From a bacterium (lineage in GTDB: Bacteria > SZUA-79 > Acidulodesulfobacterales > Acidulodesulfobacteraceae): a stretch of 43,480 bases of DNA. Both the position numbers and the translations under genes were made by a program. The stretch spans positions 1 through 43,480 of the forward strand of contig JAJYQS010000006.1 in the NCBI GenBank assembly GCA_021794475.1, given 5' to 3'. The notes beneath the pieces are model-generated. The model did no database searches, had not been told where the DNA came from, and worked only from the letters and a program-made list of their open reading frames with translations. Of the stretch, positions 1 to 43,480 are shown in pieces (within the stretch, counting starts at the first letter, position 1; each line of letters opens with the position of its first letter).

Positions 1-124
1 AGATAACGTGTCTATGGCGGTTGAACTTATAACGCCTATAGCAGCCGAAAAGGAACTGAGATTCGCCATAAGAGAAGGCGGACATACGGTAGGCGCCGGT
101 GTGGTAACAGAGGTTGTAGAATAA
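1..124 (+). CDS. tuf: Elongation factor Tu, C-terminal end (partial)
   Basis: The window opens inside a gene. Frame 2 reads the last 40 codons and a TAA at 122-124. The translation ([20 protein letters not shown], then the [16 protein letters not shown] stretch) is the highly conserved third beta-barrel domain of EF-Tu, the GTPase that delivers aminoacyl-tRNA to the ribosome. Its position directly before rpsJ is the usual str-to-S10 operon junction in bacteria. The start lies outside the window, so the total length and the GTPase domain cannot be seen. Confidence 0.97.
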
Positions 125-172
125 AAAAATACTGATGCATTTTAATAATTAATCTTTATTATTTATATTAAA

Positions 173-200
173 GGAGTTGTAGCTCCCTATTATTTATAGG
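173..200 (+). promoter_or_regulatory. Possible leader hairpins controlling rpsJ translation
   Basis: Two short stems can form before rpsJ: GGAGT-TGTA-GCTCC (173-186, with one U-G pair) and CCTAT-TATTT-ATAGG (186-200). They share base 186, so they compete slightly. The second stem takes in the AGG (198-200) that is the nearest Shine-Dalgarno-like sequence to the ATG at 214. The AAGGAG at 171-176 is too far upstream to serve that start. S10 operons are often controlled through leader RNA (by L4 in E. coli), but this leader does not match a form I recognise. The stems are short, so this is tentative. Confidence 0.25.
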
Positions 201-213
201 TGCTATATAAAAA

Positions 214-525
214 ATGGAAATTCAAAAAATTCGTATAAGATTAAAGGCATTTGATCATAAATTATTAGACCATTCGGTTGAGGAAATAGTTGATACTGCA
301 AGAAGGACTGGATCAAAGGTCAGCGGTCCCATTCCCTTGCCGACTAAAATAAATAAATATTGCGTATTAAGGTCTCCTCATGTAGATAAAAAATCTAGAG
401 AAGAATTTGAAATGAGAACGCATAAGCGAATAATTGACTTAGTTGAGCCAACTCAGGCTACAATTGATGCCTTAATGAAATTAGATTTATCTTCAGGCGT
501 TGATGTCGATATAAAACAGATATAA
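214..525 (+). CDS. rpsJ: 30S ribosomal protein S10 (NusE)
   Basis: S10 sits in the 30S head and also acts as NusE in antitermination complexes. The 103-residue product has the family length and typical sequence: [15 protein letters not shown] at the start, the extended loop segment GPIPLPTK followed by [18 protein letters not shown], and a C-terminal VDVDIKQI strand. The ATG at 214 gives the conserved N terminus. It is the first gene of the S10 cluster, 89 bases after tuf and 20 bases before rplC, so co-transcription with both sides is likely. Confidence 0.98.
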
Positions 526-545
526 TTGAACTTGGAGCGCTAAAT

Positions 546-1196
546 ATGTTAAAAGCACTAATAGGTAAGAAAGTTGGAATGACTCAAGTTTTCAACGAAG
601 ATGGAGGTATAGTACCGGTTTCTATTTTGATGGCAGGGCCATGTACAGTAGTAACAAAAAAAACTGTTGAAAAAGATGGTTATGATGCAGTTCAGATTGG
701 TTATGGAGAAATTAAATCTTATAAAGTTAATAAGCCGGAGTTAGGTCATTTTAAAAAAAACAATATAAATCCTGTAAAGATATTAAAAGAATTTAGAATA
801 TTAGATGATATTAGCTCCGTTAACATCGGAGAGGTTTATAACGTCTCAGTCTTTGACGGGATTAAAAATGTAAGTATTTCCGGTACTTCAAAAGGAAAGG
901 GCTTTCAGGGCGTTGTTAAAAGATGGGGATTTAAGGGCGGCAAGGACACACACGGTTCAAACTTTCATCGCGCACCGGGTTCTATCGGTCAATCTTCATA
1001 TCCTTCTAAGGTCTTTAAGGGGCTGCATATGCCGGGACACATGGGTAATGATAAAATAAGCGTGTTAAATCTGAAAGTCATTAAAATTGATAAGGATAAT
1101 AATTTGTTATATGTTAAGGGAGCTGTTCCGGGCGCTAACGGTAATATTGTTTACATATATGTAGCTAATGAATCAGGAAGAAAGATAGTTAAATAA
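546..1196 (+). CDS. rplC: 50S ribosomal protein L3
   Basis: L3 helps nucleate 50S assembly and reaches towards the peptidyl transferase centre. The 216-residue protein begins with the bacterial LIGKKVGMTQVF signature and carries the conserved extension with FHRAPGSIGQ. Gln149 corresponds to the glutamine that PrmB methylates in E. coli L3. A GGAG lies just upstream of the ATG. The gene is followed by a 105-base AT-rich gap before rplD, longer than most gaps in this block. I see no hairpin or clear promoter in that gap. Confidence 0.98.
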   Translation: MLKALIGKKVGMTQVFNEDGGIVPVSILMAGPCTVVTKKTVEKDGYDAVQIGYGEIKSYKVNKPELGHFKKNNINPVKILKEFRILDDISSVNIGEVYNVSVFDGIKNVSISGTSKGKGFQGVVKRWGFKGGKDTHGSNFHRAPGSIGQSSYPSKVFKGLHMPGHMGNDKISVLNLKVIKIDKDNNLLYVKGAVPGANGNIVYIYVANESGRKIVK

Positions 1197-1301
1197 ATTA
1201 ATATAAAAAAATTATTATATATAATATTTGCTAAATGAATAAAAAATAAAATTGTTTTTATAATTTATATTTTTTTATATATATAAAATAAAGGGTGTGA
1301 A

Positions 1302-1931
1302 ATGTCCCAGACAGCTGAGCTAATTAATATTAATAATGAAAAAGTAGATGATATCGTATTAAATGAAGCAATTTTTTCTTTCCCTCTGAATGAGGTTCTA
1401 ATTAAGCAATATGTTTTGTTGACGCAAGCCAATAAAAGACTTGGTCTTGCTTCCACAAAAAATAGAAAGATAGTATCCGGCGGCGGAAAAAAACCATGGA
1501 AGCAAAAAGGCACCGGAAGAGCAAGAGCCGGTTCAAGCCGTTCTCCGTTGTGGAAAGGCGGCGGAGTTATATTTGGACCTACTTCTGAAAGAAACTATAA
1601 TATGGATATGCCTAAAAAAGCAAGAAAAGGCGCATTAAAATCGCTCTTTGCAGAATTATATAAAGGTAAGAAAATAACATTTATAGAAGACTTTGAAATG
1701 TCAGATATTAAGACTAAGTCTATGGTTAATATTTTTAAGATGTTAAATATTGATAAAGGTATGCTAATATTACCGGAAAATGACGATAAGATTATAAAAT
1801 CGACTAGGAATCTATATAAATATAAAATATCTACGGTTGATAACTTTAATATAGTAGATTTATTAAAATATGAGAATATTATTATCAGCAAATCAGCACT
1901 TAACAAATTAGAGGTGAAATTATTACAATGA
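1302..1931 (+). CDS. rplD: 50S ribosomal protein L4
   Basis: L4 binds 23S rRNA and lines part of the exit tunnel. In E. coli it also represses the S10 operon. At 209 residues it has the family length. The tunnel-loop segment (KPWKQKGTGRARAGS, residues about 66-80) and the following SRSPLWKGGGVIFGP are classic L4. AAGGGTG precedes the ATG. The stop overlaps the rplW start in an ATGA arrangement at 1928-1931, which suggests translational coupling. Confidence 0.98.
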   Translation: MSQTAELININNEKVDDIVLNEAIFSFPLNEVLIKQYVLLTQANKRLGLASTKNRKIVSGGGKKPWKQKGTGRARAGSSRSPLWKGGGVIFGPTSERNYNMDMPKKARKGALKSLFAELYKGKKITFIEDFEMSDIKTKSMVNIFKMLNIDKGMLILPENDDKIIKSTRNLYKYKISTVDNFNIVDLLKYENIIISKSALNKLEVKLLQ

Positions 1932-2215
1932 AAGAATTGCATAAAATAATTGAAAAGGTAATACTTTCCGAAAAGAGTTTAGGCTTAAGAGAGACTCAGA
2001 ATGTATATGTTTTTAATGTTAATAAAAATGTTAATAAAAATGAAATAAAAATAGCTATTGAAAAGTTTTTTAATGTTAAAGTTGATAGCATTAAAACATT
2101 GATAAATAGAGGGAAGTTTAAAAGAATAGGTAAATATACCGGCAAATTGTCCAATACGAAAAAGACGTATGTTAAATTAAAAGAAGGCCAACATATCAGT
2201 GCATTAGAAGTATAA
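1928..2215 (+). CDS. rplW: 50S ribosomal protein L23
   Basis: L23 lies at the tunnel exit, where trigger factor and SRP dock. The 95-residue product shows the typical [14 protein letters not shown] start, the [15 protein letters not shown] segment and the basic loop around [12 protein letters not shown]. The ATG overlaps the rplD stop by four bases, and rplB follows after 16 bases. The length fits the bacterial family. Confidence 0.97.
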
Positions 2216-2231
2216 TAGGAGAATTAAGTTC

Positions 2232-3056
2232 ATGCAAATAAAAAAATATAAACCTACATCCAGCGGACGAAGATTTCAAAGCGTTTCCGATTTTTCTGAA
2301 ATAACTAGGGAAACTCCTGAAAAAAATTTAACGGCGGCACATAAAAAGCAGGCTGGACGAAATAACTACGGACGTATTACAGTCAGGCATCAGGGCGGAG
2401 GACATAAAACAAAATATAGGATTATAGATTTTAAAAGAAATAAAAGAAATATTCCTGCTACCGTGGCTGAAATAGAATATGATCCAAATAGAACTTCAAG
2501 AATAGCTCTATTAAATTACATTGATGGAGAAAAAAGATATATTTTATGTCCCAATGGGCTTAAAAAAGGACAGCAGGTTATTGCATCAGAAGAAGCCGAT
2601 ATTCAGGTTGGCAATAGTCTGCCGCTTTCTAAAATTCCTGTCGGCACTATGATTCATAATATCGAATTAAAACCCAATTCCGGCGGCCAGTTAGCACGAA
2701 GTGCAGGAGCATATGCGCAGCTAATCGGAAGAGACAACGGATATGGTCAATTAAAAATGCCGTCCGGCGAATATAGGATTGTTCCGGAAGGCTGCTATGC
2801 TACAATTGGACAGGTAGGCAATATTGACCATGAAAATATAAGTATCGGTAAAGCCGGCAGATCGAGATGGCTGGGGAAAAGACCGTCTGTTAGAGGTGTC
2901 GCTATGAATCCTGTCGACCATCCTCATGGCGGCGGAGAAGGTAAGACATCTGGAGGCAGACATCCTGTTACTCCTTGGGGTGTACCGACAAAAGGCTATA
3001 AAACTAGAAAAAATAAAGCTACGTCTAAATACATAATAAAAAGAAGAAAGCCGTAA
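2232..3056 (+). CDS. rplB: 50S ribosomal protein L2
   Basis: L2 is needed for subunit joining and supports the peptidyl transferase centre. The 274-residue protein has the [15 protein letters not shown] start, the OB-fold/SH3 middle region and the hallmark [12 protein letters not shown] near residues 226-237, which contains the conserved functional histidine. A TAGGAG motif lies ahead of the ATG. Spacing to rpsS is 15 bases. Confidence 0.99.
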
Positions 3057-3071
3057 TTCTGGAGGATTATA

Positions 3072-3377
3072 GTGGCAAGGTCTATTAAGAAGGGTCCATT
3101 TATCGATAAATCGTTAATTGAAAAAATAGATAAAGCAAATTCTAATAATGATAAAAAAATTATTAAAACTTGGTCTAGAAGGTCTGATATAATTCCTGAT
3201 ATGGTTGGTCATACATTCGCAGTACACAATGGGAGAAAATTTATACCTGTTTTTGTATCTGAAAATATGGTCGGTCACAAATTAGGCGAATTTTCTGCTA
3301 CAAGGACTTTCACTATGCATTCTGGCGATAGAAAAGCGAAAGTTAAACAAGGGGCTGGAAAGACAGGCTCTAAATAA
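3072..3377 (+). CDS. rpsS: 30S ribosomal protein S19
   Basis: S19 lies in the 30S head next to S13. The gene starts with GTG at 3072 behind a good GGAGG (3061-3065); this start gives the expected [13 protein letters not shown] terminus. The conserved core ([20 protein letters not shown], then [12 protein letters not shown]) is intact. At 101 residues it is slightly longer than the usual ~92 because of a basic tail ending [10 protein letters not shown]. Confidence 0.98.
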
Positions 3378-3394
3378 AATTAAGAGAGGTTTAT

Positions 3395-3727
3395 ATGCAG
3401 TTTCAGGCAGAGGCAAAATATATAAGAGTTTCACCGCAAAAAGCTAGATTGGTTATAGATATGGTGAGAGGGAAGAAAGTTTATGATGCCCTTAATATTT
3501 TGAAATTTACAAACAAAAAATCGTCAAGTATTATATATAAATTATTAAAATCAGCTATTGCCAATGCATTAAATACCGGTAAAGTAGATATTGATAATTT
3601 ATTTATATCTACGGCATTTGTAAACATGTCATTTTCGTTGAAAAGAGTTATGCCAAAAGCAATGGGCAGAGCAGCAACTATTAAAAAAAGAATGAGCACA
3701 ATAAAAATAATACTTGATGAAAAATAA
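3395..3727 (+). CDS. rplV: 50S ribosomal protein L22
   Basis: L22 reaches into the exit tunnel. The 110-residue product begins with [20 protein letters not shown], a near-consensus L22 start, and ends with the beta-hairpin region ([20 protein letters not shown]) that lines the tunnel. A GAGAGG motif is correctly spaced before the ATG. It is followed after 14 bases by rpsC, the standard order. Confidence 0.98.
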
Positions 3728-3741
3728 TATCGGAGGTTAAT

Positions 3742-4374
3742 TTGGGCCAAAAAGTTAATCCAATAGGTTTACGATTGGGAATTAATAAAACATGGGATTC
3801 AAAATGGTATCACAAAAAAGATTATCATATTTATCTGCATGAAGACATCAAAATTCGTAAATTCTTAAAAAGTAAGTTGTATTCGTCAGGCGTTGGTAAA
3901 ATTGATATTGAGCGCAAGTCTGATAAGCTAATTTTAAATATATATACCGCAAGACCAGGCATGGTGATAGGAAAAAAAGGTTCGGAAGTCGATACTTTAA
4001 AAACTTCAATTTCCGGTTTTGCAAAAGTTAATGATAAGGATTTAAGTATTAATATACTGGAAATTAAAAAACCCGAAATTAATTCTGTATTGGTAGCTGA
4101 AGGAATTGCATCTCAGCTTGAGAAAAGAATCGCCTTTAAGAGAGCTATGAAACGCAGTGTAAATTTGGCATTGAAGAGTGGAGCAAAAGGCATTAAAATT
4201 TCTTGCGGCGGAAGGTTAGGCGGTGCGGAAATAGCGAGAACAGAGTGGTATAAAGAAGGAAGAGTGCCTCTGCATACGCTTCGGGCGGATATAGATTACG
4301 GTGTTGCAGAAGCTAATACGACTTACGGAAAGATAGGCATTAAAGTATGGATATATAAAGGCGATATTCTTTAA
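3742..4374 (+). CDS. rpsC: 30S ribosomal protein S3
   Basis: S3 forms part of the mRNA entry channel. The start is TTG at 3742, chosen because it gives the universal [14 protein letters not shown] terminus and sits behind CGGAGG. A type II KH domain is visible with the GKKG loop in [13 protein letters not shown] (residues about 74-86). The C-terminal domain holds [20 protein letters not shown] and ends soon after [10 protein letters not shown], so this is the short-tail form (210 residues). Confidence 0.98.
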
Positions 4375-4469
4375 TAATAATAATATTTGTTAGTAGCTTT
4401 TTTTGGCATAAGTAAAAAATTATTGAAACATTAACGATATAAGATTAATAAATAAATAGGTGAATTACA

Positions 4470-4883
4470 ATGTTAATGCCGTCTAAAACAAAATTTAGAA
4501 AACAAATGAAAGGACGAATGAAAGGTGTTGCGACGCGCGGTAATTCTATTGCCTTTGGCGATTACGGATTGAAAGCCTTAGAATGCGGATATATAACATC
4601 TCGTCAAATTGAAGCTGCCAGAATTGCAATGACTCGGTTTGTAAAAAGAGGCGGAAAGATTTGGATAAAGGTGTTTCCTGACAAACCGATAACTAAAAAG
4701 CCTGCTGAAACTAGAATGGGTAAAGGTAAAGGTAGTGTAGAAGAATGGGTTGTAGTTTCACGTCCAGGATTAGTTTTGTATGAAATGGGCGGGATTTCCA
4801 AAGAAGTAGCAAAGGAAGCATTAAGACTAGCATCCCATAAATTGCCTATTAAGACCATTTTTATTGAGAGAGGTGAATTTTAA
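4470..4883 (+). CDS. rplP: 50S ribosomal protein L16
   Basis: L16 is a late-assembling 50S protein near the A-site tRNA. The 137-residue sequence has the standard [18 protein letters not shown] start, the [12 protein letters not shown] helix, the GRIWIKVFP-like strand (here [15 protein letters not shown]) and the MGKGKG motif. It follows a 95-base AT-rich gap after rpsC; I see no confident promoter or terminator there. The next gene, rpmC, starts two bases after the stop. Confidence 0.98.
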
Positions 4884-4885
4884 TA

Positions 4886-5089
4886 ATGAAATATAAATAT
4901 CAAGAAATAAAAACTATGGGATTACCAGAGCTTCAAGTAAAAGAAGATGATATTAAAAAAGAGATGTTTAATTTGAGAATACAAAAATCTATCGGCTCTT
5001 TAGAAAACCCCAAGAGATTAAAATTATTAAAAAAACAGATCGCTTGGATAAAGACTTCATTAAACGAAAGAAATAGGGGTATAAAATGA
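4886..5089 (+). CDS. rpmC: 50S ribosomal protein L29
   Basis: This small helical protein at the tunnel exit is 67 residues long. The family pattern is visible: MGLPELQVKEDDIKKEMFNL, then LRIQKSIGSLENPKRLKLLK and a helix ending IAWIKTSLNERNRG. The start follows rplP by two bases behind GAGAGGTGAA, and the stop overlaps the rpsQ start (ATGA, 5086-5089), so the three genes are probably translated in a coupled manner. Confidence 0.96.
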   Translation: MKYKYQEIKTMGLPELQVKEDDIKKEMFNLRIQKSIGSLENPKRLKLLKKQIAWIKTSLNERNRGIK

Positions 5090-5322
5090 AAAAAACATTT
5101 ATCGGCAATGTAGCTTCTGATAAAATGGATAAAACTATAGTTGTTTCAGTATCTAATTTGGTAATGCATCCTCTTTTTAAAAAATTTATAAAAACAGCTA
5201 AAAAATATAAAGTGCATGATGAAAATAATATTGCAAAAATAGGGGATAAAGTATTGTTTTGCGAATCAAGACCTATTTCGAAAGATAAAAAGTGGAATCT
5301 CAAGAAAGTATTGGAAAAATGA
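5086..5322 (+). CDS. rpsQ: 30S ribosomal protein S17
   Basis: S17 is an OB-fold protein that binds 16S rRNA early in 30S assembly. The 78-residue product contains the family motifs FIGNVASDKMDKTIVVSV, HPLFKKFIKTAKKYKVHDE and GDKVLFCESRPISKDKKW. Its ATG overlaps the rpmC stop. Rpl14 follows after 32 bases. Confidence 0.97.
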   Translation: MKKTFIGNVASDKMDKTIVVSVSNLVMHPLFKKFIKTAKKYKVHDENNIAKIGDKVLFCESRPISKDKKWNLKKVLEK

Positions 5323-5354
5323 TTTAATAGAAAATAAATTTAGGGGAATATAAA

Positions 5355-5723
5355 ATGATTCAGATGCAAACAATTTTAACATCCGCTGATAATTCCGGAG
5401 CTAAAAAGCTGATGTGCATTAAAGTATTGGGCGGTTCAAAAAGAAAATATGCTTCGATTGGTGATACGATTGTTGTATCAATCAAGGAAGCCGTTCCTAA
5501 TTCCAAAGTAAAAAAGGGCGATGTGGCTAAAGCTGTAATTGTTAGAACTGCTAAAGAAACAAGACGCCCTGACGGTACATATATCAAATTTGATAATAAT
5601 TCTGCTGTTCTAATTAACGCTCAAAAGGAGCCTATAGGTACCCGCATTTTTGGACCGGTTGCCAGAGAATTAAGAGCAAGAAAATTCACAAGAATTATTT
5701 CTTTAGCTCCAGAGGTTTTATAA
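5355..5723 (+). CDS. rplN: 50S ribosomal protein L14
   Basis: L14 forms intersubunit bridges at the 30S interface. The 122-residue sequence is near-consensus: [32 protein letters not shown], the [10 protein letters not shown] strand and the C-terminal [11 protein letters not shown] segment. AGGGGA precedes the ATG. One base separates its stop from rplX. Confidence 0.98.
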
Positions 5724-5724
5724 T

Positions 5725-6039
5725 ATGACTATTAAATTAAAAAAAAATGATTTAGTGCAGGTAATAGCCGGTAAAGAAAAAGATAAAACAGGCAAAATAC
5801 TTCGCATAGATAAAAAACGAAATAGAGTAATAATTGAAAAAGTTAATATGATAAAAAGGCATGTTAAGCCTAAAAGTGCGCAAGAGCCCGGCGGTATAAT
5901 AGACAAAGAAGGCTCTATAAATATTTCTAATGTTGGAATTTACTGTCCAAAGTGCAAGAAAGCCGTTAGATACTCTACTAAGACAAAAGATGATAATAAA
6001 AAAGTACGCATATGTAAAAAATGCGGAACTGAGCTCTAA
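5725..6039 (+). CDS. rplX: 50S ribosomal protein L24 with zinc ribbon
   Basis: L24 is an assembly initiator for the 50S subunit. The 104-residue protein has an N-terminal KOW motif ([20 protein letters not shown]) and the KHVKP-like [18 protein letters not shown] segment. The C-terminal part carries C74-x2-C77 and C97-x2-C100, a zinc-ribbon form found in many but not all bacteria. It is tightly packed between rplN and rplE. Confidence 0.97.
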
Positions 6040-6055
6040 TTGGGGGAAATAAAAA

Positions 6056-6598
6056 GTGATATCAAGATATTTGGAATTATATAATAAAGAAATAATACCT
6101 CAAATTATGAATGAACATAACTATAAAAATATACATCAAATTCCGAGGTTAGAAAAAATAGTTATCAATATGGGTTTAGGGGAAGCTACTTCAAATCCAA
6201 AAATAATAGAAAAGTCATCCGAAGAATTGGCTAAAATAACAGGACAGCATCCGGTTGTTTCAAAAGCTAGAAAATCTATCGCTGCATTTAAACTTAAAGA
6301 AAAACAAGAGATTGGATGTTTCGTTACGTTACGCAACAAAAAAATGTATGATTTTCTTGATAGATTGATTAATATTGCTCTGCCTAGAGTTAGGGATTTT
6401 AAAGGTGTTTCAAAAAAATCTTTCGATGGCAGAGGTAATTACACTTTCGGAATTAAGGAGCAAATTATTTTTCCTGAAGTAAGTTATGAGCTTGTTGAAA
6501 AATTAAAGGGGTTCAATATCACAATCGTAACTACCGCAAACACAGATGCAGAAGCTTACAATTTATTAAAAACATTTAAATTTCCTTTTAAAAATTAG
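6056..6598 (+). CDS. rplE: 50S ribosomal protein L5
   Basis: L5 binds 5S rRNA in the central protuberance. The start is GTG at 6056 behind GGGGGA, giving a full-length 180-residue protein. Conserved segments include [36 protein letters not shown], and the C-terminal [20 protein letters not shown] with [11 protein letters not shown]. The order rplN-rplX-rplE-rpsN is standard for the spc cluster. Confidence 0.98.
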
Positions 6599-6609
6599 AG
6601 GATCGGTGT

Positions 6610-6795
6610 ATGGCAAAAAAATCGTTATTCATAAAAGCTTTTAGGAAACCAAAGTTTAAAGTAAGGCAGCATAACAGATGCCCGATTTGCGGTAGACCAA
6701 GAGGCTATTACAGAAAATTTGATATGTGCAGGATATGTTTTCGAACCTTATCAAGTAAAGGTGAAATTCCGGGAATTACTAAATCTAGTTGGTAA
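6610..6795 (+). CDS. rpsN: 30S ribosomal protein S14, zinc-binding (type Z) form
   Basis: S14 sits in the 30S head. This is the short form of 61 residues with four zinc ligands, C24-x2-C27 and C40-x2-C43 ([13 protein letters not shown] and MCRICFR), as opposed to the ~100-residue cysteine-free form of enteric bacteria. The C terminus [11 protein letters not shown] is conserved. It follows rplE after 11 bases and is followed by an unusually long 188-base gap before rpsH. Confidence 0.98.
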
Positions 6796-6805
6796 AATGA
6801 TTTTT

Positions 6806-6832
6806 TTTACATATTTTTAGAAATTATGTAAA
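6806..6832. promoter_or_regulatory. Dyad TTTACATA-N11-TATGTAAA in the rpsN-rpsH gap
   Basis: A perfect 8-base inverted repeat (6806-6813 and 6825-6832, 11-base spacer) lies 11 bases after the rpsN stop. No U-tract follows it, so it is unlikely to be a simple terminator for + strand transcription. It could be a protein-binding dyad or an RNA hairpin. In such AT-rich DNA an 8-base dyad can occur by chance. Confidence 0.3.
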
Positions 6833-6846
6833 CATAGCAATAAAGG

Positions 6847-6875
6847 TTGTTTATTTTAATAAATTATATTACAAT
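6847..6875 (+). promoter_or_regulatory. Candidate internal promoter upstream of rpsH
   Basis: TTGTTT (6847-6852), a 17-base spacer and TACAAT (6870-6875) match a sigma-70 promoter with a few mismatches. The location fits: this 188-base gap is the longest within the ribosomal block and would let rpsH and the genes after it be expressed separately. The surrounding DNA is almost pure A/T, so chance matches are common and confidence is low. Nothing else is recognisable in the rest of the gap. Confidence 0.3.
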
Positions 6876-6983
6876 ATCACTTCGAAATTAATTTATTAAT
6901 TGTTTTATTTTATTCAGTTTATTTTTATCTATGTTAATTTTTATAGATTAATTTTTCACAAATTGCATATTGGGAGATAATAA

Positions 6984-7382
6984 ATGCATGACCCTATTTC
7001 AGATTTAATAATTAGAATTAAAAACGCTTCTTCGGCAGGTAAAAAATCTGTTGTGATTCCGTATTCAAAAATCAAAGAAGAAATATGTCAGAATTTGCTG
7101 AAAAATGGATTTATAGAATCCGTTGCAATAATTGATTTTGAAAATATTGCCAAGAAATCGCTTGAAGTAGTTTTGAAATATACTAATAAAAAGAAACCTT
7201 TAGTTATTGAAATGAAAGCGACTAGTACGCCCGGTCTAAGGCGCTATAAGAGCGTTAAAGATATTAAACCGTATAAAAATGGTCTTGGTATTGAACTTTT
7301 CACTACTTCTAAAGGTGTAATTTCGGATTATGAATGTTTAGAAAAAAATGTAGGCGGTTTGTCAATATTAAAAATTATGTAA
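6984..7382 (+). CDS. rpsH: 30S ribosomal protein S8
   Basis: S8 is a central-domain 16S rRNA binder and, in E. coli, the repressor of the spc operon. The 132-residue protein has the HDPISDLIIRIKNAS start, a KRISTPGLRRY-like ATSTPGLRRYKSVKD segment, and the conserved LFTTSKGVISD followed by VGGLSILKIM in place of the usual GGE(V/I)L ending. GGGAGA precedes the ATG. It comes after the 188-base gap described separately. Confidence 0.97.
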   Translation: MHDPISDLIIRIKNASSAGKKSVVIPYSKIKEEICQNLLKNGFIESVAIIDFENIAKKSLEVVLKYTNKKKPLVIEMKATSTPGLRRYKSVKDIKPYKNGLGIELFTTSKGVISDYECLEKNVGGLSILKIM

Positions 7383-7413
7383 ATATATATCATTAAAAAT
7401 AGGATGTAATATA

Positions 7414-7953
7414 ATGTCAAGGATAGGAAAAAAACCGGTTAATATACCGGCAGGCGTAATGGTAAAGTTGGAAGATAAAATCTTAACATGTACTGGGCCA
7501 AAAGGTTCAGTTTCAAAACAATTACCTGAAAAATCTTCTGTAAATATAAATGATTCCATAATTACAGTCGGCCTGGCAGATGACGATAAAAATAACGAAA
7601 AATTTACAGGATTGACGCGAACGATTATAGCAAATTGTATAGAAGGCGTGTCTAACGGCTTTTTTTTAAATTTAGAAATTATTGGCGTGGGATATAAAGC
7701 TGAGGTGAAAAATAATTTGCTAAACTTGAGCTTAGGTTATTCTCATCCTGTTGTCTTTAACATTCCTGATACAATAGTTATAAATGTTGAAAAAAATACC
7801 TTATTAAAAATTACCGGAAACGATAAAGATCTTGTAGGGCAAGTTGCGGCGAAGATCAGAAGCTATAGAAAACCTGAACCGTATAAAGGCAAAGGCATAA
7901 AGTACAGCGATGAAATTATAAAAAGAAAAGTCGGTAAAGCTTCAGGAAAATAA
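7414..7953 (+). CDS. rplF: 50S ribosomal protein L6
   Basis: L6 is a two-domain protein near the sarcin-ricin loop. The 179-residue product starts MSRIGKKPVNIPAGV and has the GVGYKAEVKNNLLNLSLGYSHPV segment in the second domain, with the C-terminal SYRKPEPYKGKGIKYSDE motif that contacts 23S rRNA. Length is standard. AGGATG lies upstream of the ATG. Confidence 0.98.
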   Translation: MSRIGKKPVNIPAGVMVKLEDKILTCTGPKGSVSKQLPEKSSVNINDSIITVGLADDDKNNEKFTGLTRTIIANCIEGVSNGFFLNLEIIGVGYKAEVKNNLLNLSLGYSHPVVFNIPDTIVINVEKNTLLKITGNDKDLVGQVAAKIRSYRKPEPYKGKGIKYSDEIIKRKVGKASGK

Positions 7954-7974
7954 TTTAAAAGGAAAAGTGTAAAT

Positions 7975-8331
7975 ATGAAAACTAAATTAGAAAAAAGATT
8001 AAGAAGAAAAGTTCAAATCAGGAAAGCTATGCGAAATAGTAAAAGACCTAGGCTTTGTGTTTATAAAAGTCTAAATAATATCTATGCGCAAGTTTTTTCT
8101 TTGGATAACAAAGTCTTAGTCCAGGTATCGACGTTATCTAATGAGATAAAAAGCGAAATTAGCGGGCATACAGGAAATGTTGAGTCTGCAAAAATAATTG
8201 GCGCTAAAATTGCTGAACTTTGTAAAAAAAATTCTATTAATGAAGTCGCTTTTGATAGGAATGGATATATATATCATGGCAGAGTTAAGGCATTAGCCGA
8301 TGCTGCAAGAGAAAACGGTTTAATTTTTTAG
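7975..8331 (+). CDS. rplR: 50S ribosomal protein L18
   Basis: L18 binds 5S rRNA together with L5. The 118-residue sequence shows the basic N terminus (LEKRLRRKVQIRKAMR), the RPRLCVYKSLNNIYAQVF core, and the C-terminal FDRNGYIYHGRVKALADAAR with ENGLIF. It is preceded by AAAGGAAAAG and followed by rpsE after 15 bases. Confidence 0.98.
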   Translation: MKTKLEKRLRRKVQIRKAMRNSKRPRLCVYKSLNNIYAQVFSLDNKVLVQVSTLSNEIKSEISGHTGNVESAKIIGAKIAELCKKNSINEVAFDRNGYIYHGRVKALADAARENGLIF

Positions 8332-8346
8332 TTTCAGGAGGATACT

Positions 8347-8841
8347 TTGGAAATATCTAATAAACAAGATTTAAATTTTAAAGATAAGGTTATACATATA
8401 TCTAGGGTAGCCAAAGTTGTTAAAGGAGGCAGACGATTTGGTTTTTCTGCTTTAGTTGCAGTTGGTGACGAAGGTGCCGGATATGTCGGAATAGGTCTTG
8501 GCAAAGCAAAAGAAGTACCGGAAGCAATAAGAAAAGCTACGGAGCAGGCAAAGAAAAATTTAATGAAAGTTAAAATTTTTAAGAATACTATTCCTCATGA
8601 ACAGGATGCAAAAGCCGGTGCCGGCTATGTATTTATGAAACCGGCTCCCGAAGGCACAGGAATTATTGCTGGAGGAGCTATGCGAGCAATTTTTGAATTG
8701 AGCGGTATTAAAAATGTATATGCAAAAAGTATAGGCTCATCAAATCCGCATAATGTTGCGAGAGCTACCATAAAATGTTTGTCTTCATTATATTATAAAA
8801 AAGAGTTAATAAATAGAAGATTTGAAAATAAGGAAAAATAA
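8347..8841 (+). CDS. rpsE: 30S ribosomal protein S5
   Basis: S5 takes part in decoding accuracy and the mRNA helicase activity of the 30S entry site. The start is TTG at 8347 behind CAGGAGG. The 164-residue protein has the S5 double-stranded RNA-binding fold ([20 protein letters not shown], then [18 protein letters not shown]) and the C-terminal [17 protein letters not shown] domain. Its TAA at 8839-8841 directly abuts the rplO ATG, leaving no room for the usual rpmD gene. Confidence 0.98.
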
Positions 8842-9279
8842 ATGATAAGTTTAAATAAATTTAGCAAGTTAGGAAATAAAAAGAAAAAAAGACTCGGAAG
8901 AGGTCAGGGTTCCGGTCATGGACAAACTTCCGGCAAAGGCAATAAAGGTCAAAATGCTCGTGCCGGCGGAGGAGTCAGGGTTGGATTTGAAGGCGGACAA
9001 ATGCCGTATATCAGACGTGTGCCTAAAAGAGGTTTTAATAATCCTTTAAGAGAGGATTATATCATAGTTAATTTGAAAGATATTGCAGGTTTAAAAGAAG
9101 AAAATATTGATATCTATATGTTAAAAGATGCCGGTTTAGTAAAAAATATAAAAGGTAAAAAATTTAAAATATTAGGCGTAGGCGAAATAGATCGTAAAAT
9201 CAAAATAACTTGCAATAAAATTTCTAAAAGCGCTAAAGATAAAATAGAAAAAGCTGGCGGAACAATTGAAATTATATAA
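8842..9279 (+). CDS. rplO: 50S ribosomal protein L15
   Basis: L15 is a late 50S assembly protein. The 145-residue sequence has the Gly/Arg-rich extended N terminus (KKRLGRGQGSGHGQTSGKGN), FEGGQMPYIRRVPKRGFNN, and a C-terminal globular part ending AKDKIEKAGGTIEII. It starts at the first base after the rpsE stop, so rpmD (L30) is absent here. Its own stop sits in a TAATG, giving a decoy ATG before secY. Confidence 0.98.
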   Translation: MISLNKFSKLGNKKKKRLGRGQGSGHGQTSGKGNKGQNARAGGGVRVGFEGGQMPYIRRVPKRGFNNPLREDYIIVNLKDIAGLKEENIDIYMLKDAGLVKNIKGKKFKILGVGEIDRKIKITCNKISKSAKDKIEKAGGTIEII

Positions 9280-9300
9280 TGGCGAGATAATATAATGGCG
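9275..9300 (+). repeat. Duplicated TATAATGGCG at the rplO-secY junction
   Basis: TATAATGGCG occurs at 9275-9284 and again at 9291-9300, 16 bases apart. The second copy contains the secY start. The first creates a decoy ATG at 9279, overlapping the rplO stop and reading only three codons (ATG GCG AGA) before TAA. It looks like a small tandem duplication of a start region. Confidence 0.6.
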
Positions 9301-10596
9301 CAAAGTTTTGAAAATGTAGGTAAAATTCCTGAGCTGCGCAATAGGATTTTCTATACGCTGTTGATGTTCATAGTGTTCAGGCTCGGCGTGCATATTACTA
9401 CACCAGGTGTTAATGCTGTTGCTTTGACTGCATTTTTTAATAAAGCAAATAGTAATTTATTTGGAATGTTTAATATGTTTACAGGCGGAGCCTTATCAAG
9501 ATTCTCTATTTTTTCTCTTGGTATAATGCCATACATCAGTTCGTCTATTATTTTCCAAATGCTTCCAATGGTTTTTCCGGCAATGGATAGATTGCAAAAG
9601 GAAGGGGAGGCAGGAAGAAAACGTTTGATGCAGTATATAAGATACGGCACGGTTGGTTTGGCATTGCTTCAATCTATTGGTATAAGTTATGGAATTCAGG
9701 CGATGAAAAGCCCAAATGGAATTCCTATTGTATCCGACCCAGGTTTATCGTTTATGATTGTTTCAGTAATTGCTTTAACAGCCGGTACTGTTTTTGTTAT
9801 GTGGATAGGCGAAGAAATATCTGAACACGGTATAGGAAATGGAATATCGCTAATTATTTTCGCAGGTATTGTTTCGGCGCTGCCCGCAGCTGCCGTAAAT
9901 ACTTTTAAACTTGTCGGCGCAGGAGAATTGAGCCCTATGCTGATTATTTTAATTATCATAATGATGGCGCTCGTAATTGGATTTATTGTTTTTGTTGAAT
10001 CTGCGCAGCGAAGAATTCCTATACAATATCCTAAAAAAATGGTAGGCAGAAAATTGTATTCCGGACAGGTAAGTTATCTACCGATTAAGGTTAATACGCC
10101 TGGAGTAATTCCTCCAATATTTGCTATGTCGATATTACTTTTTCCTGCTACTATTTCTAATTTTATAAAAGATCCGTTTTTTGAATCTGTATCGCAATAT
10201 TTAAATCCAGATGGTTTTTTATATAATTTAATATTTGTAGTTTTGATATTTTTCTTTTGCTATTTTTATACTGCAATAACATTTAAAGTTGACGAAGTAG
10301 CTGATGATTTAAGAAAATACGGCGGAAATGTACCGGGTATTAAACCGGGAAAGTCCACAGCGAATTTTATAGACAAAATTCTTAATAGAGTTACATTTAT
10401 AGGGGCTGTTTATGTCTCCGCAATCTGTTTATTGCCTACTATCTTAATTGATAAATTCCATGTCCCTTTTTACTTTGGAGGAACCGGATTATTAATTGTA
10501 GTTGTCGTTGCAATGGATACTATAGTTCAAATACAATCGCATTTATTATATAGAAATTATGATAGTTTATTAAAAAAAGCATCTAAAAAAAGATGA
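9295..10596 (+). CDS. secY: Preprotein translocase subunit SecY
   Basis: SecY is the membrane channel through which Sec substrates pass. The 433-residue protein has the family length with ten predicted membrane segments. Recognisable parts are ELRNRIFYTLLMFIVFRLG (TM1), the plug-region MFTGGALSRFSIFSLGIMPY, SSSIIFQML, the WIGEEISEHGIGNGISLIIF segment, the AQRRIPIQYPKKMVG cytosolic loop, and DLRKYGGNVPGIKPGKSTA. The ATG at 9295 gives a short N terminus typical of SecY. It overlaps adk by four bases. Confidence 0.98.
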   Translation: MAQSFENVGKIPELRNRIFYTLLMFIVFRLGVHITTPGVNAVALTAFFNKANSNLFGMFNMFTGGALSRFSIFSLGIMPYISSSIIFQMLPMVFPAMDRLQKEGEAGRKRLMQYIRYGTVGLALLQSIGISYGIQAMKSPNGIPIVSDPGLSFMIVSVIALTAGTVFVMWIGEEISEHGIGNGISLIIFAGIVSALPAAAVNTFKLVGAGELSPMLIILIIIMMALVIGFIVFVESAQRRIPIQYPKKMVGRKLYSGQVSYLPIKVNTPGVIPPIFAMSILLFPATISNFIKDPFFESVSQYLNPDGFLYNLIFVVLIFFFCYFYTAITFKVDEVADDLRKYGGNVPGIKPGKSTANFIDKILNRVTFIGAVYVSAICLLPTILIDKFHVPFYFGGTGLLIVVVVAMDTIVQIQSHLLYRNYDSLLKKASKKR

Positions 10597-11270
10597 AAAA
10601 TAATTTAATTTGCGTTCTAATCGGCGCGCCCGGAGCCGGGAAAGGAACGCAGGCTAAAAATGTTGCCAACTACTATAACTGCAAACTTATATCAACAGGG
10701 GACATACTCAGAGAGAATGTCGAGAATCGAACGGTATTGGGTCTTGAAGCCAAAAAATATATTGACAACGGTAATTTGGCACCAGCCCAAATAGTTGTTT
10801 CAATGATTAAAAATGTTATTAAATCGTCTGTAGAAAATAAAGCCGGAGCTGATAAAAGTTTTTTGTTTGACGGATTTCCAAGAGATTTAGAACAAAATAA
10901 GCTATTTGAACAAATATTAGATGAGCTAAATTTGTCTATTAAGGGAGTCATATATATAAATATAGAAGATGATATTGTTTATGAAAGGTTGACAAATAGG
11001 CGTATATGTCCTAAATGCAATAGAGTGTATCATTTAAAATTTAATCCGCCAAAATTTGATAATTTGTGTGATGATTGCAAGGTTAAACTGATAACAAGAG
11101 AAGACGATAAAATAGATGTTATAAAAAATAGATTGGAAGTTTACAAGCAGTTAACATACCCATTAATAGAATATTATAGAAAAAAAAATAAAGTTGTAGA
11201 GATTAATGGAAATAAAAATGCAGATGACGTATTAAAAGATATTATCTCAGGAATTAATTGCGCTAGATGA
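10593..11270 (+). CDS. adk: Adenylate kinase with zinc-binding lid
   Basis: Adk interconverts ATP + AMP and 2 ADP. The 225-residue enzyme has the P-loop GAPGAGKGT (11-19), the AMP-site STGDILRE (34-41) and the DGFPRD motif (93-98). The lid carries C139-x2-C142 and C159-x2-C162, the zinc form common in Gram-positives and several Gram-negative lineages. The ATG overlaps the secY stop (ATGA, 10593-10596); the secY-adk-map order is widely conserved. Confidence 0.98.
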   Translation: MKNNLICVLIGAPGAGKGTQAKNVANYYNCKLISTGDILRENVENRTVLGLEAKKYIDNGNLAPAQIVVSMIKNVIKSSVENKAGADKSFLFDGFPRDLEQNKLFEQILDELNLSIKGVIYINIEDDIVYERLTNRRICPKCNRVYHLKFNPPKFDNLCDDCKVKLITREDDKIDVIKNRLEVYKQLTYPLIEYYRKKNKVVEINGNKNADDVLKDIISGINCAR

Positions 11271-11343
11271 TAGTGTTGCAGATATTTTATATTTAATATA
11301 TTTTATTAAGAAAAATATATAAGGATACTAATTAATTTTGATA

Positions 11344-11358
11344 ATCTATCAGATAGAT
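11344..11358. promoter_or_regulatory. Perfect palindrome across the map start codon
   Basis: ATCTATC-A-GATAGAT is a 7+1+7 palindrome at 11344-11358 that covers the first two bases of the map ATG (11357). There is no Shine-Dalgarno in the normal position; the nearest, AAGGA, is about 35 bases upstream. In RNA it could fold as a small hairpin with a 5-base loop and bury the start; in DNA it could be an operator. Its function is unknown. Confidence 0.4.
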
Positions 11359-12100
11359 GATTAGTTTAAAAAGCAAAGCTGATATAGAAGGTATTAGAAA
11401 ATCAGGTGCAATCGTAAATCAAGTTCTAAATAGTTTAGCTGAGATAACCAAACCCGGTTTGGCTACAAAAAATTATGACATCAAAGCCGAAGAGATAGTT
11501 CATAATTATTATAATGCTAAATGTGCATTTAAAGGTTATAGCGGTTTTCCGCATTCTGTATGCGTATCTATAAATGAAGAGGTTGTTCATGGTTTTCCAT
11601 CGGATAGGAAACTGCACGAGGGAGATATAGTAAGTTTAGATTTCGGAGTTGTATATAACGGTTATTATGCTGATTCTGCCATAACGGTTGCTGTAGGCGC
11701 AATATCCGCAGAAGCCGAAGAGTTGATTGAAACAACAAGAAAATCTTTGTACGAGGGCATAAATCAAGCTAAGATAGGCAATGATTTGAGCAAAATAAGC
11801 GGCGCAATTGAAAATTATGTTTTAAGTAAAAATTTTTCTGTTGTTCGTGATTTTGTAGGACACGGTGTAGGATTTGAATTACACGAAGATCCGCAGGTTC
11901 CTAACTATGTTATTAAGAATTATAATGTAATTCTCGAAGAAGGTTTAGTGATCGCAATTGAGCCAATGGTAAACGAAAAGAATTATAAAGTAAAAATAAA
12001 AAAAAATCATTGGACTGTCATAACCATTGACGGCGGTTTATCAGCACATTTTGAGCATACTGTTGCTATAACGCAAAACGGTCCGGAAATTTTAACTTAA
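11357..12100 (+). CDS. map: Methionine aminopeptidase, type I
   Basis: Map removes the initiator methionine from nascent proteins. The 247-residue enzyme has the pita-bread fold with all five metal ligands: D95, D106, H169, E202 and E233 (in LDFGVVYNGYYADSA, DFVGHGVG, AIEPM and HFEHTVAIT). There is no N-terminal zinc finger or SH3 extension, so it is type Ia. The ATG at 11357 gives the usual MISLKSKADIEGIRKSG start. It lacks a close Shine-Dalgarno. Confidence 0.98.
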   Translation: MISLKSKADIEGIRKSGAIVNQVLNSLAEITKPGLATKNYDIKAEEIVHNYYNAKCAFKGYSGFPHSVCVSINEEVVHGFPSDRKLHEGDIVSLDFGVVYNGYYADSAITVAVGAISAEAEELIETTRKSLYEGINQAKIGNDLSKISGAIENYVLSKNFSVVRDFVGHGVGFELHEDPQVPNYVIKNYNVILEEGLVIAIEPMVNEKNYKVKIKKNHWTVITIDGGLSAHFEHTVAITQNGPEILT

Positions 12101-12174
12101 CGTTGATAGTTTATTTAACTGAAATGCTGATTATAAGAAATTAAATTTATATAAATGAGAAATCAAATTAAAAT

Positions 12175-12396
12175 ATGGCAAAAAAAGAAGATTTAATTGA
12201 AGTTGAAGGCGTTGTTTTAGAACCGCTGCCTAATGCTATGTTTAGAGTAGAATTGGAGAATGGACACAAAGTGCTTGCTCATATATCCGGTAAGATGCGT
12301 ATGCACTATATAAGAATTTTACCCGGAGATAAAGTGACTGTTGAACTTTCGCCATACGATCTTACACGCGGCAGGATAATATTTAGAACAAAATAA
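12175..12396 (+). CDS. infA: Translation initiation factor IF-1
   Basis: IF-1 occupies the A site of the 30S subunit during initiation. The 73-residue product is a single S1-like OB fold: [40 protein letters not shown] and [14 protein letters not shown], all near-consensus. It follows map after 74 bases and precedes rpmJ, the usual arrangement in many bacteria. No strong Shine-Dalgarno is visible ahead of the ATG. Confidence 0.98.
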
Positions 12397-12437
12397 TAAA
12401 ATTAATAAGAAAAATAAATAAGATAGGAGTATAAAAA

Positions 12438-12551
12438 TTGAAAGTTAGATCATCGGTAAAAAAAATTTGCGATAAATGTAAAGTTGTAAAAAGAAAAGGC
12501 GTTGTACGAGTTATTTGTGAAAATCCAAAACATAAACAGCGTCAGGGATAA
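12438..12551 (+). CDS. rpmJ: 50S ribosomal protein L36, zinc form
   Basis: This 37-residue gene is easily missed because it is short and starts with TTG at 12438, behind TAGGAG. The product begins [20 protein letters not shown] and ends [10 protein letters not shown]11, C14, C27 and H32 form the zinc site of the C+ type of L36. It lies in its standard place between infA and rpsM, with 13 bases to the rpsM start. Confidence 0.97.
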
Positions 12552-12564
12552 ATAGGAGGAATAA

Positions 12565-12936
12565 ATGGCTAGAATATCGGGTATTGATTTACCAAAAAAT
12601 AAAAGGATTGAAATCGGTTTGACCTATATTTTTGGCATAGGAAGATCCACATCAAAAAAAATATTGTCTAATACCGGCATTGATTTGAATATCAAAGTTA
12701 ATGACCTTACCGAAGACCAGGTTAATTTGATACGCCAGGCTATTGACCAAAAATTTAAGGTTGAAGGAGATCTTAAAAGAGAAATTCAAACTAATATCAA
12801 GAGACTTATTGATATAGCTTCATATAGAGGCCTCAGACATAAAAAAGGTTTGCCGGTAAGAGGTCAAAGGACAAAAACAAATTCAAGAACGAGGAAAGGA
12901 CCGAGAAAATCCATAGGGTCGTTAAAAAAAGCTTAA
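12565..12936 (+). CDS. rpsM: 30S ribosomal protein S13
   Basis: S13 sits at the top of the 30S head and contacts the 50S subunit and P-site tRNA. The 123-residue protein starts [20 protein letters not shown], followed by the helix-two-turn-helix [16 protein letters not shown]. The C terminus [18 protein letters not shown] then [10 protein letters not shown] is typical. GGAGGA precedes the ATG. Confidence 0.98.
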
Positions 12937-13007
12937 ATGCGGCTCAGATAAATTAGTAAACTTTATTAATTGAAATTATAATAATTTGAATTACTTAAGA
13001 GGTTTAA

Positions 13008-13403
13008 ATGGCTGAACAGAAGAAAAAGACTATTAAGAAAAAAAAAGAAAAAAAAACAATACAGAATGCAATAGCTCATGTAAAATCAACATTTAACAAC
13101 ACGATAGTAAGTATCTCAGATTTAAACGGCAATGTTATTGCCTGGGCTAGCTCCGGCAGTTCAGGTTTTAAAGGTTCAAGAAAAAGTACCCCTTATGCCG
13201 GCCAGATAGCTGCAGAAAATGCCGCTAAAAAAGTTTCCGAATATGGAGTATCAAACATCGAAGTATATATTAAGGGTCCAGGCAGCGGAAGAGAAAGCGC
13301 TCTGAGAGCTCTTCAAAGTTCAGGTTTGAACATTACGGTTATTAAAGATGTTACGCCGATACCTCACAATGGCTGCAGACCGTCTAAAAGAAGACGTGTG
13401 TGA
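13008..13403 (+). CDS. rpsK: 30S ribosomal protein S11
   Basis: S11 lies on the 30S platform near the E site. The 131-residue protein has a Lys-rich N-terminal tail (about 18 residues) and then the conserved [55 protein letters not shown] and the terminal [24 protein letters not shown] lies upstream of the ATG. It comes 71 bases after rpsM and 80 before rpsD. Confidence 0.98.
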
Positions 13404-13483
13404 GTGAGATTATAGACAGCTTATTTTATTTATATTTACAAATAGTTTATTAATAACATTAATTTTAATAAAGAGGTTGATAA

Positions 13484-14110
13484 ATGGCTAAATATACTGA
13501 AGCCAGATGTAGAATATGCAGAAGAGAAGGATTAAAGCTTTTTTTAAAAGGTGAAAGATGCCTTACGGATAAGTGCGCTATTGAAAGAAAAGCTTACGGT
13601 CCGGGTCAGCATAAAGGAGGAAGAGGCAAGTTTTCTGAATTTGGAGAACAGTTGAGAGAAAAACAAAAATTAAGAAAAACATATAGTCTTATGGAAAAAC
13701 AATTTAAAAAAGTTTATCGTTTAGCTGAAAAAATGGAAGGTATAACCGGAGAAAATCTATTAATATTGCTTGAAAGAAGATTAGACAATGTTATTTATGA
13801 AATGGGTTTTGCGAGTTCGCGTTCTTTTTCAAGACAACTTATCAGGCATGGACATGTGAAAGTTAACGGTAAAAAATTAGATATTCCGTCATATACTGTG
13901 AATATTGGAGACGAGATAACAATCTCTGAAAAAAGTAAAAAAAATGACTTGATTAATAAATCTATAGAATTGTCCATTAGAAAAAATACTTATAATTGGT
14001 TGGAAGTCGATAAGGATGCATATAAAGGCGTTTACAAGAATTATCCTGAACGAGATGATATTGCTACTTCAATAAACGAAAAACTTATTGTCGAGCTGTA
14101 TTCTAAATAG
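13484..14110 (+). CDS. rpsD: 30S ribosomal protein S4, zinc form
   Basis: S4 starts 30S assembly and often represses its own operon. The 208-residue protein carries four N-terminal cysteines (C9, C12, C26, C31), the zinc-binding form, followed by the AIERKAYGPGQHKGGRGKFS segment. The S4 RNA-binding domain is at about residues 97-160 (LLILLERRLDNVIYEMGFAS, ROLIRHGHV-like RQLIRHGHVKVNGKKLDIPS). Its place between rpsK and rpoA is standard. Confidence 0.98.
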   Translation: MAKYTEARCRICRREGLKLFLKGERCLTDKCAIERKAYGPGQHKGGRGKFSEFGEQLREKQKLRKTYSLMEKQFKKVYRLAEKMEGITGENLLILLERRLDNVIYEMGFASSRSFSRQLIRHGHVKVNGKKLDIPSYTVNIGDEITISEKSKKNDLINKSIELSIRKNTYNWLEVDKDAYKGVYKNYPERDDIATSINEKLIVELYSK

Positions 14111-14140
14111 GAGCCTAATATAATTTTTTTTGGAGGCAAT

Positions 14141-15157
14141 ATGAAAAAAAGTTGGCTTTCACTTATTAAGCCAAAAAGAATAGAATTTGAAAAGGAAACA
14201 TATACGGATTATTATGGAAAATTGATTGTTGAACCTTTAGAAAGAGGATTCGGTATTACTATTGGCAACTCATTAAGAAGAATATTGCTATCATCTATTA
14301 TGGGGCATAAAATTTCAGAAGTAAAATTTGACAACGTATATCATGAGTTTTCTACAATTCCAGGCATTGCAGAGGATGTTACAGAGATAATTCTGAACTT
14401 AAAAGAGGTCGATTTCAACCTGTTTTCAGATGGCGGACAAGAGATGGTTTATCTTGATACGGATACTGAAGGAGATATATTTGCTTCGGATATAAAAACG
14501 TCTCAGAATATAGAAGTTATAAATAAAGAAAAAAAATTGTTTACGATATCAAAAGGCGGTCATTTTAAAGCTGAAATGTTAGTTACGAGCGGCAGAGGAT
14601 ATGTTTCAAACGAGGTTATAAAGCGCGAAGATGCGCCATTAGGTACTATTACTCTCGATGTAGCATATTCTCCAATTAAAAAAGTTACTGTAGATGTTTC
14701 GTACGCAAGGGTAGGCAAAATAATAGATTATGATAGATTAGTGATGGAAATATTTACTAACGGATATATTACGCCGGAAGATGCATTAAAAGAGGCTTCT
14801 GGAATTATGCAGGATCAATTGTCGGTTTTTGTATCTTTTGAAGAAATGGAGCAAATGCTTCCAAAAAGCATTAATGCGAATGAAGAAATAATCGTAGAAG
14901 AAAAAAATAATGATAATCTTCATAAAAGTGTTGACGAATTAGAATTATCGGTAAGGTCAGCCAATTGTTTAAAAAATGCGGATATCAGAACATTATTTGA
15001 ATTAGTTCAAAAATCGGAAAATGAAATGTTGAGAACTAAAAATTTTGGAAGAAAATCGCTGAATGAAATTAAAGAAGTCCTTGCAACTATGGGACTTAGT
15101 CTTGGTATGAAATTAGATAATGTTAAAAATATTGAAGAAACAAAAGAAAATAATTAG
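14141..15157 (+). CDS. rpoA: RNA polymerase alpha subunit
   Basis: The alpha subunit dimerises to start RNA polymerase assembly and its C-terminal domain contacts UP elements and activators. The 338-residue protein shows the N-terminal domain ([20 protein letters not shown], residues about 31-50; [20 protein letters not shown]) and the alpha-CTD with the helix-hairpin-helix ([16 protein letters not shown], then [17 protein letters not shown]). TTTGGAGGC precedes the ATG. It is co-directional with rpsD (30 bases) and rplQ (28 bases). Confidence 0.98.
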
Positions 15158-15185
15158 GAATTAACTACATAGACAGAGGTAAAAA

Positions 15186-15563
15186 ATGCGTCACAGAAAA
15201 ATTAAGTCTAGACTAAATAGAACGTCATCTCATAGGTCTGCGCTTTTAAGAAATATGGCGGCATCTATGATAGAACACGAAAGAATTGAAACCACTCTTC
15301 CAAAAGCAAGGGTTATTAGAAGCTATATAGAAAAACTTATAACGCTTGGAAAAAACGATACTACGTCAAATAGAAGACTGGCTTTTTCAAGATTAAGGAA
15401 TAAGTCCGCAACAAAAAAATTATTTGGAGAAATTAGTCCAAGATTCAAAGAAAGACCCGGCGGTTATACAAGAATTATAAAAACCGGATTCAGGGCAGGA
15501 GACATCAGTCCTTTAGGATTTATTGAATTTGTCTCGGAAGACAAGCAAGAAAAAAATAAATAA
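15186..15563 (+). CDS. rplQ: 50S ribosomal protein L17
   Basis: L17 lies near the exit tunnel. The 125-residue protein begins [20 protein letters not shown] and contains the conserved [17 protein letters not shown], ending in [23 protein letters not shown] precedes the ATG. It is the last gene of the ribosomal block. A structured element with a U-tract starts eight bases after the stop. Confidence 0.98.
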
Positions 15564-15570
15564 ATAGAGG

Positions 15571-15653
15571 AAAAGCATCTGATTTATTTTAATGCCGGGC
15601 ATTGGCTCAGTTTGTAAATGCAAGGCGTGAAATGAAAATAGGTGCTTTTTTTT
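15571..15653 (+). terminator. Structured terminator-like RNA element after rplQ
   Basis: AAAAGCATCT (15571-15580) pairs with AGGTGCTTTT (15640-15649) over ten bases with one U-G pair, and the right arm runs into a tract of eight T (15646-15653). Within the ~59-base loop, AATGC (15591-15595) pairs with GCATT (15599-15603), or that GCATT pairs with AATGC at 15617-15621 instead, so two hairpins exclude each other. The outer stem plus U-tract fits intrinsic termination of the ribosomal operon. The large, foldable loop is unusual for a plain terminator. The rest of the gap to trpE holds the promoter region described next. Confidence 0.6.
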
Positions 15654-15740
15654 ATTAAATTTATAATAAGATTTGTAAAAAAATAATTAAGCCTCCATAA
15701 TTATATTTTATATCGTCAAATATTAAATATAATGCACTTA

Positions 15741-15768
15741 TTGTATATTAGATTAAACAATATATAAT
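15741..15768 (+). promoter_or_regulatory. Candidate trp operon promoter
   Basis: TTGTAT (15741-15746), a 16-base spacer and a perfect TATAAT (15763-15768) would start transcription about 35 bases before trpE. A second perfect TATAAT lies at 15794-15799, only ten bases before the trpE ATG at 15809, but I see no good -35 for it; if used, it would give a nearly leaderless message. The region is strongly AT-rich, so both are predictions. Confidence 0.4.
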
Positions 15769-15778
15769 TATGTTTAAT
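15752..15778. promoter_or_regulatory. Operator-like dyad over the trp promoter
   Basis: ATTAAACA (15752-15759) and TGTTTAAT (15771-15778) form a perfect 8-base inverted repeat with an 11-base spacer centred on the -10 box of the promoter. This is the position expected of a repressor site. It does not resemble the enteric TrpR operator (no CTAG core), so the protein that might bind is unknown. Confidence 0.35.
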
Positions 15779-15808
15779 TTAATAAAATTGTGATATAATT
15801 GCCTAATT

Positions 15809-17380
15809 ATGTCAATAATAAACAAGAGCAATATAAAAGATATTGCATTATCATATAATGTAATTCCTATAATAAAAGAAATTACCGGAGATATGGAAAC
15901 CCCTATCTCTATATTTTCTGTATTTTCTGATGAGCCTTTTTCATTTTTTTTTGAAAGCGCTGAAGGTGTGGGCAAATGGGGGCGGTATTCTTTTATTTGT
16001 TTAAATCCTCATTTCACAGTCAGTCTTTTAGACAAAAATATTGTATTTAACAAATTTGAAGAAAAAAACAACATTTCATCAGGTATTTCATCTTGCAATT
16101 ACAGTTTAGATGAAATTGACAATAAAGATATATTTTCTTTTCTTAAAGAAATAATTTCACAATATAAAATATACAATAAAGATCTTCCCGAAAATTTTAC
16201 AGCCGGTTTATTCGGATATTTAGGTTATGAAATCTGCAGTTTAATTGAAAAACTTCCCCCAACCAAAAAAGATGTAACCGATGTGCCAGACCTTTTTTTA
16301 ATGTTGCCTAAAAATATTATAATATATGATTCTTTATTGCAAAAAATATTAATTGTAGTTCTCCTCATAAATGACGATTTTTCTGAAAATATAGAAGAAA
16401 AATTTGATGATGCAATTAATAATATTACAAATATTGTCGGTAAGATAAGGGATAGGAACTGCGGCAATCATGTTGAAAAGATATTTGACGCAAACTTAAA
16501 ATCGAAAAATATAGAAATAATTGACGAAGTTGATTTTAATTTGTATAAAGAAAAAGTATTAAAAGCCAAAGATTATATTCTTAAAGGAGATATATTTCAG
16601 ATTCAAATTTCTAGAAGAAAAAAAATTTTAAATTTCCCCAACCCTTTTTGTTTTTATCGCGCTTTAAGACTAGTTAATCCTTCTCCTTATATGTTTTACC
16701 TTAAAATAAATGATTTTATTATAGCAGGATCTTCGCCTGAAAATTTAATTAAATTATCTGACAATATAATTGAAACAAGACCGATAGCCGGAACTATCGT
16801 AAGAGGTTCCAATCCGGCAGAAGATGAAATGCTGGCTTTGAAACTTCTTGATGATCCTAAGGAAAGGGCTGAGCATGTTATGCTCGTGGATTTGGGAAGA
16901 AATGATATAGGAAGGGTATCTAAAATAGGCACTGTCAAAGTTGACAAGCTAATGTATATAGAAAAATATTCGCATGTTCAGCATATAGTTACAAACATAG
17001 TTGCGGAGATAGATGAAAAATTTGATGCGTTTGATCTTATCAGAGCAACATTCCCCGCAGGAACCTTAACCGGCGCTCCAAAAGTGAGAGCAATGGAATT
17101 AATTAACGAAATGGAAGATTCCAAAAGGGGGGTATATGGCGGAGGCGTTGGATATTTTGGATTTTTAAATAACGGCAAGTGCGAAAAAATGGAATTTTGT
17201 ATTACTATCAGAACGGCATTATTTAATAAATCTGCATGTTATGTACAGGCTGCAGGCGGGATAGTATTTGATTCTACGCCTGAAAATGAATTTGCGGAAA
17301 CTGAAAATAAATTAAAGCATCTTATAACAGCGTTCGATATCGCCGGCAAACTTTGTGCCGATAGCCAGTCAGTCGGTTAA
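15809..17380 (+). CDS. trpE: Anthranilate synthase component I
   Basis: TrpE makes anthranilate from chorismate with ammonia supplied by TrpG, the committed step of tryptophan synthesis. The 523-residue protein has the N-terminal regulatory strand FFFESAEGVGKWGRYSF (residues about 46-62; the family LLES feedback-site motif is here FFES) and a full chorismate-binding domain: ETRPIAGTIVRG from 322, EHVMLVDLGRNDIGRV from 355, FPAGTLTGAPK 415-425, and YGGGVGYFG. The alternative PabB is less likely given the full trp operon downstream. No Shine-Dalgarno precedes the ATG. Confidence 0.96.
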   Translation: MSIINKSNIKDIALSYNVIPIIKEITGDMETPISIFSVFSDEPFSFFFESAEGVGKWGRYSFICLNPHFTVSLLDKNIVFNKFEEKNNISSGISSCNYSLDEIDNKDIFSFLKEIISQYKIYNKDLPENFTAGLFGYLGYEICSLIEKLPPTKKDVTDVPDLFLMLPKNIIIYDSLLQKILIVVLLINDDFSENIEEKFDDAINNITNIVGKIRDRNCGNHVEKIFDANLKSKNIEIIDEVDFNLYKEKVLKAKDYILKGDIFQIQISRRKKILNFPNPFCFYRALRLVNPSPYMFYLKINDFIIAGSSPENLIKLSDNIIETRPIAGTIVRGSNPAEDEMLALKLLDDPKERAEHVMLVDLGRNDIGRVSKIGTVKVDKLMYIEKYSHVQHIVTNIVAEIDEKFDAFDLIRATFPAGTLTGAPKVRAMELINEMEDSKRGVYGGGVGYFGFLNNGKCEKMEFCITIRTALFNKSACYVQAAGGIVFDSTPENEFAETENKLKHLITAFDIAGKLCADSQSVG

Positions 17381-17445
17381 ATAAAAGTTCAATAAAATAG
17401 ACAAGCAAGCCAGATAAGATAGATAAGACAGGATAGGGATTAATT

Positions 17446-18042
17446 ATGATATTAGTTATAGATAACTACGATTCATTTACTTACAATATAGTGCAGTATG
17501 TCGGTGAATTAGGGCATAAGGTAATTGTATATAGAAATGATGAAATTAGCATTGATAATATTAAAAAAATAAATCCTGATAAAATTATCATATCGCCCGG
17601 TCCTAAATCGCCGTCTGAAGCAGGAATTTCAGTTGATATAATTAAAAAGTTTTATAATAAGATACCGATATTAGGTGTATGTTTGGGGCATCAAGCAATA
17701 GGATACGCATTTGGAGCGGAAATAATCCGGGCGGCAAATGTTATGCACGGAAAGGTTTCATCTATAGAACACGATTCAACGTCTCTTTTGTTTAAGGATA
17801 TTCCTGAATCTTTTGAAGCTACTAGGTACCATTCTCTTGTAATAAGCAAAAAAAATATTCCTGATATTATAAATATTACGGCTTATTCTAAAGACGACGA
17901 TGAAATTATGGCAATAGAACTTAAGGGGTATAATGTATACGGCGTGCAGTTTCATCCTGAATCTATACTAACTTTTCAAGGGAAAAATATAATTAATAAT
18001 TTTTTACAATGTGAAGCATATGGAAATAAAAAAAATTATTGA
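17446..18042 (+). CDS. trpG: Anthranilate synthase component II (glutamine amidotransferase)
   Basis: TrpG is the class I amidotransferase subunit that releases ammonia from glutamine for TrpE. The 198-residue protein opens MILVIDNYDSFTYNIVQYVG, has the oxyanion strand ISPGPKSP (49-56), the nucleophile Cys79 in GVCLGHQAIG, and the His/Glu pair in FHPES near the C terminus. In some bacteria the same subunit also serves PabB; whether it does so here cannot be told. It overlaps trpD by about 30 bases. Confidence 0.96.
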   Translation: MILVIDNYDSFTYNIVQYVGELGHKVIVYRNDEISIDNIKKINPDKIIISPGPKSPSEAGISVDIIKKFYNKIPILGVCLGHQAIGYAFGAEIIRAANVMHGKVSSIEHDSTSLLFKDIPESFEATRYHSLVISKKNIPDIINITAYSKDDDEIMAIELKGYNVYGVQFHPESILTFQGKNIINNFLQCEAYGNKKNY

Positions 18043-19048
18043 AATATTGACAAACGGTGTTGATTTAACAGAAGATGAGACGTTTAAAATCTTCAATAGA
18101 ATATTTCTCGGAGAGCTTACCAACGCACAAATAGCGTCAATTTTAACAGGGTTAAAAGCTAAAGGAGAGACTGTAGCGGAGATGGTAGGGGCTGCTAAAG
18201 CTATGAGGAGCAATGCGGTTGAAGCAGCAATACCGGATAATATCCAATTTGAGCTGGTTGATACGTGCGGAACCGGCGGAGATTATAAAAATACTTTTAA
18301 TGTTTCCACATGCGCTGCAATTATAGCAGCGGGAGCAGGGGTTAAAATTGCAAAACATGGGAATTACGCAGTTTCTTCTAAATCGGGGAGCGCCGATGTT
18401 CTCCAAGAATTAGGCGTTAATATCCAAGCTGATATAAATGTAGTCATAAGGTCTATTGAAGAGGCTAATATAGGTTTTTTATTTGCGCCAAAGTTTCATG
18501 GAGCTATGAAATTTGCGGCTCCGGTCAGAAAAGAATTGGGAATTAAAACGATATTTAATATTTTAGGTCCTTTGACTAATCCTTTTAATGCCAAAAATCA
18601 GGTAATAGGCGTATATTCCGGAGAAATAGGGAAAAAAATTGCCGGCGCAATAAAATTATTAGGACTCAAAAGAGGATATGTCGTATACGGTAAAGACGGC
18701 ATAGACGAAGTCAGCTTATCGGATAAAACGACGGTGTATGAAATTAACGACGGGATAGAGATTTCTTATGAAATAAACCCGGAAGATTTAGGTTTTAAGC
18801 TATGCGGCATTAAAGAATTGCAAGCATTTTCCGCTGCTGAAAACGCCGTTATAATTAAAGACATAGTTTCAGGTAAAAAATCGCCTAAAAGCGATATGGC
18901 AATTTTAAATGCAGGATTTGCTATTAAAGCTTCAGGTAAAACAGATAATTTGAACGAATCTATTTGTTTAGCAAGGCAGAGCATCGAATCCGGCAATGCA
19001 GAAAAAACTCTGAAAGAATTTATAAAAATATCTAACAGCAAAACGTAA
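18011..19048 (+). CDS. trpD: Anthranilate phosphoribosyltransferase
   Basis: TrpD joins anthranilate to PRPP. The ~345-residue protein has the family motifs: a helical N-terminal domain with LTNAQIASILTGLKAKGET, the PRPP loop CGTGGD (86-91), TFNVST, and KHGN (115-118). The longest reading starts at GTG 18011, but the ATG at 18020 (three codons on) is an equally good start giving the more usual N terminus. Either way it overlaps trpG, suggesting coupling. The gene is followed by a 215-base gap holding two inverted repeats. Confidence 0.96.
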   Translation: MKHMEIKKIIEILTNGVDLTEDETFKIFNRIFLGELTNAQIASILTGLKAKGETVAEMVGAAKAMRSNAVEAAIPDNIQFELVDTCGTGGDYKNTFNVSTCAAIIAAGAGVKIAKHGNYAVSSKSGSADVLQELGVNIQADINVVIRSIEEANIGFLFAPKFHGAMKFAAPVRKELGIKTIFNILGPLTNPFNAKNQVIGVYSGEIGKKIAGAIKLLGLKRGYVVYGKDGIDEVSLSDKTTVYEINDGIEISYEINPEDLGFKLCGIKELQAFSAAENAVIIKDIVSGKKSPKSDMAILNAGFAIKASGKTDNLNESICLARQSIESGNAEKTLKEFIKISNSKT

Positions 19049-19056
19049 TAAGATAA

Positions 19057-19086
19057 TATGTAAACGCTCTGCATTATGTTTGCATA
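19057..19086 (+). promoter_or_regulatory. Hairpin eight bases after trpD
   Basis: TATGTAAAC (19057-19065) pairs with GTTTGCATA (19078-19086) over nine bases with one U-G pair and a 12-base loop. A run of six T follows about eight bases later, so it may act as a weak terminator or 3'-end processing hairpin between trpD and trpC. A similar sequence occurs after lptD at 27633-27662: the first 14 bases (G[T/C]AAACGC[T/A]CTGCA) match at 12 positions. Confidence 0.4.
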
Positions 19087-19138
19087 GTCAAATGTTTTTT
19101 GGTTTGAACAATCGATATGAAATATAAAATTATAAGAT

Positions 19139-19170
19139 TTAATTCATTATAGTTAATTATAATGAATTAA
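19139..19170. repeat. Perfect 13-base inverted repeat between trpD and trpC
   Basis: TTAATTCATTATA (19139-19151) and TATAATGAATTAA (19158-19170) are exact reverse complements around GTTAAT. Each arm carries a TATAAT-like sequence reading outwards on its strand. No U-tract follows, so it is not an ordinary terminator. An internal promoter/operator for trpC onwards, or a cruciform-prone site, are possibilities. The rest of the 215-base gap shows no gene. Confidence 0.75.
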
Positions 19171-19263
19171 GTGAGATACAGACAACTGTTATATATGAAT
19201 GCAACTATAAATTAAATAATATTAAGTTAAATAATTGAATAACAGACAATATGGAGTTTACAC

Positions 19264-20094
19264 GTGATATTGGACGAAATTTTAAATAATAAAAGAGTTG
19301 AAGTTGAAAAGTTCAAAGAAAAAATTAATATACGGAATTATATAAAAGACGCGCGAGAAACTTTTTATGAGGGCAGAAATTTTAAAAAAGCTCTAAAACC
19401 GCGCTCCAACGGAGAAGCGGTTGCATTTAAAATTTGCAGTATAATAGCTGAACTTAAAAAAGCATCTCCGTCAAAAGGGATATTTATTCATGATTACAAA
19501 CCTGAGATACTTGCAAAAAAGTATGAAAATTCAGGCGCGAGCGCTATTTCCGTTCTTACTGATAAAAAATTTTTTATGGGTGACCCCAAAGATATTATAA
19601 AAGTTAAAACTGTTGTAAAATTGCCTATTTTAAGAAAAGATTTTATAATAGATGAAATACAGGTCTTTGAATCGAAAATAATAGGCGCTGATGCGATTCT
19701 TTTGATTTTAAAGGCGATTTCAAAAGAAGATTATTTAAATTTTCTCTCCCTTGCAAAAGAATTGTCGATGGATGTGCTTACGGAAATTTCAGATGAATAC
19801 GAATTAGATATTGCATTAGAATCAGGAGCTGAGATAATAGGAATAAACAACAGAGATTTAACCACTTTTAAAACGGATATTTCTAAAACAATGAATCTGG
19901 CAAAAAAAATAGCCCCGGGCATTATAGTAGTCGCTGAAAGCGGAATACATAAACGGCAGGATATAGAGGTGCTTATTCATCGCGGTATAAATTCTTTTTT
20001 AATAGGTGAAGCTTTAGTTATGTCTGAAGATGTAGAATCACAAATTAAAGATTTTTTAGAACCTTATCCGGTTGATAATTATTCAGATATTTAA
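19264..20094 (+). CDS. trpC: Indole-3-glycerol phosphate synthase
   Basis: TrpC closes the indole ring from CdRP. The 276-residue TIM barrel starts with GTG at 19264 behind TGGAG. Family motifs are IIAELKKASPSKG (60-72, holding catalytic Glu/Lys), PILRKDFIIDEIQV (121-134), GADAILLI, EISDEYELDIALESGAEIIG, NNRDLTTF and VAESGIHKRQDI. It is a stand-alone TrpC, not the TrpC-TrpF fusion of enteric bacteria. It follows the 215-base gap after trpD and may have its own promoter. Confidence 0.96.
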   Translation: MILDEILNNKRVEVEKFKEKINIRNYIKDARETFYEGRNFKKALKPRSNGEAVAFKICSIIAELKKASPSKGIFIHDYKPEILAKKYENSGASAISVLTDKKFFMGDPKDIIKVKTVVKLPILRKDFIIDEIQVFESKIIGADAILLILKAISKEDYLNFLSLAKELSMDVLTEISDEYELDIALESGAEIIGINNRDLTTFKTDISKTMNLAKKIAPGIIVVAESGIHKRQDIEVLIHRGINSFLIGEALVMSEDVESQIKDFLEPYPVDNYSDI

Positions 20095-20160
20095 TTTATT
20101 TAATAAGTAATATAGAGCATTCAATTATCATAATATTTTATTAAGTAGTACTTATATAGT

Positions 20161-20832
20161 ATGGCTATAAAGATTAAAATATGCGGCATAACAAATTTAG
20201 AAGATGCTATCGATGCAGTTGAATTAGGCGCTGATTGCTTAGGTTTTGTTTTTTATAAAAACTCAAAGAGAAATATTGACATTGAAAATGCAAAGAAGAT
20301 CATCGCTGAAATTAACAATATTAATTTAAATTCAGAAAAAAATTTTTTTGAGACAAAAGAAGGTGTTTTAACGGCAGGGATATTTGTCGATGCAGATTTA
20401 ACCGATTTGGATAAAATAATCCGTGAAACCGGTATAGATATTATCCAGCTTTCAGGCAGCGAAACGCTTGATTATATCGAAAATTTAAAAAAATATGGCT
20501 ATGAGCGTAATATTGTTAAAGCCGTTCACATAAATAACGAGTCTGACATAGACAGGGTTCATCTATATGAATCTTCAGGGGTTAATATATTACTTGATAC
20601 TTACGCCGGACGAGGCATATACGGCGGAACCGGGACCGTTTTCGACTGGAATATAATTAAAAGTTTAGATTTATCTGATAAAATTATTGCAGGCGGTGTT
20701 TCTCCGGCTAATATAAATTATATAAATAATAATTTGAAACCGTATGGCGTTGACCTTTCAAGTAAAATTGAAAAATTCCCCGGAAAAAAAGATTATAATA
20801 AAATGAAGTTATTATTCGCCAATAGTAAATAA
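20161..20832 (+). CDS. trpF: Phosphoribosylanthranilate isomerase
   Basis: TrpF performs the Amadori rearrangement of PRA to CdRP. The 223-residue barrel has the catalytic Cys8 in KICGITNLEDA, the general acid Asp146 in LLDTYAGRGIYGGTG, and the phosphate-binding IIAGGVSPANI. The C-terminal motif reads VDLSSKIEKFPGKKD against the common VDVSSGVE..PGxKD, a mild divergence. No Shine-Dalgarno precedes the ATG; a 13-base palindrome (20142-20154, TAAGTA-G-TACTTA) lies just upstream. It sits between trpC and trpB as expected. Confidence 0.95.
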   Translation: MAIKIKICGITNLEDAIDAVELGADCLGFVFYKNSKRNIDIENAKKIIAEINNINLNSEKNFFETKEGVLTAGIFVDADLTDLDKIIRETGIDIIQLSGSETLDYIENLKKYGYERNIVKAVHINNESDIDRVHLYESSGVNILLDTYAGRGIYGGTGTVFDWNIIKSLDLSDKIIAGGVSPANINYINNNLKPYGVDLSSKIEKFPGKKDYNKMKLLFANSK

Positions 20833-20868
20833 TATGAACTATATTCTGATAAAATAGTTGGAGATAAA

Positions 20869-22059
20869 ATGAAATATCCAGACAGCAGAGGGCATTTTGG
20901 AGAATACGGAGGAAGATACATTTCTGAAACTTTAATGCCGGCAATATTAGAATTAGAAGAATTTTATAAAAAAATTAAAAACAATAAAGAGTTTAAAGAT
21001 GAACTGAGAAGTTATTTAAAAAATTATGCGGGAAGACCGACGCCGCTTTATTATGCTTCCAGATTATCAAAGCTTTATTCTTCTAATATATATCTCAAAA
21101 GAGAGGATTTAAATCATACCGGTTCGCATAAATTAAATAATACGCTTGGTCAGGCTTTACTTGCCGTTAAAATGGGTAAAAAAAGGATAATAGCGGAAAC
21201 AGGCGCCGGGCAGCACGGGGTTGCTACGGCGACGGTATGTGCTTTATTTGACATTGAGTGTGAAGTGTTTATGGGCATCAAAGATATTGAACGGCAAAAA
21301 CAAAATGTGTTAAGAATGGAAGTGCTCGGAGCAAAAGTAACTCCGGTTAGTGCCGGGTCGTCAACATTGAAAGACGCTATGAATGAAGCTATAAGGGATT
21401 GGATTACAAACGTGAGAACGACTTATTATATGATAGGCACTGCTGCGGGAATGCATCCTTATCCTGAGATTGTCAGAGATTTTCAGTCTGTTATAGGAAA
21501 AGAAGTTTTAAAAGAGTTAAAACAGATAGACAAATTTCCGGATATTTTAATTGCCTGCATAGGTGGAGGAAGTAATGCTATCGGCTTATTCCATCCTTTT
21601 TTAAAATATAAAGAAGTAAAAATGTACGGGGTCGAAGCAGGCGGATTTGGTTTAGGAACAGGAAAGCATGCCGCATCTATATCAGGAGGAAAACCGGGAG
21701 TCCTGCACGGTAATAAAACCTATTTATTGCAGGATGAAGACGGAAGAATCAAGGAAGCTCATTCAATAGCCGCAGGGTTAGATTATCCCGGAGTAGGACC
21801 TGAACATAGTTTTTATGCGGATAAAAAAAGAATAATTTACGATACCATAACCGATAAAGAAGCAATAGAAGCATTTAAGCTTTTATGTAGATTGGAAGGG
21901 ATTATTCCGGCTATAGAGAGCTCACATGCCGTTGCATACCTTGATAAAATTAAAAATGAAATCAAGGGTAAAACAGTTATCGTAAATCTTTCAGGCAGAG
22001 GAGATAAAGATATGGAAACAATAGCAGGTTATATATCAGAAAATAAAATTACGAAATAG
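20869..22059 (+). CDS. trpB: Tryptophan synthase beta chain
   Basis: TrpB condenses indole with serine on PLP. The 396-residue protein is a typical TrpB1: [13 protein letters not shown] near the start, PLP lysine K88 in HTGSHKLNN, catalytic Glu110 in AETGAGQHG, phosphate loop GGGSNAIG, and the [12 protein letters not shown] segment. TTGGAG precedes the ATG. It is followed by trpA after 75 bases, consistent with an alpha2-beta2 complex that channels indole. Confidence 0.98.
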
Positions 22060-22134
22060 CAGCATTGTAATAATAAATAATTGTAATAAAAATGATAGTT
22101 AAATTTAATTAATAAGAACAGGGATTGAAATAAT

Positions 22135-22944
22135 ATGGCTAATAATATAAATAAAATAGATGAGCTTTTTGCAAATTATAAAAAAGCAGGAAAAACTGCA
22201 TTTATTCCCTTTATTTCAATTGGAGACCCTGATATAGAAACTTCGTTTGACATAGCAAAGGCATTAATATCCAACGGGGCAGATATGATTGAATTGGGAT
22301 ATCCTTTTTCAGATCCTATGGCAGACGGTAAAGTTATACAAAAATCGTATGAAAGAGCATTAAAAAATCGTGTAACTATGGCTGATGCTTTTAACTTTGT
22401 CGCAAGATTGAGGGAAATCTCAGAAATTCCTGTAATATTTTTTACTTACTACAACCCTATTTTTGCCTATCGCACTTCAGAATTTGCCGATAGCGCTTCG
22501 GCAGCCGGAATAGACGGGGTTCTTGTCGTTGATTTGCCTCCTGAAGAATCTTTTGAATTAAAGCAATTTATCGACAAAAAAAATATAGACCAGATTTTTT
22601 TATTGGCGCCGACTTCCGATGTGTCGAGAATTAAACTAATCACCTCATATGCAAAAGGTTTTGTATATTATGTCAGCGTTACGGGAGTGACAGGCGCAAG
22701 AAGAAGTCTTCCTGCGGAAATGCGTTCAAAAGTGGAAGAAATAAAAAATATTAAAGATATTCCTGTCGGAATAGGGTTTGGAATATCCAGTCCTGAACAG
22801 GCAGAAGAAATAAAAAATTATGCAGATGCAATTATTATAGGTTCAAAAATCATTCAATTTATTGAAAATAATTTAAACGATAAAAAGAATATTATTAAAA
22901 GTATTTCAGAATTTTCTTGCGGCATCAAGTCAAGTCTTATGTAA
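22135..22944 (+). CDS. trpA: Tryptophan synthase alpha chain
   Basis: TrpA cleaves indole-3-glycerol phosphate and passes indole to TrpB. The 269-residue TIM barrel has FIPFISIGDPDIETS, catalytic Glu53 and Asp64 in MIELGYPFSDPMADG, the YYVSVTGVTGAR loop 6, and the phosphate site VGIGFGISSPEQA. AACAGGGA precedes the ATG. It is the last gene of the trp set; accD follows after 107 bases with the same orientation, an order also seen in other Proteobacteria. Confidence 0.97.
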   Translation: MANNINKIDELFANYKKAGKTAFIPFISIGDPDIETSFDIAKALISNGADMIELGYPFSDPMADGKVIQKSYERALKNRVTMADAFNFVARLREISEIPVIFFTYYNPIFAYRTSEFADSASAAGIDGVLVVDLPPEESFELKQFIDKKNIDQIFLLAPTSDVSRIKLITSYAKGFVYYVSVTGVTGARRSLPAEMRSKVEEIKNIKDIPVGIGFGISSPEQAEEIKNYADAIIIGSKIIQFIENNLNDKKNIIKSISEFSCGIKSSLM

Positions 22945-23051
22945 AAAATTTTTAAAAAAATAAGATTAAGTGATAAATTTAATGAATAGCAAATCAATCA
23001 TTATGTTAGAATATGTAATGTAAATAATATAATATATATTTTGTAGCGTAT

Positions 23052-23903
23052 ATGCATTTATTTAAATTAAAAAAAAATGATAAAGATAAAAAAGATACTA
23101 ATAAACAAGGGGGTATTCCTGAAGGTTTATGGGTAAAATGTCAGGGATGCAGCGAGATTATTTACAAGAAAGAACTTGAAAGAAATCTTGAAGTATGTCC
23201 AAAATGCAATTATCATTTCAGGATAAATTCTGCAAGCAGAATCAAGATAATTTTCGATGAAGGCAGTTTTGTGCGTTTGTTTGATGATTTAAAACCTGAT
23301 GATATTTTAGACTTTAAAGATACAAAAAAATATAAAGACAGATTGAAGGAAGATTATAAAAAAACCGGATTATCCGATGCGGCTGTCGCGGGGTATGGTT
23401 TAATAGAAAAAATAGAAGCGGCATCCATTATTTTTGATTTTAATTTTATGGGCGGCTCGATGGGTAGAGTCGTGGGAGAAAAAATAACCAGAACATTTGA
23501 ATATGCTATTGAAAAAAGATTGCCGGTTATAATATTTACTTCTTCAGGAGGGGCAAGAATGCAGGAAGGTATTTTTTCTTTAATGCAGATGGCTAAAACC
23601 ATCGCAGTGATTTCAGAGTACGAGAAAACTCGTCTTCCTTATATATCTGTTTTGACCGACCCGACTACAGGAGGCGTTTCGGCATCTTTCGCAAGCATAG
23701 GAGATGTTATGATAGCCGAACCTAAAGCTCTGATAGGATTTGCGGGTCCGAGGGTAATTGAAAAGACTATTCATCAAAACCTTCCCGAAGGTTTTCAAAG
23801 GGCGGAATATCTTCTAGAACACGGTATGATAGATATGATAGTGGAAAGAAAAGATATAAAGAACACTCTTAAAAATCTCTTGACTTTATTAATCAATAAT
23901 TAA
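23052..23903 (+). CDS. accD: Acetyl-CoA carboxylase, carboxyltransferase beta subunit
   Basis: AccD forms the carboxyltransferase with AccA that makes malonyl-CoA for fatty acid synthesis. The 283-residue protein has the N-terminal zinc ribbon C30-x2-C33 and C49-x2-C52 ([26 protein letters not shown]) and the crotonase-like core with [37 protein letters not shown], and [11 protein letters not shown]. No Shine-Dalgarno is seen before the ATG. folC starts two bases after the stop, so these genes are coupled. Confidence 0.98.
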
Positions 23904-23905
23904 TA

Positions 23906-25231
23906 ATGCAGTCCGAAATCAACAATCTTGATTCAGTTGAAAAATTATACAAAAAACAAGGCTTTAAAATGAATTTCGGTTTAAGCGGTATCGGAGAACT
24001 ATTGAAATATGCAGATAATCCGCAGGAATGTATTAATTTTATCCATATTACCGGCACTAACGGAAAGGGTTCGGTAAGCAGGTTTGTCTATGAAATTTTA
24101 AGAGCGCATGATTTAAACGTCGGACTATATACGTCACCGCATCTTTTAAAATTTAATGAAAGGATAATTGTTGACGATGAACAGATAAGCGATGCCGATT
24201 TAGAAAGACTGAAAAATTATTTTTTAGCCGGCGGATTTAACAATAGTTTTTTTGAATTAACTACCGCTATCTGTTTTAAATATTTTAAGGAAAAGAATGT
24301 CGATATCGCCGTTATTGAAGCCGGTCTCGGCGGTATGCTGGATGCTACCAATATTATAAATAAACCTTTACTGTCTATAATTACCAATATCTCAATAGAC
24401 CATTCTGAAATTTTAGGCAATTCATATAAAAAAATAGCCCTTGATAAAGCCGGTATTATTAAAAGAAATTCTATTTTTATAACCGGCGAAAGAAAAGCTG
24501 CCGTAAGGGAAATTTTAATAAATGAAGCAATTCGTAAAAAAGCTATGTATTTTTCTACAAACTTAATTAAAATAACGCATCAAAAAAATATATATAATTA
24601 TTACGGAATCGATAGCTCATTCGAAAACATATTATTGCCTTCTTTTGCATCATATCATAAATATAATTTATCGGTGGCGCTGCTGTCAATTGAAGTTTTA
24701 TTTAAATATTATAAAAATAAAATTTATAATAAGAATCTATCTGAAGAGTGCGTAAAGAAAGGCATATCTAATTTTAAAAACGACGGAAGATTTGAAATCC
24801 TGAATATAAATAATGCAGCAGTAATTCTTGACGGAGCGCATAATCCTGACGGAATAAAAAATTTAATCAGTTCTTTAAAAAATATTTATAAAAAGAGTAA
24901 TTATATATTTGTATTTGGAGTAATGAAAGACAAGGATTATAAAACTATGCTCAGGCGATTGTCAAATTCGGCTAATGCAAATTGTACGGTGGATATAATA
25001 TTTTCAAATGTTGACAATGAAAGATCAATGGATTCAAAATTGTTAAAACAATATTCGGACAATTTAAAATATTTTAATAGTTCATATGCCGCAGCGGATA
25101 TTAAAGAAGCTATGAATAAAGCATTTCAGCTATACAATGCGGCAGACGGCGGCTGCCGCCGCAGGATAATAGCGGTGTGCGGGTCGCTTTATCTGCTTGG
25201 AGATTTTAAAAAAAATCAACCCGGCATTTAG
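23906..25231 (+). CDS. folC: Folylpolyglutamate synthase / dihydrofolate synthase
   Basis: FolC adds glutamate to folates and, in many bacteria, makes dihydrofolate. The 441-residue Mur-ligase-like protein has the P-loop TGTNGKGS (49-56), YTSPHLLKFNERI, EAGLGGMLDATN, ITNISIDHSEILGN and the C-terminal ILDGAHNPDGIKNL. Whether it has both activities cannot be judged from motifs alone. It starts two bases after accD without its own clear ribosome binding site, and the accD-folC pair is common. Confidence 0.95.
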   Translation: MQSEINNLDSVEKLYKKQGFKMNFGLSGIGELLKYADNPQECINFIHITGTNGKGSVSRFVYEILRAHDLNVGLYTSPHLLKFNERIIVDDEQISDADLERLKNYFLAGGFNNSFFELTTAICFKYFKEKNVDIAVIEAGLGGMLDATNIINKPLLSIITNISIDHSEILGNSYKKIALDKAGIIKRNSIFITGERKAAVREILINEAIRKKAMYFSTNLIKITHQKNIYNYYGIDSSFENILLPSFASYHKYNLSVALLSIEVLFKYYKNKIYNKNLSEECVKKGISNFKNDGRFEILNINNAAVILDGAHNPDGIKNLISSLKNIYKKSNYIFVFGVMKDKDYKTMLRRLSNSANANCTVDIIFSNVDNERSMDSKLLKQYSDNLKYFNSSYAAADIKEAMNKAFQLYNAADGGCRRRIIAVCGSLYLLGDFKKNQPGI

Positions 25232-25339
25232 CGGTATCTATAATATATTCGTTGTTGTCTGATATTTATTGCAGTATTATTCTTATCTATTGTTTTTATT
25301 GTTGTTTTTATTTATTTTTAATCTATTTTAAGTTAAATA

Positions 25340-27616
25340 ATGCAAAATTTTTTAAATAATAAAATTGTAAAATTAACCGCCATTATAATCGTTGTCTGTT
25401 TTATTATTTTTAAGGCAAATAATGTTCATGCTTTGAACGCCGCAGCCGGCGGCAGCATAAAAGAAAAAACAACAAAGATTAATATTACTGCAGATAAAAT
25501 AATATATTATAAAAAGTATAATAAATATATTATTACCGGAAATGTTTTAATAACGAGGCGCTATTTTCGGTTATATGCCGACAAGGTGGTATATTTCTAC
25601 AAAACAGGTTTTGCAATTGCGACGGGTCACGTTGTAGCGTATTCTAAAGGCAGTGTCACTAAAGCCAAAGAGTTAAAAGTATATTTAAAAAATAGATACG
25701 GAGATATTTATGATTCGCATATACATTATATAAAAAAAAATATTTTTATATACGGCCAAAAAATTACACATAAAGCTAAAGGATTTTATCAGGTTCAAAA
25801 CGGCTACATAACGTCATGCAGGAGAAAACCGCCTTCGTGGAAACTCTACTCTTCTTTTTCAGATATATATGTGGGAAATTACGCATTTTCATATAATTCT
25901 CTATTTTATATACATAATGTGCCGGTTCTGTATTTTCCGTTTATGGTAATGCCGATTAAAACAAAAAAATCTTCCGGATTGCTGATACCCACTGCCGGGT
26001 ATAGCAGTCTTACAGGTTATCAGGCGGGCGACGGGTATTATTTCGACCTCGGCCAAAGTCAAGACCTTACGTATAATTTAAATTATTACAGTTTTTTAGG
26101 TATAGAGAACTCATTGAAATATAGATATAGTCTTAATCAGTTTTCGCACGGTTCTATATACGGTTTTTACATGAATGAGGACAATAACGCCAAGAGCACT
26201 GCTCTGTCGCCCAACCTTACAAGATATTTATTGTTTTCTCATAATATAGATTTTATTGATGGAATGTCGTTTAAGACTAATCTGAATATCCCGAGCGATC
26301 CGGCTTTCTACACCGATTTTTCTACAAATGTTTATCAGATGACTAAAAATAGGCTATCTTCCAACTTTTCTGCAACTAAGGATTTTGGCGGTTTCTCCGC
26401 AAGAATGAATTTTTTAAGATTGGATAACCTGTTTTTCGCAAATTATGCCACAGTTGACGAATATCCAAGATTTTCTCTAAACGGAGAAGAAGAGCTTAAA
26501 AAATTTTATTTTGCCCCTTTATATTTAAAATTTAATTCATCGCTGAGCGTTCTTAGGAGTGCCGATTATTATAGCGCAAACAGATTAGACATATTTCCCG
26601 ATTTATATATGCCTTTAAAATTATTAAGCAGCATAAACATCACTCCTTCGGCAGGATTAAGATATACAGGCTATGATGATATTAAAAACGCAGGAACAAA
26701 CGAAAATTATTCAAATCAAAGCAGGGAAATTTATTACGCCGGTGTTGCAGGCAGCGCAACTTTATTTAAAAATTATGAAAATAATAAGAACGGAAGCGGC
26801 TCAATTTCTTTTGTTAAACCTTATATTGACTACAATTTAGTCAGACCGGTAAATCAATCTGGATTGCCTCTGTTTGACCAGACGGATTACATACCGCCTC
26901 AAAGCGCTGTTAAATACGGATTTAATTGGGATATTGAAAATTATTCTAAAAACAGTATATCAAATTTATTCAGATTTGATATATATCAGTATCATTCTTT
27001 TTCAGGAAATTTTATTAATCCGGTGAATTATTTTAACTATAATAATTCAAATTCAGATATAATAGGCAGGTTAAGGTATCATCCATTTGGCAATATATAT
27101 TTCCTCGGCTCATGGAGTTACGATGATTACGATTATATTTTTGATAATTATAACTTAGGAACGCAGCTTACGGATTACAGAAACGATTCTTTAGGATTAG
27201 GATATACGGAAGTCAATGATATTCAGGGTTATCTTGGGGCATTAAATATGTTTAATCCAAGCAATGCGTCGATATTTCCGCAGAGTCTTTCGCTTATTAC
27301 TCCGACCAATACGTTGTCTTATGCAAGCTTGAGCACTAATTTAAATATTATTGACGGATTCAGCCTGAATCTGGCTGAAAATTACGATGTTACCATTCGC
27401 AAAGATATTTCTAATTCTGTGGGAATAATGTATAATCTCGGCTGTTTGGGTTTTGTGGCAAGTTATACCAATATGCCTTATTTTCATCAGTGGGCTTTTT
27501 CATTTGGTTTAGTGCTCAGAGGAATAGGGACTTACGGTTTCGGAAATATGGTCAGCCCCGGGTCAAACTCGAGCGGTATGAGCGTAATGTCGCCTAATTA
27601 CACATTTAATCCCTAA
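25340..27616 (+). CDS. lptD: LPS-assembly protein LptD
   Basis: LptD, with LptE, inserts lipopolysaccharide into the outer leaflet. The 758-residue protein has an N-terminal signal peptide (about residues 1-31, hydrophobic TAIIIVVCFIIF then a NNVHA-type cleavage site), an OstA/LptA-like periplasmic domain (about 45-150) and a long beta-barrel with the family segment VPVLYFPFMVMPIKTKKSSG followed by LLIPTAGYSS. The mature protein has two cysteines, Cys160 and Cys702, placed like one of the inter-domain disulfides of E. coli LptD. It is preceded by 108 bases without recognisable features and lacks a Shine-Dalgarno. Confidence 0.93.
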   Translation: MQNFLNNKIVKLTAIIIVVCFIIFKANNVHALNAAAGGSIKEKTTKINITADKIIYYKKYNKYIITGNVLITRRYFRLYADKVVYFYKTGFAIATGHVVAYSKGSVTKAKELKVYLKNRYGDIYDSHIHYIKKNIFIYGQKITHKAKGFYQVQNGYITSCRRKPPSWKLYSSFSDIYVGNYAFSYNSLFYIHNVPVLYFPFMVMPIKTKKSSGLLIPTAGYSSLTGYQAGDGYYFDLGQSQDLTYNLNYYSFLGIENSLKYRYSLNQFSHGSIYGFYMNEDNNAKSTALSPNLTRYLLFSHNIDFIDGMSFKTNLNIPSDPAFYTDFSTNVYQMTKNRLSSNFSATKDFGGFSARMNFLRLDNLFFANYATVDEYPRFSLNGEEELKKFYFAPLYLKFNSSLSVLRSADYYSANRLDIFPDLYMPLKLLSSINITPSAGLRYTGYDDIKNAGTNENYSNQSREIYYAGVAGSATLFKNYENNKNGSGSISFVKPYIDYNLVRPVNQSGLPLFDQTDYIPPQSAVKYGFNWDIENYSKNSISNLFRFDIYQYHSFSGNFINPVNYFNYNNSNSDIIGRLRYHPFGNIYFLGSWSYDDYDYIFDNYNLGTQLTDYRNDSLGLGYTEVNDIQGYLGALNMFNPSNASIFPQSLSLITPTNTLSYASLSTNLNIIDGFSLNLAENYDVTIRKDISNSVGIMYNLGCLGFVASYTNMPYFHQWAFSFGLVLRGIGTYGFGNMVSPGSNSSGMSVMSPNYTFNP

Positions 27617-27632
27617 TTATGAGCCAAAATTA

Positions 27633-27662
27633 GCAAACGCACTGCACTTTAATATAGTTTGC
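27633..27662 (+). promoter_or_regulatory. Hairpin after lptD resembling that after trpD
   Basis: GCAAAC (27633-27638) pairs with GTTTGC (27657-27662) around an 18-base loop that starts GCACTGCA, like the hairpin at 19057-19086. It lies 17 bases after the lptD stop and may form the 3' end of the message. No strong U-tract follows (CGATTTTAAATAAACTTTT), so termination is uncertain. Confidence 0.35.
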
Positions 27663-27735
27663 CGATTTTAAATAAACTTTTAATTCTTTCTATAGGATGG
27701 GGTTATTGTGTTTTAATCTTTAATATAATTTGCCG
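27647..27735 (+). repeat. Imperfect direct repeat between lptD and rmlB
   Basis: CTTTAATATAGTTTGCCG (27647-27664) and CTTTAATATAATTTGCCG (27718-27735) match at 17 of 18 positions, 71 bases apart. The first overlaps the right half of the hairpin after lptD. Nothing else is clear in this 217-base gap apart from the GGAGG ribosome binding site of the next gene. Confidence 0.6.
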
Positions 27736-27833
27736 GTGTCTCTTTATAATAATTTTATAATAATATTTATATTTTTCAATATAAAAAATTCTTTATATAC
27801 AATTTCAGGAAAAGAAACGGAGGATTTTAAATC

Positions 27834-28844
27834 ATGAAGACATGTCTTATAACCGGCGGATTGGGATTTATCGGAACAAATTTTATAAAATATTTAGCAG
27901 TTCACAGGAAAGATATTGCAATTATAAATGTTGACAGCGTAACTTATGCAGCCAATCCGTGCAATATAGACGAAAAGACGACCGCTCATTATAAATTTTA
28001 TAAGATTGATATAGCAAATAATGATGAGCTCGGTAATGTTTTTAGGGAAAATAACATAGACTATGTTGTTAATTTTGCGGCGGAATCTCATGTGGACAGG
28101 TCAATTGTGAACCCGGCTATATTCGTAAAAACTAATATTGAAGGAACTTTAAACTTGCTTAAATTATCTCTTGAGCATAAAATAGAAAAATTCCTTCAGA
28201 TTTCTACCGATGAAGTCTATGGTTCTTTAGGAAAAGACGGCTTATTTACGGAAATGACGCCGTTATCCCCAAGAAGTCCTTATTCTGCTTCAAAGGCATC
28301 AGCCGATATGCTCGTTATGTCATTTTTTCATACCTATGGCATGCCGGTTTTAATAACAAGATGTTCAAATAATTACGGACAATACCAGTTTCCTGAAAAA
28401 TTAATACCTTTGACTATTATAAATGCGCTTACGGGAAAAGATATTCCTTTGTACGGCGACGGTAAAAATATCAGAGACTGGATATATGTCGATGACCATG
28501 TAAGAGGCGTACTTGACGTTCTGGAGAAAGGAAGATTGGGAGAAATTTACAATATAGGCGGGTGTGGCGAAATGCAAAATATAGATATTATTACTTTAAT
28601 TCTTAAAAAATTAAATAAGCCTTTATCATTAATTAAATACGTTAAGGACAGGGCTGGACACGACAGGAGATATGCAATGGATTTTTCTAAAATTACCAAA
28701 GAATTAGGATTTAATCCTCAATTAAATTTAAATGAGGGATTAGACTTGACTATTAGCTGGTATTTGAAAAACGAAGACTGGTGGAAAAAAATAATTTCAG
28801 GAGACTACAGGCATTACTATAAGACTATGTATGAAATGAGGTAA
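27834..28844 (+). CDS. rmlB: dTDP-glucose 4,6-dehydratase
   Basis: RmlB (RfbB) converts dTDP-glucose to dTDP-4-keto-6-deoxyglucose, a precursor for rhamnose and other surface sugars. The 336-residue extended SDR has the NAD-binding GGLGFIG (8-14), the catalytic T125-D126-E127 in STDEVYGS, Y150-x3-K154 in PYSASK, and the family segment YGDGKNIRDWIYVDDHV and RAGHDRRYAMD. The T-D-E triad separates it from plain epimerases. AACGGAGGA precedes the ATG. It overlaps rmlD by one base (TAATG). Confidence 0.94.
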   Translation: MKTCLITGGLGFIGTNFIKYLAVHRKDIAIINVDSVTYAANPCNIDEKTTAHYKFYKIDIANNDELGNVFRENNIDYVVNFAAESHVDRSIVNPAIFVKTNIEGTLNLLKLSLEHKIEKFLQISTDEVYGSLGKDGLFTEMTPLSPRSPYSASKASADMLVMSFFHTYGMPVLITRCSNNYGQYQFPEKLIPLTIINALTGKDIPLYGDGKNIRDWIYVDDHVRGVLDVLEKGRLGEIYNIGGCGEMQNIDIITLILKKLNKPLSLIKYVKDRAGHDRRYAMDFSKITKELGFNPQLNLNEGLDLTISWYLKNEDWWKKIISGDYRHYYKTMYEMR

Positions 28845-29719
28845 TGAAAATGCAAAAAATTATTGCTGTTATAGGTTCTACCGGAATGCTGGGAATAGAT
28901 GTCAATGCTGCTTTAAGAGGCAGCAATGTTCTAATTCATAATTTTAATTCCGTAAATCTTGATATTACGGAATTAAATAATGTTGTAGATGCATTGACCA
29001 GAGTTAAGCCTGACTACATAGTTAATTGCGCCGCGTATACAAATGTTGATTTGGCAGAGATAGAAAAAGAGAAAGCTGATAAGGTTAATCATATAGGCGC
29101 ATTAAATCTTGTAATTGCATCAAAGGAAATCAACGCAAGGCTGATTCACATGAGTACCGACTATGTTTTTGACGGTTTAAAACATGAACCCTATAATGAA
29201 AACGACGACGCTATTCCTTTGAACGAATACGGTCTTTCAAAATTAAAAGGCGAAAATGCGATTAAAGATTCAAAAGCAAGCTATATTATATTAAGAACCC
29301 AGTGGCTCTACGGTAAAAACGGCAAAAATTTTGTTAATACAATATTAAAATTGACGGATACTAAAAAATTAATAGAGGTTGTAGATGACCAATTCGGTTC
29401 GCCGACATATACTAAAGATGTTGCATTTGCAATCAGAGATTTAATTGCTAACGATAAAGGAAATGACGGGGTATATCATTTGACTGATGCAGGCTATGCA
29501 TCATGGTACGAATTTGCGGCAGAAATTATAAAAGTATTCAAAAGAACTAATTGTGCCGTTGTTCCGGTTTCATCCGATAAATTTGTCAGACCTGCCAAGA
29601 GACCTGCCGACAGCAGACTCGATTGCAGCAAAATTAAATTGGATTATAAAATTGAATTGAGAAATTGGAAAGACGCTTTAAAAAAATATTGTTACGATAT
29701 CGGTTATTTTATTATTTGA
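28844..29719 (+). CDS. rmlD: dTDP-4-dehydrorhamnose reductase
   Basis: RmlD (RfbD) is the last enzyme of dTDP-L-rhamnose synthesis. The 291-residue SDR has GSTGMLG (11-17), NCAAYTNVDLAE, MSTDYVFDG (103-111), the Y129-x3-K133 pair in EYGLSKLKGE, and VDDQFGSPTYTKDVA. It is coupled to rmlB at a TAATG. rmlA and rmlC, needed to complete the route, are not in the window. An alternative start two codons downstream (ATG 28850) is possible. Confidence 0.92.
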   Translation: MKMQKIIAVIGSTGMLGIDVNAALRGSNVLIHNFNSVNLDITELNNVVDALTRVKPDYIVNCAAYTNVDLAEIEKEKADKVNHIGALNLVIASKEINARLIHMSTDYVFDGLKHEPYNENDDAIPLNEYGLSKLKGENAIKDSKASYIILRTQWLYGKNGKNFVNTILKLTDTKKLIEVVDDQFGSPTYTKDVAFAIRDLIANDKGNDGVYHLTDAGYASWYEFAAEIIKVFKRTNCAVVPVSSDKFVRPAKRPADSRLDCSKIKLDYKIELRNWKDALKKYCYDIGYFII

Positions 29720-29759
29720 GTTATTGATTATAAATAAATATATATATAAATTGTTTATA

Positions 29760-29787
29760 TTGAAAAATTTTAGTTTATGTATATAAT
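29760..29787 (+). promoter_or_regulatory. Predicted sigma-70 promoter for the cytochrome gene
   Basis: TTGAAA (29760-29765), a 16-base spacer and TATAAT (29782-29787) are five of six and six of six matches. Transcription would begin near 29795, leaving about 80 bases of leader before a strong GGAGG ribosome binding site. A second TATAAT lies at 29803-29808 without a good -35. The promoter supports separate expression of this gene from rmlBD. Confidence 0.5.
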
Positions 29788-29875
29788 ATAACTATGACAG
29801 TGTATAATGATGTGTCGTCGGTAAAATATGTAACTTAATATAATTTAAATTTAAAATAATCTATGGAGGTTTACT

Positions 29876-30337
29876 ATGAAAAAATTTTTAGTACCGGTTC
29901 TTTTTCTTGCTGCGTTATTAATTTATTTACCTTTAAATTCCGCAAATGCGATGGGCATTAAAAAAGCTTCTGCAAAAACAGGCGCAGCGACGATGACGCA
30001 TAAAACAATGCAGCAACCTAAAATGACTGTCAAACAGGCAAAACTTATAGCTTTTGGAAAAAAGCTGTTTTATTCCTCATCAATAGGTACTAACGGTTTT
30101 TCATGCGCCACCTGCCACGTGTACAGCGCCGATACATATGTCAGCATGCACGGCAGAGGTATGATTATTATGACCGTTAAGAATGCGGCGCAGAAAATAG
30201 CGGCGTTTAATAAGATGCACCATATGCATATGACGCTTGCCGGAAAACTTAATATGTGCGACAAAATGGCATTGAAAGGTCCGGGCTTAAGCGGCAGAAA
30301 GCTTAAGGCTTTAGTAGCTTATATTAATTCGTTATAA
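29876..30337 (+). CDS. Exported monoheme c-type cytochrome, His/Met-rich
   Basis: A 153-residue protein with a clear signal peptide (KK start, hydrophobic core, NSANA before a likely cut after residue 25) and one covalent heme site C77-A-T-C-H81. The mature part is rich in Met and His, including MHHMHM at about 114-119. The C-terminal stretch N-M-C-D-K-M followed by LKGPGL and AYI resembles the end of several small c-type cytochromes, where a Met or Cys supplies the distal heme ligand; which residue does so here is not clear. It should act in the periplasm as an electron carrier. The partner is unknown: neighbours are rmlD and DUF502. A strong ribosome binding site (TGGAGG) and its own promoter suggest high expression. 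Confidence 0.85.
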   Translation: MKKFLVPVLFLAALLIYLPLNSANAMGIKKASAKTGAATMTHKTMQQPKMTVKQAKLIAFGKKLFYSSSIGTNGFSCATCHVYSADTYVSMHGRGMIIMTVKNAAQKIAAFNKMHHMHMTLAGKLNMCDKMALKGPGLSGRKLKALVAYINSL

Positions 30338-30378
30338 TTAAATTTTGATTTGTAATTTTAAAGATTAACTTTTAGTCC

Positions 30379-30424
30379 AGATAGGCGTTTTTTTATTATA
30401 TTTTTTAATAAAAAACGCCTATCT
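30379..30424. terminator. Long inverted repeat after the cytochrome gene
   Basis: AGATAGGCG (30379-30387) pairs exactly with CGCCTATCT (30416-30424); the inner part continues as T7 against A6 and ATTA against TAAT, giving a stem of nearly 20 pairs. It is the strongest hairpin in the window and sits 42 bases after the stop. It has the U-tract inside the stem rather than after it, so it may act as a terminator of an unusual kind or protect the 3' end. Confidence 0.55.
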
Positions 30425-30446
30425 ATGTTTATATAATGTTTATATA
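30425..30446 (+). repeat. Tandem 11-base repeat upstream of the DUF502 gene
   Basis: ATGTTTATATA occurs twice in tandem (30425-30435 and 30436-30446), giving two TATAAT boxes exactly one helical turn apart (30432-30437 and 30443-30448). A 13-base palindrome AGTTTA-A-TAAACT follows at 30454-30466. It may be the promoter region of the next gene, but no good -35 box is visible. Confidence 0.4.
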
Positions 30447-30506
30447 ATAAATAAGTTTAATAAACTAAAACAAAAAAAAATATAGAAATACGATGGGCAT
30501 TAATTC

Positions 30507-31112
30507 ATGAGTTCAAAATTTAGCGTTAACCTAAAAAGACGATTTCTGGCGGGATTAACCATTATTATTCCTCTTTTGGTAATAATATTTGTCATCAAGT
30601 GGCTTCTTGAGGAAATCAATAAATTGTTTAATCCGTTTTCATTAATTGTCGACCATTATTTTCATGTATATATACCGGATATAGGTTTAATTCCGTTTAT
30701 TATAATTATATTTATTTTTGGTTTTCTCGTTACAAATGTAATAGGGAAAAATGTCATAGATTTTTTTGAGAAGGGAATTTTAAAAATTCCGCTTGTAAAT
30801 CTTTTATATAAATCTACTAAACAATGGGTTGACATATTTTCTTCCGATAAGGCATCGTTTAAAAAATTTGTTCTGGTAAGGTATCAAAATAACAAGTTTG
30901 TATATGGATTTTTAACCTCTGAAACAAGTATAGGAACAAAAGAAAACGGCGAGTTATATTATGTGGTTTACATACCGACTAATCATCTTTATATAGGCTT
31001 TAATATGATTGCAAAGAAAGAAGATATTATAGAGACCAATATTACCATAGAAAACGGCATACAGATTATATTGTCCGCCGGTATTTCTTTTCCTAATTTT
31101 ATTGAAATATAG
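30507..31112 (+). CDS. DUF502 family membrane protein
   Basis: The 201-residue protein matches the DUF502 pattern by eye: a basic start (NLKRRFLAGL), a first membrane helix (about 13-30, TIIIPLLVIIFVIKWLL), a second (about 57-77, LIPFIIIIFIFGFLVTNVIG), then a cytosolic or periplasmic domain with KIPLVNLLYKSTKQWVD and a C-terminal beta-rich part with YVVYIPTNHLYIGF. The function of this family is not established. It is preceded by weak AT-rich promoter-like repeats and has no strong Shine-Dalgarno. Confidence 0.85.
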   Translation: MSSKFSVNLKRRFLAGLTIIIPLLVIIFVIKWLLEEINKLFNPFSLIVDHYFHVYIPDIGLIPFIIIIFIFGFLVTNVIGKNVIDFFEKGILKIPLVNLLYKSTKQWVDIFSSDKASFKKFVLVRYQNNKFVYGFLTSETSIGTKENGELYYVVYIPTNHLYIGFNMIAKKEDIIETNITIENGIQIILSAGISFPNFIEI

Positions 31113-31215
31113 AATACGGCTGAATAAATATGTAAATTAATATATAAAAATATATAAAAAAATATGCGAGTTTTGTTTATGCAATTTAATTTAACAATAA
31201 AAAAAATCAAAATTT

Positions 31216-31779
31216 ATGAAATTAAAAACATATCCGCTGTTTAATCCGGTATTTTCGTTCATATTAGACAATCCAGCCAGAAAATTTATTGAAAATCCTG
31301 AAAAAAAAATAAGATTAATGGGTGTAAAACCGGGAATGAAGGTCCTTGAAGTCGGTGCGGCTAACGGTTTTATAACGCATTATCTTTCAAAGTCCGTCGG
31401 TGTTAAAGGTTCTGTAGTGTCTATAGATATTCAAAAAAAAATGATTGATAAGGCGTTAATAAAATATTCTTTTTTAAACAATGTCAGTTTTAGAACAGAA
31501 GACGCAGCTAATTTAAAATCAATTAAAAATAATGAGGTTGATTTAGTATTTCTTTACTATTCATTTCATGAAATTGGAGAAAAAGAGAAAGCTGTTAAAG
31601 AATTTTACAGAGTTCTTAAAAATAGCGGTGTTTTATCAATTAAAGAACCTAAATTTGAAATTAATGAAAAGGATATTATAGATTACAAAAATATTATTAC
31701 CGGTAATTCTTTCAGTATCGCCGAAAATGAAAAGGATAGCGATTTATTGGGGCGTTATATCAAATTTATAAAAATTTAA
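31216..31779 (+). CDS. Class I SAM-dependent methyltransferase
   Basis: The 187-residue protein has the Rossmann SAM site KVLEVGAANGFITHYLS (42-58), the acidic end of strand 2 in VVSIDIQKKMIDKA, and the post-motif VDLVFLYYSFHEI followed by EFYRVLKNSGVLSIKEP, typical of the Methyltransf_11/25 and UbiE-like group. The substrate cannot be told from sequence; small molecules or lipids are common for this group. No Shine-Dalgarno is visible. It ends 20 bases before rsmE, so the two are probably co-transcribed. Confidence 0.85.
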   Translation: MKLKTYPLFNPVFSFILDNPARKFIENPEKKIRLMGVKPGMKVLEVGAANGFITHYLSKSVGVKGSVVSIDIQKKMIDKALIKYSFLNNVSFRTEDAANLKSIKNNEVDLVFLYYSFHEIGEKEKAVKEFYRVLKNSGVLSIKEPKFEINEKDIIDYKNIITGNSFSIAENEKDSDLLGRYIKFIKI

Positions 31780-31799
31780 ATAATCTTATTCAAAATATA

Positions 31800-32567
31800 A
31801 TGCACAATAGATTTTATGTTTCAGATATTTTATCAGAGGATTTAATTGGCAATGAAATAGATTTGCCTGCAATATTAAATCATGTTAAGGCGCTAAGATT
31901 AGAGAGCGCTTACGAGATTGAACTCTATGACGGTTCAGGAGCGTTATATAACGGAATTATAAATTATATTTCAAAAAAAAACATTAGAGTCAAAATTTTA
32001 TCCGTAAAACATTTTAAGGAAAAATCTGTTAAAATTCATCTTTTTTTACCGCTTATTGCTTCAAATTTGATGGACGTTATGATTGCAAAGATTGCCGAAT
32101 TAGATATTTATTCAATATATCCGATTATTACAGAAAGGTGCGTGAGACATCTTGACAGCGCAAATCTTTCAAGCAAATTAGACAGATGGAAAAAAATTTC
32201 CGCATCGTCAATGATATTATCAGGAAGAAACAAAATGACGGAAATAGCCTCCCCTGTTAGTTTTAAAGAGGCGCTTTCTCTGTGCGCAGCATTTGATATC
32301 AAATTTATAGGTGCAATATCTTCAAATAAATTTTTAAAAGATTGTTTGCCGGAGGATTTATCATCAGATAGCCGCGGTATTAATAAAGAACGGAATAACA
32401 CTTTAGAAATTGCCATGTTTATAGGTCCTGAAGGAGATTTTTCCGATGAAGAATTAAAATTGGCGGAAGAAAATTCATTTACCCTTGTAAAACTGACAGA
32501 CTATGTAATGAGTTCTTTCAGCGCCGCTATATTTTCCGCTTCGGCGCTTGTTTGTTTTTTTGCGTAA
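31800..32567 (+). CDS. rsmE: 16S rRNA m3U1498 methyltransferase (RsmE family)
   Basis: RsmE is a SPOUT enzyme that methylates U1498 of 16S rRNA. The 255-residue protein has the PUA-like N-terminal domain (HNRFYVSDI, NHVKALRLE, ELYDGSGALYNG) and the SPOUT knot with MIAKIAELDIYSIYPIITER and IGPEGDFSDEELKLAEE. The usual C-terminal knot motif (LRxETAa) is replaced by VMSSFSAAIFSA, and the usual SGRxxxP is SGRNKMT, so it is divergent and substrate specificity may differ. It lacks a Shine-Dalgarno and precedes smc by 32 bases. Confidence 0.85.
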   Translation: MHNRFYVSDILSEDLIGNEIDLPAILNHVKALRLESAYEIELYDGSGALYNGIINYISKKNIRVKILSVKHFKEKSVKIHLFLPLIASNLMDVMIAKIAELDIYSIYPIITERCVRHLDSANLSSKLDRWKKISASSMILSGRNKMTEIASPVSFKEALSLCAAFDIKFIGAISSNKFLKDCLPEDLSSDSRGINKERNNTLEIAMFIGPEGDFSDEELKLAEENSFTLVKLTDYVMSSFSAAIFSASALVCFFA

Positions 32568-32599
32568 TATAGTATAGTTTAATTATTAATCAATTTGCA

Positions 32600-35500
32600 A
32601 TGAAACTTAAATATATTGAACTGCAGGGATTTAAAACTTTTCCGGATAAAGCTAAAATACAGTTTGACGAAAAGATTAGCGTCATTGTGGGGCCTAACGG
32701 CTGCGGCAAGAGCAATATCGTTGATGCTGTCAGGTTTATCGCAGGTGAGCAAAATTTGAAAGAATTGCGGCTTAAGAATATGAACGAACTTGTATTTAAC
32801 GGTTCGGCTTCAAAATCAAAAAAAGCATCTACTGTAGCAGTTGCAAAAGGGGTATTTTTGAACGATGGCGAAATTGATTTCAGATATAAAGATTTTCCGG
32901 AAATTGCAGCGGAAAGAAGGCATTATAAAGACGGAGAAAGCGAATATAGGCTGAACGGCATTATTGTGCCATACAGAGAGTATGTCAATTTTTTTATTGA
33001 AAGCGGAATATCATTCAAATTTTATTCTATTCTAGACCCTCTAAAGATAAGTTCTATATTAAATTATAAACCTGAAGAGATGAGGCTGCTCTTTGAGGAG
33101 GCATCAGGAGTTATAAAATTTAAGAACCAGAAAAAAATTGCATTAAGAAAATTAGAGAATACAAATGCAAATTTAGCTCGGATTCAAGATATTTACAATG
33201 AGGTTGAAAAACAAGAAAAGGCTTTAAAGACGCAATCAGATGAACTGGAAAGGTTTAAGAAAATAAGCGAAGAAAAAAGATATTGCGAATTTATTTTATA
33301 TGACAGGGCGAGAAGTAAGGCAATTTCATCTATAGATGAAAATAATAAGGCTGTCGAAAAATTTAATGCCGGTATTCAAAATCTTGATAGTCAATTAATT
33401 TTAAACGAAAATTTAATAATAAAAGAAAAAACCTATTTCAATGAGCTTAATGAAAAATTTAAACTGCAGACCGATAGTAAAAATAAGCTTATTATAGAAA
33501 TATCCGGAATAAATTCTGATATAAAGCATGCCGAAGAAAAATTAGCAATGTTAAACGCAGAAAAAATAAAGAAAGGCAATGAATTAAAGGAAAGTGAAAC
33601 TTTTAAAAGCAGAAATATTTTAAAATTAGAAGATTTAAAACATAAAAAAGAAGAATCCGAATCGGCATTTAAAAAAAATCAAGAAGCGGCTTCATCTATA
33701 AACAATGAAATAAAACAAAAGAAAAAATATACGGAAGAAATAAAAAATGAGATTGAAATACTGAACGATGATATTTTAAAGACCGTTGAGCGTTCCCAGA
33801 TGCTGAATAATAGAATAGCATTTAACCAAAAAAATATTGCGGCTTATTCTTCGAGAATTTCAAATTCAGAACAGCTGATAAATAAGGTTATGCAAGAAAT
33901 AACCGGCGACGAGGATTTGTTTAATTCAAAAAATAATCTAGCAAATAGTATAGCATATACTTTAAATGAATTAGAAAGCAAATTAAAGTTAAAAAATGAA
34001 GAATTGGGCATAGTCGTCAAACAAGCAGAAGAATTAAGATTAGTGCACGGTAAATACGAAAAAGAATTGATAGGATTAAAATCGCATGAATCAAGATTAT
34101 TGGAGTTTTTAGAACAGCATGAAGGTTTTTCAGAGGGTTCAAAAAAACTTTTAGACAAATCAGACAAATTTAATATATTGGGAAGTTTAGGCGATATTTT
34201 AGAAGTTTCAGACGGATATGAAAAAATAATATGGGAAGCGGCAGGGGATAAATTAGAAACAATATTAATTACAGATATTGAAGATGCAAAAAATGCGGCA
34301 GCATATTTAAATTTAAACGACTCCGGAGCAGCTAAATTATATGTCTTAGGCAATGCCGTCAATAATAATAAATTTGCTGGCATTAACAGCTGCAATGACG
34401 TTCGTTGCCATGCGGAAGGCGAAGGATGTGAAATTAAAGATTTAGAAATTAAAGGTTTGATAAATGACTTAAAACTGCTGCCGCTAAAAGATAAAATTAA
34501 AATAAATTTTATTGAGAAACGTAATGACAATATAAGCAATAACAACAATAGTAACAGCGAAAGCAATACGGCAGCTGCGGAAAATAAAGACAATAGAAAT
34601 AACAATGATAATAAAAATAAGAAAAATGAAGACGATGCCGGATTTGATTCAATATTTAACAATACCATAATTGAAAAGTTAGCCGTCGATTTTTATTACA
34701 CAGAGAATACCGATTTAGTGTTTGATTATATAAAAAATAAAGGTTGTTTTCCAGAAATTAATATTGTTTCGCACGACGGGACTATCTTTTTATCATCCGG
34801 TTTTATTAAGGCGGGGAAGGATAAAAAAACTGAAAACGAAAATATTTTATTAAATAAAAATAAATTAGCTCAATTAAAAGCAAATATTTCCGCAGCGGAA
34901 TATGTTCTTAATCAAAAGACATCCGAAATTTTAATTAAAGAAAAGAGCATAAAAGAAATAAATAAAGAGACGGAAAACATTAAAGCCGCCGTTCAGTCTA
35001 ATAAAATCCTGAAGATAACTGAAGAAAACGATATAAAACATATAAATGGACGTATCATTAAATCCAAAGAAAGATTAAATATTCTTAAAAAAGAACTGGA
35101 AAATATAAAAGCAGATAAAAATAAGCTTGAAGATGAAACTGAGCAATCCCGGCATGAGTTGGAAAACTTAGAAATAATTTTATTCGAGCAGAATATACAA
35201 AAAAAGGAACTTGACAAAAAATTAATAGCTTATGAAGACGAATATGAGGAAATAAAAGAACAAGAGGTAAAATTAAGGATTAAATTGTCGTCGTCCGAAA
35301 ATAATCTGCTATACCTTGATAAAGAAATAAAAAATATTAAATCAGGTATTAAAAGTGGAATTTTCAGGTATAATAAGATAAAAAACGAAATAGATGAGTT
35401 AGATAAAACTGCCGAAACAATTAAAAAAAACATTTTTGTTAAAAAAAATAAGATTGACGAACTTAATATAAAATTAATTAAAATTAGCGATGATATCAAA

Positions 35501-36466
35501 CAGCTTGATTCCTATTTAGAAAAAATAAAAATTACTATTGAAGAAAAAAATTTAATTTCAGAAAAATTAAGACGTGAAAAAAATGATACTGAAAAGAAAA
35601 GAGAAAATTCGTTAACATATATTCAAATGTTTGAAGAAAAACTCAATGAACTGAATGTTTACGGTTTTACAGACGAGGAAACCGAAAAATATATTGTTCA
35701 ATTTAAAGAAACAGGCGATAAATTTTGCGATATCAATGATTCTGAGCTTAAAAAAACTATTATTAAACTTAAAAATGAAATAGACGGCGCAGGTAATATT
35801 AATATGAACGCATCTGAAGAGTATACAGAGGTATTAAACAGACTTAGCTTCTTATCGTCGCAAAATAATGATTTAAATGAATCAATAAAATCATTAGAAG
35901 ATATAATAAAAAAATTAGATACTGTTTCAAGAGAAAAATTTAATTCTGATATGACTAAATTTAAAGAAAAATTTAATGAACTTTTTAATTATCTATTTGG
36001 CGGAGGTCATACCGATATCGTAAGTGTAAGGCATAAAAGTTCGCCTGCCGCAGGCAATATGGACGGCGAACACCTTTTATCGGACAATATCGCGTCATAT
36101 TCCGATATAAACGGCGGCAGTGCGGCAGATGTTGCAGGGATAGAAATAAATGTGCAGATACCGGGGAAGAAATTATCAGGGCTTAACCTTCTGTCGCAGG
36201 GTGAAAAAGTACTAGTTACGGTTAGCCTTATTTTTGCTATTTTTCTGGTAAAGAAAAGTCCGTTTTGTGTTATAGATGAAGTTGACGCACCGTTAGACGA
36301 TGCAAATAATGCCAGATTTAATAAATTGATAAAAGAAGTTTCTAATTCATCGCAGATTATTATTGTTACGCACAATAAAAAAACTATGGAAATAGGCAAT
36401 TATATTTTTGGAATTACGGCTAAAGAACCCGGCATTTCCAAAGTTGTTTCCGTAACTATTAATTAA
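32600..36466 (+). CDS. smc: Chromosome segregation ATPase SMC
   Basis: SMC dimerises and with ScpAB organises the chromosome. The 1288-residue protein is longer than the usual ~1180. The N-terminal head has the Walker A GPNGCGKSN (about 31-39) and the EEASGVIKFKNQKK region; two long coiled coils flank a hinge at about 524-760 (FNILGSLGDILEV to SHDGTIFLSSGF). The C-terminal head has the signature LLSQGEKVL and Walker B FCVIDEVDAPLDDAN. The signature differs from the common LSGGE by Gly to Gln. An Asn/Asp/Lys-rich insert of about 38 residues (642-679) lies in the hinge. ScpA and ScpB are not in the window. Confidence 0.96.
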   Translation: MKLKYIELQGFKTFPDKAKIQFDEKISVIVGPNGCGKSNIVDAVRFIAGEQNLKELRLKNMNELVFNGSASKSKKASTVAVAKGVFLNDGEIDFRYKDFPEIAAERRHYKDGESEYRLNGIIVPYREYVNFFIESGISFKFYSILDPLKISSILNYKPEEMRLLFEEASGVIKFKNQKKIALRKLENTNANLARIQDIYNEVEKQEKALKTQSDELERFKKISEEKRYCEFILYDRARSKAISSIDENNKAVEKFNAGIQNLDSQLILNENLIIKEKTYFNELNEKFKLQTDSKNKLIIEISGINSDIKHAEEKLAMLNAEKIKKGNELKESETFKSRNILKLEDLKHKKEESESAFKKNQEAASSINNEIKQKKKYTEEIKNEIEILNDDILKTVERSQMLNNRIAFNQKNIAAYSSRISNSEQLINKVMQEITGDEDLFNSKNNLANSIAYTLNELESKLKLKNEELGIVVKQAEELRLVHGKYEKELIGLKSHESRLLEFLEQHEGFSEGSKKLLDKSDKFNILGSLGDILEVSDGYEKIIWEAAGDKLETILITDIEDAKNAAAYLNLNDSGAAKLYVLGNAVNNNKFAGINSCNDVRCHAEGEGCEIKDLEIKGLINDLKLLPLKDKIKINFIEKRNDNISNNNNSNSESNTAAAENKDNRNNNDNKNKKNEDDAGFDSIFNNTIIEKLAVDFYYTENTDLVFDYIKNKGCFPEINIVSHDGTIFLSSGFIKAGKDKKTENENILLNKNKLAQLKANISAAEYVLNQKTSEILIKEKSIKEINKETENIKAAVQSNKILKITEENDIKHINGRIIKSKERLNILKKELENIKADKNKLEDETEQSRHELENLEIILFEQNIQKKELDKKLIAYEDEYEEIKEQEVKLRIKLSSSENNLLYLDKEIKNIKSGIKSGIFRYNKIKNEIDELDKTAETIKKNIFVKKNKIDELNIKLIKISDDIKQLDSYLEKIKITIEEKNLISEKLRREKNDTEKKRENSLTYIQMFEEKLNELNVYGFTDEETEKYIVQFKETGDKFCDINDSELKKTIIKLKNEIDGAGNINMNASEEYTEVLNRLSFLSSQNNDLNESIKSLEDIIKKLDTVSREKFNSDMTKFKEKFNELFNYLFGGGHTDIVSVRHKSSPAAGNMDGEHLLSDNIASYSDINGGSAADVAGIEINVQIPGKKLSGLNLLSQGEKVLVTVSLIFAIFLVKKSPFCVIDEVDAPLDDANNARFNKLIKEVSNSSQIIIVTHNKKTMEIGNYIFGITAKEPGISKVVSVTIN
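34523..34636 (+). repeat. Low-complexity Asn-rich insert within smc
   Basis: This stretch encodes residues about 642-679 of SMC, made almost only of N, S, K, E, D and a few A/T, largely through AAT, AAC, GAT and AAA codons. The reading frame stays open throughout. It sits in the hinge region between recognisable hinge strands, so it is probably a disordered loop. It looks like an expansion by slippage. Confidence 0.75.
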
Positions 36467-36548
36467 ATAATTAAAGAAAATTTAAACCGGTTATTACAAT
36501 AAGCAAGCATAGTATAGTTAAACTTATATTAAAAAGGAGTTTTCAAAA

Positions 36549-37460
36549 ATGAAAATTTTTGATAAATTTAAGAATTTTAGTCAGGCGTTAAAAAAAACTA
36601 AAAATAGTATTTCCGAAAAGTTCAATACTATATTCAGTTCCTCAAAACTTGATGATAATTATATAGAAAAAATAGAAGAAGTTTTAATAACATCAGATAT
36701 TTCTTTTGAAGCATCAAGCGAAATAATAGAAGATTTAAGAAAAACGGTTGCAAAAGAAAAAGAATTGAATCCCGATAAAATTCAGAGCGCCTTGAAGAAA
36801 GTCGTTAAAGATAAAATATCTAAAGATTTCCCCCCTATTGATTTTAATAATAAAAAAACAATATTCTTAATTGTCGGAGTAAACGGCGCAGGCAAAACAA
36901 CGACTGTCGGAAAGTTGGCGAATTTTTATAAGAATGAAGGAAGAAATGTTTTAATTGCGGCTTGCGATACATTCAGAGCGGCAGGCACAGAACAGATGGA
37001 AATATGGGGGGAAAAAACAGGTATTCCGGTAGTAGTCGGGAAAGAAAATCAGGACCCTGCTTCGGTGGCGCATGACGCATCTATAATGCTTAAAGAAAAA
37101 GATTTTGATGTCTTATTAGTTGATACGGCCGGAAGGCTTCATAATAAAAAACATTTGATGGATGAGCTTGCTAAAATTAAAAGAACTATTTCTAAAGCTG
37201 CCGGAATTCCGCCGCAAGAAACTATTATAGTTATAGATGCCAGTTTAGGACAAAATTCTATTGCGCAGATAGAACAGTTTAAAAAATTAATAGATGTTTC
37301 AGGTATAATAATAACCAAGCTTGACGGTTCTGCAAAAGGCGGTATAATCATAGATGCAATTTCAAAATTAGACCTTCCTGTCAGGTTTATAGGAACAGGC
37401 GAAACAATAGACGATATATCCGAGTTTTCATCTGAAATGTTTGTTGATAATATTTTTTAG
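36549..37460 (+). CDS. ftsY: Signal recognition particle receptor FtsY
   Basis: FtsY is the SRP receptor GTPase that hands ribosomes to SecYEG. The 303-residue protein has the helical N domain (about 1-95) without the long acidic A domain of E. coli, and a full G domain: P-loop GVNGAGKT (110-117), the CDTFRAAG motif (139-146), DTAGR (192-196), TKLDGSAKGG (256-265) and GTGE (282-285). A basic amphipathic N terminus (KIFDKFKNFSQALKK) is suited to membrane binding. AAAAAGGAG precedes the ATG. Confidence 0.97.
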   Translation: MKIFDKFKNFSQALKKTKNSISEKFNTIFSSSKLDDNYIEKIEEVLITSDISFEASSEIIEDLRKTVAKEKELNPDKIQSALKKVVKDKISKDFPPIDFNNKKTIFLIVGVNGAGKTTTVGKLANFYKNEGRNVLIAACDTFRAAGTEQMEIWGEKTGIPVVVGKENQDPASVAHDASIMLKEKDFDVLLVDTAGRLHNKKHLMDELAKIKRTISKAAGIPPQETIIVIDASLGQNSIAQIEQFKKLIDVSGIIITKLDGSAKGGIIIDAISKLDLPVRFIGTGETIDDISEFSSEMFVDNIF

Positions 37461-37520
37461 ATTTTTTTATAATTTTTTATATATTTAGATTTGCTTTTAT
37501 AGTTTAATTCTTATATTATA

Positions 37521-37554
37521 TTTAAAAAAATAAATAACAGTTTATTTTTTTAAA
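37521..37554 (+). terminator. AT-only hairpin after ftsY
   Basis: TTTAAAAAAATAAA (37521-37534) and TTTATTTTTTTAAA (37541-37554) form a perfect 14-base stem with loop TAACAG. The right arm carries a run of seven T, so it can act as an intrinsic terminator on the + strand, though the stem has no G-C pairs. It lies 60 bases after the ftsY stop. The rest of the gap to purM shows an AAGGA ribosome binding site only. Confidence 0.5.
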
Positions 37555-37620
37555 GATTGTACTATTGCAAAGCTCGAATTTTATCAAAATTAATTTTAAT
37601 TCTTAAGGATATCAATAATA

Positions 37621-38712
37621 ATGGATTATAAAAATGCAGGCGTGGACATAGAAGCCGGAAAAATTGCAGTTAATTCAATATCAAATATAGTAAAAAGTAC
37701 TTTCAGGGATGAAGTTGTAGATAATTTTGGGTCATTTGGTTCTTTATTCTCTCTTTCGAACTTAATTTTAAAATATAAAGAGCCTATTTTAGTATCAGGT
37801 ACCGACGGTGTGGGGACAAAACTGAAAATAGCTTTTGACGCAAATAAGCATGATACGATAGGGCTTGACCTTGTAGCTATGAGCGTTAATGATATAGCAT
37901 GTCTTGGAGCAGAACCGCTTTTTTTCTTAGATTATATTTCTACCTCTAAATTAAATCCTGCGGCTATAAAAGAAATTATTACAGGTATTGCGGAAGGATG
38001 CAAAATCGCGGGTTGTTCTTTAATAGGCGGAGAAATGGCAGAAATGCCTTCTTTTTATAAAAATAATGAGTATGATCTTGCGGGATTTGCCGTGGGTATA
38101 GTTGACAAAAATTCAGTTATAAACGGTCTTAACATTAAAGAAGGCGATTCTATAATAGGCATTGCTTCGAGCGGTTTACATTCAAACGGCTATTCCCTGG
38201 CGCGTAAAATAGTATTTGATTTGATGTCCTTAAGTATTGACGATAAATTTTTAAGCGACGGCACAACTCTGGCGGATGCTTTATTGGAGCCGACTATTAT
38301 ATATTCGGGTCTTGTCGGCAAATTGGTAGAAAAATTTGAAGGAAGACTGAATATTAAGGGCGTAGCGCATATTACCGGAGGAGGCATACCTGAAAATCTG
38401 GCAAGGATTGTACCGGAGAGGGTAATAGCCGAAATTGATAAAAATTCCTGGCAGCTGCCTGAGATTTTTAATATACTAAAAGAAAACGGAAAAATAGAGG
38501 AAGATGAATTCTATAGAGTTTTTAATTGCGGAATAGGTATGATAATAGTCGTTAATAAAGATTTTGAAGATGAAGTTGTTAACTTTATCAATAATTTTAA
38601 TAAGTTGAATTTTACAGATAACCGAAATAAAAAACTATATAAATCATTTAAAATAGGGAACATTGTTAAGTCTGATTATATGAAAACAGAGATTAAAGTA
38701 AAATTTATTTAA
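37621..38712 (+). CDS. purM: Phosphoribosylformylglycinamidine cyclo-ligase
   Basis: PurM (AIR synthetase) closes the imidazole ring in purine synthesis. The 363-residue protein begins YKNAGVDIEAGKIAVNSI and has the ATP site SGTDGVGTKLKIA, VNDIACLGAEPLFFLDYI, GGEMAEMP, IASSGLHSNGYSLAR and HITGGGIPENL, all family hallmarks. CTTAAGGAT lies upstream of the ATG. purN follows after 27 bases, the common purMN pairing. Confidence 0.97.
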   Translation: MDYKNAGVDIEAGKIAVNSISNIVKSTFRDEVVDNFGSFGSLFSLSNLILKYKEPILVSGTDGVGTKLKIAFDANKHDTIGLDLVAMSVNDIACLGAEPLFFLDYISTSKLNPAAIKEIITGIAEGCKIAGCSLIGGEMAEMPSFYKNNEYDLAGFAVGIVDKNSVINGLNIKEGDSIIGIASSGLHSNGYSLARKIVFDLMSLSIDDKFLSDGTTLADALLEPTIIYSGLVGKLVEKFEGRLNIKGVAHITGGGIPENLARIVPERVIAEIDKNSWQLPEIFNILKENGKIEEDEFYRVFNCGIGMIIVVNKDFEDEVVNFINNFNKLNFTDNRNKKLYKSFKIGNIVKSDYMKTEIKVKFI

Positions 38713-38739
38713 AATAAAAATAAAAATAAAAGTAAAAAT

Positions 38740-39384
38740 ATGAAAAATTTTCATAAAAATATAATAATACTCGCTTCAGGCAACGGAACAAATGCTGTTA
38801 ATATAATTAATTATTTTTCAAATAAAAATACTTTATCCGATTCTAATCCACCCAATATCAGCATTAAGGCATTAGTATGCAATAACCTAGACGCCCCAGT
38901 ACTCAATAAAGTAAAAAATATGAACGAGGATATAAAGTTATGCTGTATTCCTTTCAACAAAGCAGCTGAAAGAGCTTCATTTGAAGAAGAATTAGCGGGT
39001 ATAGTTGATGAATATAAAATTGATTATATTATACTTGCAGGTTTTATGAAGATATTATCTGATGATTTTGTATTAAAAAATTTAAATAAAATAATAAATA
39101 TTCATCCTTCGTTATTGCCTGCTTTTAAAGGGAAAAATGCTATTAAAGATGCTTTCGATTACGGAGTAAAAATAACCGGTGTTACCATACATTTTGTAAT
39201 ACCGGCAATAGATTCAGGTCCGATAATACTTCAGGAACCCGTTATTATTGAGGAGAATGATACCGTTGAACTTTTAGAAGAAAAAATTCACAAATTAGAA
39301 CATAAAATGTATATTAAAGTCATTGAATTAGTTTCATGCGAAAAAATAAAAATTGCGGATAATAAAGTAAAAATATTTAAATAA
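38740..39384 (+). CDS. purN: Phosphoribosylglycinamide formyltransferase 1
   Basis: PurN transfers a formyl group from 10-formyl-THF to GAR. The 214-residue enzyme has the phosphate loop SGNGTN (13-18), the catalytic N120-x-H122 in INIHPSLLPAFKG, and Asp158 in AIDSGPIILQ. The gap before it is a short A-rich tandem sequence with period six (AAAATA repeated) rather than a Shine-Dalgarno. It is convergent with the response regulator gene 59 bases downstream; no clear terminator separates them. Confidence 0.95.
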   Translation: MKNFHKNIIILASGNGTNAVNIINYFSNKNTLSDSNPPNISIKALVCNNLDAPVLNKVKNMNEDIKLCCIPFNKAAERASFEEELAGIVDEYKIDYIILAGFMKILSDDFVLKNLNKIINIHPSLLPAFKGKNAIKDAFDYGVKITGVTIHFVIPAIDSGPIILQEPVIIEENDTVELLEEKIHKLEHKMYIKVIELVSCEKIKIADNKVKIFK

Positions 39385-39443
39385 TAATATAGCGAAGGTG
39401 TTGATATACTTACTACTTACTCCCCTAGCTAAAGAAAAAATTA

Positions 39444-40190
39444 TTAATCTTCATTGATAAATCTATAACCTGCGCCTCTTACGGTGTCTATAAATTTAAC
39501 GTTTTTGTCTATCTCAATGTTTGAGCGGAGTCTGCGGATATGTACATCCACTGTTCTCGGCTCTACAAATGAATCATTTCCCCATATGTTGTCCAATAAT
39601 TTTTCTCTTGAAAAAACCTCCCCTGCGTAAGTCATCAAAAATACAAGCAGTTTGAATTCGGTAGGACTCAGTTTTATTTCCTGATTTTTAACTGTTACAC
39701 TATGTTTTGGTACATTAACGGTTATATTTTTAAAATTAAATTCACTTTGTTTTGATATCTTTCCGCTGTCTATGTCTATCAGGCGATTTGACGTATTTAT
39801 ATATGTTCTCTTGAAGATAGCTCTTATTCTTGCAATAAGTTCATTTACTGAAAAAGGTTTTGTCATATAATCTTCTCCGCCGGCTTCGAATCCAAGAATT
39901 TTGTCCACTTCTTCCTGCTTAGCGGATAAAAATATAATAGGGATTGCGCTGATTGCGCTATTAGCTTTAATTCGTTTACAAACCTCATATCCCGTTAAAT
40001 CAGGAAGCATTAAATCAAGAATAATCAAATCAGGTTTTGTTAATTCGGCGAAATGTATGCCATCGTAGCCGTTTAAAGCAAATTGAATATTGTAGCCGTC
40101 TTTTGCGAGATTGTATTTTAATAATTCTATAAGATCTATTTCATCGTCTATTACTAATATATTGCCTTTTATAGAATTATCGTTTGTCAT
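39444..40190 (-). CDS. PhoB/OmpR-family response regulator
   Basis: The 248-residue protein has a receiver domain (about 10-125) with the acidic pair D15-D16, phosphoacceptor D59 in LIILDLMLPD, Ser89 and Lys111 (KPF), and a winged-helix DNA-binding domain (about 155-245) ending RGAGYRF. Residues resemble the PhoB branch, but no histidine kinase (PhoR-like) or Pst/PhoU genes are adjacent, so the signal is unknown. It is divergent from the metal exporter gene. On the minus strand an 8-base dyad (40195-40202/40206-40213) lies just upstream of its ATG and there is no strong Shine-Dalgarno. Confidence 0.93.
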   Translation of the reverse strand: MTNDNSIKGNILVIDDEIDLIELLKYNLAKDGYNIQFALNGYDGIHFAELTKPDLIILDLMLPDLTGYEVCKRIKANSAISAIPIIFLSAKQEEVDKILGFEAGGEDYMTKPFSVNELIARIRAIFKRTYINTSNRLIDIDSGKISKQSEFNFKNITVNVPKHSVTVKNQEIKLSPTEFKLLVFLMTYAGEVFSREKLLDNIWGNDSFVEPRTVDVHIRRLRSNIEIDKNVKFIDTVRGAGYRFINED

Positions 40191-40305
40191 AGTTTAATTA
40201 TTTGTAATAATTATGTTTAATTCTTTTTAAAGAATGATATTAATTCTAAAACAAAATTTTATCATTGTCAAATTTTTATCAGTTTTTGCGCTGTTTTGTA
40301 TTTTA

Positions 40306-40328
40306 GCTAACTGCATACTAAAGTTAGC
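40306..40328. promoter_or_regulatory. Dyad in the divergent regulator-exporter region
   Basis: GCTAACT (40306-40312) and AGTTAGC (40322-40328) form a perfect 7-base inverted repeat with a 9-base spacer, just upstream of the -35 box of the exporter promoter. It is the least AT-biased word in this 234-base intergenic stretch. It could be a binding site for a regulator of either gene. Confidence 0.4.
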
Positions 40329-40340
40329 GATTTTGATTTG

Positions 40341-40370
40341 TTGCCAATATTATAAATCTTTTGTTATAAT
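40341..40370 (+). promoter_or_regulatory. Predicted promoter for the cation exporter gene
   Basis: TTGCCA (40341-40346), an 18-base spacer and TATAAT (40365-40370) form a good sigma-70 promoter, with a start near 40377. This position argues against a TTG start at 40380, which would leave almost no leader, and in favour of the TTG at 40425. Confidence 0.55.
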
Positions 40371-40424
40371 ATAAGCTATTTGTTAATTTTATATTCAGAT
40401 TTTATACTCAGGTTAAATAATATT

Positions 40425-41342
40425 TTGAAAGCTTTTTTAAACAGAGAACAGGTATTTATTAAATTACGTTTAATATCTTATATAGGTATTGCCGTAAACG
40501 TTGTTCTAACAGTATTAAAATTTATTGTTGGAATAACGGGACAATCGGAAGCTCTTGTCGCAGATGGGTTTAATTCTCTTGCGGACATTTTTGCCGGTTT
40601 TGTTGTCTATATATCTTTCAAAATTTCAAAAAAACCGCAGGATAAGGAACATCCATACGGTCATGCAAAAGCTGAAATGATTGCCACTTTTATAGTAGCG
40701 TTAATCTTATTCGGTTTTGGTTTTTTTGTCGTTGCCATATCTGCATTAAAGTTATATTACGGTATTTCAGAAAAACCCGCTATTGATACGTTATTTGTTG
40801 CGCTGGCAACTATTATTATAAAAGAGATACTTTATTTATGGACGTTAAAATGGGGTCATTTACTTAAATCAACAGGGCTTATCGCAACTGCCTATGACCA
40901 CAAAAGCGATGTAATGGCATCTGCCGCAGTTGTAATAGGTATAGTGTCGGCAAGGCTGGGCTATACCTTTATGGACCCTCTTGCAGGTTTAATAGTGAGT
41001 GTATTTATTTTCAGACTGGCTATAAAATTAATTAAAGAATCTGTCGGCAATCTTATGGATGAAAGTCCCCCCGCTTCGGTTGTCGCAAGAATCCGAAAAG
41101 TTATAAAAAACATTAAAGGAATAGAAGACATAACAGATCTCAGGGTAAGAAAATCCGGCCCGTATATATATGTTGACGTCAATATAGAGGTCGATTCTTC
41201 GTTAACCGTAAAAATGGCGCATGATATTGCAGAAACGGCAAAAGATGAACTTATTATGTCAAATCCTTATATAAATGATGTCATGGTTCATATTAATCCT
41301 TACGACAAAAATAAATATAGCCGTAAATTTTTAAAAATATAA
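40425..41342 (+). CDS. Cation diffusion facilitator, predicted Mn2+ exporter (MntE-like)
   Basis: CDF proteins export divalent metals in exchange for protons as dimers. The protein has about six membrane helices and a C-terminal cytosolic domain. The metal site is N50-x3-D54 in TM2 (NSLAD) and D158-x3-D162 in TM5 (DHKSD). In the family, Zn transporters have HxxxD/HxxxD and YiiP has DxxxD/HxxxD, whereas N-D-D-D is typical of bacterial Mn exporters (MntE), so Mn2+ is the best guess. The open frame extends to TTG 40380, but TTG 40425 (MKAFLNREQVF) fits the promoter better; no ATG is available. It is divergent from an orphan response regulator. Confidence 0.85.
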   Translation: MKAFLNREQVFIKLRLISYIGIAVNVVLTVLKFIVGITGQSEALVADGFNSLADIFAGFVVYISFKISKKPQDKEHPYGHAKAEMIATFIVALILFGFGFFVVAISALKLYYGISEKPAIDTLFVALATIIIKEILYLWTLKWGHLLKSTGLIATAYDHKSDVMASAAVVIGIVSARLGYTFMDPLAGLIVSVFIFRLAIKLIKESVGNLMDESPPASVVARIRKVIKNIKGIEDITDLRVRKSGPYIYVDVNIEVDSSLTVKMAHDIAETAKDELIMSNPYINDVMVHINPYDKNKYSRKFLKI

Positions 41343-41360
41343 TTTATAAATTTAGCTTTG

Positions 41361-41385
41361 ATGATAAAAATCATATTTTATTTAT
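41361..41385 (+). terminator. Weak terminator-like hairpin after the exporter gene
   Basis: ATGAT-AAAA-ATCAT (41361-41374) is a 5-base stem followed by ATTTTATTTAT, 18 bases after the stop. The short stem makes it a weak candidate. The rest of this 176-base gap is AT-rich with no clear promoter boxes, but a strong AAAGGAGAGG ribosome binding site ends it. Confidence 0.3.
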
Positions 41386-41518
41386 TAAAGTTGTTTTAAC
41401 ATTAAAATAATATGCAAACAATATTAAATATTAATTTAATTTAATAATGATAATTTTGTAGAATCAAAATAGAATATACAATATAATACATATAAAATAA
41501 TAAAGGAGAGGTGTAAAA

Positions 41519-42070
41519 ATGGATATTTATCTTCAAATAAAAAATAAAAGGGGGGAAATGTTCAAGATTGTTAATTTTAGCAGAGAAGAATATTTTTTAT
41601 CCTACAAAGAACATCTTAGAAAAATAATTAATGAGAGCGATTACCCTATTTTTTTTAATGATTTTAGAGCCGGCAATTATATGGACACTAAACAGATTAA
41701 ATTGTTAATTAATGAAGTTAAAAATATTGCAAAAAAACTTGGTAAAGATCTCGAAGACTATAAAACCATGATTGAAAAAAGAAGTCAAATCGAAAATAAT
41801 ATTTTCGATCATTCCTCGATTAAGAATATTATGCTTATAGGAAAAAAAAGATTGAAAGAGGCTGCGGATGAATTTGACGAGCAGGAGCTAAAGGAGCAGC
41901 TTGATTATATAGATGAAAATATTAAAAAACTTAATGAAGCAGAAGAATATTTAAACATTGAAAGAGGGAAATTAAAATTTTTATTTGATATAGAACTTTT
42001 ATTTGATACTTTAATGGAAGCTAAAAATTGCTCATCCGGAATTTATCTCAAAACAAGCGGAACAGATTAA
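41519..42070 (+). CDS. Unrecognised protein, mostly helical
   Basis: A 183-residue protein I do not recognise. It has no signal peptide or membrane segment, so it is probably cytoplasmic. Residues about 1-60 look mixed alpha/beta (DIYLQIKNKRGEMFKIVNF) and residues about 65-160 are charged and heptad-like (KLGKDLEDYKTMIEKRSQIE; LKEQLDYIDENIKKLNEAEE), suggesting a coiled coil. It contains a single cysteine near the C terminus. The AAAGGAGAGGTG before the ATG is among the best ribosome binding sites outside the ribosomal genes, so it is probably well expressed. It is convergent with an NtrC-type regulator; the stop codon lies inside the first copy of a direct repeat. Confidence 0.75.
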   Translation: MDIYLQIKNKRGEMFKIVNFSREEYFLSYKEHLRKIINESDYPIFFNDFRAGNYMDTKQIKLLINEVKNIAKKLGKDLEDYKTMIEKRSQIENNIFDHSSIKNIMLIGKKRLKEAADEFDEQELKEQLDYIDENIKKLNEAEEYLNIERGKLKFLFDIELLFDTLMEAKNCSSGIYLKTSGTD

Positions 42071-42157
42071 TTAAGCATAACTTTAAATAAGAAGTCTCGG
42101 GCGTCATCTTATATTTCTTTAATCTGACTTATTAATTAAGCATAACTCTTAAATAAG
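42066..42157 (+). repeat. 26-base direct repeat in the convergent gap
   Basis: The stretch 42066-42091 is repeated at 42131-42157 with one inserted base. Both share the core ATTAATTAAGCATAACT and end in TTAAATAAG. The first copy includes the stop codon of the upstream gene. Each copy also has a small internal dyad (TTAAG-N7-CTTAA in the second). The spacer of 39 bases holds no hairpin with a U-tract. Confidence 0.75.
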
Positions 42158-42188
42158 TAAGACGGTATATATTGTTTAATTGTTTAGT

Positions 42189-43480
42189 TCAAATAATTTT
42201 TTTTGAAATGTTAAATTCTTTTATTTTTTTTCTTAACGTATTTCTATTTATACCTAGTAGGTTAGAAGCTTTTATCTGGTTATTTTTTGATAAAATAAGA
42301 ATTTCTTCTATAACTATTTTTTCTGTCGTTCCTATTATTGTTTTATAAACATCAGTTAAATTTGTGTCTTTAATTTTTTCAAGATAATTTTTTATCCTTT
42401 GTCTTATTATATCTTCGAATGGGGTAGAATCATTATTTCTTTTATCAGAAAGTTTTAAATTGTTTATGTTTTCAGGGTTAATGATATCATAGAAATCTTC
42501 AGGCGTAAGCGTTGAATGGTGAGACATAATCATTGTCCTTCTTATCGCGTTTTCCAGTTCCCTGATATTGCCCGGAAAATTATGAGATTGTAAAAAAGAA
42601 AGGGATTCTTCATTTAATTGTTTGCCTGAGATGCCTAATTCTTTTGCAAATTTTTCTATAAAAAAATTTGCAAGAACCGGAATATCTGATTTTCTGTCTC
42701 TCAGAGGAGGAAGAGTAATTTCTATAACATTAAGTCTGTAATACAAATCTTCCCGAAATTTAGATTCTTTTATCATTGATTTCAGGTTTCTGTTGGTTGC
42801 CGCGATAATTCTCACATCTATTTTAATTGATTTATTTGAGCCGACGGGTTCTACTTCTTTTTCCTGGATTACTCTTAATAATTTTGCCTGTAGGTCAAGA
42901 GGCATATCGCCTATTTCATCAAGAAAAATTGTACCGCCGTTTGCCTGCAGGAATTTTCCTTCCCTTTTTTCATTTGCGCCTGTAAATGACCCTTTTTCAT
43001 GGCCAAAAAGTTCGGATTCTAACAAATCAAAAGGAACTGAAGGAGTATTGACTACTATAAACGGTTTTTTATTGCGCAAACTATTTAGATGTATTGCCCT
43101 TGCGACTAATTCTTTCCCCGTGCCTGATTCTCCGAGAATCAAAACAGTCAAGCTGTTATGTGATAATTTTCCTATAGTTTTAAATATTTCTTGCATTACC
43201 TTAGATTTTCCGACTAATAGAGAATCAAGAATATCAATATTTTTTACATTAGTATTGTTTTGCGGCAATGCATCTATTTCATCTTTTCTTATTTTTTTGA
43301 TTATTCCTACTATTTCTTCCACGTCGAACGGTTTAGTTATATAATCGTAGGCCCCTTTTTTCATAGCATCTATGGCATTTATCATAGTATTTTGAGCGGT
43401 CATTATTATAACGTTAGGGGGATTCGCAAGTTCTCTTGAATAAGATAATATCTCCATACCGTTAATCTTAGGTATTCTTA
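42189..43480 (-). CDS. NtrC-family sigma-54-dependent response regulator (partial)
   Basis: The gene runs off the right edge on the minus strand: the frame stays open upstream of the ATG at 43457 and reads RIPKING, so the N-terminal half of the receiver domain lies outside. What remains is the end of the receiver (VIIMTAQ, then KKGAYDYITKPFD with the conserved Lys), a full AAA+ domain (Walker A GESGTGKELVARAIH, GSFTGA loop, Walker B GTIFLDEIGDMP, RFREDLYYRLNV-like FREDLYYRLNVIEI), and a Fis-type HTH at the end (SNLLGINRNTLRKKIKEF). It should activate sigma-54 promoters. The sigma-54 contact loop reads GSFTGA rather than GAFTGA. No partner kinase is visible. Confidence 0.95.
   Translation of the reverse strand, partial: RIPKINGMEILSYSRELANPPNVIIMTAQNTMINAIDAMKKGAYDYITKPFDVEEIVGIIKKIRKDEIDALPQNNTNVKNIDILDSLLVGKSKVMQEIFKTIGKLSHNSLTVLILGESGTGKELVARAIHLNSLRNKKPFIVVNTPSVPFDLLESELFGHEKGSFTGANEKREGKFLQANGGTIFLDEIGDMPLDLQAKLLRVIQEKEVEPVGSNKSIKIDVRIIAATNRNLKSMIKESKFREDLYYRLNVIEITLPPLRDRKSDIPVLANFFIEKFAKELGISGKQLNEESLSFLQSHNFPGNIRELENAIRRTMIMSHHSTLTPEDFYDIINPENINNLKLSDKRNNDSTPFEDIIRQRIKNYLEKIKDTNLTDVYKTIIGTTEKIVIEEILILSKNNQIKASNLLGINRNTLRKKIKEFNISKKII

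Follow-up and report, generated by a model that had tools for sequence, protein, structure and literature searches.

Between the gene for a metal exporter and that for an NtrC-type regulator, close to one end of a stretch of bacterial DNA of 43,480 nucleotides (the window, by which we mean this whole stretch), lies an open reading frame for a protein of 183 residues that the original prediction had left without a family. What kind of protein is this, and in what process would the bacterium use it? The reading frame, its strong ribosome binding site and its placement were all predicted correctly: the frame has the expected extent on the forward strand with an ATG start, the Shine-Dalgarno stretch is present, and the neighbours are a CDF exporter and a convergent NtrC-type gene (Table 1). 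We refer to the gene as c1.

Table 1. Features of the c1 locus and of related insertion-prone stretches
Feature	Position	Strand	Remarks
CDF cation exporter (Cation_efflux + ZT_dimer)	40413..41342	+	Upstream neighbour; PF01545 and PF16916
FNR/HcpR/DNR-like operator TGATAAAAATCA, putative	41362..41373	+	Predicted centre at -41.5
Predicted -10 hexamer TAACAT	41397..41402	+	TAATAT in G002-G005, TAGTAT in G006, TATAAT in two other genera
Shine-Dalgarno stretch AAGGAGAGGTG	41503..41513	+	Similar stretches in g1 and g4; absent from five members of g6
c1, 183-aa orphan protein	41519..42070	+	ATG start; open reading frame, homologues and model
Head of c1	residues 2-73 and C-terminal strand 174-179
Coiled-coil hairpin of c1	residues 78-151
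NtrC-type sigma-54 regulator	42189..43478	-	Convergent neighbour; truncated at the end of the window
Insertion-prone stretch, locus L031	8463-11256		Labels by eye
Insertion-prone stretch, locus L034	5222-7165		Labels by eye
Insertion-prone stretch, locus L035	242-5192		Labels by eye

A conserved gene without a recognisable family

That c1 is a real gene and no chance open reading frame is clear from its conservation. A profile search of 30 genomes of the phylum finds 17 intact copies, and dN/dS lies between 0.07 and 0.22 (n = 10 pairs), indicating purifying selection, although in most pairs the value is somewhat higher than for the CDF and NtrC-type neighbours. The window's own genome holds a single copy; G020 has a second, partial one at a contig edge, and G022 carries a decayed copy that has also lost the -10 hexamer at the right place. 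A weak profile match in G008 (E 0.01) was rejected as a chance resemblance; by eye, it falls within the coiled coil of an MreC-like protein whose gene neighbours an MreB-like one.

The Shine-Dalgarno stretch had been taken as a sign of real expression, an argument that holds for two genera and fails for part of a third. A similar stretch is found in the window's genus (in an alignment of six members, weaker in G006) and in the upstream alignment of genus g4, but five members of genus g6 (G020, G021, G024, G027 and G029) lack it, their -10 hexamer lying only 5-10 bases before the ATG and therefore leaving no space for it; in these five relatives the message seems to be leaderless or nearly so. 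Unlike the Shine-Dalgarno stretch, an FNR-like box and the -10 hexamer are kept in all three genera, g1, g4 and g6.

The claim that the protein belongs to no assignable family agrees with our searches, in which c1 and all 18 aligned rows drew from Pfam, NCBIfam, PHROGs and PADLOC only scattered weak matches, none of them over the given curated cut-offs. Because no such cut-off is reached, the clear profile match that would contradict the claim is absent from Pfam, NCBIfam and PHROGs. Among the weak PHROG matches, that to phrog_35159, a model of 50 positions and unknown function, extends to 13 of the 18 rows with a best value of 0.0062, and we treat it as a lead only. A PDB sequence search with the c1 profile gave a best E of 0.33.

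Several other features of the window deserve mention. Just 3' of c1 (42070-42157), inspection by eye shows two copies of a short AT-rich sequence (attaagcataact...taaataag), and at 32600-36466 there is an SMC-like protein whose middle holds a long stretch of low complexity rich in Asn, Asp and Lys. Rfam gave no match in the window at gathering scores.

A conserved head on a coiled coil

The AlphaFold model of full-length c1 (mean pLDDT 90.9) fits what had been read from the sequence, an alpha/beta beginning followed by an extended helical part. Two strands (residues 2-8 and 14-22) and three helices (23-36, 43-48 and 57-73) are followed by a helical hairpin (78-114/121-151), a further helix (158-171) and a last strand (174-179), and in the model a conserved head, formed by the N-terminal hairpin and the C-terminal strand, sits atop an antiparallel coiled coil. 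Conservation, computed on 17 of the 18 aligned rows after a fragment was dropped, is high in the N-terminal hairpin (mean top-residue fraction 0.87) and the C-terminal strand (0.88) and lowest at the coil tip (0.58), where the larger indels of the alignment also lie. The alignment contains no invariant His or Cys and c1 has no recognisable cofactor or catalytic motif; with no such motif to go by, any molecular role proposed for c1 is a guess.

The structure search that had been suggested as a check finds that only the coil resembles solved structures. Foldseek gave best E values of 0.021 (PDB) and 0.020 (BFVD), and nearly all of the VIA rows concern the coil. The Rad50 hook region (1l8d; Z 10.1, rmsd 4.7 over 94 residues) and CT398 (4ilo; Z 10.0, rmsd 1.9 over 81) have antiparallel coiled coils like that of c1, but they leave its head unmatched, and the coil arrangement is a common one, tied with many unrelated rows. 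Modelled by itself (residues 1-76, 16 rows), the head adopts a less certain fold (pLDDT 70.1) that matched no structure convincingly, the best VIA Z being 3.0. c1 is probably a small, cytosolic coiled-coil protein.

It is worth considering whether c1 might be a flagellar export chaperone of the FlgN/FliT type. The FlgN-like chaperones of the same phylum are likewise small helical proteins with a conserved C-terminal tail, the helical hairpin and the S-x-x-I-Y-like C-terminal end of c1 resemble them by eye, and FlhA is present in 15 of the 17 genomes with c1, in some as fragments. Even so, this idea is scarcely credible. c1 has a beta hairpin head and lies at a different locus, the FlgN-like genes sitting elsewhere in the genomes, and profile similarity is lacking: comparison of c1 (A1) by hhalign with 10 of the 31 places in the phylum that match FlgN gives E 0.38, and the FliT model matches 1 of the 18 c1 rows at E 0.75. 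Moreover, FlhA also occurs in 6 of 9 genomes without c1, and its co-occurrence with c1 is not significant. A position within a flagellar gene cluster was also considered and discarded, the context being CDF-c1-NtrC. As a separate observation, G018 and G024 each have two full-length FlhA matches, which suggests two flagellar export systems or mixed bins.

A putative class II promoter upstream of c1

In 15 of the 17 intact copies of c1, the sequence TGAY-N4-RTCA lies exactly 23 bases upstream of a -10-like hexamer (14 of these among the shuffle-tested upstream regions, the fifteenth being that of G005, whose short upstream sequence kept it out of that test). The box of G024 has one mismatch, in its last base, which is shared with the decayed copy of G022, and G001, where the gap between the CDF gene and c1 is 45 bp, has no box before c1. 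The box reads TGATAAAAATCA in most of g1, TGATAAAGATCA in G006, TGACAAAAGTCA in g4 and TGATAAAAGTCA in g6, and between g1 and g4 both half-sites differ together. Without the -10 the box is unremarkable in the window, being present in 12 of 100 shuffles, so the case for a promoter rests on spacing and conservation. When each of 17 upstream regions was shuffled 1000 times with its dinucleotides preserved, box, 23-base spacing and -10 were matched together in 0-4 of the shuffles; the copies of c1 are, however, related and not independent samples. Ten genomes that lack an intact c1 had no box with a -10 in the loci retrieved from them.

From the centre of the box to the -10-like hexamer there are 29 bases in 15 of the 17 copies, which would place the centre at -41.5 if transcription starts seven bases after the -10; in G021 and G027 this predicted start is the A of the ATG. 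The position, relative to the -10 and the predicted start, is thus the one at which class II sites of FNR-type activators are centred, according to the available text of PMC7349173. The wider core TTGAY-N4-RTCAA is also found in the c1 operator, with the outer T and A sometimes absent. Together with the genes that share the box and the type of regulator, described below, these features make the predicted regulation strong by the standards of a computation.

Genes that share the operator

A search of the 30 genomes for the box, the spacing and TATAAT gave 66 sites, nine of them at c1, compared with 4 for the reversed pattern. With a looser -10, four members of the genus gave 26 sites (four at c1) against 5 for the reversed pattern, an uneven control in that 4 of its 5 matches fall in G004, where there are 7 real ones. 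We read 50 stretches around the sites (30 and 20, partly the same places), and here target families are named from HMM matches except where said to be by eye, NorC-like meaning a cytochrome c beside NorB. The box that precedes c1 also precedes nitrogen-oxide genes in these genomes, among them NorC-like/NorB, hcp, nosZ and RIC, as well as CBS plus HPP, GcvH and a 140-aa COX1-like protein. By coordinates, a strict box lies just upstream of qNorB in seven of the 10 genomes that have this gene. Other sites precede MurD-like, TrpG-like or ATPase genes or no clear gene, and look like chance matches. The six sites in the window's genome lie before c1, hcp, GcvH with a thioredoxin-like gene, a FeS_assembly_P gene and an unassigned gene pair, with no clear target for the sixth.

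Two of these targets are curious in themselves. The 140-aa protein, a recurrent operator target (L121 3056-3475, L082, L108), is a membrane protein that resembles a small piece of COX1 and falls just under the Pfam cut-off. The gene pair behind an operator in the window's genome (L162 1634-3039; G000 C32) encodes a protein of 308 aa and, by eye, a BadF/BadG-like ATPase, and has no Pfam match.

A candidate regulator and its signal

The phylum has a suitable candidate for a protein that would bind this operator. PF13545 is matched in 28 of the 30 genomes, over the cut-off in 27, including 15 of the 17 with c1; G014 and G027 have no match and G016 has a sub-threshold one. The two genomes with c1 in which the regulator is weak or missing, G016 and G027, are incomplete. 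Of 22 CRP-family proteins that we read, 18 (one of them a 47-aa piece) are of one type with the sequence TAREVVSR and four are of another. A CRP/FNR regulator with an ExxSR helix, which is typical of FNR/DNR proteins, is common in the phylum. The FNR-type cysteine cluster is absent from the 18 TAREVVSR-type sequences, and two Cys in that of G010 probably come from an over-long start.

These features are those of the regulons described by Rodionov et al. (2005; PMC1274295), who give TTGACnnnnGTCAA as the HcpR motif of Geobacter and relatives and TTGATnnnnATCAA as the DNR motif, both in agreement with the phylum operator TGAY-N4-RTCA. According to the available text of that paper, the HcpR/DNR proteins are without the FNR cysteine motif, as is the CRP/FNR regulator here; the operator type is common to those regulons and the c1 box, and their core targets are hcp, nor, nos and a dnrN/RIC-type gene, as in this phylum. 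By contrast, c1 is absent from the target genes named in that text, and the -41.5 position falls outside the comparison.

We therefore consider it fairly probable that c1 belongs, as a gene specific to this lineage, to a nitrosative-stress regulon of the HcpR/DNR type. An HcpR/DNR-type CRP/FNR activator would bind TGAY-N4-RTCA at -41.5 of c1's own promoter, and c1 would be switched on together with Hcp, NO reductase, NosZ and RIC; we infer both that the phylum's regulator binds the operator and that the signal is NO or a related nitrogen species. The same promoter logic might instead respond to lack of oxygen or to the general anaerobic redox state, c1 then being an accessory protein of anaerobic metabolism. 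The class II position used by FNR-type activators (PMC7349173), the resemblance of the DNR motif to the FNR box (PMC1274295) and the box before GcvH and thioredoxin-like genes would suit such a signal. We think it rather unlikely, given that the common regulator has no FNR-type cysteine cluster in 18 sequences and that hcp, norB, nosZ and RIC are nitrogen-oxide genes.

The presence of c1 does not follow that of the enzymes significantly. Hcp occurs in 9 of 17 genomes with c1 and 5 of 9 without (Fisher p 1), qNor in 7 of 17 and 1 of 9 (p 0.19), and either of them in 15 of 17 and 6 of 9 (p 0.30), in tests that ignore kinship and leave out G014, G019, G022 and G026. In AP3, a species of the same order, expression of norB and nosZ has been reported (PMC6776010); c1 is unnamed in the available text of that report.

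Distribution and history of c1

It is informative to examine these observations in light of where c1 is found. A profile search of 31 more distant genomes gave no match, and a contig scan over 84,980 species found 15 c1 loci, all from genomes of the 30-genome phylum set; because it relied on two peptide patterns, the scan may have passed over distant relatives. There are no relatives in viral contigs and no matches at E 0.01 among 50,697 phage and 72,556 plasmid records. As far as searched, the family is confined to one phylum, which is taken to be Ca. Acidulodesulfobacterales.

Neighbourhood conservation had been proposed as a further check. Where the contig permits a view, c1 lies downstream of the CDF exporter with the convergent NtrC-type gene on its opposite side, in some genomes beyond inserted genes, and this order is often found after purM-purN. 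Yet the exporter and NtrC-type genes adjoin without c1 in nine other genomes (G007, G008, G010, G011, G013, G017, G023, G025 and G028), so the neighbourhood by itself tells little. G026 has a CDF fragment with a GGDEF-like gene behind it, and c1 was not found there; no slot was seen in G014 and G019. In one genus, the interval between c1 and the NtrC-type gene is prone to insertions, which by eye include a ribbon-helix-helix/PIN-like pair, chemoreceptor-like genes and a GGDEF-like protein with CxxCH motifs.

A partnership with the NtrC-type regulator was dropped because that gene is present in genomes without c1. It could also be proposed that c1 is an accessory of the neighbouring CDF exporter, for instance as a buffer or delivery protein for the iron or zinc that is freed when NO damages iron-sulfur proteins. 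In 16 of the 17 cases of an intact c1, the gene immediately before it, in the same orientation, is that of the CDF exporter, the exception being G005, where separate contigs carry them, and in G001, with its short gap, the private promoter of c1 is gone. This proposal is improbable in view of the CDF gene's presence in 28 of 30 genomes compared with 17 for intact c1, the nine genomes in which CDF and NtrC-type genes are joined without it, and the lack of an invariant His or Cys.

A four-protein tree of 28 genomes, rooted at its midpoint and with some of its rows partial, has c1 on either side of the root, which makes it likely that c1 is an old gene that has been lost repeatedly. In addition, the c1 of G027 is 92-93% identical to those of G024 and G021, closer than purN (79-80%) or cdf (86%), so exchange between lineages probably occurs too. 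This exchange, the patchy presence of c1 in the phylum and the ribbon-helix-helix/PIN-like and GGDEF-like genes that, by eye, adjoin it in some genomes could be read as signs that c1 is cargo of a variable insertion slot, with a role in defence, as a toxin-antitoxin or in another mobile function. We find this very improbable: c1 is under purifying selection, it is absent from the phage and plasmid records and viral contigs, it is always in the same slot where the contig shows, and the PADLOC matches are weak, the best being to LmuB (4e-05, 7 of 18 rows). LmuB is an SMC-like ATPase; identity with this Lamassu component was rejected, c1 being 183 aa long with no ATPase domain by Pfam.

Implications

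With membership of a nitrosative-stress regulon as the preferred reading, what might c1 do? Tentatively, its conserved head may bind a partner, and c1 may be no enzyme itself but serve as an adaptor, a chaperone or a protective scaffold to some enzyme that is sensitive to stress or to a repair factor. It is a somewhat more doubtful possibility that c1 represents a new family of non-enzymatic nitrosative-stress proteins, adaptors or scaffolds that would protect or repair metal or Fe-S enzymes under NO in acidophiles, with a head fold that is perhaps its own.

What c1 offers is a modest lead, towards a new stress protein and not a new kind of system. Nonetheless, an anonymous open reading frame becomes a testable regulon member in a little-studied, uncultivated acid-mine group, which illustrates how conservation of an operator can give a gene a place that sequence and fold searches could not give it. 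Nitrosative stress may be harsh in iron-rich acid, and c1, if confirmed, would add an unknown player to the defence against NO in that environment.
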